The notes under the pieces were generated by a model. It worked only from the letters and a program-made list of their open reading frames with translations. It did no database searches and was not told the origin of the DNA. Below, piece by piece: positions 1 to 64,000 of a stretch of 64,000 nt of DNA. The position numbers were made by a program, and so were the translations under genes. Positions within the stretch are counted from its first letter, which is position 1, and each line of letters begins with the position of its first letter. Source of the stretch: Halobellus rarus (GTDB lineage Archaea > Halobacteriota > Halobacteria > Halobacteriales > Haloferacaceae); NCBI RefSeq assembly GCF_024494595.1, contig NZ_JANHDI010000008.1, forward strand, positions 185,527 through 249,526. Reading direction: 5' to 3'.

Positions 1-219
1 GATCGGCCGATCGATCGGGGCCGAGGCGAGTGTGAGCAGTGCGGATTCTCCCACGGCGAACACGACGTCGGGGTCGACGTCGACGCCGCGGGCGGTCGCG
101 TCGACTCGGGTGACCGACACGCCGTCGCGTTCGGCGACCGCATCGACGACGGCGTCGCTCGTCGAGCCACGGCCGCGTACGAGGATGGAACGGCCGTTCG
201 TCGGCGAACCCTCACTCAC
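1..219 (-). CDS. N-terminal part of a gene cut by the window edge, possibly NAD kinase-like
   Basis: 73 codons are visible, reading leftward off the window with no stop. The start is GTG at 219; a GGAGG stretch 11 bases upstream (231-235) fits a ribosome binding site and decides the start. The visible protein has an Ile-Leu-Val-Arg-Gly strand near residues 14-18 and a VVFAVGESAL segment near residues 55-64. I infer similarity to the haloarchaeal NAD kinase paralogs, which I remember as having a short domain with a VGE-A pattern, but the GGDG motif that would prove it lies outside the window. It could equally be another nucleotide-binding protein. Weak call for function, fair call for a real gene. 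Confidence 0.5.
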   Translation of the reverse strand, partial: MSEGSPTNGRSILVRGRGSTSDAVVDAVAERDGVSVTRVDATARGVDVDPDVVFAVGESALLTLASAPIDRPI

Positions 220-347
220 GGGTGTGCCACCCTCCGGCCCCGTCTCCGCTGATTCGGCTCGGCTTCGAGCATAGTCGGTCGGTGCGTGGGAGAGGAAAAA
301 GACCCAGCGGTTCAGCGCGAGCGTCTCCTCGGTCGTGTCACTGACCC

Positions 348-1262
348 TCAGATCGCGTCCCGGATCACGTCGAGGGCCTGCTCGGGGAACTCCACGTGGG
401 GGAGCAGCTTCGCGTCGTCGATCACGACGAGTCGGCAGTCGGACGCCGCCGCGAGGTCGCGCCCCCGTTTCAGCGGCGTGATGTCGGCCTCGCGACCCCA
501 CAGCAGCGTCACCGGCACATCCATCTGCGAAAGCGTCTCTTCGAGGTCGATGTCCGCGTTGAGAAAGCCGCTGACGAACGACGCGGGCGCGTAGCGGGCG
601 TTCGGCTGGTGGGCGGTTCGCCACTCGTAGTCCATCCACGACTCGCTCACCCGGTCCATATCGTAGTAGCCGTGGTCGGCGTTGAAATACCGGATCGACG
701 GCTTCGACGCGAGCAGGTTGAAGAGCGCCTCGCCGACGAGGGGCGACCGGAGGAGCTCGCGAGCGAGGAGGTTGCGGTCGGGACCGCCGCGCTCGGTCGG
801 GCAGATGAGGACCACGGACGCGAGATCCAGGTCGTCCGCGACCGCCGTGAGGTACGCGCCGGTCAGCGAGGACGCAACCACGGACGGGCGGTCGAACTCG
901 GAGGCGAAGTCGCGGACGAACTCCTCGTACAGCGTCGCGGAGTACCGAAGCGGCGGCCGCTCGGAGGTCCCGAACCCCGGGAGATCGGGGGCGACCACGT
1001 GGTAGTCGTCGGCGAGGTCCTCGAAGACCGCGCGGAACTCGCCGCTGGAGCCGGCGGCGTTGATCCCGTGCAGGAGGAGGAGATCCGGGTCGTCGGGGTC
1101 GCCGGCCTCCGTGTAGCGGACGTCGATTCCGTTCCACTCGAACGTCCGATGGGTCCCCGAAAGCGGCGGCTCCAGTTCGGGCGTTCGTCGTCGTAGTGCG
1201 GCGTTCGCGAGGGCGACGGCTCCGGTTCCGATCGCGAGTCCGGCGAGAGCGCGGCGGCGCAT
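348..1262 (-). CDS. Alpha/beta-fold hydrolase with hydrophobic N-terminus
   Basis: A 304-residue alpha/beta hydrolase. I start it at the ATG at 1262 (MRRRALAGL) rather than 17 codons upstream, because the longer start runs into the stop of the MeaB gene and adds no conserved sequence. Residues 1-25 are a short basic stretch followed by a hydrophobic segment, probably a membrane anchor. Domain marks: the HG oxyanion motif in LLLHGINAAG, a nucleophile elbow VVASSLTGA in which the usual first Gly of G-x-S-x-G is Ala, an acid in GREADITP, and a catalytic His in LLPHVEFPE. Substrate unknown. It lies 47 bp downstream of the MeaB gene in the same direction and may share its transcript. Confidence 0.85.
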   Translation of the reverse strand: MRRRALAGLAIGTGAVALANAALRRRTPELEPPLSGTHRTFEWNGIDVRYTEAGDPDDPDLLLLHGINAAGSSGEFRAVFEDLADDYHVVAPDLPGFGTSERPPLRYSATLYEEFVRDFASEFDRPSVVASSLTGAYLTAVADDLDLASVVLICPTERGGPDRNLLARELLRSPLVGEALFNLLASKPSIRYFNADHGYYDMDRVSESWMDYEWRTAHQPNARYAPASFVSGFLNADIDLEETLSQMDVPVTLLWGREADITPLKRGRDLAAASDCRLVVIDDAKLLPHVEFPEQALDVIRDAI

Positions 1263-1309
1263 AATCGAATTAGGGTCGGGGGACGCTTCAGCCTGCTGGC
1301 ACCGCCGGC

Positions 1310-2665
1310 TCACTTGCGGGTGGGCTCGTCGACGTGGGCACGTTCCGCATCGTCGGCGTCGGCACGTTCTGCACTGTCGGCGTCGGCACGTTCCGCGTTC
1401 TCACCGCTTTCGACGTTGCCCTCGACGCACTCCCGCACCGGCCCGACGATCGACGTGGCGACCGTGTACGGATCGGTCTCGCCGTCGAGGACGCGCCGTG
1501 CCAGCGACTCGATGCCGCCGCGTCGACGGACCTCCGCTTCCAACAGCTCGTTCCCGTCGCTGCGGACGAGCCGCCGGATCTCCTCGCCGATTCGGTCGAG
1601 CGCCCGCGTCTCGCCGTCACCGGACGTCCGGAGGTACGCGGCGTGTGCGTCCAACGCCTCGACGAGCTCGCCGATCCCCGACCCGGTGGTCGCGACGGTC
1701 TCGACGACCGGCGGCCGCCAGGGTTCGGGGGACGTCCCAGCGGCTGCTTCGCCGCCGCTACCGTTGGTCTCTCGCTCGCCGCTATCGTTGGGCTCTCGCT
1801 CGCCGCTATCGTCGGCTTCTCTATCGCCGCGATCCACCGTCTCCGTGCGGTGTGCGGACGACTCGTCACTCTGGGTTCCGGTGCCGTGGTGACCGCTGAT
1901 CGACCCCGAACCCGGCCGGTCCCCCGCGATGCGTCGACCCCCGTCCCGACGCTGGATCATCTCCTCCAGTTCCGCGACGGTCCGCTCGACGCCGTCCATA
2001 TCCGCCTTGTTGACGACGAAGACGTCGCCGATCTCTAATATCCCCGCCTTCAGCATCTGGACATCGTCGCCGCTGCCCGGTTGGACGAGCACCGCGACCG
2101 TGTCTGCGGTGCGGACGACGTCGACCTCGCTCTGGCCGGCCCCGACGGTCTCGACGACGATCACGTCCTTGCCGAAGGCGTCGAGCGCCGTGATGGCGTC
2201 CGTCGTCGCCGTCGACAGCCCGCCGAGCCGACCCCGCGTGCTCATCGAACGGACGAACACGTCCATGTCGCCGACGGTCGAGGCCATCCGGATCCGGTCG
2301 CCGAGGACCGACCCGCCGGAGTACGGCGAGGAGGGATCGACGGCGATGATCCCCACCGTGTCGCCGCGCTCGCGGTAGGCGCTCGCCAGTTTGTCCACGA
2401 GCGTGGACTTCCCCGCACCGGGGCTGCCCGTCACCCCGACGACCGCCGCGGAGCCCGCGTGGCCGTAGAGCCGCGAAACCAGGTCGCGGTGTCCCGGCTC
2501 CCGGTTCTCGATCCGCGTGATGACTCTGGCCAGCGCGCGGTGTTCCCCGGCGAGCAGCGACTCGACGAGGTCCTCGTTACGCGCGACCGTCGACGGATCG
2601 AGGGGCGGTTCCGCCGGCGGATCGAGCGGGCGCTCCGCCGGGTTGGCGTCGGATCGGTCCATCAC
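1310..2665 (-). CDS. meaB: Methylmalonyl-CoA mutase-associated GTPase MeaB
   Basis: A 451-residue SIMIBI-class P-loop GTPase of the MeaB/ArgK family, which protects methylmalonyl-CoA mutase and loads its B12 cofactor. The Walker A motif GSPGAGKST is at residues 80-88; ETVGAGQSEVDVV follows, and NKADMDG is the base-specificity motif. The family is usually about 320-350 residues. The excess is an acidic low-complexity insert at about residues 246-318 with SGERE-type repeats and a C-terminal tail with ERADAD repeats. Its start overlaps the stop of the B12-binding subunit gene by 4 bases (ATGA), so the two are translationally coupled. The large catalytic mutase subunit is not in the window. Confidence 0.95.
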   Translation of the reverse strand: MMDRSDANPAERPLDPPAEPPLDPSTVARNEDLVESLLAGEHRALARVITRIENREPGHRDLVSRLYGHAGSAAVVGVTGSPGAGKSTLVDKLASAYRERGDTVGIIAVDPSSPYSGGSVLGDRIRMASTVGDMDVFVRSMSTRGRLGGLSTATTDAITALDAFGKDVIVVETVGAGQSEVDVVRTADTVAVLVQPGSGDDVQMLKAGILEIGDVFVVNKADMDGVERTVAELEEMIQRRDGGRRIAGDRPGSGSISGHHGTGTQSDESSAHRTETVDRGDREADDSGEREPNDSGERETNGSGGEAAAGTSPEPWRPPVVETVATTGSGIGELVEALDAHAAYLRTSGDGETRALDRIGEEIRRLVRSDGNELLEAEVRRRGGIESLARRVLDGETDPYTVATSIVGPVRECVEGNVESGENAERADADSAERADADDAERAHVDEPTRK

Positions 2666-3093
2666 CCGCGGCGCGGGGCGTTCTCCCGCACGAACTCGAC
2701 TGTCTCCTCCATCGGCGTCCCGGGGCCGAAGACGGCCGCGACGCCCATCGAGTGGAGGTCATCGCGGTCCGCCTCGGGGACGATTCCGCCGACGATCAAC
2801 AGCGTGTCGTCGAAGGCCCCGTACTCCTTCAGCCCCTCGACGACCTTCGGGACGAGCGTGTTGTGCGCACCCGAGAGAATCGACAGGCCGAGCACGTCGA
2901 CGTCCTCCTGGACGGCCGCCTGTACCACCTCCTCCGGCGCGCGGTGCAGCCCGGAGTAGACCACCTCGAAGCCGGCGTCCCGGAACGCGCGGGCGATGAC
3001 GTGTGCACCTCGGTCGTGGCCGTCGAGTCCCACCTTCGCGATGAGACACCGGACCGGACGGTGTCTGTGTGCTCCCTCGGCGTCGGCGCTCAT
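2662..3093 (-). CDS. mcmA2: Methylmalonyl-CoA mutase, cobalamin-binding (C-terminal) subunit
   Basis: 143 residues, the size of the separate B12-binding subunit found in archaea. The base-off cobalamin signature D-x-H-x-x-G is visible in GLDGHDRGA near residues 23-31, with the lower Ser-x-Leu (GLSILSG) and the GG (IVGGIVPEAD) that surround the nucleotide tail of B12. The partner is the large substrate-binding mutase subunit, encoded elsewhere; together they interconvert methylmalonyl-CoA and succinyl-CoA in propionate and odd-chain or branched-chain catabolism. First gene of a two-gene operon with meaB (ATGA overlap). Confidence 0.93.
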   Translation of the reverse strand: MSADAEGAHRHRPVRCLIAKVGLDGHDRGAHVIARAFRDAGFEVVYSGLHRAPEEVVQAAVQEDVDVLGLSILSGAHNTLVPKVVEGLKEYGAFDDTLLIVGGIVPEADRDDLHSMGVAAVFGPGTPMEETVEFVRENAPRRG

Positions 3094-3144
3094 AGCTGAC
3101 GCTTGGGTACCCGTCCGTTTGGTTCTACCGCCGGCGGTCGGCGA

Positions 3145-4629
3145 TCAGCCACGAGCGCTACCGTGATCGAGGGCGTCGAGAAGCTCCACCGTCTGATCGA
3201 TGTAGATCCCGTAGGCGCACTCGGCGGTCCCCGGGGGCGACACCGGAACGACGCTGAGTGCGAACTCCCGTGCCGTGTCGTCGCCGCCCGTCCGGTCGAC
3301 GGTTTCGGTCGTGACCGTCCCCGTATCGAGCGCGGATGCGTACTGTCGGCGTTCAGTATCGCTCCGCACCACGTCCGCGAGGGGCTCTCCCGGTTCGATT
3401 TCGCCGAACAGCTCGGCGTAGGCTCGGTTGACCTCCCGGACGGTCGTGGCGCGATCCCGCCGCTCGACGTGAATCGCCGGGACTGGCAGTTCCCCGAAGA
3501 ACGCGTGGAGCCGATCCCGTTCCGTGCGGAGGGTCACCTCCCGTTCGATCCGTTCGAGCGCCTCGCGCGTGTATCCCGCGAGGATCTCGACGAACTCCCT
3601 GTCCCGTTCGTCGAACGCGTCGCGGTCGGCCGAGGCGACCTGGATCACCCCGTGTCCGCCGATCGGGACGCTCAATCCCGCGCGGAGGTCGTCGTCTTCG
3701 GGAATCGCGTCCGCGTCCGACTGTATGTTCTCGACGATCTCGGACTCGCCGCTCGCGAGCGTTCGACCCGCGATTCCGTCGGTAACGTCGGAAGTCTTTA
3801 GCTGCGATTGGGGCAGCGTCGCCGCCCGCGGAACGAGCCGTTCGCCCTCGACGAGGAGGACGACGCAGTAATCGAACGCCAGCGCGTCGGTCGTCGCCTC
3901 GAGGGTGCGTTCGACGACGGCGTCGACCGTCTCGCAGGCGGTGATATCCTCGGCGTAGTGGCTCAACGCGGTCAACCGCGCGTTCGACTCGCGGAGATCG
4001 TTTCGCGTGTGATCCCACTGCAGTTCGGCTCGAATCCGGTCGATCAGCTCTTCGATGGAGTCCTCACCGCCGACGGCGTTGTCGATGCGTCCGATCACCG
4101 GCGGTTCGCAGACGATGGTCGTGACCGCTCCCTCTTCGATGAGGGCTTCGATCAGTCGTCTGTCGTCGCCGAGGACGACGACGCAATCGAGGGTCGGCCC
4201 GAGTTCCGAGACGTACTCCGTCGCCGTCTCGCCGCAGCGGATCACCACCTCGGCGTCGAGTTCCTCGTCCAGTACGGCGAGGACTTCCTCGGGATCGCAG
4301 GATCGACCCGTTTCGTCCTCCTCGGCCGCGGTCGAGTCAGCGCGATCCGACGGTCCCGTCCGGTCGGTCCCGCCCGAGTGCTCCGCCCCCGAGGTCTCAT
4401 CGACGTCGTCACCCGTCCCCTCGGGCTCGGATCCCGAACTCTCACCGCGAAGGAACGAACCACTGCGGTCCGTCATCTCGTCTCCGGAACGCTCGTCACG
4501 ATCCCGGATCTCTCCCACGTCTGATTCGGCCGTTACGTCGTCCTCGCTACGGGAGTCTGCTGTCTCAAGACCGTCGGTCATCGCCGGAACGACGACCAGC
4601 ACGCGTCCCCCGGCAGGATCTCCCGTCAT
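3145..4629 (-). CDS. GAF/PAS-domain sensor protein without kinase domain
   Basis: 494 residues, cytoplasmic, very acidic. Residues 1-110 are a low-complexity Glu/Ser/Asp-rich stretch. Residues about 110-200 resemble a degenerate receiver-like domain (LDCVVVLGDD, then a VTTIVCEPP strand). A GAF domain covers about 215-360 (ITACETVDAVVERTL to FVEILAGYTREAL), followed by a PAS-like domain at about 370-480 (LHAFFGELPVPAIHV). No H-box, HATPase or HalOD1 output is present after the PAS. It ends 50 bp upstream of the B12 subunit gene and has its own orientation-matched gap. Probably a sensory input protein that passes its signal to a partner; ligand unknown. Confidence 0.8.
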   Translation of the reverse strand: MTGDPAGGRVLVVVPAMTDGLETADSRSEDDVTAESDVGEIRDRDERSGDEMTDRSGSFLRGESSGSEPEGTGDDVDETSGAEHSGGTDRTGPSDRADSTAAEEDETGRSCDPEEVLAVLDEELDAEVVIRCGETATEYVSELGPTLDCVVVLGDDRRLIEALIEEGAVTTIVCEPPVIGRIDNAVGGEDSIEELIDRIRAELQWDHTRNDLRESNARLTALSHYAEDITACETVDAVVERTLEATTDALAFDYCVVLLVEGERLVPRAATLPQSQLKTSDVTDGIAGRTLASGESEIVENIQSDADAIPEDDDLRAGLSVPIGGHGVIQVASADRDAFDERDREFVEILAGYTREALERIEREVTLRTERDRLHAFFGELPVPAIHVERRDRATTVREVNRAYAELFGEIEPGEPLADVVRSDTERRQYASALDTGTVTTETVDRTGGDDTAREFALSVVPVSPPGTAECAYGIYIDQTVELLDALDHGSARG

Positions 4630-4819
4630 ACTTCTGTCCCCTCGAACGTCAGTACACTAATACGTTTGGTTCCTTGAGTATTCCCCTCAATCGGTCGTAG
4701 ATACCGTGTGGTACCACCGAACGAGTTCGTCTCGCGGACGGAGTTCGCTGCCGTGCTCGAATGATAGTAACGTCGGAGGGCGGCGTGGGACTCCCCTCCG
4801 ATGGCGATCGTCGGTGCCG

Positions 4820-6634
4820 TCACGCCGGTTCGTCGACGTGCTCGGCGAGGAACTCGACGATCGACTCGTACGCGCGGATCCGATTCTGGAGTTTCGTGAA
4901 CCCGTGCCCCTCGTCCTCGAAGACGAGTTCGCGGACCGGGACGTGCTCGCTCGCCGCCTCGACGAGCTGGTGGGCCTCCGAGACGGGGACGCGGGGGTCG
5001 TTCTCCCCGTGGAGGACGAAAAGCGGTGCGCGGATGTCCCCGATGGTGTTGAGCGGCGAGATCGACTCCAGGAACTCGCGGTCGTCCTCCAGTGAGCCGT
5101 ACTCGGCCTCGCGGAGTTCACGTCGCCACTCGCCGGTGTTCTCGAGGAAGGTCACGAAGTTCGCGATACCGACGATGTCGATCCCGGCGGCCCACAGGTC
5201 GGGGTACTCGGTCATCGCGGCGAGCACCATGAATCCGCCGTAGGAGCCGCCCATCGCGACGATTCGATCGGGATCGACCGCCGGATGGTCGTGGAGCCAC
5301 TCGACGGCGGCCTCGACGTCCGCGACCGAGTCCATCCGCTTTTCGACGTCGTCGAGGTGGCCGTAGGCCTTCCCGTAGCCCGCGGAGCCGCGGACGTTCG
5401 GCTCGAAGACGGCGTAGCCGTTCGCGAGGAAGTACTGCGTGACCGCGCTGAACGAGGGTCGACGCTGCGACTCCGGCCCGCCGTGGATGTCGACGATCAC
5501 CGGCGTCTCGCCGTGTCCCGTGTCGGTCTCCGGCAGCGAGAAGAGCGCCGGGATCTCGCGGCCGTCGAACGTCGGGTAGTGGACGAGTTCGGGCTCGACG
5601 AAGGAGTCCCGCGGGATCCCGGCGGTCGCCGCGCGCGTCCACCGCTCCGTCGCTCCGGTGTCGGCGTCGACGACGTAGACGTTCGCGGGGTCGCCCCGCC
5701 GCGTCACCGTGACGGCGAACCGCTCCCCGTCGGAGTCGAAGGCGACGCCGCCCGAAACGCCCTCGGGGAGGTCGGGCGTCGTCGCCCCCTCGATCGTGCC
5801 GCTGTCGACCAGGTCGCCGACTGTCAGTTCGGTGTAGCCGTCGACGTTCGTCGAGTAGGCGATCCGCCCGGACTCGTCGTCGACGGCGACGCCGTCGATC
5901 TCCCAGTCGGGATCTTCGACGGCGAGCGAGAACTCGCCGGTCTCGACGGCGACGCACCACAGGTCGAGCGTGTCGCTCTCGCGGTCGGAGACGAGGTAGA
6001 CGTGCTCGCCCTCGGGCCCCCACTCGGCGCTCTGGAAGCGGACCGTGCTCTCGTGCGGGGTCAGCTCCGTCGTCTCACCGGTCTCGACGTCGAGGACGGC
6101 GACGTCCTGGTCGAAGTTCGAGTACGCCTCGGTCACGAGCAACCGCGAGTCGTCGGGCGACCAGCCGCCCAGCGTCAGCCAGCCGTCGCCCTCGGCGACG
6201 AGTTCGGCGTCCTCTCCGGTCGCGTCGCGGGCCTGTACGTAGACGTCGAAGACCGACTCGTCGCGGCGGTTGGCCGCGAAGGCGAACCGCTCGCCGTCGT
6301 GGCTCCACCCGCCCCACCGGTGCTTCGCGTCGAGCGAGCCCGTGAGGTTCGTGATCTCGCCGGTGGGGACGTCGTACCGGAACAGTTGCTGGCGCTCGTT
6401 GCCGCCCTCGTCCATCCCGAAGGCGAACTCCTCGCGCTCGGGCGACCACGACACGAACGTCACGCGCTCGTCGAAGAACGTGCGCTGTTCGGGCCACCCG
6501 CCGGGTTCGGCGACGGTCCAGACCTGCGGGACCCCCGTCGTGTCCATCAGGAACGCGACGCGGTCGTCGTCGGGAGAGAAGGAGGGACCGTAGGCGCTCC
6601 GGACGTTGAGGTAGCGCTCGATGTCGTGGGGCAT
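4820..6634 (-). CDS. S9-family prolyl oligopeptidase-type serine peptidase
   Basis: 604 residues from the ATG at 6634 (MPHDIERYL). The 32 extra codons upstream lack conserved sequence and extend into the divergent promoter. The N-terminal two thirds is a beta-propeller of WD-like repeats (FSPDDDRVAF, WSHDGERFAF, WSPDDSRLLV). The C-terminal third is the alpha/beta hydrolase domain with nucleophile GGSYGGF, Asp in HGENDPRVP and His in EDEGHGFTK. It probably cleaves oligopeptides in the cytoplasm, since no signal peptide is seen. It is transcribed divergently from the E1 alpha gene, with 127 bp between the two starts. Confidence 0.93.
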   Translation of the reverse strand: MPHDIERYLNVRSAYGPSFSPDDDRVAFLMDTTGVPQVWTVAEPGGWPEQRTFFDERVTFVSWSPEREEFAFGMDEGGNERQQLFRYDVPTGEITNLTGSLDAKHRWGGWSHDGERFAFAANRRDESVFDVYVQARDATGEDAELVAEGDGWLTLGGWSPDDSRLLVTEAYSNFDQDVAVLDVETGETTELTPHESTVRFQSAEWGPEGEHVYLVSDRESDTLDLWCVAVETGEFSLAVEDPDWEIDGVAVDDESGRIAYSTNVDGYTELTVGDLVDSGTIEGATTPDLPEGVSGGVAFDSDGERFAVTVTRRGDPANVYVVDADTGATERWTRAATAGIPRDSFVEPELVHYPTFDGREIPALFSLPETDTGHGETPVIVDIHGGPESQRRPSFSAVTQYFLANGYAVFEPNVRGSAGYGKAYGHLDDVEKRMDSVADVEAAVEWLHDHPAVDPDRIVAMGGSYGGFMVLAAMTEYPDLWAAGIDIVGIANFVTFLENTGEWRRELREAEYGSLEDDREFLESISPLNTIGDIRAPLFVLHGENDPRVPVSEAHQLVEAASEHVPVRELVFEDEGHGFTKLQNRIRAYESIVEFLAEHVDEPA

Positions 6635-6761
6635 ACCCTCTTCTTCGCCGGATGCGGATGAAAGCGTTCGGGTAGTCTCGGTGGGATACAGCCTCGCTGC
6701 CCCCGTCGTATAAGGAAACGAGAGAAACATTCATTGTGTGAGATTGAGACTACCGTACTGT

Positions 6762-7802
6762 ATGTCATCAATTTCGATTGAGGATACCGACGGGAGGAGA
6801 GAGATCCTCCGCCGGATGCTGACGATCAGGGAGTTCGACAGCACCGCGGGCGACCTCTTCGCCGACGGGGAGATCCCGGGGTTCGTTCACCTCTACATCG
6901 GCGAGGAGGCGGTCGCCGTCGGCGCCTGTGCCGCCTTAGACGAGGAGGACTACATCACGAGTACCCACCGCGGCCACGGTCACTGTATCGCGAAGGGGCT
7001 CGATCCGAATCGGATGATGGCCGAGCTGTTCGGTCGGCGCGACGGCTACTGCAACGGCAAGGGCGGATCGATGCACATCGCCGACGTCGAGGCGAACATG
7101 CTCGGCGCGAACGGCATCGTCGGGGCCGGGCCGCCGCTGGCGACCGGGGCCGCGCTGACGAGTCAGTTCAAGGGCGAGGATCGGATCGCGCTCGCGTTCT
7201 TGGGCGACGGGGCCGTCGCGCAGGGACAGGTCCACGAGGCGATCAACCTCGCGGCGACCTGGGACCTCCCGGCCGTCTTCCTCGTCGAGAACAACCACTT
7301 CGGCGAGGGGACGCCCGCCGACGAACAGCACAACATCGAGAACCTGAGCGAGACCGCCGAGTCGTACAACATCCCGGGATTCACCGTCGACGGGATGGAC
7401 GTCACGGCCGTGAACGAGGCCGTCGCGGAGGCCCGCGAGCGAGCACGGAACGGCGAGGGTCCCACGCTCATCGAGGCCGACACGTACCGCTACCGCGGTC
7501 ACTTCGAGGGCGATCCCGAACCCTACCGCGACGAGGAGGACGTCAAGCACTGGCAGGAGCGCGACCCGATCGACACGTTCGCCGAGCGACTCATCGACCG
7601 CGGCGACCTGACCGAGGCGGAACTCGAGGAGATGCGCTCGGAGATCGCCGCGGAGATCGAGGCGGCGGTGGAGTACGCTCGCGACGCGGACCTCCCCGAC
7701 CCCTCGGAGGCCTACGACGACATGTTCGGCGAACCGGTACCAGAGATCGAGGAGTTCGCGAGCCGGCTCCGGGCCGACGGAGCGGGAGGTGATTCACGAT
7801 GA
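6762..7802 (+). CDS. 2-oxoacid dehydrogenase E1 component, alpha subunit (thiamine diphosphate-dependent)
   Basis: 346 residues from the ATG at 6762; an upstream in-frame start at 6738 would reach into the promoter. The thiamine diphosphate/Mg motif begins at GDGAVAQGQVHEA and ends at the NN of FLVENNHFGEG about 30 residues later. THRGHGHCIAKG and RYRGHFEGD are typical of the acetoin/pyruvate/branched-chain E1 alpha family. It decarboxylates a 2-oxoacid and passes the acyl group to lipoyl-E2. It overlaps the E1 beta gene by 4 bases. The acoX-like third gene favours an acetoin-type or unusual substrate over pyruvate, but the sequence alone does not settle this. Confidence 0.93.
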   Translation: MSSISIEDTDGRREILRRMLTIREFDSTAGDLFADGEIPGFVHLYIGEEAVAVGACAALDEEDYITSTHRGHGHCIAKGLDPNRMMAELFGRRDGYCNGKGGSMHIADVEANMLGANGIVGAGPPLATGAALTSQFKGEDRIALAFLGDGAVAQGQVHEAINLAATWDLPAVFLVENNHFGEGTPADEQHNIENLSETAESYNIPGFTVDGMDVTAVNEAVAEARERARNGEGPTLIEADTYRYRGHFEGDPEPYRDEEDVKHWQERDPIDTFAERLIDRGDLTEAELEEMRSEIAAEIEAAVEYARDADLPDPSEAYDDMFGEPVPEIEEFASRLRADGAGGDSR

Positions 7803-8806
7803 GCACGCAACCCGAAACCGCATCCAGCGACCGAACCGAGACGCTGACCGTCCGCGAGGCGATCCGCGCGGCGCTTCGCGAGGAGATGGAACAGGACGAG
7901 GACGTGTTCGTGATGGGCGAGGACGTCGGGAAGTTCGGCGGCGTCCTCGACGTGACCGACGGCCTCTTCGAGCAGTTCGGCGGCGAGCGCGTCCGCGACA
8001 CGCCCATCAGCGAGGCCGGGTTCGTCGGGGCGGGCGTCGGCGCGGCCGCCACCGGCTCCCGACCGGTCGTCGAGGTGATGTTCTCCGACTTCCTCGGCGT
8101 CTCCGGCGAACAGATAATGAACCAGATGGCGAAGATGCGCTACATGTTCGGCGGGAAGATCGAGATGCCCGTCACTATCCGGACGACAGAGGGCGGCGGG
8201 ATGGGCGCGGCGAGCCAGCACTCGGGGACGCCGCACACCTGGTTCGCGCACTTCCCCGGGCTGAAGGCCGTGACGCCCGGCACCCCGGCGGCCGCGAAGG
8301 GGCTGCTCAAGTCCGCGATCCGCTCGAACGACCCGGTGTTCTTCTTCGAGAACAAGATGATGTACGAGCAGTCCGGGGAGGTACCGACCGACCCCGGCTA
8401 CACGCTCCCGATCGGCGAGGCGAGCGTCGAGCGCGAGGGCGAAGACGTCACCGTCGTCGCGACCCAGCGCCTCGTCGGCGAGTCGCTCGACGTCGCAGAG
8501 GACCTCGCCGGCGAGACGAGCGTCGAGGTCATCGACGTCCGCTCGCTGTACCCGCTCGACACCGACACGCTCGCCGACAGCATCCGGAAGACCGGCCGGA
8601 TGGTCGTCGCCGACGAGAGCCCGATCTCCTACGGCGTCCACGCGGAGATCGTCACCCGAATGGTCGAAAACGAGTTCTTCAGCCTCGACGCGCCGCTGCA
8701 GCGCGTCGGCGTGCCGGACACGCACATCCCGTTCAGCTCGCCGCTGGAGGACGAGGTCGTCCCGGACGGCGACGACGTCCGCGACGCGATCAGCCAGGTG
8801 GTCTGA
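7799..8806 (+). CDS. 2-oxoacid dehydrogenase E1 component, beta subunit
   Basis: 335 residues, the normal length for E1 beta. Family marks are the N-terminal LTVREAIRAALREEM and VMGEDVGKFGGV, the pyrimidine-domain ISEAGFVGAGVGAA, and the C-terminal transketolase domain (VEVIDVRSLYPLD, VADESP). It forms the alpha2beta2 E1 with the preceding gene; the ATGA overlap at 7799-7802 implies translational coupling. The acoX-like gene follows after 3 bases. Confidence 0.94.
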   Translation: MSTQPETASSDRTETLTVREAIRAALREEMEQDEDVFVMGEDVGKFGGVLDVTDGLFEQFGGERVRDTPISEAGFVGAGVGAAATGSRPVVEVMFSDFLGVSGEQIMNQMAKMRYMFGGKIEMPVTIRTTEGGGMGAASQHSGTPHTWFAHFPGLKAVTPGTPAAAKGLLKSAIRSNDPVFFFENKMMYEQSGEVPTDPGYTLPIGEASVEREGEDVTVVATQRLVGESLDVAEDLAGETSVEVIDVRSLYPLDTDTLADSIRKTGRMVVADESPISYGVHAEIVTRMVENEFFSLDAPLQRVGVPDTHIPFSSPLEDEVVPDGDDVRDAISQVV

Positions 8807-8809
8807 GGG

Positions 8810-9805
8810 GTGGCCGCACCGACAATCGGGCTCCTCGTCAACCCCGCGGCCGGTCGCGACGTCCGCCGCCTGACCGGCGGCGCGACCGTCAGCGACACGT
8901 ACGGGAAGCGCCGCGCCGCCGAGTGCGTCCTCGCGGGCGTCGGCCTCGCCGACGATCCCGTGGACGTCGTCGTCGCGCCCGACGGCGGCGAGATCGGTCA
9001 GCGGACCGTCGCGGAGGCCGACCGGTCGAACGTGCGACTCCTCGACGTCGCCGTCGGGGGAACGAGCGCGGACACACACCGCGCTGCCGCGGCGTTCCGC
9101 GAGCGCGTCGACGCGGTCGTCGTCTTCGGGGGCGACGGCACGACCCGGGACCTCGCGATCGAGATCGGCGACGTCCCACTGCTCGCCGTCTCCACGGGGA
9201 CGAACAACGTCGTCCCGACGCCCGTCGACGGGACCGTCGCGGGCGCGGCGGCCGCCTTCCTCGCGACCGGCGCGGTCGATGCCGACGATGCCACGTACCG
9301 GCACACGATGATCGAAGCCCGCGTCGACGACGGGCGCTCGATACGGGGGCTCGCGACCGTCGGCGTCGTCGATCAGTCGTTCGTCGGCACGCGAGCGGTG
9401 CTCGACCCCGACGACTTCCTCGGCGGCGGCGTCTCTCGCGCGGCCCGCGGCGAGGTCGGCCTCTCGGGCGTCGCCGGCGCGCTCACCCGCGTCGATCCGG
9501 ACGACGGTCGCGGCGTCGCCCTCGAACTCGACGCGGACGCCGAGCGGTCCGTCACCGCGATCACCGTCCCCGGCGTCGTCGAGCGAGTCGGCGTCGCCGG
9601 ATGGTCACACCTCGACCCCGGGGACGAACGCGTCTTCGCGGTCGAGGAGGCCGTCGTCAGCGTCGACGGCGAGCGAGAGCTCGAAGTGCAGAACGCGGAG
9701 ATCGGGGTTCGGCCCGTTCCGGACGGCCCGCGCCTGGTCGACTTCGACGCGGTCTTCGAGGCCGCGCCGCTCGCGGCGGACGCGCACGCGGTCGAACGCC
9801 GGTAG
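8810..9805 (+). CDS. AcoX-like / ATP-NAD kinase-fold protein of the dehydrogenase operon
   Basis: 331 residues with a GTG start at 8810, three bases after the E1 beta stop; the tight spacing fixes the start. It opens with TIGLLVNPAAGRD, contains the diacylglycerol/NAD kinase-fold signature FGGDGTTRD near residues 103-111, and has the typical STGTNNVVPT loop. This matches the AcoX family, which accompanies acetoin dehydrogenase genes in bacteria and whose biochemical role is unsettled. Third gene of the E1 operon. It could phosphorylate a small molecule linked to the complex, but that is inference. Confidence 0.85.
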   Translation: MAAPTIGLLVNPAAGRDVRRLTGGATVSDTYGKRRAAECVLAGVGLADDPVDVVVAPDGGEIGQRTVAEADRSNVRLLDVAVGGTSADTHRAAAAFRERVDAVVVFGGDGTTRDLAIEIGDVPLLAVSTGTNNVVPTPVDGTVAGAAAAFLATGAVDADDATYRHTMIEARVDDGRSIRGLATVGVVDQSFVGTRAVLDPDDFLGGGVSRAARGEVGLSGVAGALTRVDPDDGRGVALELDADAERSVTAITVPGVVERVGVAGWSHLDPGDERVFAVEEAVVSVDGERELEVQNAEIGVRPVPDGPRLVDFDAVFEAAPLAADAHAVERR

Positions 9806-9866
9806 ACGGGTCTGGGGCCCCGCCGCTCGCACGCCGCCCTGGACTTCCCGTCGGTCCCGCGTCGCT

Positions 9867-11780
9867 CTAGGCTTCCAGTCGCTCCCACGACACCTCGACC
9901 GGGAGGTCCTCGCGCAGGAGTTCGGCGACGTGACAGCTCCGTTCGCCGTACTCGACGACTCGTTCGAGCGTCGACTCGTCGGCGTCCGGCGCGTCCAGTC
10001 GCACCGTGATGTCGATGGATTCCACCGACCCCGACTCCGGTTGCGCGTCGGTCTCGACGTCGATGTCGCCGACGGCCACGTCGCGCATCTCCGCCTGATA
10101 ACGAATCGACAGCGACAGGCACGCCGCGAGCGAGCCGAGGAAGAGATCGACCGGCGAGGGCTCGGGTCCGTCCCCGTAGCGCTGTTCGGTGCCCTGGGCG
10201 CTGACGGTCCCCGCCATCCCCTCTGTCGAGCGCGCGGTGGCCTCGCGGGGGGTCGACTCCGCTGCCGTCTCGGAACCCGAGTCAGTGCTCCCCTCGCGGG
10301 CGGCCACGACTTCCTCGGGGAGGAGCGCCCACGGACTCTCGATGTTCTCCGCGAGCGTTCCCAGGAAGCGCGCGGCGTCCGCGCCGTCGACGACCCGGTG
10401 GTCGAAAGAGAGGTCCAGCGGGAGCACGCGGCGCGTCTCCGGCGTCCCGTCGTCGCCCATCACGACCCGATCCAGCAGCGTGTTCACGCCCAGAATCGCG
10501 ATCTGGGGTGGGTTGATGATCGGGTCGAAGGACTCCACGCCGAGGACGCCGAGGTTGGTGACGGTGAACGTCCCGCCCTGGAGATCGGCCATCGTGTAGT
10601 CGCCGTCGAGGGTCCGCTGGACGATCTCGCGTCGTTCGGCCGCGAGCGCCGACAGCGACTTCGACCCGACGTCGGGGACGACGGGCGTGACGAGTCCCTG
10701 CTCGACGTCGACGGCCAGACAGAGGTTGTGCTCCTCGTAGAGCCGGTGAGTGTCGTCCTCGAACGTCGCGTTGAACGCGGGGTGCTCGTCGAGGGCGTCC
10801 GAGAGAGCCAGAAGCAGCACGTCGGTCATCGAGACGTCGGCGTCGAGTGTCTCCTCCGCGGCGTCGACGGCGGCGAGCAGTGCCTCGGCGTCGACCTCGC
10901 GGTGTTCGGTGACGTGGACGGCCTCGCGGTAACTCTCGCTGAGGCGCTTCGCGATCGTCCGGCGCATCCCGTCGAACGCGCGCTCCTCGCGGAGCGTCCG
11001 CGTCGCTCCCGATCCCTCGTCGGGTTGCCCCGCCCCCACCTCCGCGTCGGGCTCCATCGCTTCCGCTCCCCCGGCGGCGGACTCCGCGTGGGCTTCCACG
11101 TCGTCTTCGGTAATCGCGCCCTGTGGGCCTGACCCATTCACCGCCGCGAGATCGACGCCGAGTTCCTCCGCGCGCTTCCGGGCTCGCGGCGTCGCCCGCA
11201 CGTCGCCGTCGCCCGCGCCGGCACCTTCCGCATCACCGCCCGTCGCGTCCGCGCTCGCCTCCACGTCCGCCTCGGTGACCGCGCCCTGCGGCCCGGTACC
11301 GTCGATACCGGCCAGATCGACGCCCAGCTCGTCGGCTCGCTTCTTCGCGCGGGGGCTGGCTTTCGGGGCGGCGTCGGCCGTCTCCGACGAACCGGCCGCC
11401 TCGCCGGGCGTCCCCGACGTCTCGGACCCAGTCGTCGCCGACGGCTCTCCGGCGGGTTCGCTCGTGGTGTCCGATCCGCCCGTCTCGGAGACGTCTCCCA
11501 AATCGGCTTCGGCCTCCGCCAACAGACCGTCGATCTCCTCGTCCGCTCCGGCGATGATCCCGATCGGGGTCCCGGGGGCGACGGTCTCGCCCGCTTCGAG
11601 GAAGACCCGACGGAGCACGCCGCTCTCGCGGGCGTCGACCTCGGCTGTCGTCTTCTCGGACTCGATCTCCGCGACCACCGCGCCCTCATCCGTCGCCGCT
11701 CCCTCCTCGAGGAACCACTCCAAAAGCGTCCCGTTCTCCATCTCCAGGCCGAGTTTCGGCATCCGGACGACGTATCCCAT
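9867..11780 (-). CDS. 2-oxoacid dehydrogenase E2 (acyltransferase) fused to an OsmC-like domain
   Basis: 637 residues. Domains: lipoyl domain about 1-80 with acceptor Lys43 in ESEKTTAEV; an Ala/Ser/Thr/acidic linker; two peripheral-subunit-binding domains at about 139-176 (SPRAKKRADELGV) and 195-231 (TPRARKRAEELGV); catalytic chloramphenicol acetyltransferase-like core about 262-492 with SFDHRVVDG (His461, Asp465); then about 515-637 an OsmC/Ohr-type domain with its two cysteines, Cys554 (SLAACLSL) and Cys616 (SCHVAELL). E2 proteins normally stop at the core. The gene faces the E1-acoX operon, with 61 bp between stops. It transfers acyl groups to CoA; the OsmC part suggests peroxide reduction using the lipoyl arm, which is inference. 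Confidence 0.93.
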   Translation of the reverse strand: MGYVVRMPKLGLEMENGTLLEWFLEEGAATDEGAVVAEIESEKTTAEVDARESGVLRRVFLEAGETVAPGTPIGIIAGADEEIDGLLAEAEADLGDVSETGGSDTTSEPAGEPSATTGSETSGTPGEAAGSSETADAAPKASPRAKKRADELGVDLAGIDGTGPQGAVTEADVEASADATGGDAEGAGAGDGDVRATPRARKRAEELGVDLAAVNGSGPQGAITEDDVEAHAESAAGGAEAMEPDAEVGAGQPDEGSGATRTLREERAFDGMRRTIAKRLSESYREAVHVTEHREVDAEALLAAVDAAEETLDADVSMTDVLLLALSDALDEHPAFNATFEDDTHRLYEEHNLCLAVDVEQGLVTPVVPDVGSKSLSALAAERREIVQRTLDGDYTMADLQGGTFTVTNLGVLGVESFDPIINPPQIAILGVNTLLDRVVMGDDGTPETRRVLPLDLSFDHRVVDGADAARFLGTLAENIESPWALLPEEVVAAREGSTDSGSETAAESTPREATARSTEGMAGTVSAQGTEQRYGDGPEPSPVDLFLGSLAACLSLSIRYQAEMRDVAVGDIDVETDAQPESGSVESIDITVRLDAPDADESTLERVVEYGERSCHVAELLREDLPVEVSWERLEA

Positions 11781-11898
11781 ACGCGAACAATCACCAGCGA
11801 TCTACATAATCGTTGAGGATGGATACGGCCCGCGTGTCCGCGACGGCGGACTACTGACCGCGGATTGGGGAGAAGAACCGCCCTCGTGATTCTATGCG

Positions 11899-12156
11899 TC
11901 AGATCATTCCTTCGGCCTTGAGCCCCTCGATGACGTCGTCGACGAGGGTCTCGACGTCGTCGTAGGGGAAGTCCTGGTGAGAGCCGAGTTTCGCGGCCAT
12001 CTCCATCGCGGTGAGCGTCACGTCGCCCGCCTCGAACTTCGTGCCCGGTCCGTCCGGGAGCGTCGGCACCAGATCCATCTGGCTATCGATCGGGAAGTCT
12101 GCGCCACTGAACGCCTCGGTGAACTGCTCTCGGAGTTCTGACTCTACGTCTGCCAT
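11899..12156 (-). CDS. Small MTH865-family-like protein
   Basis: 85 residues from the ATG at 12156 (MADVESELREQF). The compact helical sequence with GADFPID, LPDGPGTKFEAGDVTL and the C-terminal VEGLK-like helix resembles the MTH865 family of small archaeal proteins of unknown function with an EF-hand-like or acyl-carrier-like helical fold. A longer in-frame reading upstream shadows the flavin-binding gene on the other strand and is rejected. It is divergent from the next gene by 120 bp, and its promoter lies in that gap. Confidence 0.75.
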   Translation of the reverse strand: MADVESELREQFTEAFSGADFPIDSQMDLVPTLPDGPGTKFEAGDVTLTAMEMAAKLGSHQDFPYDDVETLVDDVIEGLKAEGMI

Positions 12157-12276
12157 AGCCGTCACGTGCGAGACGACGCGCAAAAGCGTTCCGGAACCAC
12201 TACAAATCGGTTGGGAGTTGTCGCACTCGGCGGCGAGACCGTACATTCTTGGTACTCGCCCGGAGAACCTCCGGTA

Positions 12277-12747
12277 ATGACGAGTGGTGCCTACGGGATC
12301 GAGATGAGTGACGGGGACGTCGCCGAGTTCCTGACCCGACAGGGGCACGGCGTCCTCTCGTTCGGCGGCGACGTGCCGTACGGCCTGCCGATCTCGTTCG
12401 GGTACGACGTCTTGCACAACCGATGCGTCTTCCAGTTGGTGTTCCACGAGGGAAGCGAAAAGCGGGCCCGCCTCGACGACTCGTCGCACGTGTCGCTCGT
12501 CAGCTACGAGTGGAACGGCCCCGACGACTGGCGGAGCGTCGTCATCACGGGCACGCTCGCGCCCATCGAAGACACTGATTCCGCGGCGCTGGACGCTTCC
12601 GAGGTGTTCGCGGAGTACGCGTCGGTCGCGGGGCTCAGCGTGTTCGATCGCCCGTCGGCGGAACTCGATCCGGAGTGGTACGAACTGCAGATCGACGAAC
12701 TGAACGGTCGACACTCGCCGACGAGCGGTTCGGGCTCGACGAAGTGA
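12277..12747 (+). CDS. Pyridoxamine 5'-phosphate oxidase-family flavin-binding protein
   Basis: 156 residues from the ATG at 12277; the upstream extension overlaps the divergent small gene. It shows the split-barrel pattern of FMN-binding PNPOx-like proteins: MSDGDVAEFLTRQGHGVLSF, YGLPISFGYD, then a strand pair around HVSLVSYE and SVVITGTLAPI. Haloarchaea carry many such proteins; some bind FMN, F420 or heme, and the substrate cannot be read from the sequence. No signal peptide. Confidence 0.85.
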   Translation: MTSGAYGIEMSDGDVAEFLTRQGHGVLSFGGDVPYGLPISFGYDVLHNRCVFQLVFHEGSEKRARLDDSSHVSLVSYEWNGPDDWRSVVITGTLAPIEDTDSAALDASEVFAEYASVAGLSVFDRPSAELDPEWYELQIDELNGRHSPTSGSGSTK

Positions 12748-12833
12748 GTCGACGGCGACGAGGCTGACCCGGTGCCGCCTTCTCGACGAGACAAACCAAA
12801 GTATTCACTACAGGCGACTCCCAACGCCCGAGT

Positions 12834-13385
12834 ATGACTGACGGCAACGCGGAGATGTCCCGTCGCGCCTTCCTCACGACGGCTGCCGGAACCGCCGCGG
12901 TCGCGGGTGCTGCCGGGACCGCTGCGGGACAGGAGGGCGGAGGCACGGAGGAAGTCGTTGTCGGACCGGGCGGCGACCTGGTCTTCGAACCCGGGACGAG
13001 CGAACCGTTACAGATCACTCCCGGAACGACCGTGGAGTTCGCTTGGGACTCCGACAACCACAACATCGTCGTCGACAGCCAGCCCGATGACGCCGACTGG
13101 GGCGGTCACGAACCGATCGAGAACACGGGCTTCACGTACGAGTACACCTTCGAGGTGCTCGGCACCTACGAGTACTACTGCGAACCCCACCTCACGGCCG
13201 GGATGGAGGCCACGATCGAGGTCGTCGAGGAGATCTCGACGCCCGAGCCCTCGAACGTCCCGTCGGTCCCCGACTCCGCGAAGACGCTGGGCGTCGCGAC
13301 GACGTTCGCGATGGTCGCCACGCTCGGTCTGGCCTTCTTCTTCCTGAAGTACGGCGGCGACTACGAACTCGAAGACGAGGAGTAG
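12834..13385 (+). CDS. Halocyanin-like blue copper protein with Tat signal and C-terminal membrane anchor
   Basis: 183 residues. The N-terminus is a Tat signal (SRRAFLTTAAGTA) followed by an Ala-rich stretch ending near residue 32. The cupredoxin domain carries the type-1 copper ligands His in DSDNHNIV and Cys, His, Met in YYCEPHLTAGM. A transmembrane helix near residues 148-170 and an acidic tail put the copper domain outside the cell, anchored by its C-terminus. It is a mobile or tethered electron carrier in the respiratory chain. Its last 25 bases overlap the end of a convergent membrane protein gene. A CopD-like gene follows on the other strand, a copper-related neighbourhood. Confidence 0.9.
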   Translation: MTDGNAEMSRRAFLTTAAGTAAVAGAAGTAAGQEGGGTEEVVVGPGGDLVFEPGTSEPLQITPGTTVEFAWDSDNHNIVVDSQPDDADWGGHEPIENTGFTYEYTFEVLGTYEYYCEPHLTAGMEATIEVVEEISTPEPSNVPSVPDSAKTLGVATTFAMVATLGLAFFFLKYGGDYELEDEE

Positions 13386-13966
13386 TCCGGTCCCGTTTCC
13401 GGGACTATCCGCTCGCTCGCCCGCGCGACCGCGACGCTACAGACGGCTGAGGCCACGCCTGCGACCGCACCGACGACGGCCCCGATAACTGAGCCGATGA
13501 CAGCGACGAAGGCGACGGTCGTCAGGAGTTCCGGGGCGCGGACGACAGCGACCGCGCTGCCGACCAGGACGCCGCCGCCGACCAGTCCGACACCGACGCC
13601 GGCACCGCCGATGGTTCCCCGAATCAAGAGCGACCCGATACTGCGGTCCCCATCCGCGATTCCGCCGCCGGACAGGACCCACCGAACCGCGACGATGACG
13701 AGCGCCCACAGGTAGCCGAACGCGGCCAGCCCCGGAACCGTTCCGAGTCCCGTCAGCGCGCCGGCCAGCGCCCCGGAGAGATGGCCGGCCAGGAGGACGA
13801 CGAGCGAGAACGCCGCGAGATCGAACGTGGCGACCGTCCAGACCTCGAACGGATCGGCGGGCTCGACCTCGGCTCGATCGGTAGACCCATCCTCGGCTCG
13901 ATCGGTGGATCCGTCCACGGCTCGAGCCGCGGATTCGGTCTCGTCCCGACCGACGCGGTCACCCAT
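13361..13966 (-). CDS. Multi-pass membrane protein of unknown function
   Basis: 201 residues. A hydrophilic N-terminal 45 residues with a DGSTDRAE repeat is followed by about five hydrophobic segments rich in Gly, Ala and Val (FDLAAFSLVVLLAGH, LWALVIVAVRW, GVGVGLVGGGVLV, TVAFVAVIGSVIGAVVG). It ends in six consecutive serines, encoded opposite the acidic tail of the halocyanin gene in a 25-bp convergent overlap. Its start overlaps the stop of the CopD-like gene by 8 bases, so the two are cotranscribed. No family recognised. Confidence 0.75.
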   Translation of the reverse strand: MGDRVGRDETESAARAVDGSTDRAEDGSTDRAEVEPADPFEVWTVATFDLAAFSLVVLLAGHLSGALAGALTGLGTVPGLAAFGYLWALVIVAVRWVLSGGGIADGDRSIGSLLIRGTIGGAGVGVGLVGGGVLVGSAVAVVRAPELLTTVAFVAVIGSVIGAVVGAVAGVASAVCSVAVARASERIVPETGPDYSSSSSS

Positions 13967-14387
13967 GGGCGAGCACCTCCGCGAGCGCGACGATCGCCCC
14001 GAGCGCCCATCCGGTCGCAGCGTACAGGACGCGGAGGCGGCCGCGCGCGATTGACCGGACCGCGCCGGAATCGCCGAGCCGACCGACGGCGAGCGAGCGA
14101 ACCGCCGAGAGGACCACGACCCCGGCCACGACGAGCAGTTTGAACGTCAGGATCGACCCCCAGCGGGTCGTGGGCCCCGGCGGCCCGAGCGTCCCGAGGT
14201 TACCGACGCCGGTGGCGATCGAGACGCCGAGCGCGCCCCAGAAGAGCCACTCGTACCGACGCAGCACCGGACGCGGGTCGCGGTTTCCGATCCGGAGCGC
14301 CTGCCAGGCGGCGACAGCGCCACCGAGGAGGACGGCCATTCCGAGGACGTGAGCGAGTCGAACGAGGAGGTGGAGGGCACCCGCCAT
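13959..14387 (-). CDS. CopD-like integral membrane protein
   Basis: 142 residues with four predicted transmembrane helices. The first helix (LHLLVRLAHVLGMAVLLGG) with His residues, the RYEWLFWGALGVSIATGVGN helix and the later WGSILTFKLLVV helix resemble the CopD/DUF2269 family of copper-related or heme-related membrane proteins. Copper binding is inferred from family and from the halocyanin gene 0.6 kb away. Upstream gene of a two-gene operon with the Gly/Ala-rich membrane protein. Confidence 0.7.
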   Translation of the reverse strand: MAGALHLLVRLAHVLGMAVLLGGAVAAWQALRIGNRDPRPVLRRYEWLFWGALGVSIATGVGNLGTLGPPGPTTRWGSILTFKLLVVAGVVVLSAVRSLAVGRLGDSGAVRSIARGRLRVLYAATGWALGAIVALAEVLAHG

Positions 14388-14442
14388 ACCACCTCCTACG
14401 CCGGACGGGGTCGTAATTCTGCGGGACTGACGCCCGAAAGCA

Positions 14443-15501
14443 TCAGAAGAAGCCGTAGGCGTCGATCTCGGACTCGTAGACGTTCTCGTACGCCGTGAGG
14501 ATCGGTTCGTGATCGTACCCGACGAACGCCTCGTTGACCGTCGACGGATCGTGGGCCGCGGCGGCGACGACCTCGTCGGCCAGCTCCTGCGGGCTCGTCA
14601 CGCGCGCGCCGCGGTCGAGGTTCTCCACGAGTTCGTGTCCGCTCGATCGGGCCTGGTACTCGACGATGCCGACGCAGCCGCACGCGAGCGCCCAGAGCAG
14701 CCCGCGCGCGAACGGTTCGACGGTCGCCGTCTGGGCGAAGACGTGCGCGCCCTTCAGTATCGGGACGAACTCCTCGGGGTCGAGGTCGCCGAGGAACGAG
14801 ACGCGGTCGTCGATTCGGAGCTCCGCGGCGGTCTCTTCGGCGGCGTCGCGCTCGGGTCCGTCGCCGATCACGGCGGCCCGCCAGTCGCGGCCGCGGAGCT
14901 CCGCGAGCGCGAGGAGGAACGACTCCACGTTGGCGTGCTCGTCTAGGTCCCGCGCGTAGACCAGGTCCGCCCGGTTGTCGACGCCGGCCTCGCGCACCAG
15001 ATCGAAGTCGATCGATTCGGGGACGAGCGTGACGTCGTCGGCGGCCGCGCCGTACTCGCGGACGTCCGTCTTGACCAATCGCGAAGGGGCCAGGACGCGG
15101 TCGGCCCCCTTCGTGGCCCGACGGAGCATCCGCGTGGAGTCGTCGGCCCGCCGCGCCCACCAGTCGACGACGACCGGGATTCGAAGGACGCGGGCGGCCG
15201 TCTTCGCGGCGACGACCTGTGCAGGTGGGCTGTTGGTGGCGTGAACCACGTCGGGCGACGCGCGCCGGAGCGCGAAGGGCAGTTTCGAGGCGAAGGATCG
15301 AACCGCCGGTTCCTCCGTGACGGCGACGTACTCGACGCCGTTGTGTTCGAACTCGTCGAGCGGTCCGCCCCACCACTGCGCGCAGAGGAACACGACCTCG
15401 TGACCGCGCGCGGCGAGACGCTCGGCGACCCGTCGCGCCCGTCTCGTGGCACCGTCCGAACTGAGCTGATCGGGGTACAGCGAGACGAACGCGACGCGCA
15501 T
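14443..15501 (-). CDS. Glycosyltransferase, family 4 (GT-B fold)
   Basis: 352 residues from the ATG at 15501 (MRVAFVSLYPDQ), which begins at the first Rossmann strand; the 13-codon longer version is rejected. N-terminal domain: SSDGATRRARRVAERLAARGHEV pattern, then DVVHATN. C-terminal domain: VLAPSRLVKTDVREYG, LVYARDLDEHANVESF and a retaining-GT E-x7-E region around TVEPFARGLLWALACG. It transfers a sugar from a nucleotide donor. Acceptor unknown; it could act in surface glycan or glycolipid synthesis near egsA. Same strand as its neighbours but 182 bp away from the DUF420 gene. Confidence 0.9.
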   Translation of the reverse strand: MRVAFVSLYPDQLSSDGATRRARRVAERLAARGHEVVFLCAQWWGGPLDEFEHNGVEYVAVTEEPAVRSFASKLPFALRRASPDVVHATNSPPAQVVAAKTAARVLRIPVVVDWWARRADDSTRMLRRATKGADRVLAPSRLVKTDVREYGAAADDVTLVPESIDFDLVREAGVDNRADLVYARDLDEHANVESFLLALAELRGRDWRAAVIGDGPERDAAEETAAELRIDDRVSFLGDLDPEEFVPILKGAHVFAQTATVEPFARGLLWALACGCVGIVEYQARSSGHELVENLDRGARVTSPQELADEVVAAAAHDPSTVNEAFVGYDHEPILTAYENVYESEIDAYGFF

Positions 15502-15683
15502 ACCCGTGGGTTTCGTCGCGGCGATAAAAATCCTCGACATTCGGCGGTCGAGCCAGCCGACCGGCGAACGGGGTGCGGTCGGCGGCGACGTCGGAAGACT
15601 GTGGGCGAGTCAGAGCCGACGAAAGCGTCGGAACGCGGCGGAGACGATGTCGTCGACACCAGGAGCCAACGGCTGAACCGAGG

Positions 15684-16304
15684 TCAGAACAGTAGCAACG
15701 TCGCGGCGGCGGACTCGACGTACTCCCAACTGAAGGCGTGGTTCAGGAGGAGATAGGTGACGACACCGAGCGCGAGCGAGAGCAGCCACGACCCGGCGGC
15801 GATCCGACCGACGCGACGGTGCGGCGTCTCGCTCCTGAGTTCCGCGGGCGAGTGCGTGATCCCGAGGACGAGCGCGTACACCACCACCGGCACCGACACG
15901 ATCGAGAGGACGATGTGGACCGCGAGCATCGCCAGGTACGGATAGTAGACGAGCGTCGGCCCCACGAACTCCTTCGTGCCGCCGCCGCCGATCTTCGTGA
16001 GGTAGAGGACGAGAAACACGAGGATGAGGAGGAAGGAAGTCACCATCGCGGCCGCGTGCTTTTCGACCTCGTCGCGGCGGATCCACCGCCAGCCGGCGGC
16101 GATCACGAGGACGTTCACGGCGTTGACGACGGCGATGGCGTCGGCGAGGCGGTTCACCGCCCGCAGCGACAGGTCGGGGAACACGCTCCCGGGCACGACG
16201 CCCAGAAAGGTCCCGACGACGGCGGCGTAGCCGACGACCGACAGGAGGGCGGTGACCGCGAGCGGGTGGCGCTTGGCCGCGTTGTCTGCGCTCGAAGTTG
16301 CCAT
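15684..16304 (-). CDS. DUF420-family membrane protein
   Basis: 206 residues with five or six transmembrane helices and the family's conserved His-containing helices (KHAAAMVTSFLLILVFLVLYLTK, YPYLAMLAVHIVLSIV, HRRVGRIAAGSWLLS). DUF420 proteins are related to CtaM-type factors, and many are encoded near cytochrome oxidase genes, where they help to assemble or stabilise the oxidase. No oxidase subunit gene is visible here; the halocyanin gene 3 kb away is the nearest respiratory link. Confidence 0.85.
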   Translation of the reverse strand: MATSSADNAAKRHPLAVTALLSVVGYAAVVGTFLGVVPGSVFPDLSLRAVNRLADAIAVVNAVNVLVIAAGWRWIRRDEVEKHAAAMVTSFLLILVFLVLYLTKIGGGGTKEFVGPTLVYYPYLAMLAVHIVLSIVSVPVVVYALVLGITHSPAELRSETPHRRVGRIAAGSWLLSLALGVVTYLLLNHAFSWEYVESAAATLLLF

Positions 16305-16420
16305 ACCCGACGTTGGAAACCGGTCCTAATCGGTCTTCGGATCCCGCCTCGTCCGGTGAAGTCACCGGACGGCCGTCCCCCTCGGCGAGGCTCGATGACG
16401 ACGCCTCACGACAGTCCGTA

Positions 16421-17467
16421 TCAGATCACGCCGGTGAACGTCGCCGCTTCGAGCGCGGCGTCCTCGCTGACGCCGTCGCCGAGGATCGTGTACCGGTCGC
16501 GGATCGAGTGGGCGGTCGTCAGCGCCTCCAGAAACGTCTCGTCGTCGATACCGAGTTCCGACGCGGTCGTCGGCGCGCCCATCGCTTCGAGGGCGTCGCG
16601 GATGTCCGCCCACTCGCCGCGCTCGCCCGAGTGGAGGTACTCGGTCACGACGCTCGCGACGCCGACCTGGTGCCCGTGGAGCGCGGTCCCCGGAACGAGC
16701 CGGTCGAGCTGGTGAGAGATGAGGTGCTCCGCGCCCGACGCCGGTCGGGAGGAGCCGGCGATCGACATCGCGACGCCCGAGGAGACGAGCGCCTTCGCGA
16801 CCAGCCACGCCGACTCCTCGAAGCCGGGCTTGATCGCCTCGGCGGACTCGACGAGCATCTCCGCGGTCATCTGCGAGAGCGCGCCGGCGTACTCGCTGTA
16901 CTCGACGTTCTTCAGCCGGTGGGCGAGCTGCCAGTCCTTGACGGCGGTGTAGTTCGAGATGATGTCCGCACAGCCGGCGGTCGTGAGTTCCCACGGGGCC
17001 TCCGCGAGGACTTCCGTGTCGGCGACGACCGCCAGCGGCGGGTCCGCGGCGACCGAGTGGCGGGTGTCGCCCTCGGGGATCGACGAACGCCCCGAGACGA
17101 TGCCGTCGTGGCTCGCGGCGGTCGGGACGGAGATGAACCCACAGCCCAGTCGATCCGAGGCCATCTTCGCCGTGTCTATCGGTTTGCCGCCCCCGAGCGC
17201 GATCAGATAGCCCGCCTCGGCGTCCGCTGCGGCGGCGACGACGCGCTCGACGGCGTCGAAACTCGCCGTCTCGACCACGGTCGTTCCGGCCACGTCGAAC
17301 TGGGCGCGCACCTGATCGCCCACCAGCCCGTTCGGCGTCGGACTCGTCACCACGAGCGGGCGGCCCGAGAGGTAGAGCTCGTCGACTGCTGCAGCGAGGT
17401 CATCGAGAACGCCGTGGCCGACGAGGACGTTCCGCGGAAGTTTGATCCACGTCGTCTTGTCGAACAT
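16421..17467 (-). CDS. egsA: Glycerol-1-phosphate dehydrogenase
   Basis: 348 residues from the ATG at 17467 (MFDKTTWIKLP); the far longer reading frame upstream is a shadow of the next genes. It makes sn-glycerol-1-phosphate from dihydroxyacetone phosphate with NAD(P)H, the step that sets the stereochemistry of archaeal ether lipids. Marks of the iron/zinc polyol dehydrogenase fold: LVVTSPTPNG, GGGKPIDTAKM, SVPTAASHDGI, TAGCADIISNYTAVKDW and a Zn ligand pair in GAEHLISH and LHGHQVG. Length is normal. 95 bp separate it from the upstream LysE gene. Confidence 0.96.
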   Translation of the reverse strand: MFDKTTWIKLPRNVLVGHGVLDDLAAAVDELYLSGRPLVVTSPTPNGLVGDQVRAQFDVAGTTVVETASFDAVERVVAAAADAEAGYLIALGGGKPIDTAKMASDRLGCGFISVPTAASHDGIVSGRSSIPEGDTRHSVAADPPLAVVADTEVLAEAPWELTTAGCADIISNYTAVKDWQLAHRLKNVEYSEYAGALSQMTAEMLVESAEAIKPGFEESAWLVAKALVSSGVAMSIAGSSRPASGAEHLISHQLDRLVPGTALHGHQVGVASVVTEYLHSGERGEWADIRDALEAMGAPTTASELGIDDETFLEALTTAHSIRDRYTILGDGVSEDAALEAATFTGVI

Positions 17468-17562
17468 ACCATCAGTTTCGCCGGGCGGCTGATAAGGACT
17501 GTCGTAAACGGACTTCCCGTTTTCGTGGCGGTGAGAGCAGACGGTGCTGCGCTCGGAGCGCC

Positions 17563-18261
17563 CTACGGAAGCAGCGTTCCGGCGCTTTGCGCTACGAAGA
17601 GAACTCCGAAGCCCGCGAGAACGACGGCGCTGACGCCCGCGACGATCGGCGCGAAGGCGTCGACGCGCCGTTCGGCACCGACGAGCGCGGCCGGGAAGCC
17701 GGTGATCCAGAGCGTGATCCCGCCGAAGAAGCCCGCGATGAGCGCCGGCGACCCGGTGTCGACGACCACGATCCCCGCCAGCGACTCGCCGACGTACGGC
17801 GTCTGCGCCAGGACGTCGAGCGTCCCCGGCCGGAGCAGTCCGACGCCGATCGTGAGCCAGAAGAGGATCTGATAGGGGTTCGTGAGCGCCAGCACGAACG
17901 CCTTTCTGAACCCCGTCCCGACGCGGGGGTCCTCGGCGTCCGTGGCCCCGCCCCCGGCCGTGAACGACGACCGGACGTCGGTGGCGGCGCCGTAGGCGAA
18001 ATACAGCATCAACACGCCACCCAGGCCGATCATCACCGCGCGGACGAGCGGGAACCGCTCGACGAACGTGACGACGCCGAGCAGCGCGAGCACGAAGAAG
18101 ATCCCGTCGGCGGTCATCGCCCCGAGGCCGGCCTTGAACCCCGCGATCCACCCCCGGAGCACGCTCTCCTCGGCGATGATCGCGTTCATCGGCCCCGGCG
18201 GAGCCGCGAGTGCGACCCCGAAGACGATGCCGGCACCGAGCGTCGCGACGAGACTCGTCAT
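17563..18261 (-). CDS. LysE/RhtB-family exporter
   Basis: 232 residues with six predicted transmembrane segments. The family signature AAPPGPMNAIIAEESVLRGW near residues 18-37 (usually PGP-x-N) and GFKAGLGAMTADGIFF are clear, as is the ALTNPYQILFW loop. Such proteins export amino acids or, in some branches of the superfamily, metal ions. It lies in the same direction as, and 78 bp after, the GDT1-type gene and the SirR regulator, so a role in metal homeostasis is possible but unproven. Confidence 0.85.
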   Translation of the reverse strand: MTSLVATLGAGIVFGVALAAPPGPMNAIIAEESVLRGWIAGFKAGLGAMTADGIFFVLALLGVVTFVERFPLVRAVMIGLGGVLMLYFAYGAATDVRSSFTAGGGATDAEDPRVGTGFRKAFVLALTNPYQILFWLTIGVGLLRPGTLDVLAQTPYVGESLAGIVVVDTGSPALIAGFFGGITLWITGFPAALVGAERRVDAFAPIVAGVSAVVLAGFGVLFVAQSAGTLLP

Positions 18262-18339
18262 CGAGCGGACAGAGGGCGAGCGGTGAGAAAAATGATCCGA
18301 AGCCGAGCGGACGACTGGACCAACGCGTCGCCGCGGTGC

Positions 18340-19050
18340 TCAGACAAGTCCGGCCGCGGCGGCGCTGACCGCCTCGATGAACGCCTCCCAGAGCGAGAAC
18401 CCGGTGAAGATAGAAAGCACCGTATCCGCCCCGAAAAACGCGAAGAGCGCCGCCGCGGCGAAGTGCGCCTTCCGCATATCCACCCGGTGGGCGAACGTGT
18501 GGAAGAAGTACGCGTTCGCGAGGCTGATCGGGATGATCGCGAGCATCTCGCCGAACCAGATCGCCGACGTCGCGCCGTACTGGACGGCCAGGCCGATCGT
18601 GATCAACTGCGTCTTGTCGCCGAACTCGCCGGTGACCATCATCACGAAGATGGGGAGAAAGCCGCCGAACGACCCCGAGTAGCGCTCCAGCGGCTCCGGG
18701 AGGTCCAGCGCGGCGAGGTCCGCGAAGCCGCCGTCGGTCTCGGTCGACGCGGCCGCGGTCGTCTCCGTCCCCGCCGAGGGGGCCGAGCGGTACAGGAGCA
18801 CGGCGAACGCCAGAAAGAGCGCCGCCGTCACCGCGTCGAGAACGACGGGCGGCAGCGCCGCCTGCAGCGCCCGGCCGAAGAGGATCTCGACGGCCGTCCA
18901 CCCGGCGAAGGCGGACCCCGCCGCCGCGACGACCACCTTCGGGTCGTACCGCGTCGAGAGCCCGGCGATGATGAACTGGACCTTCTCTCCGGGGAGGACG
19001 GCCAACTGGGCGACGAAGGCGACGATCAGGATTTCGAGGTACGTGCTCAC
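18340..19050 (-). CDS. GDT1/TMEM165-family cation transporter
   Basis: 236 residues in two halves of three helices each, the UPF0016/GDT1 layout. The second half carries the family motif E-x-G-D-K-T intact (VTGEFGDKTQLITIGLA). In the first half the equivalent site reads VLPGEKVQF, without the leading Glu and with Glu for Asp. Family members move Mn2+ or Ca2+ out of the cytoplasm, often against protons. Its start overlaps the stop of the SirR-type regulator by 4 bases (ATGA), so the regulator and transporter are one operon, which points to manganese or a similar divalent metal. Confidence 0.9.
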   Translation of the reverse strand: MSTYLEILIVAFVAQLAVLPGEKVQFIIAGLSTRYDPKVVVAAAGSAFAGWTAVEILFGRALQAALPPVVLDAVTAALFLAFAVLLYRSAPSAGTETTAAASTETDGGFADLAALDLPEPLERYSGSFGGFLPIFVMMVTGEFGDKTQLITIGLAVQYGATSAIWFGEMLAIIPISLANAYFFHTFAHRVDMRKAHFAAAALFAFFGADTVLSIFTGFSLWEAFIEAVSAAAAGLV

Positions 19051-19751
19051 GCGTCGGTCACCTCGGCCCGATCGTCCGGACCGGTTCGCTCGTCGACCGG
19101 CCGGACGCGGATCGCGTCGGCGACGGTGTCCGGAAGGCTCTGTTCGGCCCCCTCACCGGTCCGGACGGTGACCATCCCGAAGGGAGCGACGTCGACGACT
19201 TCGAGGGTCGTGCCCGGCGTGATGCCGGCGTCGGCCAGGTACTCCAGCTCCTCGCGGTCGCGGTCGCTGACGCGGGAGACGACGACGCGGTCCCCGACAT
19301 CGTGGGTCGACAGCGGCGTCGTCTCGTCCTCATCGAGCGGTGCGAGGTCGGCGGAGGGAATCGGGTCGCCGTGCGGGTCGACCGCGGGGTCACCGAGCGC
19401 GGCCGCGACGCGCCGCTCGAACTCCTCGCTGATGTGGTGTTCCAGCGCGTCGGCCTCGTCGTGCACCTCGCTCCAGGAGTAGTCCAACTGCTCGGCGAGA
19501 TACGCCTCCAGCAGCCGGTGGTGGCGGAGCACTTCCAGCGCGACGGTTTCGCCCTCCGGAGTGAGTTCCACCCCCTTGTACTTCTCGCGCGTCACGAGCC
19601 CGCGCTCCTCGAGCGTCCCGAGCATACTCGTCACCGTCGCCGGCGTCTTGTCGAGGGCCTCGGCGACCGCGGATGTGGAGACCGGCGGCCCCGACCGCGC
19701 CTGAATCTCGTAGATGACCTTTAGGTAGTCCTCCATCACGTCGCTCAACAT
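19047..19751 (-). CDS. sirR: DtxR/MntR-family metal-dependent transcriptional regulator (SirR type)
   Basis: 234 residues. Residues 1-60 are the winged helix (MLSDVMEDYLKVIYEIQ, VAEALDKTPATVTSMLGTLEERGLV). The dimerisation and metal-binding domain follows (HHRLLEAYLAEQLDYSWSEVHDEADALEHHISEEF), with the expected Glu/His/Cys-equivalent ligands, and a FeoA-like SH3 domain is at about 165-225. It senses Mn2+ or Fe2+ and represses metal transport genes. A perfect 16-bp palindrome sits 7 bp upstream of the start, consistent with autoregulation. It is the first gene of the operon with the GDT1-type transporter. Confidence 0.93.
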   Translation of the reverse strand: MLSDVMEDYLKVIYEIQARSGPPVSTSAVAEALDKTPATVTSMLGTLEERGLVTREKYKGVELTPEGETVALEVLRHHRLLEAYLAEQLDYSWSEVHDEADALEHHISEEFERRVAAALGDPAVDPHGDPIPSADLAPLDEDETTPLSTHDVGDRVVVSRVSDRDREELEYLADAGITPGTTLEVVDVAPFGMVTVRTGEGAEQSLPDTVADAIRVRPVDERTGPDDRAEVTDA

Positions 19752-19758
19752 ACGACGG

Positions 19759-19774
19759 TTTAGACTAGTCTAAA
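19759..19774. promoter_or_regulatory. Perfect palindromic operator for the SirR/MntR-type regulator
   Basis: The 16-bp sequence TTTAGACTAGTCTAAA is an exact palindrome. On the minus strand it covers positions -8 to -23 from the sirR start, directly after an AT-rich TATA-like element (19776-19783, about -25 to -32). With a leaderless start this is where bound repressor would block transcription. The half-site TTTAG-CT resembles known DtxR-family operators. Likely ligand: the SirR protein with metal. Confidence 0.75.
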
Positions 19775-19855
19775 ACAATAATCTGACGGTGGAAAAACCC
19801 GTCGAGAGGGCTGCGAAACTCGATGACCGGTCCGATTTGATCCTCGCTGGTCGCG

Positions 19856-21028
19856 CTATACTCCCTTGCCCATCAAGTGACTCCGGAGCACATCGGCCGT
19901 CTTCGTGCCCGATTCCGTGTTGAGTACGACGGCGCGGTCCTCGGAACTCAGGACCCCGTCCTCTGCGAGCCGATCGACGGCCGCGAGCGCGACGCCGCCG
20001 GCCGCACCGACCTCCAGTCCCACGCGCTGGGCGGCGAGGACGGCACTTTCCAGGCTCTCTTCGTCGTCGACGGCGACGACGCCGCCGTTCGTCTCCTCGA
20101 TCGCTTCGAGCGCGGCGGCTCCGCCCTTCGGGTCGGTGATCTCTAACTCCCCGACGATCGTGTCCGGCGACCCCCAGGGCTCTACCGAGTCGTTGTCCTG
20201 TTGGTACGCAGTCACGAGGGGCGCACACCCCGACGGCTGCGCGGCGAAGATTCGCGGGAGCGAATCGAGGAGCTCGATCGAACGGAGTTCGCGGAACCCC
20301 TTCGCGACGCCGGCGACGACCTCGCCGGTGCCCGCCGGAACGATCACGGCGTCCGGCCGGACCCACCCTGTGGCTTCGGCGATCTCGAAGGCGACCGTCT
20401 TGATCCCGTCGTGGCGGTACGGGTTGTCGAACTCTTGAAGCGTGTGCCACTCCGACTGCAACTGCTCGTGCAGCGCCGCCTCGGCGTCCGGGTAGCGCCC
20501 GCCCACGACGCGCATCTCCCCGCCGTGGACGTTGATCATCGCCTTGTTCGAGAACGGCGACCGCGAGGGGACGAAGGCGTACGAGCGCAGATCGGCTATC
20601 CCCGCGTACGAGGCGGCGGACTGTCCGGCGTTGCCGGCCGCCGCGAGCGCGACGAGTCCCGCGTCGGCCTCGCGGGCGGCGGTCACCGCCGGGGCGAGCC
20701 CTCGGTCCAGCACCGTTCCCGTCGGGTTCCGGCTCTCGTCCTTGATCGAGAGCGCATCGAGTCCCGCTTCTCCGGCGAGCGACGGGGCCGAAACGAGCGG
20801 CGTCCCGCCCTCTTCGGCCGTGGTCGGTTCCTCGAACGGGAGTAGGTCCGCGTAGCGCCACATCGACGCCGGCGCGTCGGCGAGCGCGCCGTCCGTCCAG
20901 TCGACGGCGTCGTACTCGTAGGCGGCTTCGAGTCTCGCGCCGGCGTCACTCGGTCCGGTCGCCGTCGCGTCGTAGCGCTCGTCGGTCTCGGTGCAGACGA
21001 GTCCGCGGAACGCCGCTGTCGTTTGCAT
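19856..21028 (-). CDS. Threonine synthase-like fold-type II protein lacking the PLP lysine
   Basis: 390 residues with the overall threonine synthase plan: GGTPLVSAP, LSIKDESRNPTG, AAAGNAGQSAASYAG (substrate/carboxylate loop), VIVPAGTGEVVAG (PLP phosphate loop) and a C-terminal VVLNTESGTKTAD. Active enzymes read NPTGSFKDRG, with the Schiff-base Lys in SFK. Here the sequence is NPTGTVLDRG, confirmed from the bases at about 20700-20735, so position 107 is Leu. The phosphate loop is also altered (GTGE instead of GSGG). A classical PLP reaction is therefore unlikely; it may be a regulator, a binding protein or a changed enzyme. The reading frame is intact over full length, so it is not a simple pseudogene. 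Confidence 0.88.
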   Translation of the reverse strand: MQTTAAFRGLVCTETDERYDATATGPSDAGARLEAAYEYDAVDWTDGALADAPASMWRYADLLPFEEPTTAEEGGTPLVSAPSLAGEAGLDALSIKDESRNPTGTVLDRGLAPAVTAAREADAGLVALAAAGNAGQSAASYAGIADLRSYAFVPSRSPFSNKAMINVHGGEMRVVGGRYPDAEAALHEQLQSEWHTLQEFDNPYRHDGIKTVAFEIAEATGWVRPDAVIVPAGTGEVVAGVAKGFRELRSIELLDSLPRIFAAQPSGCAPLVTAYQQDNDSVEPWGSPDTIVGELEITDPKGGAAALEAIEETNGGVVAVDDEESLESAVLAAQRVGLEVGAAGGVALAAVDRLAEDGVLSSEDRAVVLNTESGTKTADVLRSHLMGKGV

Positions 21029-21138
21029 ACCCGGAGTTACGATCCGACGGACAAATCCCTATTCACTCGCCGTCGAGGGACGTCGGTACGTTCGGGAACA
21101 CTCGCAGTCTCTTTGTGTCCACCGAGCGAAAGCCGACT

Positions 21139-22413
21139 ATGGACGGAGAATCCGTCGCGGTCGTCGGCGCGGGACTGGCCGGACTCGTCGCCGCCCGGCG
21201 ACTCGCGGCTTCGGGCGCGGACGTGACCGTGGTAGAGCGACGTTCGACCGTGGGCGGCCGAGTCCGGACCGAGACGCGAGACGGGTTCACGCTCGATCGC
21301 GGCTTTCAGGTCCTTTTCACCGCGTACCCGGCCGTTCGCCGGGAACTCGACCTGGACGCGCTCGACCTCCGGTACTTCCGCCCCGGAGCGGTCATCGCCC
21401 GCCCCGGATCGCGGTCGGTGCTCTCGGACCCGCTTCGTGACCTCCGCGCCGTCCCGGCGTCCGTTCGGAACGCCGAGGTGACGTTGAGCGACAAACTCCG
21501 GACGCTGCTGCTCCGCCAGCACGTCGGCACGCGGACGGAGTCGGAGATCTTTCGTACGACGGACCGATCGATCCGGTCGTACCTCCGCGAGTGGGGCTTC
21601 TCCGAGGACTACGTCGAGCACTTCGTCGCCCCCTTCTACGGCGGGATCACGCTCGACCGGTCGCTGTCGACCTCCAAACGCGTCTTCGAGTACACGTTCA
21701 AGGCGCTCTCCGACGGGCAGATCGCGGTACCCGCGGCCGGAATGCGCGCGATCCCCGACCAGCTGGCCGAGCGCGCGGAGCGTGCGGGCGCGTCGATCCG
21801 CTGCTCCGAACGGGTCCGGTCGGTCCACGATGACGGCGACGACGTCACCGTCGAAACGGACGCGGAGACCCTGGACGCCGACGCGGTCGTCGTCGCGTGC
21901 GATCCGAAGGAAGCGCATCGGCTCACGGACGTCGAATCGGTCCCGCTGGAGGCCCGCGGGTGCGTGACGCAGTACTACCGACTACCGGCCGAAGACGCGC
22001 CGAAGACGGGCCGGAAGATCCTACTCAACGCCGCGGACCCGTCGCCGAACACGGTCGTGCCGATGTCGGAGGTCGCCCCCGAGTACGCCCCGGACGGGAC
22101 GGCGCTGTTCAACGCGACGTTCCTGGGCGAGACCGCTCTCGACCGCGACGCGTCCGCACTCGCGGAGGAGACGCGACTCACCCTGGAGTCGTGGTATCCC
22201 GAACGCGACTTCTCGGCGCTCGAATCGGTCCGGACCCACCGGATCGAGTTCGCGCAGTTCGATCAGCCGCCGGGGGTCCACGAGTCGTTGCCGGACGTCC
22301 GCGCACCGGGTGGGTCGACGTACCTCGCGGGCGACTACACCGCGTGGTCGTCGATCCAGGGCGCGATGCGGAGCGGGCGCGAGGCCGCGCGGGCCGTCGA
22401 GCGCGACCGCTGA
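21139..22413 (+). CDS. FAD-dependent oxidoreductase (amine oxidase / phytoene desaturase superfamily)
   Basis: 424 residues from the ATG at 21139 (MDGESVAVVGAGLAG); a GTG eight codons upstream is the alternative. The Rossmann motif GAGLAGLVAARRLA binds ADP of FAD, followed by Glu of VVERRSTVGGRVRT. The C-terminal FAD closing motif is GSTYLAGDYTAWSSIQGAMRSG. The middle domain (RYFRPGAVI, DKLRTLLLR, VEHFVAPFYGGITLDR) resembles protoporphyrinogen oxidase and carotenoid desaturase relatives. Substrate unknown. No carotenoid or heme genes are adjacent. The start is divergent from the threonine synthase-like gene, with 110 bp between. Confidence 0.88.
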   Translation: MDGESVAVVGAGLAGLVAARRLAASGADVTVVERRSTVGGRVRTETRDGFTLDRGFQVLFTAYPAVRRELDLDALDLRYFRPGAVIARPGSRSVLSDPLRDLRAVPASVRNAEVTLSDKLRTLLLRQHVGTRTESEIFRTTDRSIRSYLREWGFSEDYVEHFVAPFYGGITLDRSLSTSKRVFEYTFKALSDGQIAVPAAGMRAIPDQLAERAERAGASIRCSERVRSVHDDGDDVTVETDAETLDADAVVVACDPKEAHRLTDVESVPLEARGCVTQYYRLPAEDAPKTGRKILLNAADPSPNTVVPMSEVAPEYAPDGTALFNATFLGETALDRDASALAEETRLTLESWYPERDFSALESVRTHRIEFAQFDQPPGVHESLPDVRAPGGSTYLAGDYTAWSSIQGAMRSGREAARAVERDR

Positions 22414-22464
22414 TCCCGGCATTGCCACTGATCCCGGTACCGTCCCTGCCTTTCGCCCGCCCGA

Positions 22465-23268
22465 TCAGAGCATCCGTCGAAACGACCCCAGCGGCGGGAA
22501 CGCGAGCGCCTCCGCTCCGTCCTCGTCGTAGACGACCGGTCGAGCGCGGTCGAGGTCGTCGACGAGCGGCGACAGCAGATCGTCTGGGCGCGCGTCGCTG
22601 ATCTCGACGCCGGCGGCGAGCCGCGAGAACGCGGGGAGCATCAGGACGTCGGCATCGCCGTAGGCGTCGGGGATGTCGAGGAAACAGGGCCGTCGCTGCC
22701 CCTCGATCTCGATCGCCGGGTGATCGTGGCCGATCACGTACCGCTCGGCGTCGATCGACGGCTCTTCGTGGCCGTGACAGACCACGGTTCGCGGGTCGTC
22801 GCTGGCGACGTACGCGTCTCGGACGTCGTCGCGGACCGAATCCAGCGCCGCGTCGTGATTCCCGCGGACGAAGACGGGACTGCTGCCGGCGTCGCGGCAG
22901 GCCGAGACGAGCCGTTCGACGGTCTCCCGGCTGCGCTCTGAGACCGTCCCAAATTGGTGGAGGACGTCGCCGGCGAAGACGGCCGTCTCCGGATCGACCG
23001 TAGTGAGGAGTCCCCGAAGCCGTTCGAGGAGGTCGCGTCGCTCACCGATCGGGTACTCGACGTCGGACGCCTCGCTCCGTCCGATATGGAGGTCCGCGAC
23101 GACGAGCGCGTCCGCTGCCGGGATGAAGACGGCCCGCGGGAGATAGACGACGTCGTCCACGACAGGGGGTACGACCGGCAGGCGCAAATCGGTGACGGCG
23201 GTGGCAGTCGGTCGCGAGGTGGCTGGCGGCAATCGGGAGATAGCGAGCGGCGGCGGCGACGCCTCCAC
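22465..23268 (-). CDS. Metallophosphoesterase (calcineurin-like)
   Basis: 267 residues from the GTG at 23268; the start is uncertain because the first 28 residues from there are Pro/Ser-rich, and a TTG 27 codons downstream is also possible. The metallophosphoesterase motifs are complete: ADLHIGRSEASD (D-x-H), FAGDVLHQFG (GD), FVRGNHDAAL (GNHD), VCHGHEEP and GHDHPAI (GH-H). Short archaeal members of this type are annotated as SbcD-like phosphoesterases or nucleases. It ends 51 bp from the oxidoreductase stop (convergent). Confidence 0.85.
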   Translation of the reverse strand: MEASPPPLAISRLPPATSRPTATAVTDLRLPVVPPVVDDVVYLPRAVFIPAADALVVADLHIGRSEASDVEYPIGERRDLLERLRGLLTTVDPETAVFAGDVLHQFGTVSERSRETVERLVSACRDAGSSPVFVRGNHDAALDSVRDDVRDAYVASDDPRTVVCHGHEEPSIDAERYVIGHDHPAIEIEGQRRPCFLDIPDAYGDADVLMLPAFSRLAAGVEISDARPDDLLSPLVDDLDRARPVVYDEDGAEALAFPPLGSFRRML

Positions 23269-23447
23269 TAGTGAACTCCGAATTGGCGAACAGGTGGCAC
23301 GGCGATCGAGACGGCTGAACCGCCTCTCGGGTCCACGGCGCGGTCGTGCCACACACCTGCGAGACGCGCCGTGACAAGTTTCAACTCACGGGCGGTGTGA
23401 TCTCGTGATCAGATAAAAACGCTCGGGGCGGCTCGCGTCCGACTCGC

Positions 23448-24053
23448 CTACTCCGCGGCGTGCTCTCGGGCGGTCGCGTACGCCTCCTGCAGGCGCTTGA
23501 ACTCCGCCTGCGAGCCGCCGTGATCGGGGTGGACCGACTTCACGCGGTCGCGGTAGGCGTCTCTGACGTCCTCGGGACTCGCCGTCCGGGCGAGGCCCAG
23601 ATGATCGAACGCCTCCCCCACGGGGTCGTCGCTCGCTCGTCTCCGCGATCCGAAGTCGAACTTCGGAACGTCGAAGGGGAGCCGCCGTCCGAGCGCGTGC
23701 ACCGGCATCTCGTGTTCGCACAGGACGGTGTACGTCCCCGCCCGTTCGAGGCGGAAGTACGCCTGCGCGTCGAAGGTGAGCGCGACGTCCCGTTGCGGGA
23801 GGTAGAACTCGACCGTCTCCCCGTCGATCGCGTGATCCTCCGTGAACGGCTCCGAGATAGTGCGAAGGTACTTGCGGATCTCGGTGCGGCGTCGCGCCGA
23901 ACCGTCGACGCGGTGACCCCTCGGTGTGGGCTCGTCGGGGAACATACGACCGCCGATCAGGAACACCCCGGCGACGAAGACGGAGGCGAGGCCACCGCCC
24001 AAGAGACCCAACACGAGCCACGGTGGCAGCGACGCGATCCACTCCGGAAGCAC
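23448..24053 (-). CDS. Membrane-anchored J-domain protein
   Basis: 201 residues. Residues 12-35 form a transmembrane helix (WLVLGLLGGGLASVFVAGVFL). A middle region with a beta-rich FYLPQRDVALTFDAQAYFRLE stretch has no recognised family. The C-terminal 60 residues are a J domain (HLGLARTASPEDVRDAYRDR) with the HPD loop in KSVHPDHGGS, which stimulates DnaK ATPase. It should recruit Hsp70 to the inner face of the membrane. Divergent from ppsA, with 139 bp between. Confidence 0.88.
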   Translation of the reverse strand: MLPEWIASLPPWLVLGLLGGGLASVFVAGVFLIGGRMFPDEPTPRGHRVDGSARRRTEIRKYLRTISEPFTEDHAIDGETVEFYLPQRDVALTFDAQAYFRLERAGTYTVLCEHEMPVHALGRRLPFDVPKFDFGSRRRASDDPVGEAFDHLGLARTASPEDVRDAYRDRVKSVHPDHGGSQAEFKRLQEAYATAREHAAE

Positions 24054-24192
24054 GGTCGAACGAAGGGCATCGGCACTAAAGAAGTTCTCGCCGCGGACTG
24101 TCCTGATTATATACTCGGTTTCGAGTACGTTTTATTCACCGTTGCATTCTTCGGAAAGTACTTTAGGGATATCTGCGGAATTACACACGCTA
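24054..24192. promoter_or_regulatory. AT-rich divergent promoter region of the J-domain gene and ppsA
   Basis: 139 bp with several TATA-like boxes in high-GC surroundings: ATTATATA at about 24106-24113, TTTTATT at about 24130, and CTTTAGG about 30 bp upstream of the ppsA ATG. A short inverted repeat ACTCGGTTTCGAGT lies between them (about 24113-24126) and may be an operator. The last box would give a nearly leaderless ppsA transcript. Confidence 0.45.
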
Positions 24193-26478
24193 ATGGCTGT
24201 AGCTTGGCTGGACGACGTGCGGTCCGCCGACGTCGATCACGTCGGCGGGAAGGCGGCTTCACTGGGCGAACTAACCGCGGCAGGACTGCCTGTGCCGTCG
24301 GGATTCGTCGTGACCGCCGCGACCTACCGCGAGTTCATCGAGAACGCGGGCATCGACGAGGAACTGTTCGCGGCCGTCGACGTTGACCACGAGGACACGG
24401 AGGCGCTCCGCGAGGCTCACGAGCGCGCGCACGAACTCATTATGGAGACGCCGGTCCCCGACGACGTCAGAGACGGAATCGTCTCGGCGTACCGGGACCT
24501 CGGCGACGGCGAGCGCTTCGTCGCCGTCCGCTCGTCGGCGACCGCCGAAGACCTCCCGGACGCCTCCTTCGCGGGCCAGCAGGAGACGTTCCTGAACGTC
24601 CGGGAGGACGCGCTGGTCGATCGGGTCAAGGAGTGCTGGGCCTCGCTGTTCTCCCAGCGCGCGATCTACTACCGGAACCGGCAGGGGTTCCCTCACGAGG
24701 AAGTCGACATCGCGGTCGTCGTCCAGGAGATGGTCGACGCCGAGAAGTCGGGCGTCCTGTTCACCTCGCATCCGTCGACGGGCGAACCGCAGATCATCAT
24801 CGAGGCCGCCTGGGGGCTGGGCGAGGCGGTCGTCTCCGGATCGGTCTCACCGGACAACTACGTCATCGACCGAGAGACCGCCGAGGTCGAGACGGTCACC
24901 GTCGCCGACAAGAAGGTGATGATGCTCAAAGACGAGGAGACCGGCGAGACCGTCGAGCGCGAGGTCCCCGACGACAAGCGGAGCAAGCGGGTACTCTCCG
25001 AGGAGGAGATCGAGGAACTGGTCGAGATGGGCGAGCGCGTCGAGGATCACTACGGAACCCCCCAGGACGTCGAGTGGGCGATCCACGGCGGCGAGGTGTA
25101 CATGCTCCAGTCGCGGCCGATCACGACGATCGCCGACGACGAGGAGGGCGCGGCCGCGGAGGCCGCTGACAACGGCGCTAACGACGAATCCGCGGCCGAG
25201 GGCGACGGTGACGTCCTCTTCCGCGGTCTCGGATCCAGCCCCGGGATCGCCTCCGGCGAGGCCCGGATCGTCACGAAACTCGACCACCTCGATCAGGTCG
25301 GCGACGGCGACATCATCGTGACCGAGATGACGATGCCCGACATGGTCCCGGCGATGAAGCGCGCCTCCGGAATCGTCACCGACGAGGGCGGAATGACCTC
25401 CCACGCCGCGATCGTCTCCCGCGAACTCGGCGTCCCGGCGGTCGTCGGCACCGGATCGGCCACCCGGCAGCTCGAAGACGGCCAGCCGATCACCATCGAC
25501 GGCGACAAGGGGACCGTCCGCGCGGGCGTAGAACCGGAAGAAGAGCAGCACGAACCGATCGAGGAGGCCCGTCCGAAGACGCCCGTCAAGCCGATGACGG
25601 CGACGGAGGTGAAGGTCAACGTCTCGATCCCGGAAGCGGCCGAGCGCGCGGCGGCGACGGGTGCCGACGGAGTCGGTCTCCTCCGGATCGAACACATGGT
25701 CCTCTCGCTCGGAAAGACGCCCACGAAGTACATCGCGGACAACGGCGAGCGCGCCTACGTCGACGAGCTCGTCGACGGCATTCGCACGGCGGCCGAGGAG
25801 TTCTACCCCCGGCCGGTCCGCGTCCGGACGCTCGACGCCCCCACCGACGAGTTCCGGCAACTCGAGGGCGGCGGCGACGAACCCCGCGAGCACAACCCGA
25901 TGCTCGGCTACCGCGGCATCCGCCGCTCGCTCGACAACCCGGGGCTGTTCGAGCACGAACTGGAGGCGTTCCGGCGCATCTACGAGATGGGCTACGACAA
26001 CGTCGAGATAATGTTCCCGCTCGTCAACGACGCCGGGGACGTCGTGCGCGCCCGAAATCTGATGGAACAGGCAGGCGTCGATCCAGAAAAGCGGGAGTGG
26101 GGCGTGATGATCGAGACGCCCGCTGCCGCGCTCGGCGTCGAGTCGATGGCCGAGGCCGGCATCGACTTCGTCTCCTTCGGGACGAACGACCTCACGCAGT
26201 ACACGCTCGCGGTCGATCGGAACAACGGGCGCGTCGCCGACCGCTTCGACGAACTCCACCCGTCGGTGCTGAAGCTGATGGGCGACACCATCGAGACCTG
26301 CCGAGAACTCGGGGTCAAGACCAGCATCTGCGGGCAGGCCGCCTCGAAGCCGCGGATGGTACAGTTCCTCGTCGAGAAGGGTATCTCGTCGGTGTCGGCG
26401 AACATCGACGCCGTCCGCGACGTCCAGCACGAGGCCAAGCGCATCGAGCAGCGGCTCCTCCTGGACTCGGTCCGCTGA
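24193..26478 (+). CDS. ppsA: Phosphoenolpyruvate synthase
   Basis: 761 residues from the ATG at 24193 (MAVAWLDDVRSADV). It makes PEP from pyruvate and ATP for gluconeogenesis. The N-terminal ATP-grasp domain (GGKAASLGELT, VAVRSSATAEDLPDASFAGQ) is followed by the phosphohistidine domain with catalytic His in GGMTSHAAIVSREL and a C-terminal TIM-barrel PEP-binding domain (GVMIETPAAAL, FGTNDLTQYTLAVDR, SICGQAAS). An acidic linker near residues 400-430 separates the first two. Normal length. The pyruvate kinase gene lies 3.6 kb downstream. Confidence 0.96.
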   Translation: MAVAWLDDVRSADVDHVGGKAASLGELTAAGLPVPSGFVVTAATYREFIENAGIDEELFAAVDVDHEDTEALREAHERAHELIMETPVPDDVRDGIVSAYRDLGDGERFVAVRSSATAEDLPDASFAGQQETFLNVREDALVDRVKECWASLFSQRAIYYRNRQGFPHEEVDIAVVVQEMVDAEKSGVLFTSHPSTGEPQIIIEAAWGLGEAVVSGSVSPDNYVIDRETAEVETVTVADKKVMMLKDEETGETVEREVPDDKRSKRVLSEEEIEELVEMGERVEDHYGTPQDVEWAIHGGEVYMLQSRPITTIADDEEGAAAEAADNGANDESAAEGDGDVLFRGLGSSPGIASGEARIVTKLDHLDQVGDGDIIVTEMTMPDMVPAMKRASGIVTDEGGMTSHAAIVSRELGVPAVVGTGSATRQLEDGQPITIDGDKGTVRAGVEPEEEQHEPIEEARPKTPVKPMTATEVKVNVSIPEAAERAAATGADGVGLLRIEHMVLSLGKTPTKYIADNGERAYVDELVDGIRTAAEEFYPRPVRVRTLDAPTDEFRQLEGGGDEPREHNPMLGYRGIRRSLDNPGLFEHELEAFRRIYEMGYDNVEIMFPLVNDAGDVVRARNLMEQAGVDPEKREWGVMIETPAAALGVESMAEAGIDFVSFGTNDLTQYTLAVDRNNGRVADRFDELHPSVLKLMGDTIETCRELGVKTSICGQAASKPRMVQFLVEKGISSVSANIDAVRDVQHEAKRIEQRLLLDSVR

Positions 26479-26556
26479 CCGGACCGGTTGGGTCCGCTGA
26501 CCGGCCAGACCGGTTGGGCCCGCTGACTGACTCGGTCGGCTGATCCCCGGACCGTC

Positions 26557-26621
26557 GACGGGCCGTCCATTCCAGCCACGGACGGGCTGTCGATTCCAGC
26601 CACGGACGGGCTGTCGATTCC
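26557..26621. repeat. 24-bp tandem repeat, about 2.7 copies
   Basis: Three head-to-tail units start with GACGGGC: 26557-26580, 26581-26604 and a partial unit 26605-26621. Units 1 and 2 differ at about two bases. The preceding 80 bp, right after the ppsA stop, contain looser repeats of a GACCGGTTGGG motif. No ORF uses them, and I see no other function. Confidence 0.75.
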
Positions 26622-26693
26622 CCGATCGTTGCGGCCGAGAGACGCCTCCGACAGAACAGAATGCCTAAGCGCTACCGGGAAGTACCGAACGCT

Positions 26694-27797
26694 ATGCAGC
26701 GGGCGGCCCCGCAGACGTTCGACCGCGTCCTCTCTTCGATGTGCACGGAGCCGCATCCCGCGGCGCGCGAGGCCGCCGAGCGGTTTCTCGCGACGAATCC
26801 GGGCGATCCGGCGACGTACGCCGAGGTCGGGGAACTCGAAACCCGGACGGTGACGATGCTCGGAGAGTTGGCCGGCCTCGGATCGGATCGCCCGAACGAG
26901 GCCGAGGTGCGGGCCACCGCCCGCGACGGACCGCCGCACGGCTACGTCACGAGCGGCGGGACCGAAGCGAACATCCAGGCGGTCCGGTCCGCGCGGAACC
27001 GCGGTGACGCCGCCGAACCCAACGTCGTCGCGCCCGAGAGCGTTCACTTTTCCTTCACGAAGGCCGCCGAGGTCCTCGGCGTCGAGCTGCGGACGGTCCC
27101 GACCGACGCCGACCACCGCGCGGACGTCGACGCCGTCGCGGCCGCCGTCGACGAGGGGACGGTCCTGGTCGTCGGCGTCGCGGGCAGCACCGAATACGGC
27201 CGGGTCGATCCGATTCCCGAACTCGCCGAAATCGCCCACGAAACCGGCGCGTACTGCCACGTCGACGCCGCGTGGGGCGGCTTCCTCCTCCCCTTCACCG
27301 ACCACGAGTGGCACTTCGGGCACGCCCCGATCGACTCGATGACGATCGACCCCCACAAGTGCGGGCGGGCGGTCATCCCCGCCGGCGGCCTGCTCTTCCG
27401 CGAGCGCGCGGGGATGGACGCGCTGGCGGTCGATACTCCCTACCTGGAGTCCGCGTCGCAGGCCTCGCTGACGGGAACCCGAAGCGGCGCGGGCGTCGCC
27501 GGCGCCGCCGCCGCGATGGAGGCGCTGTGGCCCGACGGCTACCGACGCGAGTACGAGCGCGCCGACGGACTCGCGGGCTGGTTCGCGGGCGAACTCCGGG
27601 AGCGCGGCTTCGACGTCGCCGACGTCGAACTCCCGATCGTCGTGGTCGACCTCTCCGCGAGGGCCTTCGATGCCCTGAGAGACCGCGGGTGGCGGCTCTC
27701 ACGCACCGAATCCGGCCTCGTTCGGATCGTCGTGATGCCGCACGTGACCCGGGAGATGCTCCGCGAATTCCTGGCGGACCTCGACGGGACGAGATAG
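26694..27797 (+). CDS. mfnA: MfnA-type tyrosine/aspartate decarboxylase (PLP)
   Basis: 367 residues from the ATG at 26694 (MQRAAPQTF); an in-frame ATG at 26661 adds 11 residues. It belongs to the group II decarboxylases, fold-type [15 protein letters not shown] binds the PLP phosphate, [11 protein letters not shown] holds the ring-stacking Asp and Ala, and MTIDPHKCG carries the Schiff-base Lys. In haloarchaea this family is thought to supply beta-alanine for coenzyme A by decarboxylating aspartate, because methanofuran is absent. That role is inference. Followed after 68 bp by metG on the same strand. Confidence 0.9.
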
Positions 27798-27865
27798 CGG
27801 CTCCCCGCCCCGACCGGCCGCTCCGAATCAGCGGGATTTTGGTGCCGCCGCAGAGAGTGGTCCCT

Positions 27866-30010
27866 ATGAGCCACGAGGACTTTCCCACCGAGAAGCCGGC
27901 GGTGGTGACCTGCGGGCTGCCGTACGCCAACGGCGACCTGCACATCGGCCACCTCCGGACGTACGTCGGCGGCGACATCTACAGCCGCGCGCTGAAGCGA
28001 CTCGGCCAGCAGACCGCGTTCGTCTCGGGGTCGGACATGCACGGGACGCCGGTCGCGGTCAACGCGGCCGAGGAGGGCGTCACGCCCGAGGAGTTCGCGC
28101 TCCGTCACCACGAGACCTACGAGGCGACGTTCCCGAAGTTCGACGTCGAGTTCGACAACTACGGGCACACCCACGACGCGACGAACGTCGAGACGACACA
28201 GGAAATCGTCAGCACGCTCGAGGCGGAGGGCTACGTCTACGAGAAGGAGATCCCCATCGCCTACGACCCCGACGCCGACCAGTGGCTCCCCGACAGGTTC
28301 GTCGAGGGCGCCTGCCCCTACTGCGGCGAGCACGCCCGCGGCGACGAGTGCGACGAGGGCTGCGGCCGCCACCTCGAACCCGGCGAGATCGAAGATCCCG
28401 TCTCGACGATCACGGGTAACCCAGCCGAATATCGAAACAGAGAGCACAAGTTCTTCGCCGTCTCCGACCTCCAGGAGTACCTCGGCGAGTTCATCGACCG
28501 CCTCGAGGGCACCTCGAACGCCCAGAACCAGCCCCGCGAGTGGATCGAGGGCGAACTCCAGGACTGGTGTATCACCCGCGATATGGACTGGGGCGTCGAC
28601 TACCCCAGCGACGACGATCTGGTCCTCTACGTCTGGGTCGACGCGCCGATCGAGTACATCTCCTCGACGAAGCAGTACACCGAACGCGTCGGCTCCGACG
28701 TCTTCGACTGGGAGGAAGCCTGGCGGGGGACCGATACGAACGACGCCGGTCAGGCGGTCGACGGCGGCGAGATCGTCCACATCATCGGCCGCGACATCAT
28801 CCAGCACCACACCGTGTTCTGGCCGGCGATGCTCCGCGGCGCGGGCTACGTCGAGCCCCGCGCGGTGATGGCCTCTGGGTTCATCACGCTCGAGGGCAAG
28901 GGCTTCTCGACCTCCCGGGACCGGGCCGTCTGGGCCGACGAGTACCTCGAGGAGGGCTTCCGCCCCGATCTGCTCCGCTACTACCTCGCGACCAACGGCG
29001 GGTTCCAGCAGGACGTCGACTTCTCGTGGGGGCGCTTCCGCGAGCGGGTGAACAACGAACTCGTCGGGACGGTCGGCAACTTCGTCTACCGCTCGCTGCT
29101 CTTCGCCGCCCGCGAGTTCGGCGGATCGCCCGACGTGGACCTCTCCGACGACGTCCGCGAACGGATCGAGACCGCTATCGAGGAGTTCCGGACGGGCGTC
29201 AACGACTACTCCGTCCGAGACATCGGCGAGGCCGGCGTCCGACTCGCCCAGTTCGGCAACGAGTACATCCAGCGCAACGAGCCCTGGAAGCTCGACGACG
29301 ACGATCCCGAGAAGGCGCAGGTCATCCGCGACTGCGTCCAGATCGCGAAGGCCGTCGCCGTGCTCTTCGAGCCGGTCACGCCCGAGGCGGCCGAGAACCT
29401 CTGGGACGACCTCGGCGAGGCCGGCGACGTCCACTCCCTGGGCGTCGATGCCGCGCTCGACGATCCCGTAGGGGAGTTCGGCGAACCGACCGAGCTGTTC
29501 GAGAAGATCCCCGAGGAGCGCGTCGAGGAGCTGAACGAGAAGCTCGAAGCGCGGGTCGCCGCGGCGAGCGGGAGCGACGAAGGCGACGCCGACGCTGACG
29601 AAGGCGACGCCGACGCTGACGAAGTCGACGCGGGCGACGCCGACGAACTCGCAGGCGACGAGCCAGCCGCCGACTTGGAACCGATCGCCGACGAGCGCAT
29701 CAGCTTCGACGACTTCCAGGAACTCGACATCCGCGTGGGCGAGATCGTCGCCGCCGAGGGGGTCGAGGGCGCGGACAAACTCGCGAAGCTGACCGTCGAC
29801 ATCGGCGTCGAGGAGCGACAGATCGTCGCGGGCATCAAACAGCTCCACGACGTCGATTCGCTGCCCGGCACGAAGATCGTCGTCGTCGCCAACTTGGAGA
29901 AGGCCGAACTGTTCGGCGTCGAGTCCAACGGGATGCTGCTCGCGGCGGGCGAGCAGGCCGACCTGCTCACGACGCACGGCGACGCCGAACCGGGTACGAA
30001 GATCCGATAA
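27866..30010 (+). CDS. metG: Methionyl-tRNA synthetase with C-terminal tRNA-binding domain
   Basis: 714 residues from the ATG at 27866. The class I signatures are HIGH in DLHIGHLRTY and a KMSKS-type loop GKGFSTSR. The connective peptide has a zinc knuckle with cysteines in CPYCGEH, DECDEGC. After about residue 565 there is an acidic linker with a tandem DEGDADA repeat, then an EMAP-II/Arc1p-like domain (ISFDDFQELDIRVGEIV to the C-terminus) that binds tRNA non-specifically. It charges initiator and elongator tRNA-Met. Confidence 0.96.
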   Translation: MSHEDFPTEKPAVVTCGLPYANGDLHIGHLRTYVGGDIYSRALKRLGQQTAFVSGSDMHGTPVAVNAAEEGVTPEEFALRHHETYEATFPKFDVEFDNYGHTHDATNVETTQEIVSTLEAEGYVYEKEIPIAYDPDADQWLPDRFVEGACPYCGEHARGDECDEGCGRHLEPGEIEDPVSTITGNPAEYRNREHKFFAVSDLQEYLGEFIDRLEGTSNAQNQPREWIEGELQDWCITRDMDWGVDYPSDDDLVLYVWVDAPIEYISSTKQYTERVGSDVFDWEEAWRGTDTNDAGQAVDGGEIVHIIGRDIIQHHTVFWPAMLRGAGYVEPRAVMASGFITLEGKGFSTSRDRAVWADEYLEEGFRPDLLRYYLATNGGFQQDVDFSWGRFRERVNNELVGTVGNFVYRSLLFAAREFGGSPDVDLSDDVRERIETAIEEFRTGVNDYSVRDIGEAGVRLAQFGNEYIQRNEPWKLDDDDPEKAQVIRDCVQIAKAVAVLFEPVTPEAAENLWDDLGEAGDVHSLGVDAALDDPVGEFGEPTELFEKIPEERVEELNEKLEARVAAASGSDEGDADADEGDADADEVDAGDADELAGDEPAADLEPIADERISFDDFQELDIRVGEIVAAEGVEGADKLAKLTVDIGVEERQIVAGIKQLHDVDSLPGTKIVVVANLEKAELFGVESNGMLLAAGEQADLLTTHGDAEPGTKIR

Positions 30011-30088
30011 CCGTAGGACCTGTCCGTCGATCGGTCCTCGCCGGATCAGAGACCTGCATCTCGGCCCCCGCCGCACCTATCGTCGGCC

Positions 30089-30095
30089 TTTTTAA
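30089..30095 (+). promoter_or_regulatory. TATA-like box of pyruvate kinase
   Basis: TTTTTAA lies 24-30 bp upstream of the pyk ATG in otherwise GC-rich sequence, as expected for a leaderless haloarchaeal transcript. No ribosome binding site is seen before the start. Confidence 0.55.
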
Positions 30096-30118
30096 CTCGG
30101 TCCCGAGTAGGCATTGCT

Positions 30119-31885
30119 ATGAGAAGAGCGAAGATCGTCTGCACGCTCGGCCCGGCGTCCGACGACGAGTCCACGATTCGGGCCCTCGTCGACGCCGGGA
30201 TGAGCGTCGCCCGGCTCAACGCGAGCCACGGGACGCCGGACCACCGCCGGGAGGTGATCGACCGCATCCGCGCGGTCGACGACGTGACCGAGGAACCGCT
30301 GGCCGCGATGGTCGATCTCCAGGGGCCGGAGGTCAGGACCGCGCCGCTGGAGGAGCCGATCTTCCTCGAGACCGGAAGCGAAGTCCGGTTCGCGGAGGGC
30401 GAGGAGGCGACCCCCGAGACGGTCGGACTCTCGTACTCGATCACCGCCGCCCGGGCGGGGGATACGATCCTCCTCGACGACGGGCGGATCGAGGCCACGG
30501 TGCTCCGCGTCGACGACGACGGACTCGTCGCCCGGATCGACTCCGGCGGGAAACTGGGCGGGCGGAAGGGCGTCAACCTCCCGGGGGTCGACCTCGACAT
30601 CGACCTCATCACCGAGCGCGACCGGACGGAACTCGAAGTCGCGGCCGAGACCGAGGCCGACTTCGTCGCCGCCTCCTTCGTCCGCGACGCCGAGGACGTC
30701 TACACGATCAGCGACGCGCTCGACGAACTCGGGGTGGACATCCCGGTCGTCGCGAAGATCGAGCGCGCCGGCGCGGTGGAGAACCTCGACGAGATCATCG
30801 ACGCCGCCTACGGCGTGATGGTCGCTCGCGGGGACCTGGGCGTGGAAATGCCCCTGGAGGACGTCCCGATCATCCAGAAACGGATCATCCGCAAGTGCCA
30901 CGCCACGGGCACGCCGGTCATCACGGCGACGGAGATGCTCGATTCGATGATTCACGCGCGGCGACCGACCCGCGCGGAGGCCTCCGACGTCGCCAACGCG
31001 GTGCTGGACGGTACCGACGCGGTGATGCTCTCCGGAGAGACCGCCATCGGCGACGATCCGGTCCGCGTCGTCGACACGATGGACCGCATCGTCCGGCAGG
31101 TCGAATCCAGCGACGAGTACGCCGAGGGGCGAGAGCAGCGCATCCCGACCGCCGACGGCGACTCCCGGACCGAGGCGCTCGCCCGCTCGGCGCGGTACCT
31201 CGCGCGCGACGTCGGCGCGAGCGCGATCGTCGCCGCCTCCGAGTCCGGCTACACCGCGCGGAAGACGGCGAAGTTCCGCCCCGGCGTTCCCGTCGTCGCG
31301 ACGACCCCGAACGACCGCGTCCGCCGGCAACTCGCGCTCTCGTGGGGCGTCGTCCCGAAGTACTCGTCGTACCGCGACGGCATCGACGAGATGATGGAGG
31401 ACGCCGTCGACGCCGCGCTCGACGCCGACGTCGCGCGTTCGGGCGACACGCTGGTCGTCCTCTCGGGAATGATGACCGAACTGGAGGACACGAACACGAC
31501 GAATATGCTCAAACTCCACGTCGCCGCCGAGACCGTCGCCACCGGGCGGAAGGTCGTCGGCGGCCGCGTCGCCGGTCCGCTGGCCGTCGTCGACGACGGC
31601 GACCTCTCGGCGGTCCCCGACGGGGCGATCCTCTCGCTGCCCGCGCACTTCGAGGGCGAGTTCGAGGGCGATACCTCGAAGATCGCCGGCATCATCGACG
31701 CCCGTCCCGGGATGACGGGCTATCCGGCGCTCGTGGCGCGCGAACTCGGCATCCCGATGATCTCCGGCGCGCCCCTTCCGCGGTCGCTGGCGGACGGGAC
31801 GACCCTGACCCTCCACGCCGAGCGGGGCGTCGTCTTCGAGGGCAACCTCATCCGATACGGTGATCGACGCGGAGCGAGCCCGTAG
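30119..31885 (+). CDS. pyk: Pyruvate kinase with extra C-terminal PEP-utilising-like domain
   Basis: 588 residues. It opens with MRRAKIVCTLGPAS; the catalytic barrel includes MVDLQGPEVRT, VVAKIERAGAVENLDEI and the MVARGDLGVE and MLSGETAIGDDP substrate and cation sites. The C-domain follows. The last 85 residues (MTGYPALVARELGIPMI) resemble the PEP-utilising swivelling domain of PEP synthase, but the catalytic His position is Gly-Tyr, so it is a non-catalytic extension like that of several bacterial pyruvate kinases. It makes pyruvate and ATP from PEP, the reverse of ppsA. Confidence 0.96.
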   Translation: MRRAKIVCTLGPASDDESTIRALVDAGMSVARLNASHGTPDHRREVIDRIRAVDDVTEEPLAAMVDLQGPEVRTAPLEEPIFLETGSEVRFAEGEEATPETVGLSYSITAARAGDTILLDDGRIEATVLRVDDDGLVARIDSGGKLGGRKGVNLPGVDLDIDLITERDRTELEVAAETEADFVAASFVRDAEDVYTISDALDELGVDIPVVAKIERAGAVENLDEIIDAAYGVMVARGDLGVEMPLEDVPIIQKRIIRKCHATGTPVITATEMLDSMIHARRPTRAEASDVANAVLDGTDAVMLSGETAIGDDPVRVVDTMDRIVRQVESSDEYAEGREQRIPTADGDSRTEALARSARYLARDVGASAIVAASESGYTARKTAKFRPGVPVVATTPNDRVRRQLALSWGVVPKYSSYRDGIDEMMEDAVDAALDADVARSGDTLVVLSGMMTELEDTNTTNMLKLHVAAETVATGRKVVGGRVAGPLAVVDDGDLSAVPDGAILSLPAHFEGEFEGDTSKIAGIIDARPGMTGYPALVARELGIPMISGAPLPRSLADGTTLTLHAERGVVFEGNLIRYGDRRGASP

Positions 31886-31935
31886 GTCGGGTTCCAGGCG
31901 GCAGGTCTTTTCGGGCGCGGGACGTACGACCGACG

Positions 31936-32268
31936 ATGACTGATTCGCACGACGACCGACGGCGAACGGCGTCTGAGACTGACGCCGCCCGAAACGGCAG
32001 CGCGCCGCGGGCCGAGGTCGAGAGGGACCACGACGTCTCCCGGGCCGAGACCGGTGAGACCTCCCAACAGGAGAGCGCCCCCGGTGACAATCGCGACAGC
32101 GACGCCGACGGAGCCGACGCCGCGGTCGCGGTCGAGGACCTGGATCCGCGATTCCGCGAACCGATCGAGCCCGAGAGCCCGGCGGCGGAGAACGCGCTGT
32201 TCGTGTTCCTCGGCGTCCTCGGGACCGTCGGGTTGCTCGCGAGCGCCGTACTGCCCGGACTACTCTGA
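31936..32268 (+). CDS. Small acidic protein with one C-terminal transmembrane helix
   Basis: 110 residues. Residues 1-75 are hydrophilic and acidic, without Cys. The sequence DPRFREPIEPESPAAENA leads into a single hydrophobic helix (LFVFLGVLGTVGLLASAVL) that ends the protein, so it is a tail-anchored protein with its acidic part probably in the cytoplasm. I believe similar proteins occur near pyk in other haloarchaea, but I cannot name the function. It starts 50 bp after pyk and may be cotranscribed. Confidence 0.7.
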   Translation: MTDSHDDRRRTASETDAARNGSAPRAEVERDHDVSRAETGETSQQESAPGDNRDSDADGADAAVAVEDLDPRFREPIEPESPAAENALFVFLGVLGTVGLLASAVLPGLL

Positions 32269-32419
32269 CCGTCGGCGCGTCCGATCCTGCGTGTCTCCCC
32301 GACTCTCGGCCCGCCCGACTCCCAGTCTCCTACCGACCGTTCGGTTATCAGTTCTGATGGTTTGACCGCAGTGTTTTATGCCGATCGGGGGGTAGCTGAG
32401 AGGGAAAACCGTCTCGCCG

Positions 32420-32572
32420 ATGTCTCACCCCGCCACTGTCACCGCTCGCGAAACAGCCGCCTTCCATCCCGCCGGGGACGCGACGCTAGCCTCCGGCATC
32501 GGCGCCGAATACGTCGCAGACGAGACGATCGCTTCCCGGATCCCGGAGTGCGAACGGAGTGATCACCCGTGA
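32420..32572 (+). CDS. 50-residue ORF coupled to the Mrr-like membrane protein gene
   Basis: An ATG at 32420 opens a 50-residue frame ending in TGA at 32570-32572. The stop overlaps the GTG start of the next gene (GTGA), the arrangement of translationally coupled haloarchaeal genes. The peptide starts MSHPATVTARETAAF and ends RIPECERSDHP. It has one Cys, no hydrophobic helix and no recognised domain. A TATA-like TTTTATG lies about 45 bp upstream. Either a small partner protein of the next gene or a leader peptide controlling it. Confidence 0.55.
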   Translation: MSHPATVTARETAAFHPAGDATLASGIGAEYVADETIASRIPECERSDHP

Positions 32573-33750
32573 TTCCGGAACTGGAGCCCGACGAGTTCGT
32601 CTCGTTCCTCGCCGACCTGTGGGAGGCCCGCGGTTGGGAGACGTCGGTCCGCGAACGGGCCGACGAGACACATTTCGTGATCGGCAAGCGCGGCGACGGC
32701 AAGCGCGGGATCATCTACGTCTTCCCGACGGCGACGGCGACGGTGACCGAACGGCACCTGAAGCAGTTCGTCGGCTTCTGTCGGAAGCGCGGCGTCGACG
32801 TCGCCGTCGTCGCGACGCAGGGCGCGTTCGCGGAGGGGGCCAGACGGATCGCCGGCCAGCGGAGCGTCCACTTGCTGAACCGCTCGGCGCTCGCGAACAC
32901 GGTCGAGGAGGGCGGTTTCGAGGACGTTCTGGGGGCCTATACCGAGACGAGCGGCATCGACGCGGTCGTCGAACGACTGGAAGAACTCGGCGTTCCCGTG
33001 CCGGCCGCGCTCGTCGAGCGCGTCGCGGCCGTCGGGGCGGCGCTGGGTTCGATCCGCGAGCGGTTCGACCGCGGTGACGGCGGTGACGACGGAGTGTCCG
33101 ACGCGGCCGGCGGGACCGATACCACGGATAGCTCCTCCGACGACGGGCCCACCGACTCGGGTTCGAGCCGTCTCGGCGCGCTCCGATCGCGTCTCGGCGG
33201 CCTTTCCGCCCGGTCGGTCCCCGCCGTGGTGATCCCGCTGGTCCTCGTCGTCGCGTTCGTCCTCGGTGCGACGATGGGACCGGCCGTCGGTCTCGGCAGT
33301 CCGCTCGCACTGGGTGGTAACGGCGGCACGGACGTTTCCGCAGTCTCGACGGCCGGCGCGAACGCGACGGTCGACGTCCGCTGGAACGCGAAGACGACCG
33401 GATCGTTGACGGTCAACGGGACGACGTACGACGCGCCGGACGAACAGCAGTTCCTCCTGGTGCGGATGAACGTCACTAACAGGGAGGCAGAGCCGACGCA
33501 GTTCGGCCAGTCCGCTCTGGCCGTCGACGTCGCCGGCGACCGGTACGCCCACCAGCCGCTGGACGGCGTGACCGGATTCCCGAGCGCCGGTCTGTTCGCC
33601 CCGGAGGAGACCCGCGAGGTCTGGACGGTGTTCGCCATCCCCGAGAACGGGACGAGCGCGACGCTCCTGACGACCGACGAGACGGGCGTGCGGTTCGTCC
33701 ACGACACCTCGTTGACGCCGGAAGCGACCGTCGAGTCCGAGAACGAGTGA
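32569..33750 (+). CDS. Membrane protein with Mrr-like N-terminal domain and DUF4352-like exterior domain
   Basis: 393 residues from the GTG at 32569. Residues 1-110 resemble the restriction-endonuclease-like Mrr_cat fold (EFVSFLADLWEARGWETSV, HFVIGKRGDGKRGIIYVFP, FCRKRGVDVAVVAT), although the catalytic D-E-x-K set is not clearly preserved. A Ser/Asp-rich linker at about 165-200 precedes one transmembrane helix (AVVIPLVLVVAFVLGATMG, about 218-236). The C-terminal 150 residues form a beta-sandwich resembling DUF4352/telokin-like domains (FLLVRMNVTNREAEPTQF, LFAPEETREVWTVFAIP), likely outside the cell. A nuclease-like fold tethered to the membrane is unusual. Confidence 0.75.
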   Translation: MIPELEPDEFVSFLADLWEARGWETSVRERADETHFVIGKRGDGKRGIIYVFPTATATVTERHLKQFVGFCRKRGVDVAVVATQGAFAEGARRIAGQRSVHLLNRSALANTVEEGGFEDVLGAYTETSGIDAVVERLEELGVPVPAALVERVAAVGAALGSIRERFDRGDGGDDGVSDAAGGTDTTDSSSDDGPTDSGSSRLGALRSRLGGLSARSVPAVVIPLVLVVAFVLGATMGPAVGLGSPLALGGNGGTDVSAVSTAGANATVDVRWNAKTTGSLTVNGTTYDAPDEQQFLLVRMNVTNREAEPTQFGQSALAVDVAGDRYAHQPLDGVTGFPSAGLFAPEETREVWTVFAIPENGTSATLLTTDETGVRFVHDTSLTPEATVESENE

Positions 33751-33826
33751 CCGCCGATCCGCGGCCTGCCTGCGCCGAACGGGGATCAACAGGAACGTAA
33801 TTTTTTACCACCGACGGTCCTCGGGA

Positions 33827-35560
33827 GTGATACACGTGCTCTCCGCCTTCCCGTGGTTGGCGGCCGCGTCGTTGGCCTCGGGAATCGTTTCGCTGGGGTT
33901 TATGCGGTACCTCTGGCCGTACCGGAACCGACTCGGCGGCCGGTTCTTCCTCGCCACGATCGGGTGTGAGGCGCTCTGGTCGCTCTCGTACGGACTCGCC
34001 CTGTTCGTGTTCGACCCGGCACTGCGTGAGGCCTTCGAGGTGCCGATCTGGATCGCCATCAACTTCATCGGGGTGTTCTTCCTCGCGTTCGCGCTGGAGT
34101 ACACCGGCCGGGGACACATTCTCCGGTCGAAGGTGATGGGCGGCGTCGTCGCCCTGCAGGCGCTCCACACCCTCGTCGTCGTCACCAACCCGCTGCACCG
34201 CATCGCGTGGAGCGACTACACCGTCGAACCGACCCACGGACTCGCGACCGTCGTCTACGCGCACCAGCCGTGGCTGTTCGTCAACGCCGCCGGCTTCGTC
34301 CTGATGATCGCGGTCGCCTCGTTCCTGCTGGCGGACACGGTGTTCAGCTACGGGCCGCTGTACCGGACCCAGGCGGCGGCCATCGCCGTCTCGCCGATCT
34401 TCCCGGGACTGCCGTTCCTGCTCTGGCTGGCCGAGGTCGGCCCGATGCCGCCGCTGAATCTCACGCCGCTGCTCTTTCCGGTCCACCTGGCGTTCGATAT
34501 GTACGCGTTCTTCTCCCGGGATCTGTTCGAGATGGTGCCCGCGGCCCGGCGCGTCGCCGACCGCGCCGCCATCGACAACCTCGGCTCCGCGGTCGTCATC
34601 GTCGACAGCGGCCGACGGATCATCGAGTGCAACGACGAGGCGAGCCGGCTGCTCGGCACCTCTCGGGACGACGCGCTCGGTCGGCGGTTCGAGACCTGTT
34701 TCGACGACGTCGACCTCGACGGCGATAACGAGCCGATCACCCGACGGCGAGGGGGCAGAAAGCGGACGTACGCCGTCGCGACGTCGCCGCTCACGGGCTC
34801 CGCCGGTGCCGCCGTCGGCGACACCATCGTCTTTCAGGACATCACCGAGGAGCGGCGGCGCGAACAGCGCCTCGCCGTCCTCAACAGGGTGCTTCGGCAC
34901 AACCTCCGGAACGACCTGAACGTCGTCACCGGATACCTGGAGATGGCCGAAGAGCGCGTCGACGACGAGGACGTCCGGGAGATGCTCGACGTCGCCGCCG
35001 AGAACACCGCGGGGGTCGTCGAACTGGGAGAGAAGGCCCGCCACATCGAGCGGGCCCTGGACGCGGATGTGGACGACCCCGACACCGTCGAACTGCGACC
35101 GCTCCTCGACGAGATCGCCGAGGACCTCTCGGGTGCGGAACCGGACGCCGAGGTCGTCGTCGACGTCGGCGGCGACGCGACGCTCCGGGCGACGCCGTCG
35201 CTCCTGGAGACCGTCTTCGAGAACCTGCTGGAGAACGCGCTCGAACACGACCCCTCTGACGCCCCGCGGGTGACCGTCCGGGTCGCGGACGTCGAGACGG
35301 AACCGGGATTCCTCGCGGTCGAAGTCGCGGACGACGGCCCGGGGATCCCCGAGCACGAACTCGCCGTCCTCGACGAGACCGAGGAGACGGCCCTCGAACA
35401 CGGGAGCGGACTGGGGCTGTGGATCGTCAAGTGGGGCGTCGACTCCCTCGGCGGTACCGTCGATTTCGAGGTCACGGAGTCGGGGACGCGCGTGGTTCTG
35501 AAACTTCCGGCAGCGTCCGAGGCGGCCGCCTCTCACGGCGAAGCGGGCCACGAAGCGTAA
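33827..35560 (+). CDS. Sensor histidine kinase with N-terminal 7TM region and PAS domain
   Basis: 577 residues with a GTG start at 33827. Residues 1-230 hold seven transmembrane helices typical of the archaeal HisK N-terminal 7TM domain. A PAS domain follows at about 245-345 (NLGSAVVIVDSGRRIIECNDEA). The phosphorylation site is His358 in VLRHNLRNDLN, and the ATPase domain has the N box ENLLENALEHD, DDGPGIPEHE and GSGLGLWIVKWG. No receiver-domain gene is adjacent; the next genes are nfeD and an SPFH protein. Signal unknown. Confidence 0.93.
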   Translation: MIHVLSAFPWLAAASLASGIVSLGFMRYLWPYRNRLGGRFFLATIGCEALWSLSYGLALFVFDPALREAFEVPIWIAINFIGVFFLAFALEYTGRGHILRSKVMGGVVALQALHTLVVVTNPLHRIAWSDYTVEPTHGLATVVYAHQPWLFVNAAGFVLMIAVASFLLADTVFSYGPLYRTQAAAIAVSPIFPGLPFLLWLAEVGPMPPLNLTPLLFPVHLAFDMYAFFSRDLFEMVPAARRVADRAAIDNLGSAVVIVDSGRRIIECNDEASRLLGTSRDDALGRRFETCFDDVDLDGDNEPITRRRGGRKRTYAVATSPLTGSAGAAVGDTIVFQDITEERRREQRLAVLNRVLRHNLRNDLNVVTGYLEMAEERVDDEDVREMLDVAAENTAGVVELGEKARHIERALDADVDDPDTVELRPLLDEIAEDLSGAEPDAEVVVDVGGDATLRATPSLLETVFENLLENALEHDPSDAPRVTVRVADVETEPGFLAVEVADDGPGIPEHELAVLDETEETALEHGSGLGLWIVKWGVDSLGGTVDFEVTESGTRVVLKLPAASEAAASHGEAGHEA

Positions 35561-35594
35561 CAACCCTTAATCGTCCGCCAGACCTACGGCGCGT

Positions 35595-36260
35595 ATGCTC
35601 GAAAGTGCGCTCTCGACCGCCCTGCAGCTCTCGATCCCGCCGGAGACGCTGCCGTTGCTGCTCGTCGTCGCCGGGATCGGACTCAGCGTCCTCGAAGCGT
35701 TCGCACCGGGCGCGCACTTCGTCGTGCTCGGCGTGGCGCTGTTGGCCGCCGGGCTCGTCGGGCTCGTTTTGGGGCCGCTGGCGTCCCCGATCGTCCTCGG
35801 CGTCCTCGTCCTCGTCTTCGGGGCGCTATCGCTCTACGGCTACCGCGAACTCGACATCTACGGCGGGAAGGGATCCGGTCAGACGAGCGACTCGGCGAGC
35901 CTCCGCGGGCGGACCGGCCGGGTCACGGAGCGCGTCACGCCCACCGACGGCGAAGTGAAACTCGACGACGGCGGCTTCAATCCGTTCTACTCCGCTCGGT
36001 CGGTCGACGGCGAACTCGCGGAGGGGACCGAGGTCGTCGTGATCGACCCCGGCGGCGGCAACGTCGTCACCGTCGAGTCGCTGTCGACGAACTACGACGA
36101 GATCGACCGCGAACTCGACCGCGGCCGGGACGAGGAGATCGAACGGAGGGACGACGCGGGGACGGAACGGGGGGACGACGAGGAAATCGAACGGGACGAC
36201 GAACGCGAGACCGGGGATGGCGGCGAGCGGGACATCGAATCCGAGACGGAGCGCACCTGA
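35595..36260 (+). CDS. NfeD-family membrane protein
   Basis: 221 residues. Four hydrophobic segments in residues 1-85 (LPLLLVVAGIGLSVLEAFAPGAHF is the family's opening) are followed by the small OB-fold NfeD C-domain at about 100-165 (SLRGRTGRVTERVTPTDGEVKLD, VVVIDPGGGNVVTVE). The last 50 residues are a charged Arg/Glu/Asp tail of RDDE-type repeats. NfeD proteins pair with SPFH (stomatin/flotillin) proteins in membrane microdomains. The SPFH gene is here too, but a lipoprotein gene sits between them. Confidence 0.9.
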   Translation: MLESALSTALQLSIPPETLPLLLVVAGIGLSVLEAFAPGAHFVVLGVALLAAGLVGLVLGPLASPIVLGVLVLVFGALSLYGYRELDIYGGKGSGQTSDSASLRGRTGRVTERVTPTDGEVKLDDGGFNPFYSARSVDGELAEGTEVVVIDPGGGNVVTVESLSTNYDEIDRELDRGRDEEIERRDDAGTERGDDEEIERDDERETGDGGERDIESETERT

Positions 36261-36336
36261 CAAACCGCCGGACGCCGGCGTCGAACGCGAGCGTTCTTGC
36301 ACAACATCTATCATACCGCCACCGGCTTCTGCACAT

Positions 36337-37509
36337 ATGTCCGAACACGTCAGCCGCCGAAGATTCCTCCAGGGTGCCTCGCTGGGCGCTATCGGCGGCG
36401 TCAGTGGCTGTTTACGGCTGACTGAGTCCACGGCTGATACTCCGGCCTCCCGATCGGCGGACGCCCCCGACACCGGGGCCGCTCCCGACGCGGGGACGGC
36501 CGCGCAGCGCGAGACGTCGTCCTCGTCGTCGTTCATCGCTCGGGAGAGCTGGACGCTGGACAAATTCGGCAGCGACATCGTGACGTACGACGGGACCTTC
36601 TACCTCTCGACGTGGGTCTCGAAACAGATTCTCGCCGTGCAGCCCGACGGAACGATCGAGTGGGAGACCGACCAGCTCGGGAAGTTCAAGCGCGACTCGT
36701 TGTCGGTGACCGAGTCGACGATTTTCGGATGCGGGTACGGCGGGCAGCTCACCGCGGTCGAGCGGTCGAGCGGGACGCCGCTGTGGAACTTCACGGGCGG
36801 GAAATACGATTCCTGGAGTACGAAGCCGCTCGTCACGGACCAGTACGTCATCTGCGCCAACTGGGGTGATACGGCCGAGACCGACGACGACTACGTCGTG
36901 TACGTCCTCGACCGCGGGTCCGGCGAGGTGGTCGACACCATCGAGTACACGGGGCTCAGATCCCGTATCGAATCGGTCGGACGAATCGGGGGGAACTTCT
37001 ACGTCGGTACGTCCAACTTCCTCGACCTCTACGCGCTCGATACGCGGTCGGAAGTCGCCTCGCACGACGAACACCTGTACGGGACTGGCTACGTTCGCGA
37101 CGGCGACCTCTTCGTCGCCACCGACGACAACGTCTACCGCTACCGCCTCACCGGGTCGACGCACGAGCTGCTCTGGGGGACCACCCTCCGCGGTTCGGTC
37201 GGCGACCTGCTCTTCACCCCCGACGGGATACTCGCCAACGGGGAAGCGGGGATCTTCAACGTGAGCTACGACGGCGAGCAGCAGTGGTGGGGGAAGATGG
37301 ACGCGTACACCGACCGACCTGCGGTCGTCGAAAACCACGTCTTCGCCCTCGACAACTATCACCAGCTGCGCGTGTTCGATCTCGGCTCCGGCGACCGCCT
37401 CTCTGAGGCCACGCTCCCGTCGGAAGGACTGCCACTCGCACCGCTCGCGAGCGTCGACCGAACGCTTCTGGTCGGGCTCGAACCGCTGATCGCGTACGAC
37501 GTCCCGTAG
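36337..37509 (+). CDS. Tat-exported lipoprotein with PQQ-like beta-propeller
   Basis: 390 residues from the ATG at 36337 (MSEHVSRRRFLQG). The twin-arginine signal and the lipobox GVSGC (Cys about residue 27) predict a Tat lipoprotein on the outer face of the membrane. After a Ser/Thr/Ala-rich linker comes a repeated blade pattern of the PQQ-binding-like type (LAVQPDGTIEWETD, LTAVERSSGTPLWNF, VYVLDRGSGEVVDTI, LYALDTRSEVASH). No quinone-binding residues can be assigned. It lies between nfeD and the SPFH gene on the same strand; propellers often act as assembly scaffolds, as BamB does. Confidence 0.88.
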   Translation: MSEHVSRRRFLQGASLGAIGGVSGCLRLTESTADTPASRSADAPDTGAAPDAGTAAQRETSSSSSFIARESWTLDKFGSDIVTYDGTFYLSTWVSKQILAVQPDGTIEWETDQLGKFKRDSLSVTESTIFGCGYGGQLTAVERSSGTPLWNFTGGKYDSWSTKPLVTDQYVICANWGDTAETDDDYVVYVLDRGSGEVVDTIEYTGLRSRIESVGRIGGNFYVGTSNFLDLYALDTRSEVASHDEHLYGTGYVRDGDLFVATDDNVYRYRLTGSTHELLWGTTLRGSVGDLLFTPDGILANGEAGIFNVSYDGEQQWWGKMDAYTDRPAVVENHVFALDNYHQLRVFDLGSGDRLSEATLPSEGLPLAPLASVDRTLLVGLEPLIAYDVP

Positions 37510-37582
37510 CTGTCGTCTGGTCGCAACCGCGGCGTTAGTTCCTCGGGCCAACGCTTATGAACGCGACACACCAAACCTCGGT

Positions 37583-38815
37583 ATGGCATTTGGTCCCGTT
37601 TCGCTGCAGACAGGCATCGGTATCCCGACGGTCGGGATCCTCGTGCTCCTCCTCGCGATCGTCACCGTCTACCAGATGGTCGAGATCGTCGACGCCTACG
37701 AGAAGAAGGCGCTGACGGTCTTCGGGGAGTACCGGAAGCTCCTGGAGCCGGGTATCAACTTCATCCCACCGTTCGTCTCGCGGACGTACCCGTTCGATAT
37801 GCGGACGCAGACGCTCGACGTCCCGCGGCAGGAGGCGATCACGCGCGACAACTCGCCGGTGACCGCCGACGCCGTGGTCTACATCAAGGTGATGGACGCG
37901 AAGAAGGCGTTCCTCGAAGTCGACGACTACAAGCGCGCCGTCTCGAACCTCGCGCAGACGACGTTGCGGGCCGTCATCGGCGACATGGAACTCGACGACA
38001 CGCTCAACAAACGGCAGGAGATCAACGGCCGGATCCGTCGCGAACTCGACGAACCCACAGACGAGTGGGGCGTCCGCGTCGAGAGCGTCGAGGTCCGGGA
38101 AGTGAACCCGTCCCAGGACGTCCAGCAGGCGATGGAGCAGCAGACGTCCGCCGAGCGCCGCCGGCGCGCGATGATCCTCGAAGCGCAGGGCGAACGGCGC
38201 TCCGCGGTCGAGCAGGCCGAGGGTGAGAAGCAGTCGAACATCATCCGCGCGCAGGGCGAAAAGCAGAGTCAGATCCTCGAAGCGCAGGGTGACGCCATCT
38301 CGACGGTTCTCCGCGCGAAGTCCGCCGAATCGATGGGCGAACGCGCGATCATCGAGAAGGGGATGGAGAGCCTCGAGACGATCGGACAGGGCGAGTCGAC
38401 GACGTTCGTGCTCCCGCAGGAGCTCACCAGCCTCCTCGGCCGCTACGGCCGCCAGCTGACCGACTCCGACGTGCAGGAGTCCGCCGGCCTCGACAGTCTC
38501 GAATTCGACTCGGAGACCCGAGAACTCCTCGGCCTCGACGACATCGAGGAGATCCTCGGCCAGATCGACCAGGCGACGGAGATGGACGTCGAGGAACTCG
38601 AACAGGAGGCCGAGGCGATCAAGCAGGGCGGCGGCACGGACATCAAGAGCCCCGACGAGGTGATCAGTGAGGCGGACGGTGCCTCGTTCACGGAGCCTGA
38701 CGAGGTCGTCGGCGACGCCGAGGCGGAAACGACGACTGACGCCGGCTCCGACTCGGACGACGGCGGAGACGGCCAGGAGGATTCCGACCCCGCCGTCGAG
38801 ACCGAGCGCGAGTAA
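37583..38815 (+). CDS. SPFH/band 7 (stomatin-like) membrane protein
   Basis: 410 residues. One N-terminal membrane segment (TVGILVLLLAIVTVYQMVEIV) precedes the SPFH domain at about 35-210 (VFGEYRKLLEPGINFIPPFV, RTQTLDVPRQEAITRDNSPVTADAVVYIKV). A long heptad-rich helix follows with repeats of QGERRSAVEQAEGEK and QGEKQSQILEAQGD. The C-terminal 130 residues are acidic and disordered. It forms oligomeric scaffolds at the membrane, usually with an NfeD partner. The family's short versions are about 270 residues, so the acidic tail is a haloarchaeal extension. Confidence 0.93.
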   Translation: MAFGPVSLQTGIGIPTVGILVLLLAIVTVYQMVEIVDAYEKKALTVFGEYRKLLEPGINFIPPFVSRTYPFDMRTQTLDVPRQEAITRDNSPVTADAVVYIKVMDAKKAFLEVDDYKRAVSNLAQTTLRAVIGDMELDDTLNKRQEINGRIRRELDEPTDEWGVRVESVEVREVNPSQDVQQAMEQQTSAERRRRAMILEAQGERRSAVEQAEGEKQSNIIRAQGEKQSQILEAQGDAISTVLRAKSAESMGERAIIEKGMESLETIGQGESTTFVLPQELTSLLGRYGRQLTDSDVQESAGLDSLEFDSETRELLGLDDIEEILGQIDQATEMDVEELEQEAEAIKQGGGTDIKSPDEVISEADGASFTEPDEVVGDAEAETTTDAGSDSDDGGDGQEDSDPAVETERE

Positions 38816-38936
38816 GTGTAAATCGTCTCACAGTCCTCTGCGATACCGTTCTGAAGCGCGTTGGTCGATTTTCTCGATCCATTGACCCGAACGAAGCGCT
38901 TTTGACCGCGTCGCACCGTACTACGCACGAACTCGA

Positions 38937-39557
38937 ATGGCGGACCGCGAAATCGACGAGGAGAAACGGACGACGCTGCGGCGCTTCGCTGCCCTGGGGG
39001 CCGCCTCGCCGCTCGCGGGACTCGGGGCCAGTGGGAGCGCCGAGGCCGCCGAGACGACGAGCGACGCCCGGGACGCCATCGTCGGCTACGTCGCGTCGAC
39101 GCCGGGCGCACACTTCTCGAAGATTCGCGACGACCTCAGCCTCGGGACCGGGGAGACCCAGCACCACCTCCGCCGCCTCGTCGACGACGATACCCTCGTC
39201 TTCCAGCGGGACGGCGACTACAAACGGTTCTTCCCGGCCGGGCGGTTCTCGGCGTTCGAACGAACCGCGCTGGGCTACCTTCGACGACGGACGCCGCGAG
39301 GGATGCTCGTCGAACTCCTCCGAACCCCGGGACGGACCGGCTCGGAACTCGCCGACCATCTCGACGTCTCGCGGGCGACCGTGAGCGGGTACGTGAGCGA
39401 ACTCGACGAGGCCGGCCTGCTCTCGCGGGACGGCGCGTACGCGGTCGAGCGGCCCGAAACAGTCATCACGCTCGTGATCCGGTACGCCGATTCGTTCGGC
39501 CCCGAAGCGGTCGAACTGGCCGCCGAGGCCGATTCGCTACTCCAGTACGATCCATAA
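38937..39557 (+). CDS. Two-winged-helix transcriptional regulator with a Tat-signal-like N-terminus
   Basis: 206 residues. Residues about 45-105 form one winged helix (DARDAIVGYVASTPGAHFSKIRDDLSLG, HHLRRLVDDDTL) and about 120-175 a second (RGMLVELLRTPGRTGSELADHLDVSRATVSGYVSELDEAGLL). The first 40 residues read like a secretion signal: basic EEKRTTLRRF, an Ala/Leu/Gly-rich core and an AEA-like end. The RR pair does not match RRx(F/A..)(L/I..) exactly. A DNA-binding protein should not be exported, so the segment may be a membrane anchor or a relic. The gene follows the SPFH gene by 121 bp. Confidence 0.85.
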   Translation: MADREIDEEKRTTLRRFAALGAASPLAGLGASGSAEAAETTSDARDAIVGYVASTPGAHFSKIRDDLSLGTGETQHHLRRLVDDDTLVFQRDGDYKRFFPAGRFSAFERTALGYLRRRTPRGMLVELLRTPGRTGSELADHLDVSRATVSGYVSELDEAGLLSRDGAYAVERPETVITLVIRYADSFGPEAVELAAEADSLLQYDP

Positions 39558-39596
39558 GGCGGTAGCAGCACTCCGGTCCGTCTCAGATACAGGACT

Positions 39597-40106
39597 TCAG
39601 CCCTGTGCGGTCCCGGTTCCCTGAGCCGACTGTGCTCGTTCTTCGACATCCGCCTTCGGGACGAGCGCACTAACGGCGTCGGCGTTCAGAATTCCCAAAA
39701 TCCCACCGGCATCGCCGGTCACGATCACCGCGCCGAACGATCGGTACTCGGTTTCGACGGTGACGCCCTCGGCCTCCGCGGCGGTGTCGCCGAGCGCGGT
39801 CATCGCCTCGTCGAGGTACTCCTGCTGGAGCGTCGCCAGTTCCTCTTGGGCCTCCTCCTGGGAGATGTTGCCGCTCTGGAGCTCCGATCGGAGTCGGGTC
39901 TGTTCCTCCTGGATCGCTTCCTGATCGACCGCCGCGATCGCGGCGACGCCGTCAGCGCCCGCCTCGGAGTCCGAGCCCACCTGCTCGTCAGCGCCGCCGT
40001 CGCCGCTGAGGTCGAGTTGGTCCGTGCATCCGGCGAGCAGTGTCGCTCCGCCGACGCTTATGCCTTCGAGAAGTCGCCGTCGCTTCGTCAGAGTCGGATC
40101 GTCCAT
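39597..40106 (-). CDS. Small Tat-type lipoprotein of unknown function
   Basis: 169 residues. The N-terminus has KRRRLLEGISVGG and a lipobox LLAGC near residue 27, so it is probably exported and lipid-anchored. The mature part is acidic, with a coiled-coil-prone helix (EAIQEEQTRLRSEL, SQEEAQEELATLQQEYLDE) at about 62-100, then a strand-rich region with SFGAVIVTGDAG. No family recognised. Convergent with the winged-helix gene, with 39 bp between stops. Confidence 0.75.
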   Translation of the reverse strand: MDDPTLTKRRRLLEGISVGGATLLAGCTDQLDLSGDGGADEQVGSDSEAGADGVAAIAAVDQEAIQEEQTRLRSELQSGNISQEEAQEELATLQQEYLDEAMTALGDTAAEAEGVTVETEYRSFGAVIVTGDAGGILGILNADAVSALVPKADVEERAQSAQGTGTAQG

Positions 40107-40300
40107 CGGTGTCTGGAGTTGCTTCCCCGGACGGATAACGACTGTCGTTCGCCGCCCCTCGTCGCAGGGTCGGGATGCTCACGACCGCTACGCCCGACCG
40201 GTACCCATTCAATCGCCGACCGGACGGCCGTTACCCGCCGTTCGCTACGTACTCTCTGGACCCCGACCTTCGGCCCCGAGACGCGCTCCGCCCCTCGCGA

Positions 40301-40546
40301 CTATCGCGTCACTTTCCAGGTCGTCCCCGACGAGTAGCCCCACTTCTCGACGGTGAGATCGACGTCGCCGTCCAGCAGTGCACGCATATTCGCGCCGACT
40401 TCCTTCGCAGACAACCCGAGTTCCTCGGCGATGAGTCGCGATTTGAAGTACGTCCGCTCGTCGGCGTTCGCCCGGAGGTACTGGAGGATCCGGCGCTGTT
40501 TGTCGCTGAGATTCGGTGCAGCCGTCGAGGTGGCGGTCGCGCTCAT
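40301..40546 (-). CDS. Small winged-helix protein (DUF7123-like)
   Basis: 81 residues from the ATG at 40546 (MSATATSTAA); the 27-codon longer version has no conserved sequence. Almost the whole protein is one winged helix: SDKQRRILQYLRANA, then RLIAEELGLSAKEVGANMRALL as helix-turn-helix, and a short wing ending GTTWKVTR. I recall a family annotated DUF7123 in haloarchaea with this pattern. A probable DNA-binding regulator; target unknown. Between this gene and the lipoprotein gene (40107-40300) I see nothing. Confidence 0.75.
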   Translation of the reverse strand: MSATATSTAAPNLSDKQRRILQYLRANADERTYFKSRLIAEELGLSAKEVGANMRALLDGDVDLTVEKWGYSSGTTWKVTR

Positions 40547-40744
40547 ACACCTGTCCACGGGAGGGCGCCCTATGTTCGGTTTGGTACGGCAGGTTAACAC
40601 CGCGCGGTGATTCGATTTTCGGCACACAGAACCGGTATTCGACCTCGTGGGTTCGGCTGGAGGTACGGTCGTCTAACCGAAGCGGCCGGCTTCACGCGTA
40701 TCGAGACAGAAAGTTCATACTTGCCGGAGGGCCAGAGTTGAGTA

Positions 40745-42652
40745 ATGGCTGATCCCCGAAGCGGCGGTGGTGGTGATCCTTCGGAACCTGCCGGCGCCGA
40801 GAGCGGTGGGAGTCGTGCGGAGGGCGTCGACGGGGAGACCACAGATCGGGACGTGGCGGTGAGCGTCGTCCTCCCGGCCTACAACGAGGCCGACACGATC
40901 GAGGCGACGGTCGCGACGACGCTCGGAACCCTCGCCGCGTTCCTCGATCCGGGGACCTTCGAGGTGGTCGTCGCCGAGGACGGCTGCGACGATCGGACGC
41001 CGGAGATCGCGGACCGACTGGCGGCCGAGGACACCCGCGTCCGACACTTCCACAGCGACGAGCGGCTCGGCCGGGGCGGAGCACTGGAGCGGGCGTTCGA
41101 GGCCGCCCGCGGCGACACCCTCGTCTACTTCGACACCGACCTGGCGACGGATATGCGACACCTCGAAGAACTGGTCGAACGCGTCCGCTCTGGAGGGGTC
41201 GACGTCGCCACCGGATCACGTTGGATGCCCGGGAACGTCGCCGACAGACCCACGAAACGCGGCATCCCGAGCCGCGCTTACAACGGGCTCGTACGCACGT
41301 TCCTCCGCTCGGACCTCCGCGATCACCAGTGCGGGTTCAAGGCGTTCAGCCGAGAGGCGTTCGAGGCGCTCCGAGACGACGTCGGCGACAACCACTGGTT
41401 CTGGGACACCGAGATGCTCGTCCGCGCACAGCGCGCCGGTTACGAGGTGGCGGAGTTCCCCGTCGACTGGGAGCCGAAGGGCGACACGAAGGTCGACCTC
41501 GTCCGCGACGTCCTCGGGATGGGGAGTCAGATCCTCCGCACGTGGTGGCAGTTGTCCGTCCGCCCGCGGCTCTCGAAGCGCGTCGGCCTCGTTGCCGGGG
41601 CGGGGCTGGCCGTCCTCGCGTTAGTGTTGATGACGCAGTACATCGACTTCGGGACGGTCCTCTCCGAGATGCGGGCGGCCGATCCGGTCCTCGTGGGCGC
41701 GGCGACGCTCGTGTACCTCCTCTCGTGGCCGTTCCGCGGGCTCCGCTACCGCGACATCCTCGCGGAACTCGGCTACCACGAGCGCGTCGACTTCCTGACG
41801 GGCGCGGTGTTCATCAGCCAGACCGGGAACCTGGTGTTCCCCGCCCGCGCCGGCGACCTCATCCGCGCGTACGTGGTCAAGGCTCGGCGGGCCATCCCGT
41901 ACCCATCGGGATTCGCGTCGCTGGCGGCCGAGCGGGTGTTCGACCTGCTCACCATCGCGTCGATGGCCGGCGTCGTCCTCATCGGCTACACCGTCACCGG
42001 ACAGACCGCCGAACTCGCCCGGGCGATCGTCGGCGCGGAGGGTGCCGGGCGCGTGGCGGTCGTCGTCGCCCTCGGCGTCAGTCTCGCCGCCATCGCCGCG
42101 GTCGGCGCCATCGCGCTCTCCGCGCGGAGCGACCGCGACTACGTCACGGAGGCGGTCCACCGGGTGAGCACGGACTCGTACGCCGACTTCGTCGCCGGCG
42201 TGATCGGGCGGTTCGTCGGCGACCTCCAGACGGTCGCCGGCACGCGCCGGGGCTTCGCTCGCGTCGGCGCGACGAGCGTCCTGATCTGGACGCTGGACGT
42301 GGTGACGGCGCTGCTCGTCCTCGCGGCGTTCGCGCCGGGGCTGCCGGGAATCGAACTGATCGCGGTGAGCTTCTTCGCGGTCAGCGTCGGCAACCTCGCG
42401 AAAGTGCTGCCGCTGTCGCCGGGCGGGATCGGCCTCTACGAGGGCGCGTTCACGCTTCTCGTGGTCGCGCTGACGCCGCTGGGGCCGGAGCTCGCCCTGG
42501 GCGCGGCCGTCCTCGACCACGCCGTGAAGAACGTCGTCACCGTCGTCGGCGGCTACGCCTCGATGCTCGGCCTCAACGTCTCGTTGACGACCGCCGTCGA
42601 GGAGACTCGCGAGGTCCGCGGGACGGCGGACGAGTCGCCGAAAGTCGACTGA
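40745..42652 (+). CDS. aglD: AglD-like glycosyltransferase 2 fused to a multi-pass flippase-like domain
   Basis: 635 residues. Residues 38-270 are a GT2 domain like dolichyl-phosphate mannose synthase: VSVVLPAYNEADTIEA, VVVAEDGCDDRTPEI, the metal-binding FDTD (Asp130, Asp132) and HQCGFKAFSREAFEAL. Residues about 280-620 hold eight or so transmembrane helices of the lysylphosphatidylglycerol synthase/UPF0104 type (FISQTGNLVFPARAGDLIRAYVVK, LSPGGIGLYEGAFTLLV). This two-part layout is that of AglD, which supplies the last mannose to dolichol for S-layer N-glycosylation in Haloferax volcanii. No other agl genes are nearby, which is also true for aglD elsewhere. Confidence 0.85.
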   Translation: MADPRSGGGGDPSEPAGAESGGSRAEGVDGETTDRDVAVSVVLPAYNEADTIEATVATTLGTLAAFLDPGTFEVVVAEDGCDDRTPEIADRLAAEDTRVRHFHSDERLGRGGALERAFEAARGDTLVYFDTDLATDMRHLEELVERVRSGGVDVATGSRWMPGNVADRPTKRGIPSRAYNGLVRTFLRSDLRDHQCGFKAFSREAFEALRDDVGDNHWFWDTEMLVRAQRAGYEVAEFPVDWEPKGDTKVDLVRDVLGMGSQILRTWWQLSVRPRLSKRVGLVAGAGLAVLALVLMTQYIDFGTVLSEMRAADPVLVGAATLVYLLSWPFRGLRYRDILAELGYHERVDFLTGAVFISQTGNLVFPARAGDLIRAYVVKARRAIPYPSGFASLAAERVFDLLTIASMAGVVLIGYTVTGQTAELARAIVGAEGAGRVAVVVALGVSLAAIAAVGAIALSARSDRDYVTEAVHRVSTDSYADFVAGVIGRFVGDLQTVAGTRRGFARVGATSVLIWTLDVVTALLVLAAFAPGLPGIELIAVSFFAVSVGNLAKVLPLSPGGIGLYEGAFTLLVVALTPLGPELALGAAVLDHAVKNVVTVVGGYASMLGLNVSLTTAVEETREVRGTADESPKVD

Positions 42653-42669
42653 ACAGCGACCGCAGACGT

Positions 42670-43215
42670 TCAGTACAGGTCGCTCAGGAACGGCGACGCG
42701 GCGGCCGCGACGGCGGCGTCGAGCGCGTCCGTCCGGGTCAGTCGCCCGTCGGTGAACGCACCCGCGGCCCCCTGGTTCTCGGCCACGTTCGACTCGCCGA
42801 GGACGTCGTCCATCACCGGTCCCAACTCCTCGCCGTCGCGGACTCGCGCGGCGATGGCAGTCGGGAGCGGCAGGCTCGGACCGGCACCGACGCCCCAGCG
42901 GTCGCCGTCGGTGACGGCGGACCACATCACGAGGTATAACTCCGCGTCCGCCGCTCTCGCTTCGACGCCACCGGATCCGGTCGCCGGCCCTCCGACGCTC
43001 GCGACGCCGCCCTCGATCCCGACGCCGAGGTCGTAGGCGCCGGCTCCGAGCGCCGCCGCAGCCCTGTTGCGTGCTCCCTGTCGCGTCTCCTCGTGGCCCA
43101 TCGGCTGTTCCGAAACCCCCGAGGAGACCGGTTCGGCGACCACCTCGTCGTCGGGGAAGACGCGGACGGTCGCCTCGCGCTTCACCGGGTTCCCGCTGCC
43201 GACTGCGATTCGCAT
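42670..43215 (-). CDS. Inosine/xanthosine triphosphatase (DUF84/YjjX family)
   Basis: 181 residues from the ATG at 43215 (MRIAVGSGNPVK). Family signatures are the N-terminal GSGNPVKREAT, SGVSEQPMGHEETRQGARNRA and DLGVGIEGGV. It removes non-canonical purine nucleoside triphosphates (ITP, XTP) from the nucleotide pool. The 23-codon upstream extension is not conserved-looking and is rejected. Convergent with aglD, 17 bp between stops. In the 265 bp between this start and the next gene on the same strand (43216-43480) I see no gene. Confidence 0.9.
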   Translation of the reverse strand: MRIAVGSGNPVKREATVRVFPDDEVVAEPVSSGVSEQPMGHEETRQGARNRAAAALGAGAYDLGVGIEGGVASVGGPATGSGGVEARAADAELYLVMWSAVTDGDRWGVGAGPSLPLPTAIAARVRDGEELGPVMDDVLGESNVAENQGAAGAFTDGRLTRTDALDAAVAAAASPFLSDLY

Positions 43216-43480
43216 ACTGGGGAGTCGACGGACACGGACGTTACGTGTGTCGCTTTCGGCGGGAAGTCGAGCTTGCGCTCCCATAGTCCGTTGGCGAACA
43301 GTCGGTACCCGACGTCTGACGGTAGTCTTCCCGTCCCCGTTCCCGCGCCGGTGTACCGAGCGATCGCTGTCCGGCGCGGGGCCGCTCTCAGGTCACGGGC
43401 CCTCTGGCCTCGCCATCTGAGATAAACGTACGCTCGACTGCGGGGTCGTACCTGATCAGACTCGTCGACGTGTCGGCGGC

Positions 43481-44329
43481 TCAGGAAGCGTCGTCAAACA
43501 ACTCGGCCAACGTCTCGATACCGTCGATAAGCGTCGGACTCGGTTGATTCAGCAGGTCGTCGTCGAGGACGTGAACAGCGGCGTCGATATCCCAGTCGCG
43601 CTCTTCGATGAGGTCGGGAGCGACGCGGTCGCCGCGGCCGCAGTGGTGGACGACGACGTGATCCGGGTCCGCGGCTTCGATGCGCTCGCGGGCGATTTCG
43701 TGGGAGCGCCCGCCGGGGTCGCAGAACGGGTACCGGCCGCCGGCGGCCTCGACTGCCTCGGGGACCCAGTTGCCGGCGGCCATCGGCGGATCGCCCCACT
43801 CCTCGCAGTAGACGACGGGGCGCGGGTTCTCTTCACCGCTGCCGCTCTCGGCTCGCACGGAGCGACGGCCTTCGGCGCGCTCTCGGACCGCGGCGAGTCG
43901 CTCTCGCGCGTCAGCGACGAGTCGGTCGCCAGCCTCGGGCCACCCCACCGCGCGGGCGAGCGTCGCGAAGGAGCCGAGGACGTCTTCGAGCGTCGCCGGT
44001 TCGACGTGACAGACGTCGTAGCCGCGCTCCCGGAGGTCGTCGCGGATCTCCACCTGGAGGGCGTCGGCCGTGCAGACCAGGTCGGGGTCGAGGTCGGCCA
44101 GCCGGTCGTAGTCGGGGTTCAGCCAGCCGCCGACGACCGGGCGGTCGAGCGTGCAGTGGGCCGTCACCCCCACGACGGCGTCGCCGACGCCCATCGCCGA
44201 CAGCGTGGCGGTCGCGCTGGGTGCGAGCGAGACGACGCGCTCGACGGGGGCGGCGTCGACGCGCTCGGAGCGGGCCGAATCCGCCCCAGCGAGGCTGCCG
44301 CCGGTGTCGGCTGTCCTGGACGAATCCAT
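43481..44329 (-). CDS. BtuF-like cobalamin-binding protein without signal peptide
   Basis: 282 residues from the ATG at 44329 (MDSSRTADTG). The helical-backbone metal receptor fold is clear: VERVVSLAPSATATLSAMG, VGGWLNPDYDRLADLDPDLV, VHVLDDDLLNQPSPTLIDGI. It resembles BtuF, which delivers B12 or cobinamide to an ABC importer. The N-terminal 30 residues are hydrophilic, with neither Tat signal nor lipobox, so the protein seems cytoplasmic. No BtuC or BtuD gene is adjacent. A longer start at 44461 gives no better signal. It could act in intracellular corrinoid handling. Confidence 0.85.
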   Translation of the reverse strand: MDSSRTADTGGSLAGADSARSERVDAAPVERVVSLAPSATATLSAMGVGDAVVGVTAHCTLDRPVVGGWLNPDYDRLADLDPDLVCTADALQVEIRDDLRERGYDVCHVEPATLEDVLGSFATLARAVGWPEAGDRLVADARERLAAVRERAEGRRSVRAESGSGEENPRPVVYCEEWGDPPMAAGNWVPEAVEAAGGRYPFCDPGGRSHEIARERIEAADPDHVVVHHCGRGDRVAPDLIEERDWDIDAAVHVLDDDLLNQPSPTLIDGIETLAELFDDAS

Positions 44330-44527
44330 ACCGGGTATCTCGTCGTCGGGCGCAAATGCGTTGCGGAGGCGCCGACGGTCGGAGTCGCCCCATCGCGGCC
44401 GCAGCGATCGAGTTGCGGGTGGCGAGTGTCCACTGACTCCAACTCGTATATAAATCATCACGGTCGTTTTCGATGGATCGCTCGGTTCGGGGTTGTGCGT
44501 TCGATCCGGGCGATCGATTCCGATCCC

Positions 44528-44537
44528 TTTTTATATT
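44528..44537 (+). promoter_or_regulatory. TATA box upstream of the zinc-ribbon TFB gene
   Basis: TTTTTATATT in a GC-rich context, 81-90 bp before the TFB ATG. It predicts a 5' leader of roughly 55-60 bases. A second box, TATATAAA at about 44447-44454, could serve the divergent BtuF-like gene (about 120 bp from its start) or a further plus-strand start. The remaining 44330-44617 gap has no ORF of note. Confidence 0.5.
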
Positions 44538-44617
44538 CTCCGTCGGTGGAGTTGGTACGGACCGCACCGGGCCTCTCTTACGCGTATCTGTGGCCCGGCG
44601 CATTCGTCGCTATACCG

Positions 44618-45667
44618 ATGAGCGAGAAGAGTACTTACACTCGCGTGAACGCGAGAACGAGAGACGAGTCGCAAACGAACGAGGGCCGAGACGGCGACTC
44701 GGCCGGTCAGCGGTGGGTTCGACCCGGAGAGGAAGAAGAGGAGACCGAATCCGAGCAGGCCGACGAAGAGCTGTCCTGCCCCGAGTGCGGTGGCAACGTC
44801 GTCGTCGACGACGAGCACGGCGAGACCGTCTGTGACGACTGCGGACTGGTGATCACCGAGGACTCCGTCGACCGCGGCCCCGAGTGGCGCGCGTTCGACG
44901 CCAAGGAGAAGGACCAGAAGTCCCGCGTCGGCGCCCCGACGACGAACACGATGCACGACAAGGGGCTGTCGACGAACATCGACTGGCGCGACCGCGACGC
45001 CTACGGCAACTCGCTGTCGTCGAACCAGCGCCAGAAGATGCAGCGCCTCCGCAAGTGGAACGAGCGCTTCCGGACGCGCGACTCGAAGGAGCGCAACCTC
45101 AAGCAGGCGCTCGGCGAGATCGACCGGATGGCCTCCGCGCTCGGCCTCCCCGAGAACGTCCGCGAGACGGCCTCGGTCATCTACCGCCGCGCGCTCGACG
45201 AGGACCTGCTCCCCGGCCGCTCCATCGAGGGCGTCGCCACCTCGTGCGTCTACGCCGCCGCGCGGATGGCCGGCGTCCCCCGATCGCTCGACGAGATCGC
45301 GGAGGTCTCGCGCGTCCCCAAGAGCGAGGTCGCGCGCACGTACCGATACATCGCCCGCGAGCTTTCGCTGGAGGTCAAACCCGCAGACCCCGAGCAGTAC
45401 GTGCCGCGGTTCGCCTCCGAACTCGGCCTCTCCGACGAGGCCAAACTCCGCGCGCGCCAGCTGCTGAAGAACGCCAAGGAGAAGGGCGTCCACTCCGGGA
45501 AGTCGCCGGTCGGTCTCGCCGCTGCCGCAGTGTACGCCGCGGCGCTTCTCACCAACGAGAAGACGACGCAGGCCGCCGTCAGCGACGTCGCCGACATCTC
45601 CGAAGTCACGATTCGCAACCGTTACCACGAACTGCTCGAAGCCGAAGAGAGCATCGGCCTGGCGTAA
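44618..45667 (+). CDS. tfb: Transcription initiation factor IIB (TFB), complete
   Basis: 349 residues from the ATG at 44618. An acidic haloarchaeal N-terminus is followed by the zinc ribbon with Cys54, Cys57, Cys72 and Cys75 (CPECGGN, CDDCGL), the B-finger/linker (DRGPEWRAFDAKEK, RVGAPTTNTMHDKGLST) and two cyclin folds (about 145-235 and 245-340) ending in an HTH ([14 protein letters not shown]) that reads the BRE element. It recruits RNA polymerase to TATA/TBP. A second, cysteine-less TFB gene lies 12 kb away. Confidence 0.97.
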   Translation: MSEKSTYTRVNARTRDESQTNEGRDGDSAGQRWVRPGEEEEETESEQADEELSCPECGGNVVVDDEHGETVCDDCGLVITEDSVDRGPEWRAFDAKEKDQKSRVGAPTTNTMHDKGLSTNIDWRDRDAYGNSLSSNQRQKMQRLRKWNERFRTRDSKERNLKQALGEIDRMASALGLPENVRETASVIYRRALDEDLLPGRSIEGVATSCVYAAARMAGVPRSLDEIAEVSRVPKSEVARTYRYIARELSLEVKPADPEQYVPRFASELGLSDEAKLRARQLLKNAKEKGVHSGKSPVGLAAAAVYAAALLTNEKTTQAAVSDVADISEVTIRNRYHELLEAEESIGLA

Positions 45668-45758
45668 GCGCTCCGCCCCCCGGGACGGATTCGGATCGTC
45701 GATCTGCCAACATATTTTGTGGCCGAATCGTCGCGTCGAGCGCGCCGATTCCCGTGCG

Positions 45759-45766
45759 TTTATAAA
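45759..45766 (+). promoter_or_regulatory. TATA box of the zinc-ribbon membrane protein gene
   Basis: TTTATAAA is 24-31 bp upstream of the ATG at 45790, the right distance for a leaderless transcript that starts at the initiation codon. Confidence 0.6.
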
Positions 45767-45789
45767 TCACGGCGACCTCGATCCGGAGT

Positions 45790-46218
45790 ATGACCGGAAC
45801 GCGACGCCGCGCGTTGATCGCGACACTCGTCGCCGTTCTCGGCGCAAGCCTCGGCGTCGCCGGCGCGGGACACCTCTACCTCCGCCGCTGGCGACGCGCC
45901 GCCGCCTGGTTCTCCTTCGTCGTCGGCGCGGCGCTCGTGCTCCTCTGGGCGTTCGTCGACCCCTCGACGCTGAACCTCGCCGACCCGGCCGCCGTCGCGT
46001 CGGTCGATCCCGGGTCGCTCCCGGTGGCCGTCACCGCTCCGCTGTTCGGACTCCTTCTGGTCAGCGCGGTCGACGCCTACCGCCTCGCCGTCGCGGGTCC
46101 GCAGCTGACGGACGAACCGCAGTGTCCGAACTGCGGCGGGGAACTGGACCCCGACATCGACTTCTGCCCGTGGTGTACGATCGAACTCGAGTGGGAGCGA
46201 CCGGGCGAAGAGCGGTGA
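45790..46218 (+). CDS. Membrane protein with C-terminal zinc ribbon
   Basis: 142 residues. Three hydrophobic helices (ALIATLVAVLGASLGVAGAGHLYL, AAAWFSFVVGAALVLLWAFV, AVTAPLFGLLLVSAVDAYRLAV) are followed by a cytoplasmic zinc ribbon CPNCGGELDPDIDFCPWC. The GAGHLYLRRWRR pattern in the first helix is typical of TM2-like haloarchaeal proteins. I recall a DUF7575 zinc-ribbon family of this sort. Function unknown. Confidence 0.8.
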   Translation: MTGTRRRALIATLVAVLGASLGVAGAGHLYLRRWRRAAAWFSFVVGAALVLLWAFVDPSTLNLADPAAVASVDPGSLPVAVTAPLFGLLLVSAVDAYRLAVAGPQLTDEPQCPNCGGELDPDIDFCPWCTIELEWERPGEER

Positions 46219-46623
46219 ACGCGAGTAGCGTTTGCGACTCCACACTCGAAACGCCCGCTTGAGTGCGTTCGGGTACGATACGGGAGTGACGGGAAGCGGC
46301 CGAATGGGTGAAAATATTATATTATTCTATACACACCTCTCTAAATTACAAATCAGTGCCATTTTGGTCCCGATAACTGGAAGATGAATCTTGTGAGAAT
46401 GTGGGTAACCCGAGTGTTCTATCCCTTCCGATCAGAAATACCGTTATATGAATCGTACCTCTGAACGTTTTTTCCGCTTCTCGGTAGTGAGTTCGCCGTT
46501 GAACGACCCCTGGAAACGTCCAGTACGTGATCGGGGAAATCATAGTAGCGTTTGCACGTCTCCGCTCGTGCGATCGCACGACGTCGTGCGGTCGGATACG
46601 CGGTCCGTTGCAAACGCTACGAT
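46219..46623. other. 405-bp AT-rich intergenic region with repeated GTAGCGTTTGC motif
   Basis: No convincing ORF. The middle (about 46305-46360) is AT-rich (TATTATATTATTCTAT), unlike the flanking genes. The 11-bp motif GTAGCGTTTGC occurs at 46225-46235 and 46545-46555, and inverted just before the next start codon. It probably holds terminator and promoter signals. Confidence 0.5.
46545..46620. promoter_or_regulatory. Nested inverted repeats in front of the DUF7344-type gene
   Basis: GTAGCGTTTGCA (46545-46556) and its exact complement TGCAAACGCTAC (46609-46620) flank a second perfect palindrome CGTGCGATCGCACG (46567-46580). The outer right arm ends three bases before the ATG at 46624. This could be the operator of an autoregulated wHTH gene or a cruciform-forming element. 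An additional copy of the outer half-site is at 46225-46235. Confidence 0.6.
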
Positions 46624-47241
46624 ATGAGTGCGACAGAGAGGGTAAACAGAGAGCAGCGCACCGAAGAGCCCACCGATGTCGAGGGATCAGCCCCGGACGC
46701 CCTCGGAAGAACGACGCGTCGGAACGGCTCGAGCCTCTCGAAAGACGAGACATTCGACTTACTGAAGAACAGCCGCCGCCGCGGCGTCATTCGGTATCTC
46801 CACGACCACGGTGGATCCGCGGTCTTGAGCGACGTCGCCGAACACATCGCGGCCGAGGAGAACGGCGTCACCGTCAGAGAGCTCTCGTCCGATCAGCGAA
46901 AACGCGTGTACATCGGCCTCTACCAGAGTCACCTTCCGAAACTCGATTCGGCGGGCGTCATCGAGTACGACAAGAATCGCGGAACGATCGAACGCCAGGA
47001 TTCGCTGACGCAACTGGAGGAGTATCTGGATATAGAGGGACAGGAAACCGAAGGAGGTGCCGATCGAAACGGCGCAGTCCTCGCGGTCGCCGCGTGCGTC
47101 GTCGGTCTCGTTACCCTCGGAGTTCTCGGGATCGGCGGACTCTCAGCGATCCCCGCGGCGGGGTGGACGCTCGTCAGCGTCGTCGGAATCATCGCGATCG
47201 TCGGCCTCCAGTACCGGAATCGAACGGTTGATCCGGATTAA
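46624..47241 (+). CDS. DUF7344-like winged-helix protein with two C-terminal membrane helices
   Basis: 205 residues from the ATG at 46624. A hydrophilic N-terminus is followed by a winged helix at about 38-125 (LSKDETFDLLKNSRRRGVIRYLHDH, GGSAVLSDVAEHIAAEENG, VYIGLYQSHLPKLDSAGVIEYDK), the pattern I associate with the DUF7344 family that is abundant in haloarchaea. Two hydrophobic segments near the end (AVLAVAACVVGLVTLGVLGI, GWTLVSVVGIIAIVGLQY) anchor it in the membrane. Probably a membrane-bound regulator. Its promoter contains nested palindromes. Its stop overlaps the convergent small gene by 4 bases. Confidence 0.82.
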   Translation: MSATERVNREQRTEEPTDVEGSAPDALGRTTRRNGSSLSKDETFDLLKNSRRRGVIRYLHDHGGSAVLSDVAEHIAAEENGVTVRELSSDQRKRVYIGLYQSHLPKLDSAGVIEYDKNRGTIERQDSLTQLEEYLDIEGQETEGGADRNGAVLAVAACVVGLVTLGVLGIGGLSAIPAAGWTLVSVVGIIAIVGLQYRNRTVDPD

Positions 47242-47417
47242 GCCACGCTATCGAGATTCTTGACGTAGTCTTTTTCGATGGTGATCCAGCGTGTCGTGGT
47301 CTCGTTCTGCGGATCGAAAACCGTTATTTCGGTCGGAGAGTCCTCGTCGTCGAGCGCCCACGAAAGCCTGAATTCGGAGAGTTCTGCGGTGCGGGATTTG
47401 CGGTTGCTTGTAGACAT
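47238..47417 (-). CDS. Small DUF7511-like protein, 59 residues
   Basis: A 59-residue frame from the ATG at 47417 to TAA at 47238-47240, too short for most ORF filters. It begins MSTSNRKSRTAEL and contains SWALDDEDSPTEITVF and TTTRWITIEKDYVKNL. The ending (TRWITIEKD-V-NL) matches the pattern I remember for the haloarchaeal DUF7511 family. The codons favour G or C less than the neighbours' do. Convergent with the DUF7344-type gene, with a 4-base overlap of the stops. Function unknown. Confidence 0.7.
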   Translation of the reverse strand: MSTSNRKSRTAELSEFRLSWALDDEDSPTEITVFDPQNETTTRWITIEKDYVKNLDSVA

Positions 47418-48054
47418 AATGGTAGCAGAGATCGGGTTATTCCGGGGATACGCGCTGAACGGCCGGAGAGCGCTTTCGCCGGCCAGTCGCCGCCTGCTAT
47501 CCGATCAGGATCTGGGGCGGGGACGGTGTTCCATCACCGGCCGTACGTCGACCGGCGGGTAGGGGCTTCGTCGATACTCGCTCAGAGCGGGTACGAAGAC
47601 GATCGAACGGCTTCCCAATCAAGCAACCACATTTTCACGCCGCGCAGTGTACTGATTAATGTGGTGACGCGTTCTGTGAGCCGTACGCCTGTGCAGTATG
47701 TCGAGGCCCCGAGGTCGCGCATATCCACACACAGTTACGTCTGACAGCGTCACTCTCCGGCGAGCGTACCACCTCTCCCTCCGCTATCCACGGCGTTGAG
47801 ACGCTCTATTACGGGGTCGAGGGACAGTCCCGTATGCGAGTCCGCACTCAGACGATCGCACGACCGGGTGGGATCAATCTCGAACGCCACCTTACCGCGG
47901 TCCGTATGCCGGTGGCGAACGGGTCACGTTCAGGACCATCGTTGGCGTGTAGGTTCCCCGGGGTGGAATCTGTTCACTCGGTTACTCGTAACATCGTTTC
48001 AGTCGGAAATTCGGCGGCACTATCCTCCTATCGGTTCGATACAGTACGAAAGAG
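47418..48054. other. 637-bp intergenic stretch without a supported gene
   Basis: Short plus-strand frames (for example from an ATG at 47834) show no conserved pattern, low acidity and no haloarchaeal codon bias. An imperfect inverted repeat, ACCACATT and AATGTGGT, lies near 47625-47675. The stretch may be decayed sequence between two small accessory genes. Confidence 0.4.
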
Positions 48055-48612
48055 ATGATTGATCCGAATCGTAATTCTGCGGTGTCGGAGCTGAATTCTG
48101 ACGGGACAGAGATCGACGCACTACTCGAACGGATCGGACGGTGTGTCACGGACATCAGCGTCGGATTCGAGCGATGGGACGATCCCTACGCTCGCGGACC
48201 GGGCCTCTATTTCGTCGTCGAACGCGGCTCCGTGGGCGGATTTTCGGCTTCGATGGGGTCGAACCGCTGGCCGGTCGAAGACTGTCCGAGTGTCTTCGCC
48301 GAGACCGAGACGTTCCTCGAGACCGCACAGCGTGTTGCGCTTTCCTGCGACGGCGCAGTTGTCGTTCACGAGGACGGGACGATAGAGGAGGAGATGGTCC
48401 GACTCGCGCAACTATCCACGGTCGAATCCGGCCAGGGCGACGGTCTCCCCTACGCGGGGTGGATGGGGGCTCGCCACATGAGTGCGCTGGAGACCTCGAC
48501 CCGGAACGCAGTGATCGCGGCGGTCACACTCAGCGAAGAGGACGGGCGAGTGACGGTCTTCACGGACGGCTCGTTCGAGGATACCCCCGCGACGCGCTGG
48601 GTGATCAACTGA
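48055..48612 (+). CDS. DisA_N-domain protein, possible diadenylate cyclase with altered RHR motif
   Basis: 185 residues. The C-terminal half matches the DisA_N (diadenylate cyclase) fold: CDGAVVVHEDGTI contains the DGA motif at 99-101, and WMGARHMSALETS followed by VTLSEEDGRVTVFTDG aligns with the RHR motif and the SEE-G-v-v-DG strands. The RHR site reads Arg140-His141-Met142. The N-terminal half (about 1-95) has no recognised family and is not the usual DacZ one. If active it would make cyclic di-AMP from ATP; the changed motif makes loss or change of activity possible. It stands alone in a sparse region. Confidence 0.72.
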   Translation: MIDPNRNSAVSELNSDGTEIDALLERIGRCVTDISVGFERWDDPYARGPGLYFVVERGSVGGFSASMGSNRWPVEDCPSVFAETETFLETAQRVALSCDGAVVVHEDGTIEEEMVRLAQLSTVESGQGDGLPYAGWMGARHMSALETSTRNAVIAAVTLSEEDGRVTVFTDGSFEDTPATRWVIN

Positions 48613-48922
48613 GGCGATTCCGGCCGCTACGCACCCGTCGGGAACGCTACTATAGCTGACTGATCGGCGTTCGCACCGGTTTCGCTACACTCCACGCTGA
48701 TTCCGCCACCTGAGCGACAGTGCTCGTGTCTCGGTGCTCCGAGCGGCACCTCGACTATGGTCCCGGGCGCTGCTGGACTGCTGGCCCTTGCAGGCGCTCC
48801 GCGCTCGTGCAGCTCATCAGGACACAAAACGCACTGAGCCGTTGGCTTCCACCTCGACTATCCGAGAACGACCCTTAGGTCTTTTTTGATAATTCGGGTG
48901 AAAAAGATATGTGGTTTACTCG
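48613..48922. other. 310-bp intergenic stretch
   Basis: No supported gene. The sequence ACCTCGACTAT appears twice (about 48749 and 48855). A T-rich run (GTCTTTTTTGATAA, about 48880-48893) before the HalOD1 gene could be a promoter element on the plus strand or a terminator of upstream transcription. Confidence 0.4.
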
Positions 48923-49234
48923 ATGGGCCCACAACAAGAGAGTATGGAGTATGATATCGAAGTCGGCGAGTCGGTGAGTTCGGCTGTGATCCGTGGGGTG
49001 AGCGCGCTACGGGGATCCGATCCCCGTACGGTCCGCCCGCTGGCGGAGGTTCTCGACCCGGAAGCGCTGGACGCGCTTTTCGACGCGCGGGCGGACGATG
49101 CCGCTCGGGTCGGCGGACGTGTCTCGTTCGTGTACAACCACTGTCGCGTCACCGTCGATAACGGCGAGTATCTCACCGTGCAACTGCTCGAAACCGCACC
49201 ACGGATCACTCGCGACTGTAACGGTTCTCTGTGA
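48923..49234 (+). CDS. HalOD1 output-domain protein
   Basis: 103 residues from the ATG at 48923; a later ATG at 48944 and an earlier GTG at 48911 are alternatives. Nearly the full length is the HalOD1 domain: EYDIEVGESVSSAVIRGVSAL, then PLAEVLDPEALDALFD, then a beta hairpin RVSFVYNHCRVTVDNGEYLTV. HalOD1 is usually the C-terminal output module of haloarchaeal signalling proteins; the free-standing form may be a partner or regulator. Function unknown. Confidence 0.82.
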   Translation: MGPQQESMEYDIEVGESVSSAVIRGVSALRGSDPRTVRPLAEVLDPEALDALFDARADDAARVGGRVSFVYNHCRVTVDNGEYLTVQLLETAPRITRDCNGSL

Positions 49235-49250
49235 CGAATGCAAGATAGTT

Positions 49251-49266
49251 GCGACCCCAGGGTCGC
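49251..49266. terminator. Short GC hairpin between HalOD1 and TrmB genes
   Basis: GCGACCC and GGGTCGC face each other with two bases between, so a stem of six with a four-base loop is possible. It lies 17 bp after the HalOD1 stop, in the 119-bp gap between convergent genes. No T run follows, so a terminator role is only a guess. Confidence 0.3.
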
Positions 49267-49353
49267 GACAGTCTTCACAGACGAACAGCCGACGGTATGA
49301 GCGTTCGGACAACGGGCTATCGGGGGCTAGCCGAGAAACACCCGCTTCGGGAG

Positions 49354-50157
49354 CTACGAGATGGGATCGTGTGGGCTGATCAGTCCCTGGGCCATGAGCC
49401 GTCGAGCGATCACGACCAGGCCGTTCCCGAACCCCTCGCCGAAGATCGCCTGTTCTACTTTCGTGTCTGGCACGATCGAACTCACGAGAATCGTCGAGCG
49501 GTCGACCAGGAGGAGTCGACCGATCGCCGTCTCGTCCGCCTCGGCGTTCTCGCCGTGTAACCACTCGAGACCGGAAATAAACGTCGTGGCGTTCGGCACG
49601 GCCGCGCGCAGTTCTTCCTCTAGCGATTCGTTTACCGCCCCGAGCAAGAGATCGATGCCGTTCTCGACCTCTTGGAGGGTATCAACGAGATCGTCGGTCA
49701 GCAGCGACTCGTCGCCGATGACGAGCACGATCTCGTCGGTCGTCGTCTCGATGAGGTCTTCCGTCCGGTTCTCGATCCCGTCTTGCCCGGACATCGCCCA
49801 CACCTGCTGGATGGGCTCTTCGTCGTCCTCGTCGACGATTTCGACCGTTTCGAGGGCGTCGTGAAGGCGTTCCACCCGATCCTCGTACTGATCGCGGAGC
49901 GTTTCGGTGGCCTCGTCGAGAGAGACGGCGCGAAACCGCTGTGGACTCGAATGCTGAATTTCGACCAGACCCTGTGCTTCCAGTACCCGAATCGCGTCGT
50001 ACACCCGCGTTCGGGGAACTTCGGTTAACTCGCTGAGCTTCTTCGCCGTCCCCGTCTCTAACCGGGTCAGCCCCACGAAGCACCGCGCCTCGTACTCCTT
50101 CAACCCGAGTTGCTGGAGCACTTCGATCGCCTCTTCTATGTTTTCGGATGCATCCAT
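49354..50157 (-). CDS. TrmB-family transcriptional regulator (first of a divergent pair)
   Basis: 267 residues. The N-terminal winged helix is of TrmB type: EAIEVLQQLGLKEYEARCFVGLTRL, then LSELTEVPRTRVYDAIRVLEAQGLVEIQHSSPQRFRAV. A coiled-coil helix follows (about 85-110), then a C-terminal effector domain (TTDEIVLVIGDESLLTDDLVDTL, IGRLLLVDRSTILVSSIVP). The sugar-binding TrmB C-domain is not obvious. It is closely similar in layout and length to the TrmB protein encoded divergently from 50541, so the two are paralogs with a shared promoter region. Confidence 0.88.
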   Translation of the reverse strand: MDASENIEEAIEVLQQLGLKEYEARCFVGLTRLETGTAKKLSELTEVPRTRVYDAIRVLEAQGLVEIQHSSPQRFRAVSLDEATETLRDQYEDRVERLHDALETVEIVDEDDEEPIQQVWAMSGQDGIENRTEDLIETTTDEIVLVIGDESLLTDDLVDTLQEVENGIDLLLGAVNESLEEELRAAVPNATTFISGLEWLHGENAEADETAIGRLLLVDRSTILVSSIVPDTKVEQAIFGEGFGNGLVVIARRLMAQGLISPHDPIS

Positions 50158-50540
50158 TGTGTCCCAACCGTCCCGTCTGTACGGGTTCGAATACTAGTTC
50201 GCCGCCGAAAGGGATAGACTTTGTCACTCGAAAAGTTAATCTCTCCGCCATCAGTGGCTGTCCGGTTCTGATAAACCCGCACTCTCTCCGCTCGAATCGA
50301 CAGACAGCGGATGAACGTCGTAACTCAAAAAGTGACAACTACGTCCCGTCAAAAACCGGAGACGCTAATCGACCAACACAGATCTACCACTTTTTCACTC
50401 GATTAATCACAACACCTATATCGGGGTAGGGCGCCACTTCACAACAGCACGCAGTGAACCGCTGTGTCCCAACCACTCGCTGCTGCGTGCTGACCCGGCC
50501 ACTTCACGTGGCGGGGTTCCGGCGAACGGGCCCCCAACCG
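50158..50540. promoter_or_regulatory. 383-bp AT-rich region between the two divergent TrmB genes
   Basis: Lower GC than its flanks. It contains TATA-like boxes (CCTATATC at about 50414) and an 8-bp inverted repeat AAAAAGTG (50327-50334) / CACTTTTT (50388-50395), candidate operators for one or both regulators. The first 130 bp hold no clear element. No ORF is supported here. Confidence 0.45.
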
Positions 50541-51341
50541 ATGACCGCTAATCCTACCCAAGACCCACAGTCTGCCGCCATCGAACAACTCGAACGGTTC
50601 GGATTGAGTACGTACGCCGCGCGGACGTTCGTCGCGCTCGCCAGCCTCGGCACGGGGACGGCCAGAGACGTCAGCCAGGTATCTGACGTCCCCCGAACCC
50701 GGGTGTACGACGCCATCGACGAGCTACGCGACCGGGGACTCGTCGACGTCCGACAGTCCTCGCCCAAGCAGTTCTGGGCCATCTCCGCCGAGACCGCGAG
50801 CCGCCTCTTCGAACAGGAGCTGCACCACCGCACGACCGTTCTCCGAACGGCGCTGAGCGAACTCGAACCGATCGAACGACAGGCGGAGCAGCGGGGCGTC
50901 TGGACGGTCGAGGGCCAGTCTGCCGTCACGGAACGAGTGATCGATTTCTTCGCTAGTGCGGAAGAGGAGATCGTCTACATGACCGTCGAAGACCTCCTCA
51001 CCGACGACCTGATCGCGGCGTTAGGCGAGGCCGCGGAACGCGGGGTCTCGATCAAGCTCGCGGGCGTTTCCGCGCCGGTTCAAGAGCGCATTCAGGACGA
51101 CATCCCCAGCGCAACGATGTTCGAATCGCTCTGGATCTGGGAGGACACACCGGCCGGTCGGCTGATGATGGTCGACGGCCGGAAGACGCTCGTGAGCGCG
51201 CTGGTCAACGGCAAGGACGCGTCTCTGTCCGATCCACGGTCGGAAACCGCCATCTGGGGCGAGGGCGACGCGAACAGCCTGGTCGTCGTGTTGAAAGCGA
51301 TCTTCACCTGGCGGCTCGACACTGCCGATCCCGACGCGTGA
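50541..51341 (+). CDS. TrmB-family transcriptional regulator (second of a divergent pair)
   Basis: 266 residues from the ATG at 50541 (MTANPTQDP); the 29-codon longer version is rejected because it is Cys/Arg-rich and not haloarchaeal in composition. Winged helix: AIEQLERFGLSTYAARTFVALASL, VSQVSDVPRTRVYDAIDELRDRGLVDVRQSSPKQFWAI. A C-terminal domain follows (EIVYMTVEDLLTDDLIAALGEA, PAGRLMMVDGRKTLVSALV). It shares the VPRTRVYDAI recognition helix with the divergent paralog, so both may bind similar sites. No sugar transport genes are near, so the ligand is unknown. Confidence 0.88.
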   Translation: MTANPTQDPQSAAIEQLERFGLSTYAARTFVALASLGTGTARDVSQVSDVPRTRVYDAIDELRDRGLVDVRQSSPKQFWAISAETASRLFEQELHHRTTVLRTALSELEPIERQAEQRGVWTVEGQSAVTERVIDFFASAEEEIVYMTVEDLLTDDLIAALGEAAERGVSIKLAGVSAPVQERIQDDIPSATMFESLWIWEDTPAGRLMMVDGRKTLVSALVNGKDASLSDPRSETAIWGEGDANSLVVVLKAIFTWRLDTADPDA

Positions 51342-51379
51342 TACTGTCGGCGTCACCGGCATCGGTCGGTCCGACCCGG

Positions 51380-51979
51380 CTAAATGCCGAGCCACTCGTC
51401 GTTTCGCACCTGATACCCGTTCGCCCGGCAGAACTTCGCCGCCTGCCGCCGCACGTCCCGTGATCCCGGGAGCGTCTCTTTCTCGCGGACGCGCTCGACG
51501 ATCCAGTCGCCGATCGCTCGGATCCCCTCGTCGTCGTCGTCGGCGTCGATCGCCTTGAGCGCCCGAAACGTCTTCTCGTAGGCGTCGCGCTGTGACTCGC
51601 TCAGCTCCGTGTTCGGGAGCGTGTCGGCCGCCTCCACGACCCGTTTCATCGCCGCGGCGATCGTCGGTCGCTGGATCCGCGCGCTGACGGCGACGGGCGA
51701 CTCGAACGTCTCCGCGTCCGCGGCCGGGACGAGCTCCTCGATCGTGTACCTCCCGGCAGGCGATTCTATCGCGCGGTCACCGACGGCGGCGACGATCTCC
51801 GCGCCGGTTGCGGGAAACGTCAGCGATTCTAACTCCGATTCGACGTCGACGAGGTCCGCCGCATCGAACGGCGGCTCCGGTTCGTCCCCGCGCGCCAGTT
51901 CCGCGGCCAGGTCGCGCTCGCGCTGGCGTCTGTCGCTGTCCCGTGCTTGCTTGTCACGACCGCTCCTGTCGTCTGCCAT
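51380..51979 (-). CDS. Haloarchaeal protein of unknown function (DUF5789-like)
   Basis: 199 residues from the ATG at 51979 (MADDRSGRDKQ). A basic/acidic N-terminal 35 residues precede a conserved-looking domain (LTFPATGAEIVAAVGD, YTIEELVPAADAETFESPVAV, IQRPTIAAAMKRVVEAAD). The C-terminal part is predicted helical, with DWIVERVREKETLPGSRDVRRQAAKFCRANGY. The FPATGAEIV-AVGD pattern reminds me of DUF5789, but I am not sure. No enzyme motif is visible. The gap to the next gene on the same strand is 164 bp (51980-52143) and contains only the start region. Confidence 0.7.
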   Translation of the reverse strand: MADDRSGRDKQARDSDRRQRERDLAAELARGDEPEPPFDAADLVDVESELESLTFPATGAEIVAAVGDRAIESPAGRYTIEELVPAADAETFESPVAVSARIQRPTIAAAMKRVVEAADTLPNTELSESQRDAYEKTFRALKAIDADDDDEGIRAIGDWIVERVREKETLPGSRDVRRQAAKFCRANGYQVRNDEWLGI

Positions 51980-52143
51980 GGTAAATAAGAGGCGCTCTAT
52001 GCGGATAGTACTGTGGTCGGGGGCGGGATCGATCAATCGCGATCGACTGAAGCAGCGAAATACTGATACAGGACGGGCCAACACACGGGCGAACCGGGAA
52101 CTTTTCGCCCCCGTGCGCCCCCGGCGTCGACTCCGGCGAGGGC

Positions 52144-53337
52144 TTACTTCTCGATGATGCTCTCCTCGACGGCCTCGCCGAAGTGCCGTGCGGTCTGTTC
52201 GTAGTACAGCAGCACTTCGTCGCCGGCTTCGAGATCAGTGACCGACTTCCGCCCATCGCGGGTGGGGACCTTGATCGTCTCGGCGTTCTGTAACAGCGTC
52301 TCGACGCGGTCGCCGTCGATCTCGGCCTCGACGCGGAACATCGGCCGCTTCTCGATCTTCACGCGGCCGACGACGGCCTCTCGCGTCTTGCCGTCCGAAT
52401 CGACGATCTGCACCTCGTCGCCGCTCTTGAGCTCCGAGAGGTACTTCGTGCCGCCGTCGGGGGTCCGGACGTAGGCGTGGACCGCCCCGGCGTTGACGCG
52501 GAACGGTCGGGAGGCGACGTACGGCGACTCGGCGGTCTCGGCGTGGACGAAGAAGAGCCCGCGGCCCATACTGCCGACGAGCATCCCCTCGTCGTGCTCC
52601 ATCAGGTTGCCCGTGTCCACACAGACGCGGTCGGCCATTCCGGTTCGTTCGACCGCGGTCACGGTCGCCCACTGGAGGTCGAGCGTCTCGCGCTCGGCCT
52701 CGTCGCGGATCTCCACGGTCTTTCGGATCTCGTCGGGGTCGTCCGAATCGAGGAGAACGCCGTCCGAGCCGAGTTCGAGCGTCTCGAACGCCGTCTTCGC
52801 CTCCTCGGCCGTGGTGACGCCCGCGATCAACTCCGTCTCCTCGCCGATGCGCGCGATGAGGTTCTCCAGGGGGATGATCGTCCAGTCCTCGCCGACGACG
52901 ATGGTGTACTCGGCGTCTTCGGCGGCCGCCTCGGCGAAGCCCTCGTAGTCCTTCGAGAGGATCCGGACGTACGCACCCTGCGCTCGTTCGTCCTCGCGGC
53001 GGAGCGTCGTGAGGTCCGCCGAGCCGGAGAAGTCCTCCGGGAGGTCGACCGTGCCGTCGCCCTCGCCGTCCTTGCCGACGATGTAGGTGTCGGCCCTCCC
53101 CGCGTCCTCGTCCTCGCTTCCGTCCGCGCCGGCCTCGACGTCGTCGATGAGGCTGCTGTCGGCGTCGGTCTTGAACGCGGCCACGGAGACGTCCCCGAGC
53201 GACCGCACGCGGGCGACGTCGGCCTCGTCGACGAGCACCCAGTCGACGCCCGCTTCGAGGCCCGCCGTGATCCGCCGCTTCCGTGTCTCCCAGTCGCCGA
53301 CGCTGTCGTCGGCCTTGAGCCAGACGCTTCGTGTCAT
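52144..53337 (-). CDS. aroB: Archaeal-type 3-dehydroquinate synthase (DHQ synthase II)
   Basis: 397 residues from the ATG at 53337 (MTRSVWLKADD). The family, AroB' or MJ1249 type, converts 2-amino-3,7-dideoxy-D-threo-hept-6-ulosonate with NAD+ into 3-dehydroquinate, the archaeal entry to the shikimate pathway. Recognised by AGVDWVLVDEADVARV, TIVVGEDWTIIPLENLIA, GVLLDSDDPDEIRKT, GMADRVCVDTGNLMEHDEGMLVGSMGRGLFFVHAE and the C-terminal LLYYEQTARHFGEAVEE. The aldolase partner (MJ0400-type) is not in the window. An in-frame extension upstream of 53337 is a shadow of the GNAT gene. Confidence 0.95.
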   Translation of the reverse strand: MTRSVWLKADDSVGDWETRKRRITAGLEAGVDWVLVDEADVARVRSLGDVSVAAFKTDADSSLIDDVEAGADGSEDEDAGRADTYIVGKDGEGDGTVDLPEDFSGSADLTTLRREDERAQGAYVRILSKDYEGFAEAAAEDAEYTIVVGEDWTIIPLENLIARIGEETELIAGVTTAEEAKTAFETLELGSDGVLLDSDDPDEIRKTVEIRDEAERETLDLQWATVTAVERTGMADRVCVDTGNLMEHDEGMLVGSMGRGLFFVHAETAESPYVASRPFRVNAGAVHAYVRTPDGGTKYLSELKSGDEVQIVDSDGKTREAVVGRVKIEKRPMFRVEAEIDGDRVETLLQNAETIKVPTRDGRKSVTDLEAGDEVLLYYEQTARHFGEAVEESIIEK

Positions 53338-53440
53338 CGTTGTCGGTGCAACTCGGCCGGAGCGCTTGAACGTGGCGACTCTCCGGAGGATTGCCGCGCG
53401 GGGGGAGGGGTCGCGATTCGGCGCACTCGCCCCCGGGGGG

Positions 53441-54079
53441 TCAGTCGTCGAACGCGGCGTCGACAGCCGACACCGGAGCGGGTTCGTCGGGCTCGCCGTC
53501 GGGATCGCGGAGTTTTCGATAGTACCAGACGACGTCGTGCCAGTCGCCGAGTTTGAACCCGGCGGCGGGAAAGGCTCCCACCCGCTCGAAGTCGAAGCGC
53601 TCGTGGAACGCCTCGCTCTCGGGATTCGGCATCCCCAGCGCGGCGTACGCCCCGCAGTAGCCCTGTCGGCGGAGCGCGTCCAGCAGTCGGTCGTACAGCG
53701 CGGTTCCGACGCCACTGCGGTGCGCGTCGGGGTCGACGTAGATCGAGGTCTCGACGGCCCAGCGGTAGGCCCGTCGGCCGCGGAGTTGGCTCCCGTACGC
53801 GTAGCCGACGAGGTCCGTTTCGGCGTCGTCCCCCCCGCCATCGTCGGTTCCGTGGTCGGTCCCGCGCTCGCGGCTGCCGGCGACGGCGACGTACCACGGG
53901 TACTCGTCGGCGGCGCGCTTCTCCCGGATCTCCTCGGCGACGTGTTCGACCGACGGAACCTCGGTTCGGAACGTCGCCGGCGTGTCGCGGACGAACGGCG
54001 CGTAGATGTCGCGGACGGCGGCCGCGTCCTCCGGCCGCGCCGGCCGGAGCGAAACGGTGTGCGGCGAATCGTCGCTCAT
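53441..54079 (-). CDS. GNAT acetyltransferase, phosphinothricin acetyltransferase-like
   Basis: 212 residues from the ATG at 54079 (MSDDSPHTV). The subfamily pattern RPARPEDAAAVRDIYAPFVRDTPATF and the acetyl-CoA loop DPDAHRSGVGTALYDRL are clear, as is the later YAALGMPNPESEAFHERFDFERVG and GFKLGDWHDVVWYYRKL. Relatives acetylate methionine sulfoximine, phosphinothricin or similar amino acid analogues. A Gly/Asp-rich insert (about 82-98) separates two strands. Same strand as aroB, 103 bp upstream of it; divergent from the radical SAM gene. Confidence 0.9.
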   Translation of the reverse strand: MSDDSPHTVSLRPARPEDAAAVRDIYAPFVRDTPATFRTEVPSVEHVAEEIREKRAADEYPWYVAVAGSRERGTDHGTDDGGGDDAETDLVGYAYGSQLRGRRAYRWAVETSIYVDPDAHRSGVGTALYDRLLDALRRQGYCGAYAALGMPNPESEAFHERFDFERVGAFPAAGFKLGDWHDVVWYYRKLRDPDGEPDEPAPVSAVDAAFDD

Positions 54080-54196
54080 ATCCCAACGCACGCGACGGCG
54101 GATAACGCGTCTTGCGGTCTCGACCGACACGGGAAGCGGATATCGCAGCCGACCGAGAGGGTGAGCGTTTTACCGCTCGGCCGTCTCTCTTCCGCT

Positions 54197-55930
54197 ATGA
54201 CTGACCCGGCCGACCTCTCCGTGACGCTCGTCGACGGCTACGTCGACGAGCCGGCGCACTTCGGCGTGCCGCCGTACCTCTCGACGTACCCGCGATTCAC
54301 GGCCGGTGCGATCGTCGACGCCGGCGTCCCCGAATCGAACGTCACCTATCACACGATCGACGAACTCAGGGAGGAGAGAAACAAGTGGGCCGACGTCGCC
54401 GACGCGGATCTGCTCGTCTACATCGGGGGAATGACCGTCCCCGGAAAGTACGTCGGCGGGACGCCCGCCGAACCCGACGAGGTGCGCGAACTCGCGTGGG
54501 TCGCCGAGGGCGTCTCCGTGATGGGCGGGCCGATCCGCTTCGGCGTGGGAGAGGAGAACGCCGGCGCACAGGAGATGCAGCGGCAGGACCTCGATTACGA
54601 CTTCCTCGCGATGGCCGACGTCGAGGCCGCCGCCCACGACCTCGTCGACAGTGGATTAGAGGGGTTCGAGAACCGCTACCGCGACAACGACGAACTGGAC
54701 CGTTGGGCTTCGATGGGCGCGTTCGTCGTCGAACAGCATCCGAACCACCCCGACTACCTCATCTGCGAACTGGAGACCTCTCGGGGCTGTGCCTACCGCT
54801 GTTCGTTCTGCACGGAGCCGATGTACGGCGATCCAGCCTTCCGGACGCCCGAGTCGGTCGTCGGCGAGGTCGAGGCGCTGTACGACCGCGGCGTGCGCCA
54901 CCTCCGGCTCGGCCGCCAGGCCGACATCCTCGCGTACGGCGGCGACGGCGAGGCCCCGAACCCCGAGGCTCTCCGGCGACTGTACGGCGGAATTCGAGAG
55001 GTCGCTCCCGACCTGGGAACGCTGCACCTCGACAATATGAACCCGATCACGGTGGTGGAGTGGCCCGAGAAGGCCAGGGAGGGGATCCGCGTCATCGCCG
55101 AGCACAACACCCCGGGCGATACCGCCGCGTTCGGCCTAGAGTCCGCCGACCCCGTGGTCCAGGAGGAGAACCACCTGAACGTCACCGCCGACGAGTGTTT
55201 CCGGGCGATCGAGATCGTCAACGAGGAGGCGGGGTGGCGGCCCGGCGACGACCCCGCCGACGCGCCGACCCACGGGAGCGACGCCGCGAACCGACTGCCC
55301 AAACTCCTGCCGGGGATCAACCTCCTGCACGGACTGAAGGGCGAGCGCGCGGAGACGTTCGAGCACAACAAACGCTTCCTCCAGCGCGTCTACGACGCGG
55401 GGCTGATGGTCCGACGGATCAACATCCGGCAGGTGATGGCCTTCGAGGGGACCGAGATGGCCGACGAGGGCGCGAACATCGCGAAGGCGCACAAGAAGCG
55501 CTTCAAGCAGTACAAACGCGAGGTGCGCGAGGAGATCGATCGGCCGATGCTGCGGCGGCTCGCGCCCGTGGGGACGGTGCTACCGGACGTCCACCTCGAA
55601 TACCACCAGGACGGCCGGACTTTCGGCCGGCAACTCGGCACGTATCCGTTGCTCGTCGGCATTCCGGGCGAGCGCCGGGTAGGAAAGACGATCGACGTCG
55701 CGGTCGTCGACCACGGCTACCGCTCGGTCACGGGGGTTCCGTACCCGCTGGATCCCAACGGGGCCTCGATGGACGAACTCACCGCGATACCGGGAATCGG
55801 CGACCGCACCGCCGGCGACATCGTCGTCAACAGGCCGTACGACTCGGCGTCGGCCGTGCCGAGCCCCGAAGTCGACTTCGCGACGTTCACCGGCGAGTAC
55901 CCGACGGAGGAGCGGCCGAGCGCGGACTGA
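54197..55930 (+). CDS. Radical SAM protein with C-terminal helix-hairpin-helix
   Basis: 577 residues from the ATG at 54197 (MTDPADLSV). A Rossmann-like N-terminal domain (about 1-180, LVYIGGMTVPGKYVGG) precedes the radical SAM core with the cluster motif CAYRCSFC at about 202-209, then LHLDNMNPITV and FGLESADPVVQEENHLN. A C-terminal segment has a helix-hairpin-helix motif (MDELTAIPGIGDRTAGDIV), often nucleic-acid binding. This layout matches the archaeal COG1031 Fe-S oxidoreductases of unknown substrate, possibly RNA or protein modification. Its last base begins a large inverted repeat. Confidence 0.9.
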   Translation: MTDPADLSVTLVDGYVDEPAHFGVPPYLSTYPRFTAGAIVDAGVPESNVTYHTIDELREERNKWADVADADLLVYIGGMTVPGKYVGGTPAEPDEVRELAWVAEGVSVMGGPIRFGVGEENAGAQEMQRQDLDYDFLAMADVEAAAHDLVDSGLEGFENRYRDNDELDRWASMGAFVVEQHPNHPDYLICELETSRGCAYRCSFCTEPMYGDPAFRTPESVVGEVEALYDRGVRHLRLGRQADILAYGGDGEAPNPEALRRLYGGIREVAPDLGTLHLDNMNPITVVEWPEKAREGIRVIAEHNTPGDTAAFGLESADPVVQEENHLNVTADECFRAIEIVNEEAGWRPGDDPADAPTHGSDAANRLPKLLPGINLLHGLKGERAETFEHNKRFLQRVYDAGLMVRRINIRQVMAFEGTEMADEGANIAKAHKKRFKQYKREVREEIDRPMLRRLAPVGTVLPDVHLEYHQDGRTFGRQLGTYPLLVGIPGERRVGKTIDVAVVDHGYRSVTGVPYPLDPNGASMDELTAIPGIGDRTAGDIVVNRPYDSASAVPSPEVDFATFTGEYPTEERPSAD

Positions 55931-56012
55931 TAATGATTACTCTCACTTTTCACCGCCGAGCGCCACCCCCGTTGACGGCGCTCGGCGGTGAAGAGACGAG
56001 AGTAATCATTAT
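55930..56012. repeat. Two-arm inverted repeat between convergent genes (terminator or MITE-like)
   Basis: Outer arms ATAATGATTACTCTC (55930-55944) and GAGAGTAATCATTAT (55998-56012) are exact complements. Inner arms CACCGCCGAGCGCC (55951-55964) and GGCGCTCGGCGGTG (55977-55990) are also exact. The 6- and 7-base spacers between the arms are partly complementary, and the loop is 12 bases. An 83-bp hairpin with at least 29 pairs results. It starts on the last base of the radical SAM stop codon and ends 15 bp before the TRAM gene's stop, so it serves both genes as a bidirectional terminator or is an inserted mini-element. Confidence 0.85.
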
Positions 56013-56027
56013 GAAAAGGGACCCGAC

Positions 56028-56426
56028 CTAGACCTCTTCTTCGATCACTTCGCCGACCGCGAAGTTCGACTTGACCTCGCTGACCTCTATTTTTACCCGG
56101 TCGCCGACGTCGGTGCCGGGGACGATGATGACGTAGCCGCGCTCGACGCGGGCGATGCCGTCGCCCTGCTTGCCGATGTCTTCGATCTCCACGTAGCGCA
56201 GTTCTCCGGGCTCGACCGGTGGCTGCGGCTCGGAGGACGGACGCTCGGTCTCGGTCGACTCCGAGGCGGACTCGACCGCACGAGAGATGAGAGCGACGCG
56301 GTAGGCCTCGCCGGGTTCGACCGACCCGGTCTCGACCTCGCGCTTCGGCACTTCGACGACGTAGCGGTCTTCTTCCTCACGAACATCCGCGTTGAACAGA
56401 CACAAGAGCTTATCTGAGATTTCCAC
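56028..56426 (-). CDS. TRAM-domain protein
   Basis: 132 residues. The C-terminal 60 residues are a TRAM domain: LRYVEIEDIGKQGDGIARVERGYVIIVPGTDVGDRVKIEV, a small beta-barrel that binds RNA. The N-terminal half contains FNADVREEEDRYVVEVPKREVE, which is another strand-rich segment, and an acidic/Ser linker. Free-standing TRAM proteins are common in haloarchaea and act as RNA chaperones, possibly in cold response or translation. The start lies 129 bp from the NreA stop on the same strand. Confidence 0.92.
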   Translation of the reverse strand: MEISDKLLCLFNADVREEEDRYVVEVPKREVETGSVEPGEAYRVALISRAVESASESTETERPSSEPQPPVEPGELRYVEIEDIGKQGDGIARVERGYVIIVPGTDVGDRVKIEVSEVKSNFAVGEVIEEEV

Positions 56427-56555
56427 CGTGTAGACCTCCGGTGGTACGTCTCGTCGAACCGTTAAAGTAGTACCGCCGGTCGACGGTGACCGAGCGGCCG
56501 CCCGGTGCAGTCGGCCGGTTCGGTCGCGGTCTCCGATCGCCGGAGAGCGCCCCGT

Positions 56556-57824
56556 TCACTGCCGGGCGAAGTCGCCGAACGTCGCCTGGAGGCCGGCCGC
56601 CATCGTCGACTTGCGGCGGAGCGTCGAGGGCGACACCGGGAGGTGCTCTGCGACGCCGCGGACCGCGCCGGCGAACGTCTCGGCGGTCCCGCGCTCGTCG
56701 TCGAAGGCGTCGCGGACGGTCTCGCGCACCTGCCAGACGCCGACCGGCCCCCAGTAGTCGTCGGAGACGTGTCGCAGGACGAGCGCCTTCGCCTGCTTCC
56801 CGCGCTCGTCGAGGTGTTCGAGCACGCCCAGTCGGGCGGCGTGGTACGCGCCCGCCGTCTCGTCGACGTAGCCCGTCCGGCCCTCCCGGCCCTCGCTGTC
56901 GGCGGCGAGGTACATCCCCGCCTCGGGATCGGGGTTCCAGACGCTCCCGGGGGCTTTCATCTCGACGAGTTCGTACTCCCACTTCCCGGGCGCGAGGATC
57001 ACCCAGAAGGCGTTGCCCATGAACTCGTTGCGGTGGATCTCGACCCGATCGATCTCGGGGTTCGTCCGGATCCGCCCCCTGAGATACTGCCCGACGGTGT
57101 CGTCGACGGCGGTGATCGACCACCGCGTGGGGACGAGCCGGCGCTGCTCGGTCTGCCCGAGCGCGCCCGCCGAGAGGATCGTGTTGATGTCGTAGACGTC
57201 GAACCCGCGGCGGTAGAGGTAGTTCATCGCTCCCTCGGCGTTCCAGTCGTCGTCCTCCAGCGTCTTCTCGACGAGACGCGGGACGTGGGGATTCTCCGCG
57301 AGGTCCGCGGAGCGAGCGCGGGCGCGCGGACCCACCGGCGTCGCGACGTCCTCGACGCCGACGTCGAGGTCGACGTCCGGGCGTTCGTCGAGACCGATCT
57401 CGACCGTCACCGGTCGGTCGGCGATCGCGACCTCCCGCTGCGTTCCCAGAAATCCGTCCCACGAGTCGGCGACGTTCGTCACCTTCTGGGAGGTGTTGGA
57501 GTTGAGAAGCGACGTCCGCCGCGAGAAGACGTCGTCGATCGAGACGCCCTCGTCGTACCACGCGCCGGAGGTCGAAAAGCGCTCGGCGTCGTCGTCGTGG
57601 CCGACGGGCGAGAGCAGGCCCGCGGAGACGCGCGGGTAGTTCGAGGTGCCGACGAAGATCGACGGCGAGACGCCGCCGTACAGCGAGTCGCCCTGGAGCG
57701 TCTCCTCGAAGCGATCCTGGAACGTCTCCAGGTGATCGAGGATGTCGTAGGACTTCTCCTCGGCGAGTCGCCGACGCTCCGCTCGCTCGTTGCGTTCGAG
57801 GTCGACGTACTCGTCCAGTTTCAT
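56556..57824 (-). CDS. nreA: NreA-family DNA repair protein with PCNA-interaction motif
   Basis: 422 residues from the ATG at 57824 (MKLDEYVDLER). Nre proteins are archaeal and act in DNA damage repair, shown genetically in Haloferax. Recognisable family segments: SIFVGTSNYPRVSAGLLSP, SLLNSNTSQKVTNVADS, STLRRKSTMAAGL and RFRP-like DWNAEGAMNYLYRRGF. The C-terminal peptide QATFGDF is close to the PIP box QxxLxxFF-type that binds the sliding clamp. The zinc-finger N-terminus of some Nre proteins is absent, which is normal for NreA. Confidence 0.93.
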   Translation of the reverse strand: MKLDEYVDLERNERAERRRLAEEKSYDILDHLETFQDRFEETLQGDSLYGGVSPSIFVGTSNYPRVSAGLLSPVGHDDDAERFSTSGAWYDEGVSIDDVFSRRTSLLNSNTSQKVTNVADSWDGFLGTQREVAIADRPVTVEIGLDERPDVDLDVGVEDVATPVGPRARARSADLAENPHVPRLVEKTLEDDDWNAEGAMNYLYRRGFDVYDINTILSAGALGQTEQRRLVPTRWSITAVDDTVGQYLRGRIRTNPEIDRVEIHRNEFMGNAFWVILAPGKWEYELVEMKAPGSVWNPDPEAGMYLAADSEGREGRTGYVDETAGAYHAARLGVLEHLDERGKQAKALVLRHVSDDYWGPVGVWQVRETVRDAFDDERGTAETFAGAVRGVAEHLPVSPSTLRRKSTMAAGLQATFGDFARQ

Positions 57825-57881
57825 CGCGTGGTACTGAGTCGCCGACGGATATGAACTTTCGGCGTCGGCGCTCCCGACGCC

Positions 57882-58865
57882 TCAGCTGTGGATGCCCATC
57901 GCCTCGATCTGCTCTTGGTACCGGTTCCGGATGGTGACTTCTGTCACCTGCGCGACGTCGGCGACCTCGCGCTGGGTCTTCTTCTCGTTACAGAGCAGCG
58001 AGGCCGCGTAGATCGCCGCGGCCGCGAACCCCGTCGGGGACTTCCCGGAGAGCAGTCCCTTCTCCGCTGTGGTCTCGATGATCTCGTTCGCCTTCGATTG
58101 GACCTCCTTCGAGAGTTCCAGTTCCGAGCTGAAGCGCGGGACGTACTTCTTCGGGTCGACCGGTTTCATCTCCAGACCGAGCTCTTGGGAGATGTAGCGG
58201 TACGTCCGCCCGATCTCTTTGCGATCCACACGCGATACGTCCGAGATCTCCTCCAGCGAGCGGGGAATCCCTTCTTTTCGACAGGCGGCGTAGAGCGCGG
58301 AGGTGGCGACGCCCTCGATGGATCGTCCGCGGATGAGGTCCTCGTTGAGCGCGCGTCGATAGATCACGGACGCGACCTCCCGTACGGAGCGCGGGACGCC
58401 GAGCGCCGACGCCATTCGATCGATCTCCGAGAGCGCGAACTGGAGGTTCCGCTCGCCCGCGTCCTTCGTCCGGATGCGCTCCTGCCACTTGCGCAGGCGG
58501 TGCATCTGCGAGCGCTTCCGTGAGGAGATCGAGCGGCCGTAAGCGTCCTTGTCCTTCCAGTCGATCGTCGTCGTCAGCCCCTTGTCGTGCATCGTCTGCG
58601 TCGTGGGCGCGCCCACGCGGGACTTCGATTGCCGCTCGGAGTGGTTGAACGCCCGCCACTCCGGCCCGGGATCGATCTGCTCCTCCTCGACGACGATCCC
58701 CGTCGGTTCGTGAATCAGTTCGCCGTCGCCCGTGCGGACGAGGTCCTCCTCGTCCATGTCCTCGAAGTCGATGTCGTCTTCCGCTTCGTCCGCCTCGTCC
58801 TCGCGTTCTCCCTGCCATCGCGTCCTCTCGACGTCCTGTTCCCGCTGGCGGGTGGGCCGTGTCAT
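57882..58865 (-). CDS. tfb: TFB paralog lacking the zinc-ribbon cysteines
   Basis: 327 residues from the ATG at 58865. Positions about 45-65 align with the zinc ribbon of the other TFB ([20 protein letters not shown]), but the first 100 residues contain no Cys, so no zinc can be bound. The linker and B-finger ([23 protein letters not shown]) and both cyclin folds are intact ([66 protein letters not shown]). A TATA-like TTTAAA lies 30-35 bp upstream. It probably initiates at a subset of promoters, with altered polymerase docking. Confidence 0.94.
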
Positions 58866-59237
58866 CGCATTTTTATATTCGCTGTCTCGACGAATTTAAA
58901 CCCTCCGCCGATTGAGGGTCGTTCACGGAGTTCATTCCACCCGACGGACGAGTGTTTATATACGAACGAGCGGCCAGGACCTCCGTGATCTGACGCGGGA
59001 CCCGCGTCGGGCCGCGATTGCTCGGCACGTCGACGCGGGGAACGACGAGGAAGTTGCCGTCGCTGGAGGACCGACGGCGACGGGGCGTCGTTGCGAGCGG
59101 GTGCCGACTGTACGCCATTTTCTCCCAGGACTGCCTCAGTCGATACACCGAGTCGGTCAGCGCGGTCCGACCGTCGAGTCGACCAGGTACCACTCCGACA
59201 TCGAATCCTTCTTTCGCGCTCCCGCTGTCCTTCGGGT
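58866..59237. other. 372-bp divergent region with strong TATA box and palindrome, no supported ORF
   Basis: TTTAAA at 58895-58900 fits the TFB promoter (minus). A second box, TTTATATA at 58955-58962, is 276 bp upstream of rnhA; a plus-strand transcript from it would have a leader of about 250 bases. A near-perfect palindrome, GACGCGGGACCCGCGTC, follows at about 58992-59008. Reading frames on both strands here lack start codons, or are Arg/Pro/Ser-rich without recognised patterns. A non-coding RNA or structured leader is possible. Confidence 0.45.
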
Positions 59238-59834
59238 ATGCCGAGTGTGGAGTGCGATCCCGACGTCGCACGCGAACGGCTCGAAGCCGCCGGCGTCGCG
59301 GTCGAAGCGGGTAACACCGACTACGAGCGCTGGCGCGCCGAGCGGGGAGAGGCGACCGCCGTCGCCTACGACGATAAGGTCGTCGTGCAGGGGTCGCGGC
59401 CGACGGATCTCCTGGCGTTGCTCCGCGGGGACGGTGGCGGACGGGCCCACGTCTACTTCGACGGCGCGAGTCGTGGCAATCCAGGACCGGCCGCGATCGG
59501 GTGGGTGATCGTCACGAGCGACGGGATCGTCGCCGAGGGCAGCGACCGAATCGGCGAGACGACCAACAACCGCGCCGAGTACGAGGCGCTCAAGCGGGGG
59601 CTCTCGGCCGCCCGGGACTACGGATTCGACGAGGTCGACGTCCGCGGGGACTCCCAGCTGATCGTCCGGCAGGTGAAAGGCGAGTACGACACCAACAACC
59701 CGGAACTCCGCGAGCGACGCGTCAGGGTGCTAGAGCTGCTGGACTCCTTCGAGCGGTGGTCGCTCGAACACGTACCGAGAGCGGTAAACGATCGCGCGGA
59801 CTCACTAGCGAACGAGGCGCTCGACGATGCCTGA
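59238..59834 (+). CDS. rnhA: Ribonuclease HI with N-terminal extension
   Basis: 198 residues from the ATG at 59238 (MPSVECDPDV). Residues 69-198 are the RNase HI domain: VYFDGASRGNPGPAAIGW (Asp75), NNRAEYEAL (Glu114), VRGDSQLIVRQVKGEY (Asp138) and VPRAVNDRADSLANEAL (fourth Asp at about 185). It cuts the RNA strand of RNA-DNA hybrids. The first 65 residues, seen in haloarchaeal RNase HI, carry a DYERWRAERGEATAVAY stretch of unknown role. It overlaps the next gene by 8 bases. Confidence 0.94.
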   Translation: MPSVECDPDVARERLEAAGVAVEAGNTDYERWRAERGEATAVAYDDKVVVQGSRPTDLLALLRGDGGGRAHVYFDGASRGNPGPAAIGWVIVTSDGIVAEGSDRIGETTNNRAEYEALKRGLSAARDYGFDEVDVRGDSQLIVRQVKGEYDTNNPELRERRVRVLELLDSFERWSLEHVPRAVNDRADSLANEALDDA

Positions 59835-60531
59835 GGATGAAACTCCAGTGGACGACCTGGGACAGAGAAACGACGGCTCGGCGGCCGGCACCGACGATTC
59901 ACCGGCGGCCGAGGCCGACGATGGCCCGGCGGCCGAGAGGGACGAAGAGCCGACGACTGCGACGGACGGTGCGTCGACGGCCGCGATCGATTCCCCGCCC
60001 GGAGAGGCCGTCGACGAGGCCGAGCGACTGACCAGACTGGCGAGAGAGGCGGCGGTCGAGGCGGCCGCCGAGGCGTACCGCGAACGCCGCGACGACCTCG
60101 TCGACGAGCACGATTTCACCGCCCGCGTTCGCGAGGAGGACGACACGCTGGTACTCTACCCCGAGGAGTGGGTCGAAGACGGCACCGTCCAGTTCGGACG
60201 GATCGAGAACACCGACCGCGCGGTGGAGGTATCGCTGTCGGGCCCCGACCACGGCGCGGAGTGGGACGCTGTCGAGGAAGCAAATCGAGCGATCGTCGAC
60301 GACGTCGAGAGAGAATACGGCCCCGACCACGCCGCCAACGTCCGCGCCTTCGCGGACTTTATGAGCAATCACTACCTGAAGCGCGTCGACGACGCAACCG
60401 AGGCCGAAAGAGAGGAATTCCTCACGGAGTACTTCCAGCGGAACGTGTGGCCGTCGGACGCGCAGGAATCCATCGTCGCCGAGAGCGTCGATCTCGTGAA
60501 CGAGGTCGGCGACGACGTGCCCGGACCCTGA
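59827..60531 (+). CDS. Conserved haloarchaeal protein of unknown function, coupled to rnhA
   Basis: 234 residues, overlapping rnhA by 8 bases and so translationally coupled. Residues 1-60 are an acidic Ala/Asp/Glu/Thr-rich tail, probably disordered. From about 65 to 234 there is a mixed domain (LAREAAVEAAAEAYRERRDDL, VREEDDTLVLYPEEWVE, NVRAFADFMSNHYLKRVDDA, EFLTEYFQRNVWPS). No Cys, no membrane helix and no enzyme motif. I recall rnhA-linked genes of this kind in haloarchaea (possibly DUF7108), without known function. Confidence 0.8.
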   Translation: MPEDETPVDDLGQRNDGSAAGTDDSPAAEADDGPAAERDEEPTTATDGASTAAIDSPPGEAVDEAERLTRLAREAAVEAAAEAYRERRDDLVDEHDFTARVREEDDTLVLYPEEWVEDGTVQFGRIENTDRAVEVSLSGPDHGAEWDAVEEANRAIVDDVEREYGPDHAANVRAFADFMSNHYLKRVDDATEAEREEFLTEYFQRNVWPSDAQESIVAESVDLVNEVGDDVPGP

Positions 60532-60546
60532 GCCGTTTACGGCCTC

Positions 60547-60906
60547 TTATCGGTGCGTTTCGACGAGATCCGAGAGCTCCGCGGCGCGTTCGTCGTCGGC
60601 GACGAACTTCGCGAACATCCAGTCGAACTGATCCAAGAGCGCGTCGTGGCCCGCCTCGGTGAGTTCGTACTGGTTCGTCCGCTTGTCGAGTTCGCTCTTC
60701 TCGACGAGTCCCATCTCGACGAGGTCGTCGAGGTTGGGGTACAGCCGGCCGTGGTTGACCTCCGTCCCGTAGTAGGACTCGAGCTGTCGCTTGATAGCGA
60801 GGCCGTACATCGGTTCCTCGGAGAGGATCACGAGAATATTCTGTTGGAACGCCGTAAGGTCACGCACTACGCTATCTGCCTCGGTAACTGTTTGTGCCTC
60901 TGACAT
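60547..60906 (-). CDS. PadR-family transcriptional regulator
   Basis: 119 residues from the ATG at 60906 (MSEAQTVTEAD). A PadR winged helix: LTAFQQNILVILSEEPMYGLAIKRQLESYYG, HGRLYPNLDDLVEMGLVEKSELDKRTNQYELTEAG, followed by a C-terminal helix for dimerisation. Longer in-frame readings upstream run through AT-rich promoter sequence and are rejected. A TATA-like TTAAATATC lies 20-30 bp before the start. Convergent with the rnhA-linked gene (15 bp between stops). Target unknown; the 292-bp upstream gap (60907-61198) is AT-rich and is shared with ppa. Confidence 0.92.
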   Translation of the reverse strand: MSEAQTVTEADSVVRDLTAFQQNILVILSEEPMYGLAIKRQLESYYGTEVNHGRLYPNLDDLVEMGLVEKSELDKRTNQYELTEAGHDALLDQFDWMFAKFVADDERAAELSDLVETHR

Positions 60907-61169
60907 ACCGGAGTCAAAGTCACCGTGATATTTAACGCTTCCCAACGCGCCCTCTGGAGAGGCATTATCGCCTGTATTCGGCCTATGGGGCCCGGCAATC
61001 GATCGATTAGCACAGTGTAACAAAGACCGATTAACCCCAAAAATGTATATTTGAAGACAAAATTGGATGCTCTTCGACGAATATCCACAGAGCATTCTAC
61101 CGCGAATATCCGCTCCTGTGCGGTTGTGAACACGAATCACGGTCGGTACGCCGTAACGATGCGAAAGGA

Positions 61170-61176
61170 CTTTTTG
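61170..61176 (+). promoter_or_regulatory. TATA-like box of the pyrophosphatase gene
   Basis: CTTTTTG with an upstream GCGAAAGG (BRE-like) lies 23-29 bp before the ATG of ppa, suggesting a leaderless transcript. Confidence 0.5.
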
Positions 61177-61198
61177 CCCGTTCGGAGACACTGCAGGT

Positions 61199-61732
61199 AT
61201 GTCGAACCTCTGGAAAGACATCGAGACCGGACCGGACGCGCCGGACGTCGTCTACGCTGTCGTCGAGTGTCTGAAGGGCGAGCGGAACAAGTACGAATAC
61301 GACAAGGACGTCCCGGGCGTCGTCCTCGACCGAGTGCTCCACTCGAACGTTCACTACCCCTCCGATTACGGCTTCCTCCCGCAGACGTACTACGACGACG
61401 AGGACCCCTTCGACATCCTCGTACTGGTCGAAGACCAAACGTTCCCGGGTTGTATCATCGAGGCACGCCCCGTCGCGCTGATGGAGATGGACGACGACGG
61501 CGAGAAAGACGACAAAGTGATCGCCGTCCCCGACGAGGACCCGCGATACGACGACGTTCAGGACGTCGACGACCTCACCGACCAGCAGAAGGCCGAGATC
61601 GCCGAATTCTTCGAGACCTACAAGAACCTCGAAGCGGGCAAGGAGACGGAGACGCTCGGCTGGGACGACGCTGCGGCCGCGAAGGACGCCATCGAGCACG
61701 CGATGGACCTCTACGAGGAGAACTTCGCGTAA
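61199..61732 (+). CDS. ppa: Inorganic pyrophosphatase, soluble (family I)
   Basis: 177 residues. It hydrolyses pyrophosphate in the cytoplasm. Signatures: FNKYEYDK-type ERNKYEYDKD, NVHYPSDYGFLPQTYYDDEDPFDILVL with the metal-binding Asp cluster DEDPFD, and MEMDDDGEKDDKVIAVP. Length and order match family I enzymes. A 19-base direct repeat with one mismatch, GTAACGCG-TGTTTCAGCG, overlaps its stop codon (61729-61747 and 61760-61778). Confidence 0.97.
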   Translation: MSNLWKDIETGPDAPDVVYAVVECLKGERNKYEYDKDVPGVVLDRVLHSNVHYPSDYGFLPQTYYDDEDPFDILVLVEDQTFPGCIIEARPVALMEMDDDGEKDDKVIAVPDEDPRYDDVQDVDDLTDQQKAEIAEFFETYKNLEAGKETETLGWDDAAAAKDAIEHAMDLYEENFA

Positions 61733-61778
61733 CGCGTTGTTTCAGCGGCACCCGTTCGTGTAACGCGCTGTTTCAGCG
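61729..61778. repeat. Direct repeat across the ppa stop codon
   Basis: Two 19-bp copies of GTAACGCG(T/C)TGTTTCAGCG, at 61729-61747 and 61760-61778, spaced 31 bp apart. The first includes the ppa stop. Each copy has a possible weak stem. Nothing else explains them; they may mark a local duplication in the 3' region. Confidence 0.55.
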
Positions 61779-61998
61779 TTCAGGACTCGACGTTCGCGCC
61801 ACGTTCTCGTTTCCCGTCGGGAGAGCTCGGATAGGCCTCGATCTCGGGATGTCTCGGGTCCCGCTCTCGACCGCGGTGAGGGTTCGTCCAGACGTTCCGA
61901 CCGCCTCTGATATATCTACCAGTAATCCCTGCAGCGCTGGCGGATAATTTATGCGTATGGGTAATCTTTTGCGGGTGGAAAGCCAACGTCCAATCGTG

Positions 61999-62130
61999 AT
62001 GGCCGCCAGTAAACCGCGCCTCGGTGTCGCTCACCCGACAGTCGTTCCCGGTGACCCCACTGCGGGGGGCGACGACGAGGCACTGACTGACGAGGCGAGC
62101 GACGAGGACGCCGAGGAACGGGACACGTAG
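61999..62130 (+). CDS. Possible 43-residue acidic small protein
   Basis: The ATG at 61999 opens a 43-residue frame ending TAG at 62130. It begins MAASKPRLGVAHPTVVPG and ends in a strongly acidic tail (EASDEDAEERD), a haloarchaeal composition. A TATA-like CTTTTGC stretch lies about 30 bp upstream, and AT-rich sequence precedes that. No domain recognised. The rest of the 485-bp gap between ppa and the rhomboid gene holds only the direct repeat. Confidence 0.35.
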   Translation: MAASKPRLGVAHPTVVPGDPTAGGDDEALTDEASDEDAEERDT

Positions 62131-62217
62131 GCCACTCGATCGCGAGGGTCGGAATCGCGACACGCCTCGCCGGGCGGAGGGGAACCGCTTTTACTCCCGC
62201 CGTGACTACGGAGAGTG

Positions 62218-63165
62218 ATGGCTACCTGCGACGAGTGCGGGGCACACGAGAATATGCCGTACCAGTGTCGACGGTGCGGACAGACCTTCTGCGCCGAGCA
62301 CCGGCTGCCGGAGAACCACGACTGTCCGGGGCTCGGTGACTGGGACGATCCCTCTGGAGTGTTCGACAGCGGCTTCGACGACTCGGTCCGGGACCGTGGT
62401 GGCGGATCCACCTCGAGGGGCTTCGCCGATCGGATCCTCGGCAGGGGCGGTCCCCTGGGGTACTTCCGCGGGAACATGAGCTACGTCTTCCTCGGCGTGA
62501 TGTGGGTCACCTTCGCGCTGCAGTTCTTCGTCTTTCCCCTGCTCCTCGGCGCGTCGCCGCGGAGCAGCCTCTGGCAGGCGGCGTTCGTGCTCTCGCCCGG
62601 CCACATCGAGTACGTCTGGACGTGGTTCACCTCCATCTTCGCCCACGGGGGATTCACGCATATCGCGTTCAACAGCATCGCGCTGTACTTCTTCGGCCCG
62701 GTCGTCGAGCAGTACCTCGACACGAAGCGCTTCACGGCGCTGTTCTTCGGGGCGGGTATCGTCGCCGGCCTCGCTCAGGTGCTCTCGACGCTCCTGACGG
62801 TCGGCCCCTTCGGCGCGGGCGTCGTCGGCGCGTCCGGGGCGATTATGGGCGTCCTCGGCGTTCTCACCGTGTTGAACCCGAACCTGAAGGTGTATCTGTA
62901 CTTCATCATCCCGATGCCGCTCTGGGTGCTGACGTTCGGCTTCGCCGCGTTCAGCATCGTCGCCGGATTCGGCGTCTCCGCCGGCGGCGGCGTGATCGGG
63001 GGCAACGTCGCCCACCTCGCACATCTCGCCGGACTCCTCGTCGGCCTCGCCTACGGCGTCCGCGTGAAAGGCCGCGTCGGCGTCCCGAAATCGCTGCAGT
63101 TCGGGGGCGGCCGGGGCGGTCCCGGCGGTCCGGGCGGACCGGGTGGCCCCGGCGGACGGTTCTGA
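62218..63165 (+). CDS. Rhomboid protease with N-terminal AN1-type zinc finger
   Basis: 315 residues from the ATG at 62218; a CTTTTAC box 24-30 bp upstream suggests a leaderless transcript. Residues 1-40 are an AN1 zinc finger with Cys4, Cys7, Cys17, Cys20, Cys25, His28, His34 and Cys36. Six transmembrane helices follow from about residue 86. The intramembrane catalytic pair is Ser206 in GASGAIMG and His269 in HLAHLAGLLVG. A C-terminal tail is made of GGPGGP repeats. Rhomboids cleave within membranes; the AN1 finger may recruit ubiquitin-like-tagged substrates, which is inference. Confidence 0.93.
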   Translation: MATCDECGAHENMPYQCRRCGQTFCAEHRLPENHDCPGLGDWDDPSGVFDSGFDDSVRDRGGGSTSRGFADRILGRGGPLGYFRGNMSYVFLGVMWVTFALQFFVFPLLLGASPRSSLWQAAFVLSPGHIEYVWTWFTSIFAHGGFTHIAFNSIALYFFGPVVEQYLDTKRFTALFFGAGIVAGLAQVLSTLLTVGPFGAGVVGASGAIMGVLGVLTVLNPNLKVYLYFIIPMPLWVLTFGFAAFSIVAGFGVSAGGGVIGGNVAHLAHLAGLLVGLAYGVRVKGRVGVPKSLQFGGGRGGPGGPGGPGGPGGRF

Positions 63166-63168
63166 TAT

Positions 63169-63978
63169 ATGGATCCGATCCGCTCGGAATTCGTTCCCGA
63201 CGCCTCGCTGACCCGCGAGGAAATGGAATCTCTCCAGCGGGAGGTCGCGGCGGCCGCGACGTGGGCTGACGTGTTCGACTTCGATCCCGGATCGATCGGA
63301 GCCGGTGGGGACCTCGCCACCGACGGCGACGCTCGACAGGCGACGCTCCCTCCCGAATCCCCTCTCCCACTCGTCGCCGGCGTCGATCAGGCGTTCCTCG
63401 ACGACCGCGCGGTGAGCGTCGTGGTCGTCCGCCGCGGGGACGAAATCGTCGAGCGCGCCCACGCCGTGACCGATCTGGAGATCCCCTACATTCCCGGCCT
63501 GCTCGCCTTCCGCGAGGGCGGGCCGATCCTCGCCGCGTTCGCGGAACTGGAGTCTGAACCGGATCTCGTCGTCTTCGACGGCAGCGGCCGCATCCACTAC
63601 AGACAGGCCGGATTGGCGACGCATATCGGCGTCACCCTCGACGTCCCGAGCGTCGGCGTCGCGAAGGGATTGCTTTGTGGGACACCCGACGACGTCGTCG
63701 ACGGGCGTCCCGAGGGCTGGCGCACGCCGATCAGAGCCGACGACGACGTCGAGAACGCGGAGCCGGGAGAGACGATCGGCCACGCGCTCCAGTCCAAGCA
63801 GTACGACTCGCGACCGATCGTCAATCCGATCTACGTCAGCCCCGGCCACCGGGTCGCCGTCGACACCGGGACCGACCTCGTCGAGCGACTCTGTGACGGC
63901 TACAAACTCCCGGAACCGACGCGGCTCGCGGACGCCTACGCCGACGAGGTGAAGCGGAACGTGGCGTCGGGGGGGTGA
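63169..63978 (+). CDS. nfi: Endonuclease V
   Basis: 269 residues, starting 3 bp after the rhomboid stop and probably cotranscribed. It cleaves near deaminated bases (inosine) in DNA. Active-site set: Asp73 (VAGVDQAFL), Glu116 in the IPYIPGLLAFRE motif, Asp137 (VVFDGSGR) and Lys166 (GVAKGLL), with a conserved His152. Length exceeds the bacterial enzyme (about 225) because of a longer N-terminus (about 65 residues) typical of haloarchaea. Ends 22 bp from the window edge. Confidence 0.95.
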   Translation: MDPIRSEFVPDASLTREEMESLQREVAAAATWADVFDFDPGSIGAGGDLATDGDARQATLPPESPLPLVAGVDQAFLDDRAVSVVVVRRGDEIVERAHAVTDLEIPYIPGLLAFREGGPILAAFAELESEPDLVVFDGSGRIHYRQAGLATHIGVTLDVPSVGVAKGLLCGTPDDVVDGRPEGWRTPIRADDDVENAEPGETIGHALQSKQYDSRPIVNPIYVSPGHRVAVDTGTDLVERLCDGYKLPEPTRLADAYADEVKRNVASGG

Positions 63979-64000
63979 CGAGGCGGAGGGTGGCATCGGA

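Follow-up and report, generated by a model that had tools for sequence, protein, structure and literature searches.

Repeated loss of the cofactor lysine in a threonine synthase-like family of haloarchaea: a probable pseudoenzyme

Why would an enzyme be kept without its chemistry? The question is raised by a gene in the window, the 64,000-nucleotide stretch of Halobellus rarus DNA analysed here, whose product belongs by descent to the threonine synthase family of fold-type II PLP enzymes and carries leucine at the position of the Schiff-base lysine. To our knowledge, pseudoenzymes with a PLP-enzyme fold are few and usually represent one lineage and a single origin. The family described here is found almost throughout a well-studied archaeal class and its cofactor lysine was lost repeatedly, while lysine-bearing orthologues at the same locus provide natural controls; the question of why the protein is kept is therefore directly testable in Haloferax volcanii.

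An intact gene with leucine at the Schiff-base position

The frame that encodes the protein (Table 1) starts with ATG and contains no internal stops. A phmmer search of the PDB returned threonine synthases as all of its top matches (best 4.6e-37), and an AlphaFold2 model built from 61 relatives (mean pLDDT 94.4, pTM 0.94) likewise found threonine synthases as the best solved structures (Foldseek 1.1e-27; VIA-align Z 49 to 42). The model superimposes better on the ligand-bound Thermus thermophilus enzyme 1v7c (Z 46.8, 1.9 Å) than on its apo forms (Z ~42), a difference that would suit a closed cleft but may be a modelling habit of AlphaFold. A sequence-only reading of the locus had described a complete frame of well-kept fold, leucine in place of the PLP lysine within NPTGTVLDRG, a GTGE phosphate loop and a GNAGQS substrate loop. 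All of these were borne out: alignment to solved threonine synthases places Leu107 on the lysine column, and the two loops lie at residues 231-236 (PAGTGE) and 132-137.

Table 1. Features of the threonine synthase-like gene and its neighbours (positions within the window)
Feature	Position	Strand	Evidence or remark
LysE-family amino-acid exporter	17563..18261	-	Pfam LysE 9.1e-23
GDT1-type divalent cation exporter	18340..19050	-	Pfam GDT1 1.3e-28
MntR/SirR-like DtxR-family metalloregulator, downstream	19047..19751	-	Pfam/NCBIfam
Lys-less threonine-synthase-like gene	19856..21028	-	intact ORF, 390 aa, Pfam PALP E=3.8e-65
C-terminal family tail RSHLMGKGV, residues 382-390	19859..19885	-	
Degenerate cofactor-phosphate loop PAGTGE, residues 231-236	20321..20338	-	TGGGV in Lys-bearing relatives
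NPYR, residues 202-205	20414..20425	-	R205, presumed substrate-phosphate arginine
Family signature NKAMINVHGGEM, residues 161-172	20513..20548	-	includes K162 and H168
GNAGQS loop, residues 132-137	20618..20635	-	canonical carboxylate/O3' loop
Former Schiff-base motif NPTGTVLDRG, residues 101-110	20699..20728	-	solved threonine synthases read NPTGSFKDRG here
Leu107 codon CTG	20708-20710	-	falls on the Schiff-base Lys column
FAD amine-oxidoreductase/phytoene-desaturase-like, divergent neighbour	21115..22413	+	Pfam Amino_oxidase 2.5e-52

The protein scores below every NCBIfam threonine synthase cut-off (276.7 against 303 bits for PRK08197, 141 against 167 for TIGR00260). As the motif, the loop and the family cut-offs all fail, threonine synthase activity is absent by all sequence criteria. 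The family carries the annotation threonine synthase; annotation pipelines, like metabolic models, that treat it as such are probably wrong for most haloarchaea. At its N-terminus the window protein (19889-21028) has only the first cysteine left of a CxxC...CxxC zinc-ribbon-like motif, which is present in 26 of 27 lysine-bearing and 67 of 123 lysine-less orthologues.

Loss of the lysine and of the cofactor-phosphate loop

Among 150 distinct orthologues the Schiff-base site is occupied by lysine in 27 and by another residue in 123, the replacements being of eleven kinds (L, T, V, A, Y, H, F, R, D, Q and I). The orthologues 89% and 84% identical to the window protein also have leucine there. Since the same state is found in close and distant orthologues, a sequencing error or frameshift as the cause of Leu107 is excluded, and a function specific to leucine is excluded by the many residues that fill the site. 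The question of whether leucine is fixed in a clade, which the sequence-only reading had raised, thus has a divided answer: the lysine-less state is fixed in large clades, whereas leucine itself is not conserved, ten other residues taking its place.

The GGG cofactor-phosphate loop is found in 26 of the 27 lysine-bearing orthologues and in none of the 123 lysine-less ones. Five phylogenetically independent contrasts are available, of which three to four couple the loss of the lysine with that of the GGG loop and none shows the opposite, a number too small for significance by itself. In 58 of 89 lysine-less sequences glutamate replaces valine or glycine inside the former loop, a residue that would be unsuited to phosphate, and the Haloferacaceae clade has a new loop consensus, [GST]-[TS]-G-E. 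The alignment of orthologues revealed no newly conserved lysine in the lysine-less set, as the mostly conserved lysines 96, 162, 210, 243 and 376 are also lysine in lysine-bearing relatives or in canonical ThrC; a compensating lysine is thereby excluded. In the absence of the Schiff-base lysine as well as of the GGG loop, neither an internal aldimine nor normal holding of PLP is expected, and the alignments strongly support the view that PLP chemistry has been lost in the lysine-less proteins.

On a maximum-likelihood tree computed without the motif columns, in which the outgroups have lysine, the state of the Schiff-base site changes at least five times. Placing all lysine-less sequences in a single clade is rejected by the AU test (dlnL 221.7, p-AU 3.8e-5), which excludes one single ancient loss. 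Lysine-less proteins stand beside lysine-bearing sisters in Halococcus, in the Natronorubrum/Haloterrigena group and in Haloglomus, and one very large lysine-less clade comprises Haloferacaceae and Haloarculaceae relatives. In large clades the loss of the lysine is ancient. Nested within this very large clade, the Halomarina rubra orthologue (L081, 6001-7173) has lysine at the Schiff-base site together with the loop PLEGTEG; with its broken loop it may either have kept the lysine as an intermediate or have regained it. A non-haloarchaeal sequence with lysine and GGG loop (L232, G493 contig C80:3325-4470; 43% identity) groups beside the haloarchaeal family.

What selection keeps, and where

The lysine-less gene is kept under purifying selection after the loss: between close orthologues the median dN/dS is 0.146 for leucine members (dS about 0.5) and 0.176 for lysine members. 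Residue conservation was counted over 89 lysine-less sequences, with 20 lysine-bearing ones for comparison. K162, M164, N166, V167, H168 and M172 are present in all 89 and are near-invariant in the lysine-bearing set, whereas R205 is found in 88 of 89 and in 20 of 20, respectively, and also in canonical ThrC. Within the GNAGQS loop of the lysine-less proteins G132 (89/89) and Q136 (87/89) are retained, while N133 and A134 drift in several lineages. Tail residues R382, S383, L385, M386 and G389 are invariant in both kinds of orthologue and absent from canonical ThrC. Overall, N101, T103, D108, R109, K162, H168, P203, R205, Q264 and C268 show complete or almost complete conservation in both groups, and the KAM[IV]NVHGG[DE]M segment and the RSHLM.KG tail persist in almost every orthologue, whether or not the lysine is there. 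By their position, K162 and R205 are presumably the lysine of GK.AQ and the arginine of NPxR that bind the substrate phosphate in T. thermophilus threonine synthase. What the lysine-less proteins retain is a presumably anion-binding cleft along with the two family-specific elements. The proposal that the protein is a pseudoenzyme or a neofunctionalised protein kept by selection is supported by the fixation of the lysine-less state in large clades, by the accompanying loss of the loop, by the lack of a replacement lysine and by a dN/dS of about 0.15.

Of 167 family genomes, about 70, the window's own among them (L002/L242), hold an additional member at another locus, and its pattern is the reverse. 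The second copies (type C; L242 at G000 contig C18:128224-129387, L225-L229 and L245-L294), 51 of which were examined, keep the lysine and the GGG loop but have neither the NVHGG segment nor the RSHLM tail, the signature residues being altered in 51 of 51. None of them adjoins the FAD, SirR or LysE genes. Among the 178 aligned sequences no family member lacked both feature sets; one very divergent lysine-less orthologue (L240) fails the strict signature pattern and yet reads INVHGGDM. When a gain of the signature in the ancestor of the other members was compared with its loss in the second copies by the AU test, gain was not rejected (p-AU 0.68). Whichever the direction in which the signature changed, the signature and tail on the one hand and the PLP apparatus on the other are separable, and such opposite patterns would be expected if two functions had come apart. 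Some genomes (G146, G159 and G160, for instance) have the second copy without the lysine-less form.

The orthologues are spread across the order, in 79 named contigs, and within the window's family a match better than 1e-100 was found in about 162 of 170 genomes, whereas a clear orthologue is missing in about 8 of 170. Each of the eight genomes examined closely has one copy of the gene and a canonical ThrC with NPTGSFKDRG and GNAGN; the window's own genome has a canonical ThrC (L004) and other lysine-bearing paralogues. In the Haloquadratum walsbyi J07HQW2 type (L054, L134; G100) the orthologue is a pseudogene broken by stops, and in one Halobellus rufus record (L058) it is frameshifted. Very divergent lysine-less orthologues are found in small-genome haloarchaea (L230, L231 and L240 in G205, G180 and G179), and the first two of these have a degenerate tail, RSRLEARPR. 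The degenerate tails, the one pseudogene and the ~8 of 170 genomes without an orthologue mean that the function cannot be strictly essential.

The lysine-bearing and lysine-less forms that have the signature share a common, mostly conserved locus. The FAD oxidoreductase gene adjoins 42 of 65 lysine-less and 13 of 18 lysine-bearing orthologues; the SirR-like regulator is found at 26 of 65 and 3 of 18 loci, and the LysE gene, frequently directly downstream, at 29 of 65 and 8 of 18. As the neighbours vary by lineage and are lost in Natrialbaceae-like genomes, gene context does not fix a partner. We also discarded it as a key to function, because the recurring FAD, SirR-like, GDT1 and LysE genes also fit plain inherited synteny.

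In H. volcanii the FAD oxidoreductase is HVO_0817 (PMC4300041) and SirR is HVO_0819 (PMC11349517), which by gene order places the orthologue at HVO_0818, an assignment that we infer. A literature search returned nothing on the gene, nor a paper naming HVO_0818. A transposon insertion in thrC3 (HVO_2969) results in an H. volcanii strain that requires glycine, serine and threonine (PMC4300041), indicating that HVO_0818, if it is the orthologue, does not take over from ThrC in the cell, as would be expected of a pseudoenzyme.

Possible functions and known relatives

Very probably the lysine-less protein has a second, non-catalytic job that has so far gone undescribed. We favour, as rather the more probable account, a pseudoenzyme that keeps a PLP-independent function, probably in ligand binding or regulation, separable from catalysis. 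According to this proposal the ancestral protein would have combined catalysis with a PLP-independent function residing in the signature segment and the tail; the latter would have been retained in nearly all haloarchaea, and catalysis dropped at least four times. The emptied active-site cleft would still bind a small anionic ligand, for which phosphohomoserine is one candidate and other phosphates or carboxylates related to amino acids are further ones, and ligand binding and domain closure would be passed via the tail and the signature face to a partner protein. On this view the lysine-less protein would serve amino-acid metabolism or export as a regulatory or sensor subunit without catalysis of its own. 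The sequence-only reading had suggested an amino acid or a phosphorylated ligand, which would fit the retained K162, R205 and GNAGQS loop. The evolutionary form of the proposal, in which a two-function haloarchaeal ancestor united PLP catalysis with an undescribed, nearly class-wide role, lost catalysis several times at the home locus and kept it in extra copies that are without the signature, we consider evenly poised between right and wrong.

Among the alternatives, it is conceivable, though we are doubtful, that the protein joins an active threonine synthase paralogue in a mixed oligomer as its non-catalytic subunit, resembling LCB1. Active paralogues do coexist with it, since every genome checked contained canonical ThrC and about 70 of 167 contained the second copy, and threonine synthases, like their fold-type II relatives, work as oligomers (PMC9081730). 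However, comparison of the loci showed no linkage of the gene to canonical thrC, and the second copy, which fewer than half of the genomes with the lysine-less form possess, is not an obligatory partner; such an obligatory partnership was set aside as unlikely. That the old cleft now runs a new, PLP-independent reaction, such as a phosphate elimination or isomerisation via K162, H168, R205 and D108/R109, is in our estimate unlikely. The invariance or near-invariance of D108, R109, K162, H168 and R205 would suit such an enzyme, and the Haloferacaceae loop consensus resembles gain as well as decay; yet the same residues are equally invariant in the lysine-bearing relatives, giving no sign of a new catalytic set, and the residues at the lysine site and in the loop vary between lysine-less clades, contrary to expectation if all of these had one new active site in common.

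We give little credence to an active PLP enzyme that still binds the cofactor, non-covalently or by another lysine. The fold is kept and some of the PLP contacts other than the Schiff base (N133, T103 and D108) are often retained, but the GGG loop is missing from every lysine-less orthologue, glutamate has commonly entered it and no conserved lysine has been gained. Least credible of all is a decaying gene on its way to loss: the stops in one Haloquadratum walsbyi-like copy, the frameshift in one Halobellus record and the few genomes without the gene are what decay would leave, whereas the gene is intact nearly everywhere, with a low dN/dS, class-wide invariant motifs and an ancient loss of the lysine in large clades. 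The measured purifying selection already contradicts such decay.

Compared with ThrC of T. thermophilus (1v7c), Bacillus subtilis (6nmx/6cgq), Mycobacterium tuberculosis (2d1f) and Arabidopsis thaliana (2c2b), the window protein is 29-32% identical and alike in fold, and shares the NPTG..DRG frame, a GNxxxS-type loop, NPYR and the lysine of the substrate-phosphate site. Unlike ThrC, it lacks the Schiff-base lysine and the glycine/GNAGN-type cofactor-phosphate loop, and has the KAM[IV]NVHGG segment and the RSHLM tail. The lysine-bearing haloarchaeal orthologues (Natronococcus, Halorarius and Halosegnis types), at ~50% identity, have the same locus, signature and tail and differ in keeping the lysine and the GGG loop; they are presumably active. 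LCB1 of serine palmitoyltransferase is also a PLP-enzyme homologue without the lysine, non-catalytic but required; it is of fold-type I, whereas the window protein is of fold-type II, and forms an obligatory heterodimer with LCB2. As a precedent, the plant TSB-like protein comes nearest: a fold-type II pseudoenzyme of tryptophan synthase beta that allosterically activates its partner TSA, is kept for that reason, and in which the reported decisive changes are E190A and D386E rather than loss of the Schiff-base lysine (PMC12727527). Both are fold-type II paralogues kept without the parent reaction, and yet TSB-like belongs to one plant clade and has a known partner, whereas in the haloarchaeal family the lysine and the phosphate loop were lost repeatedly, and in archaea.
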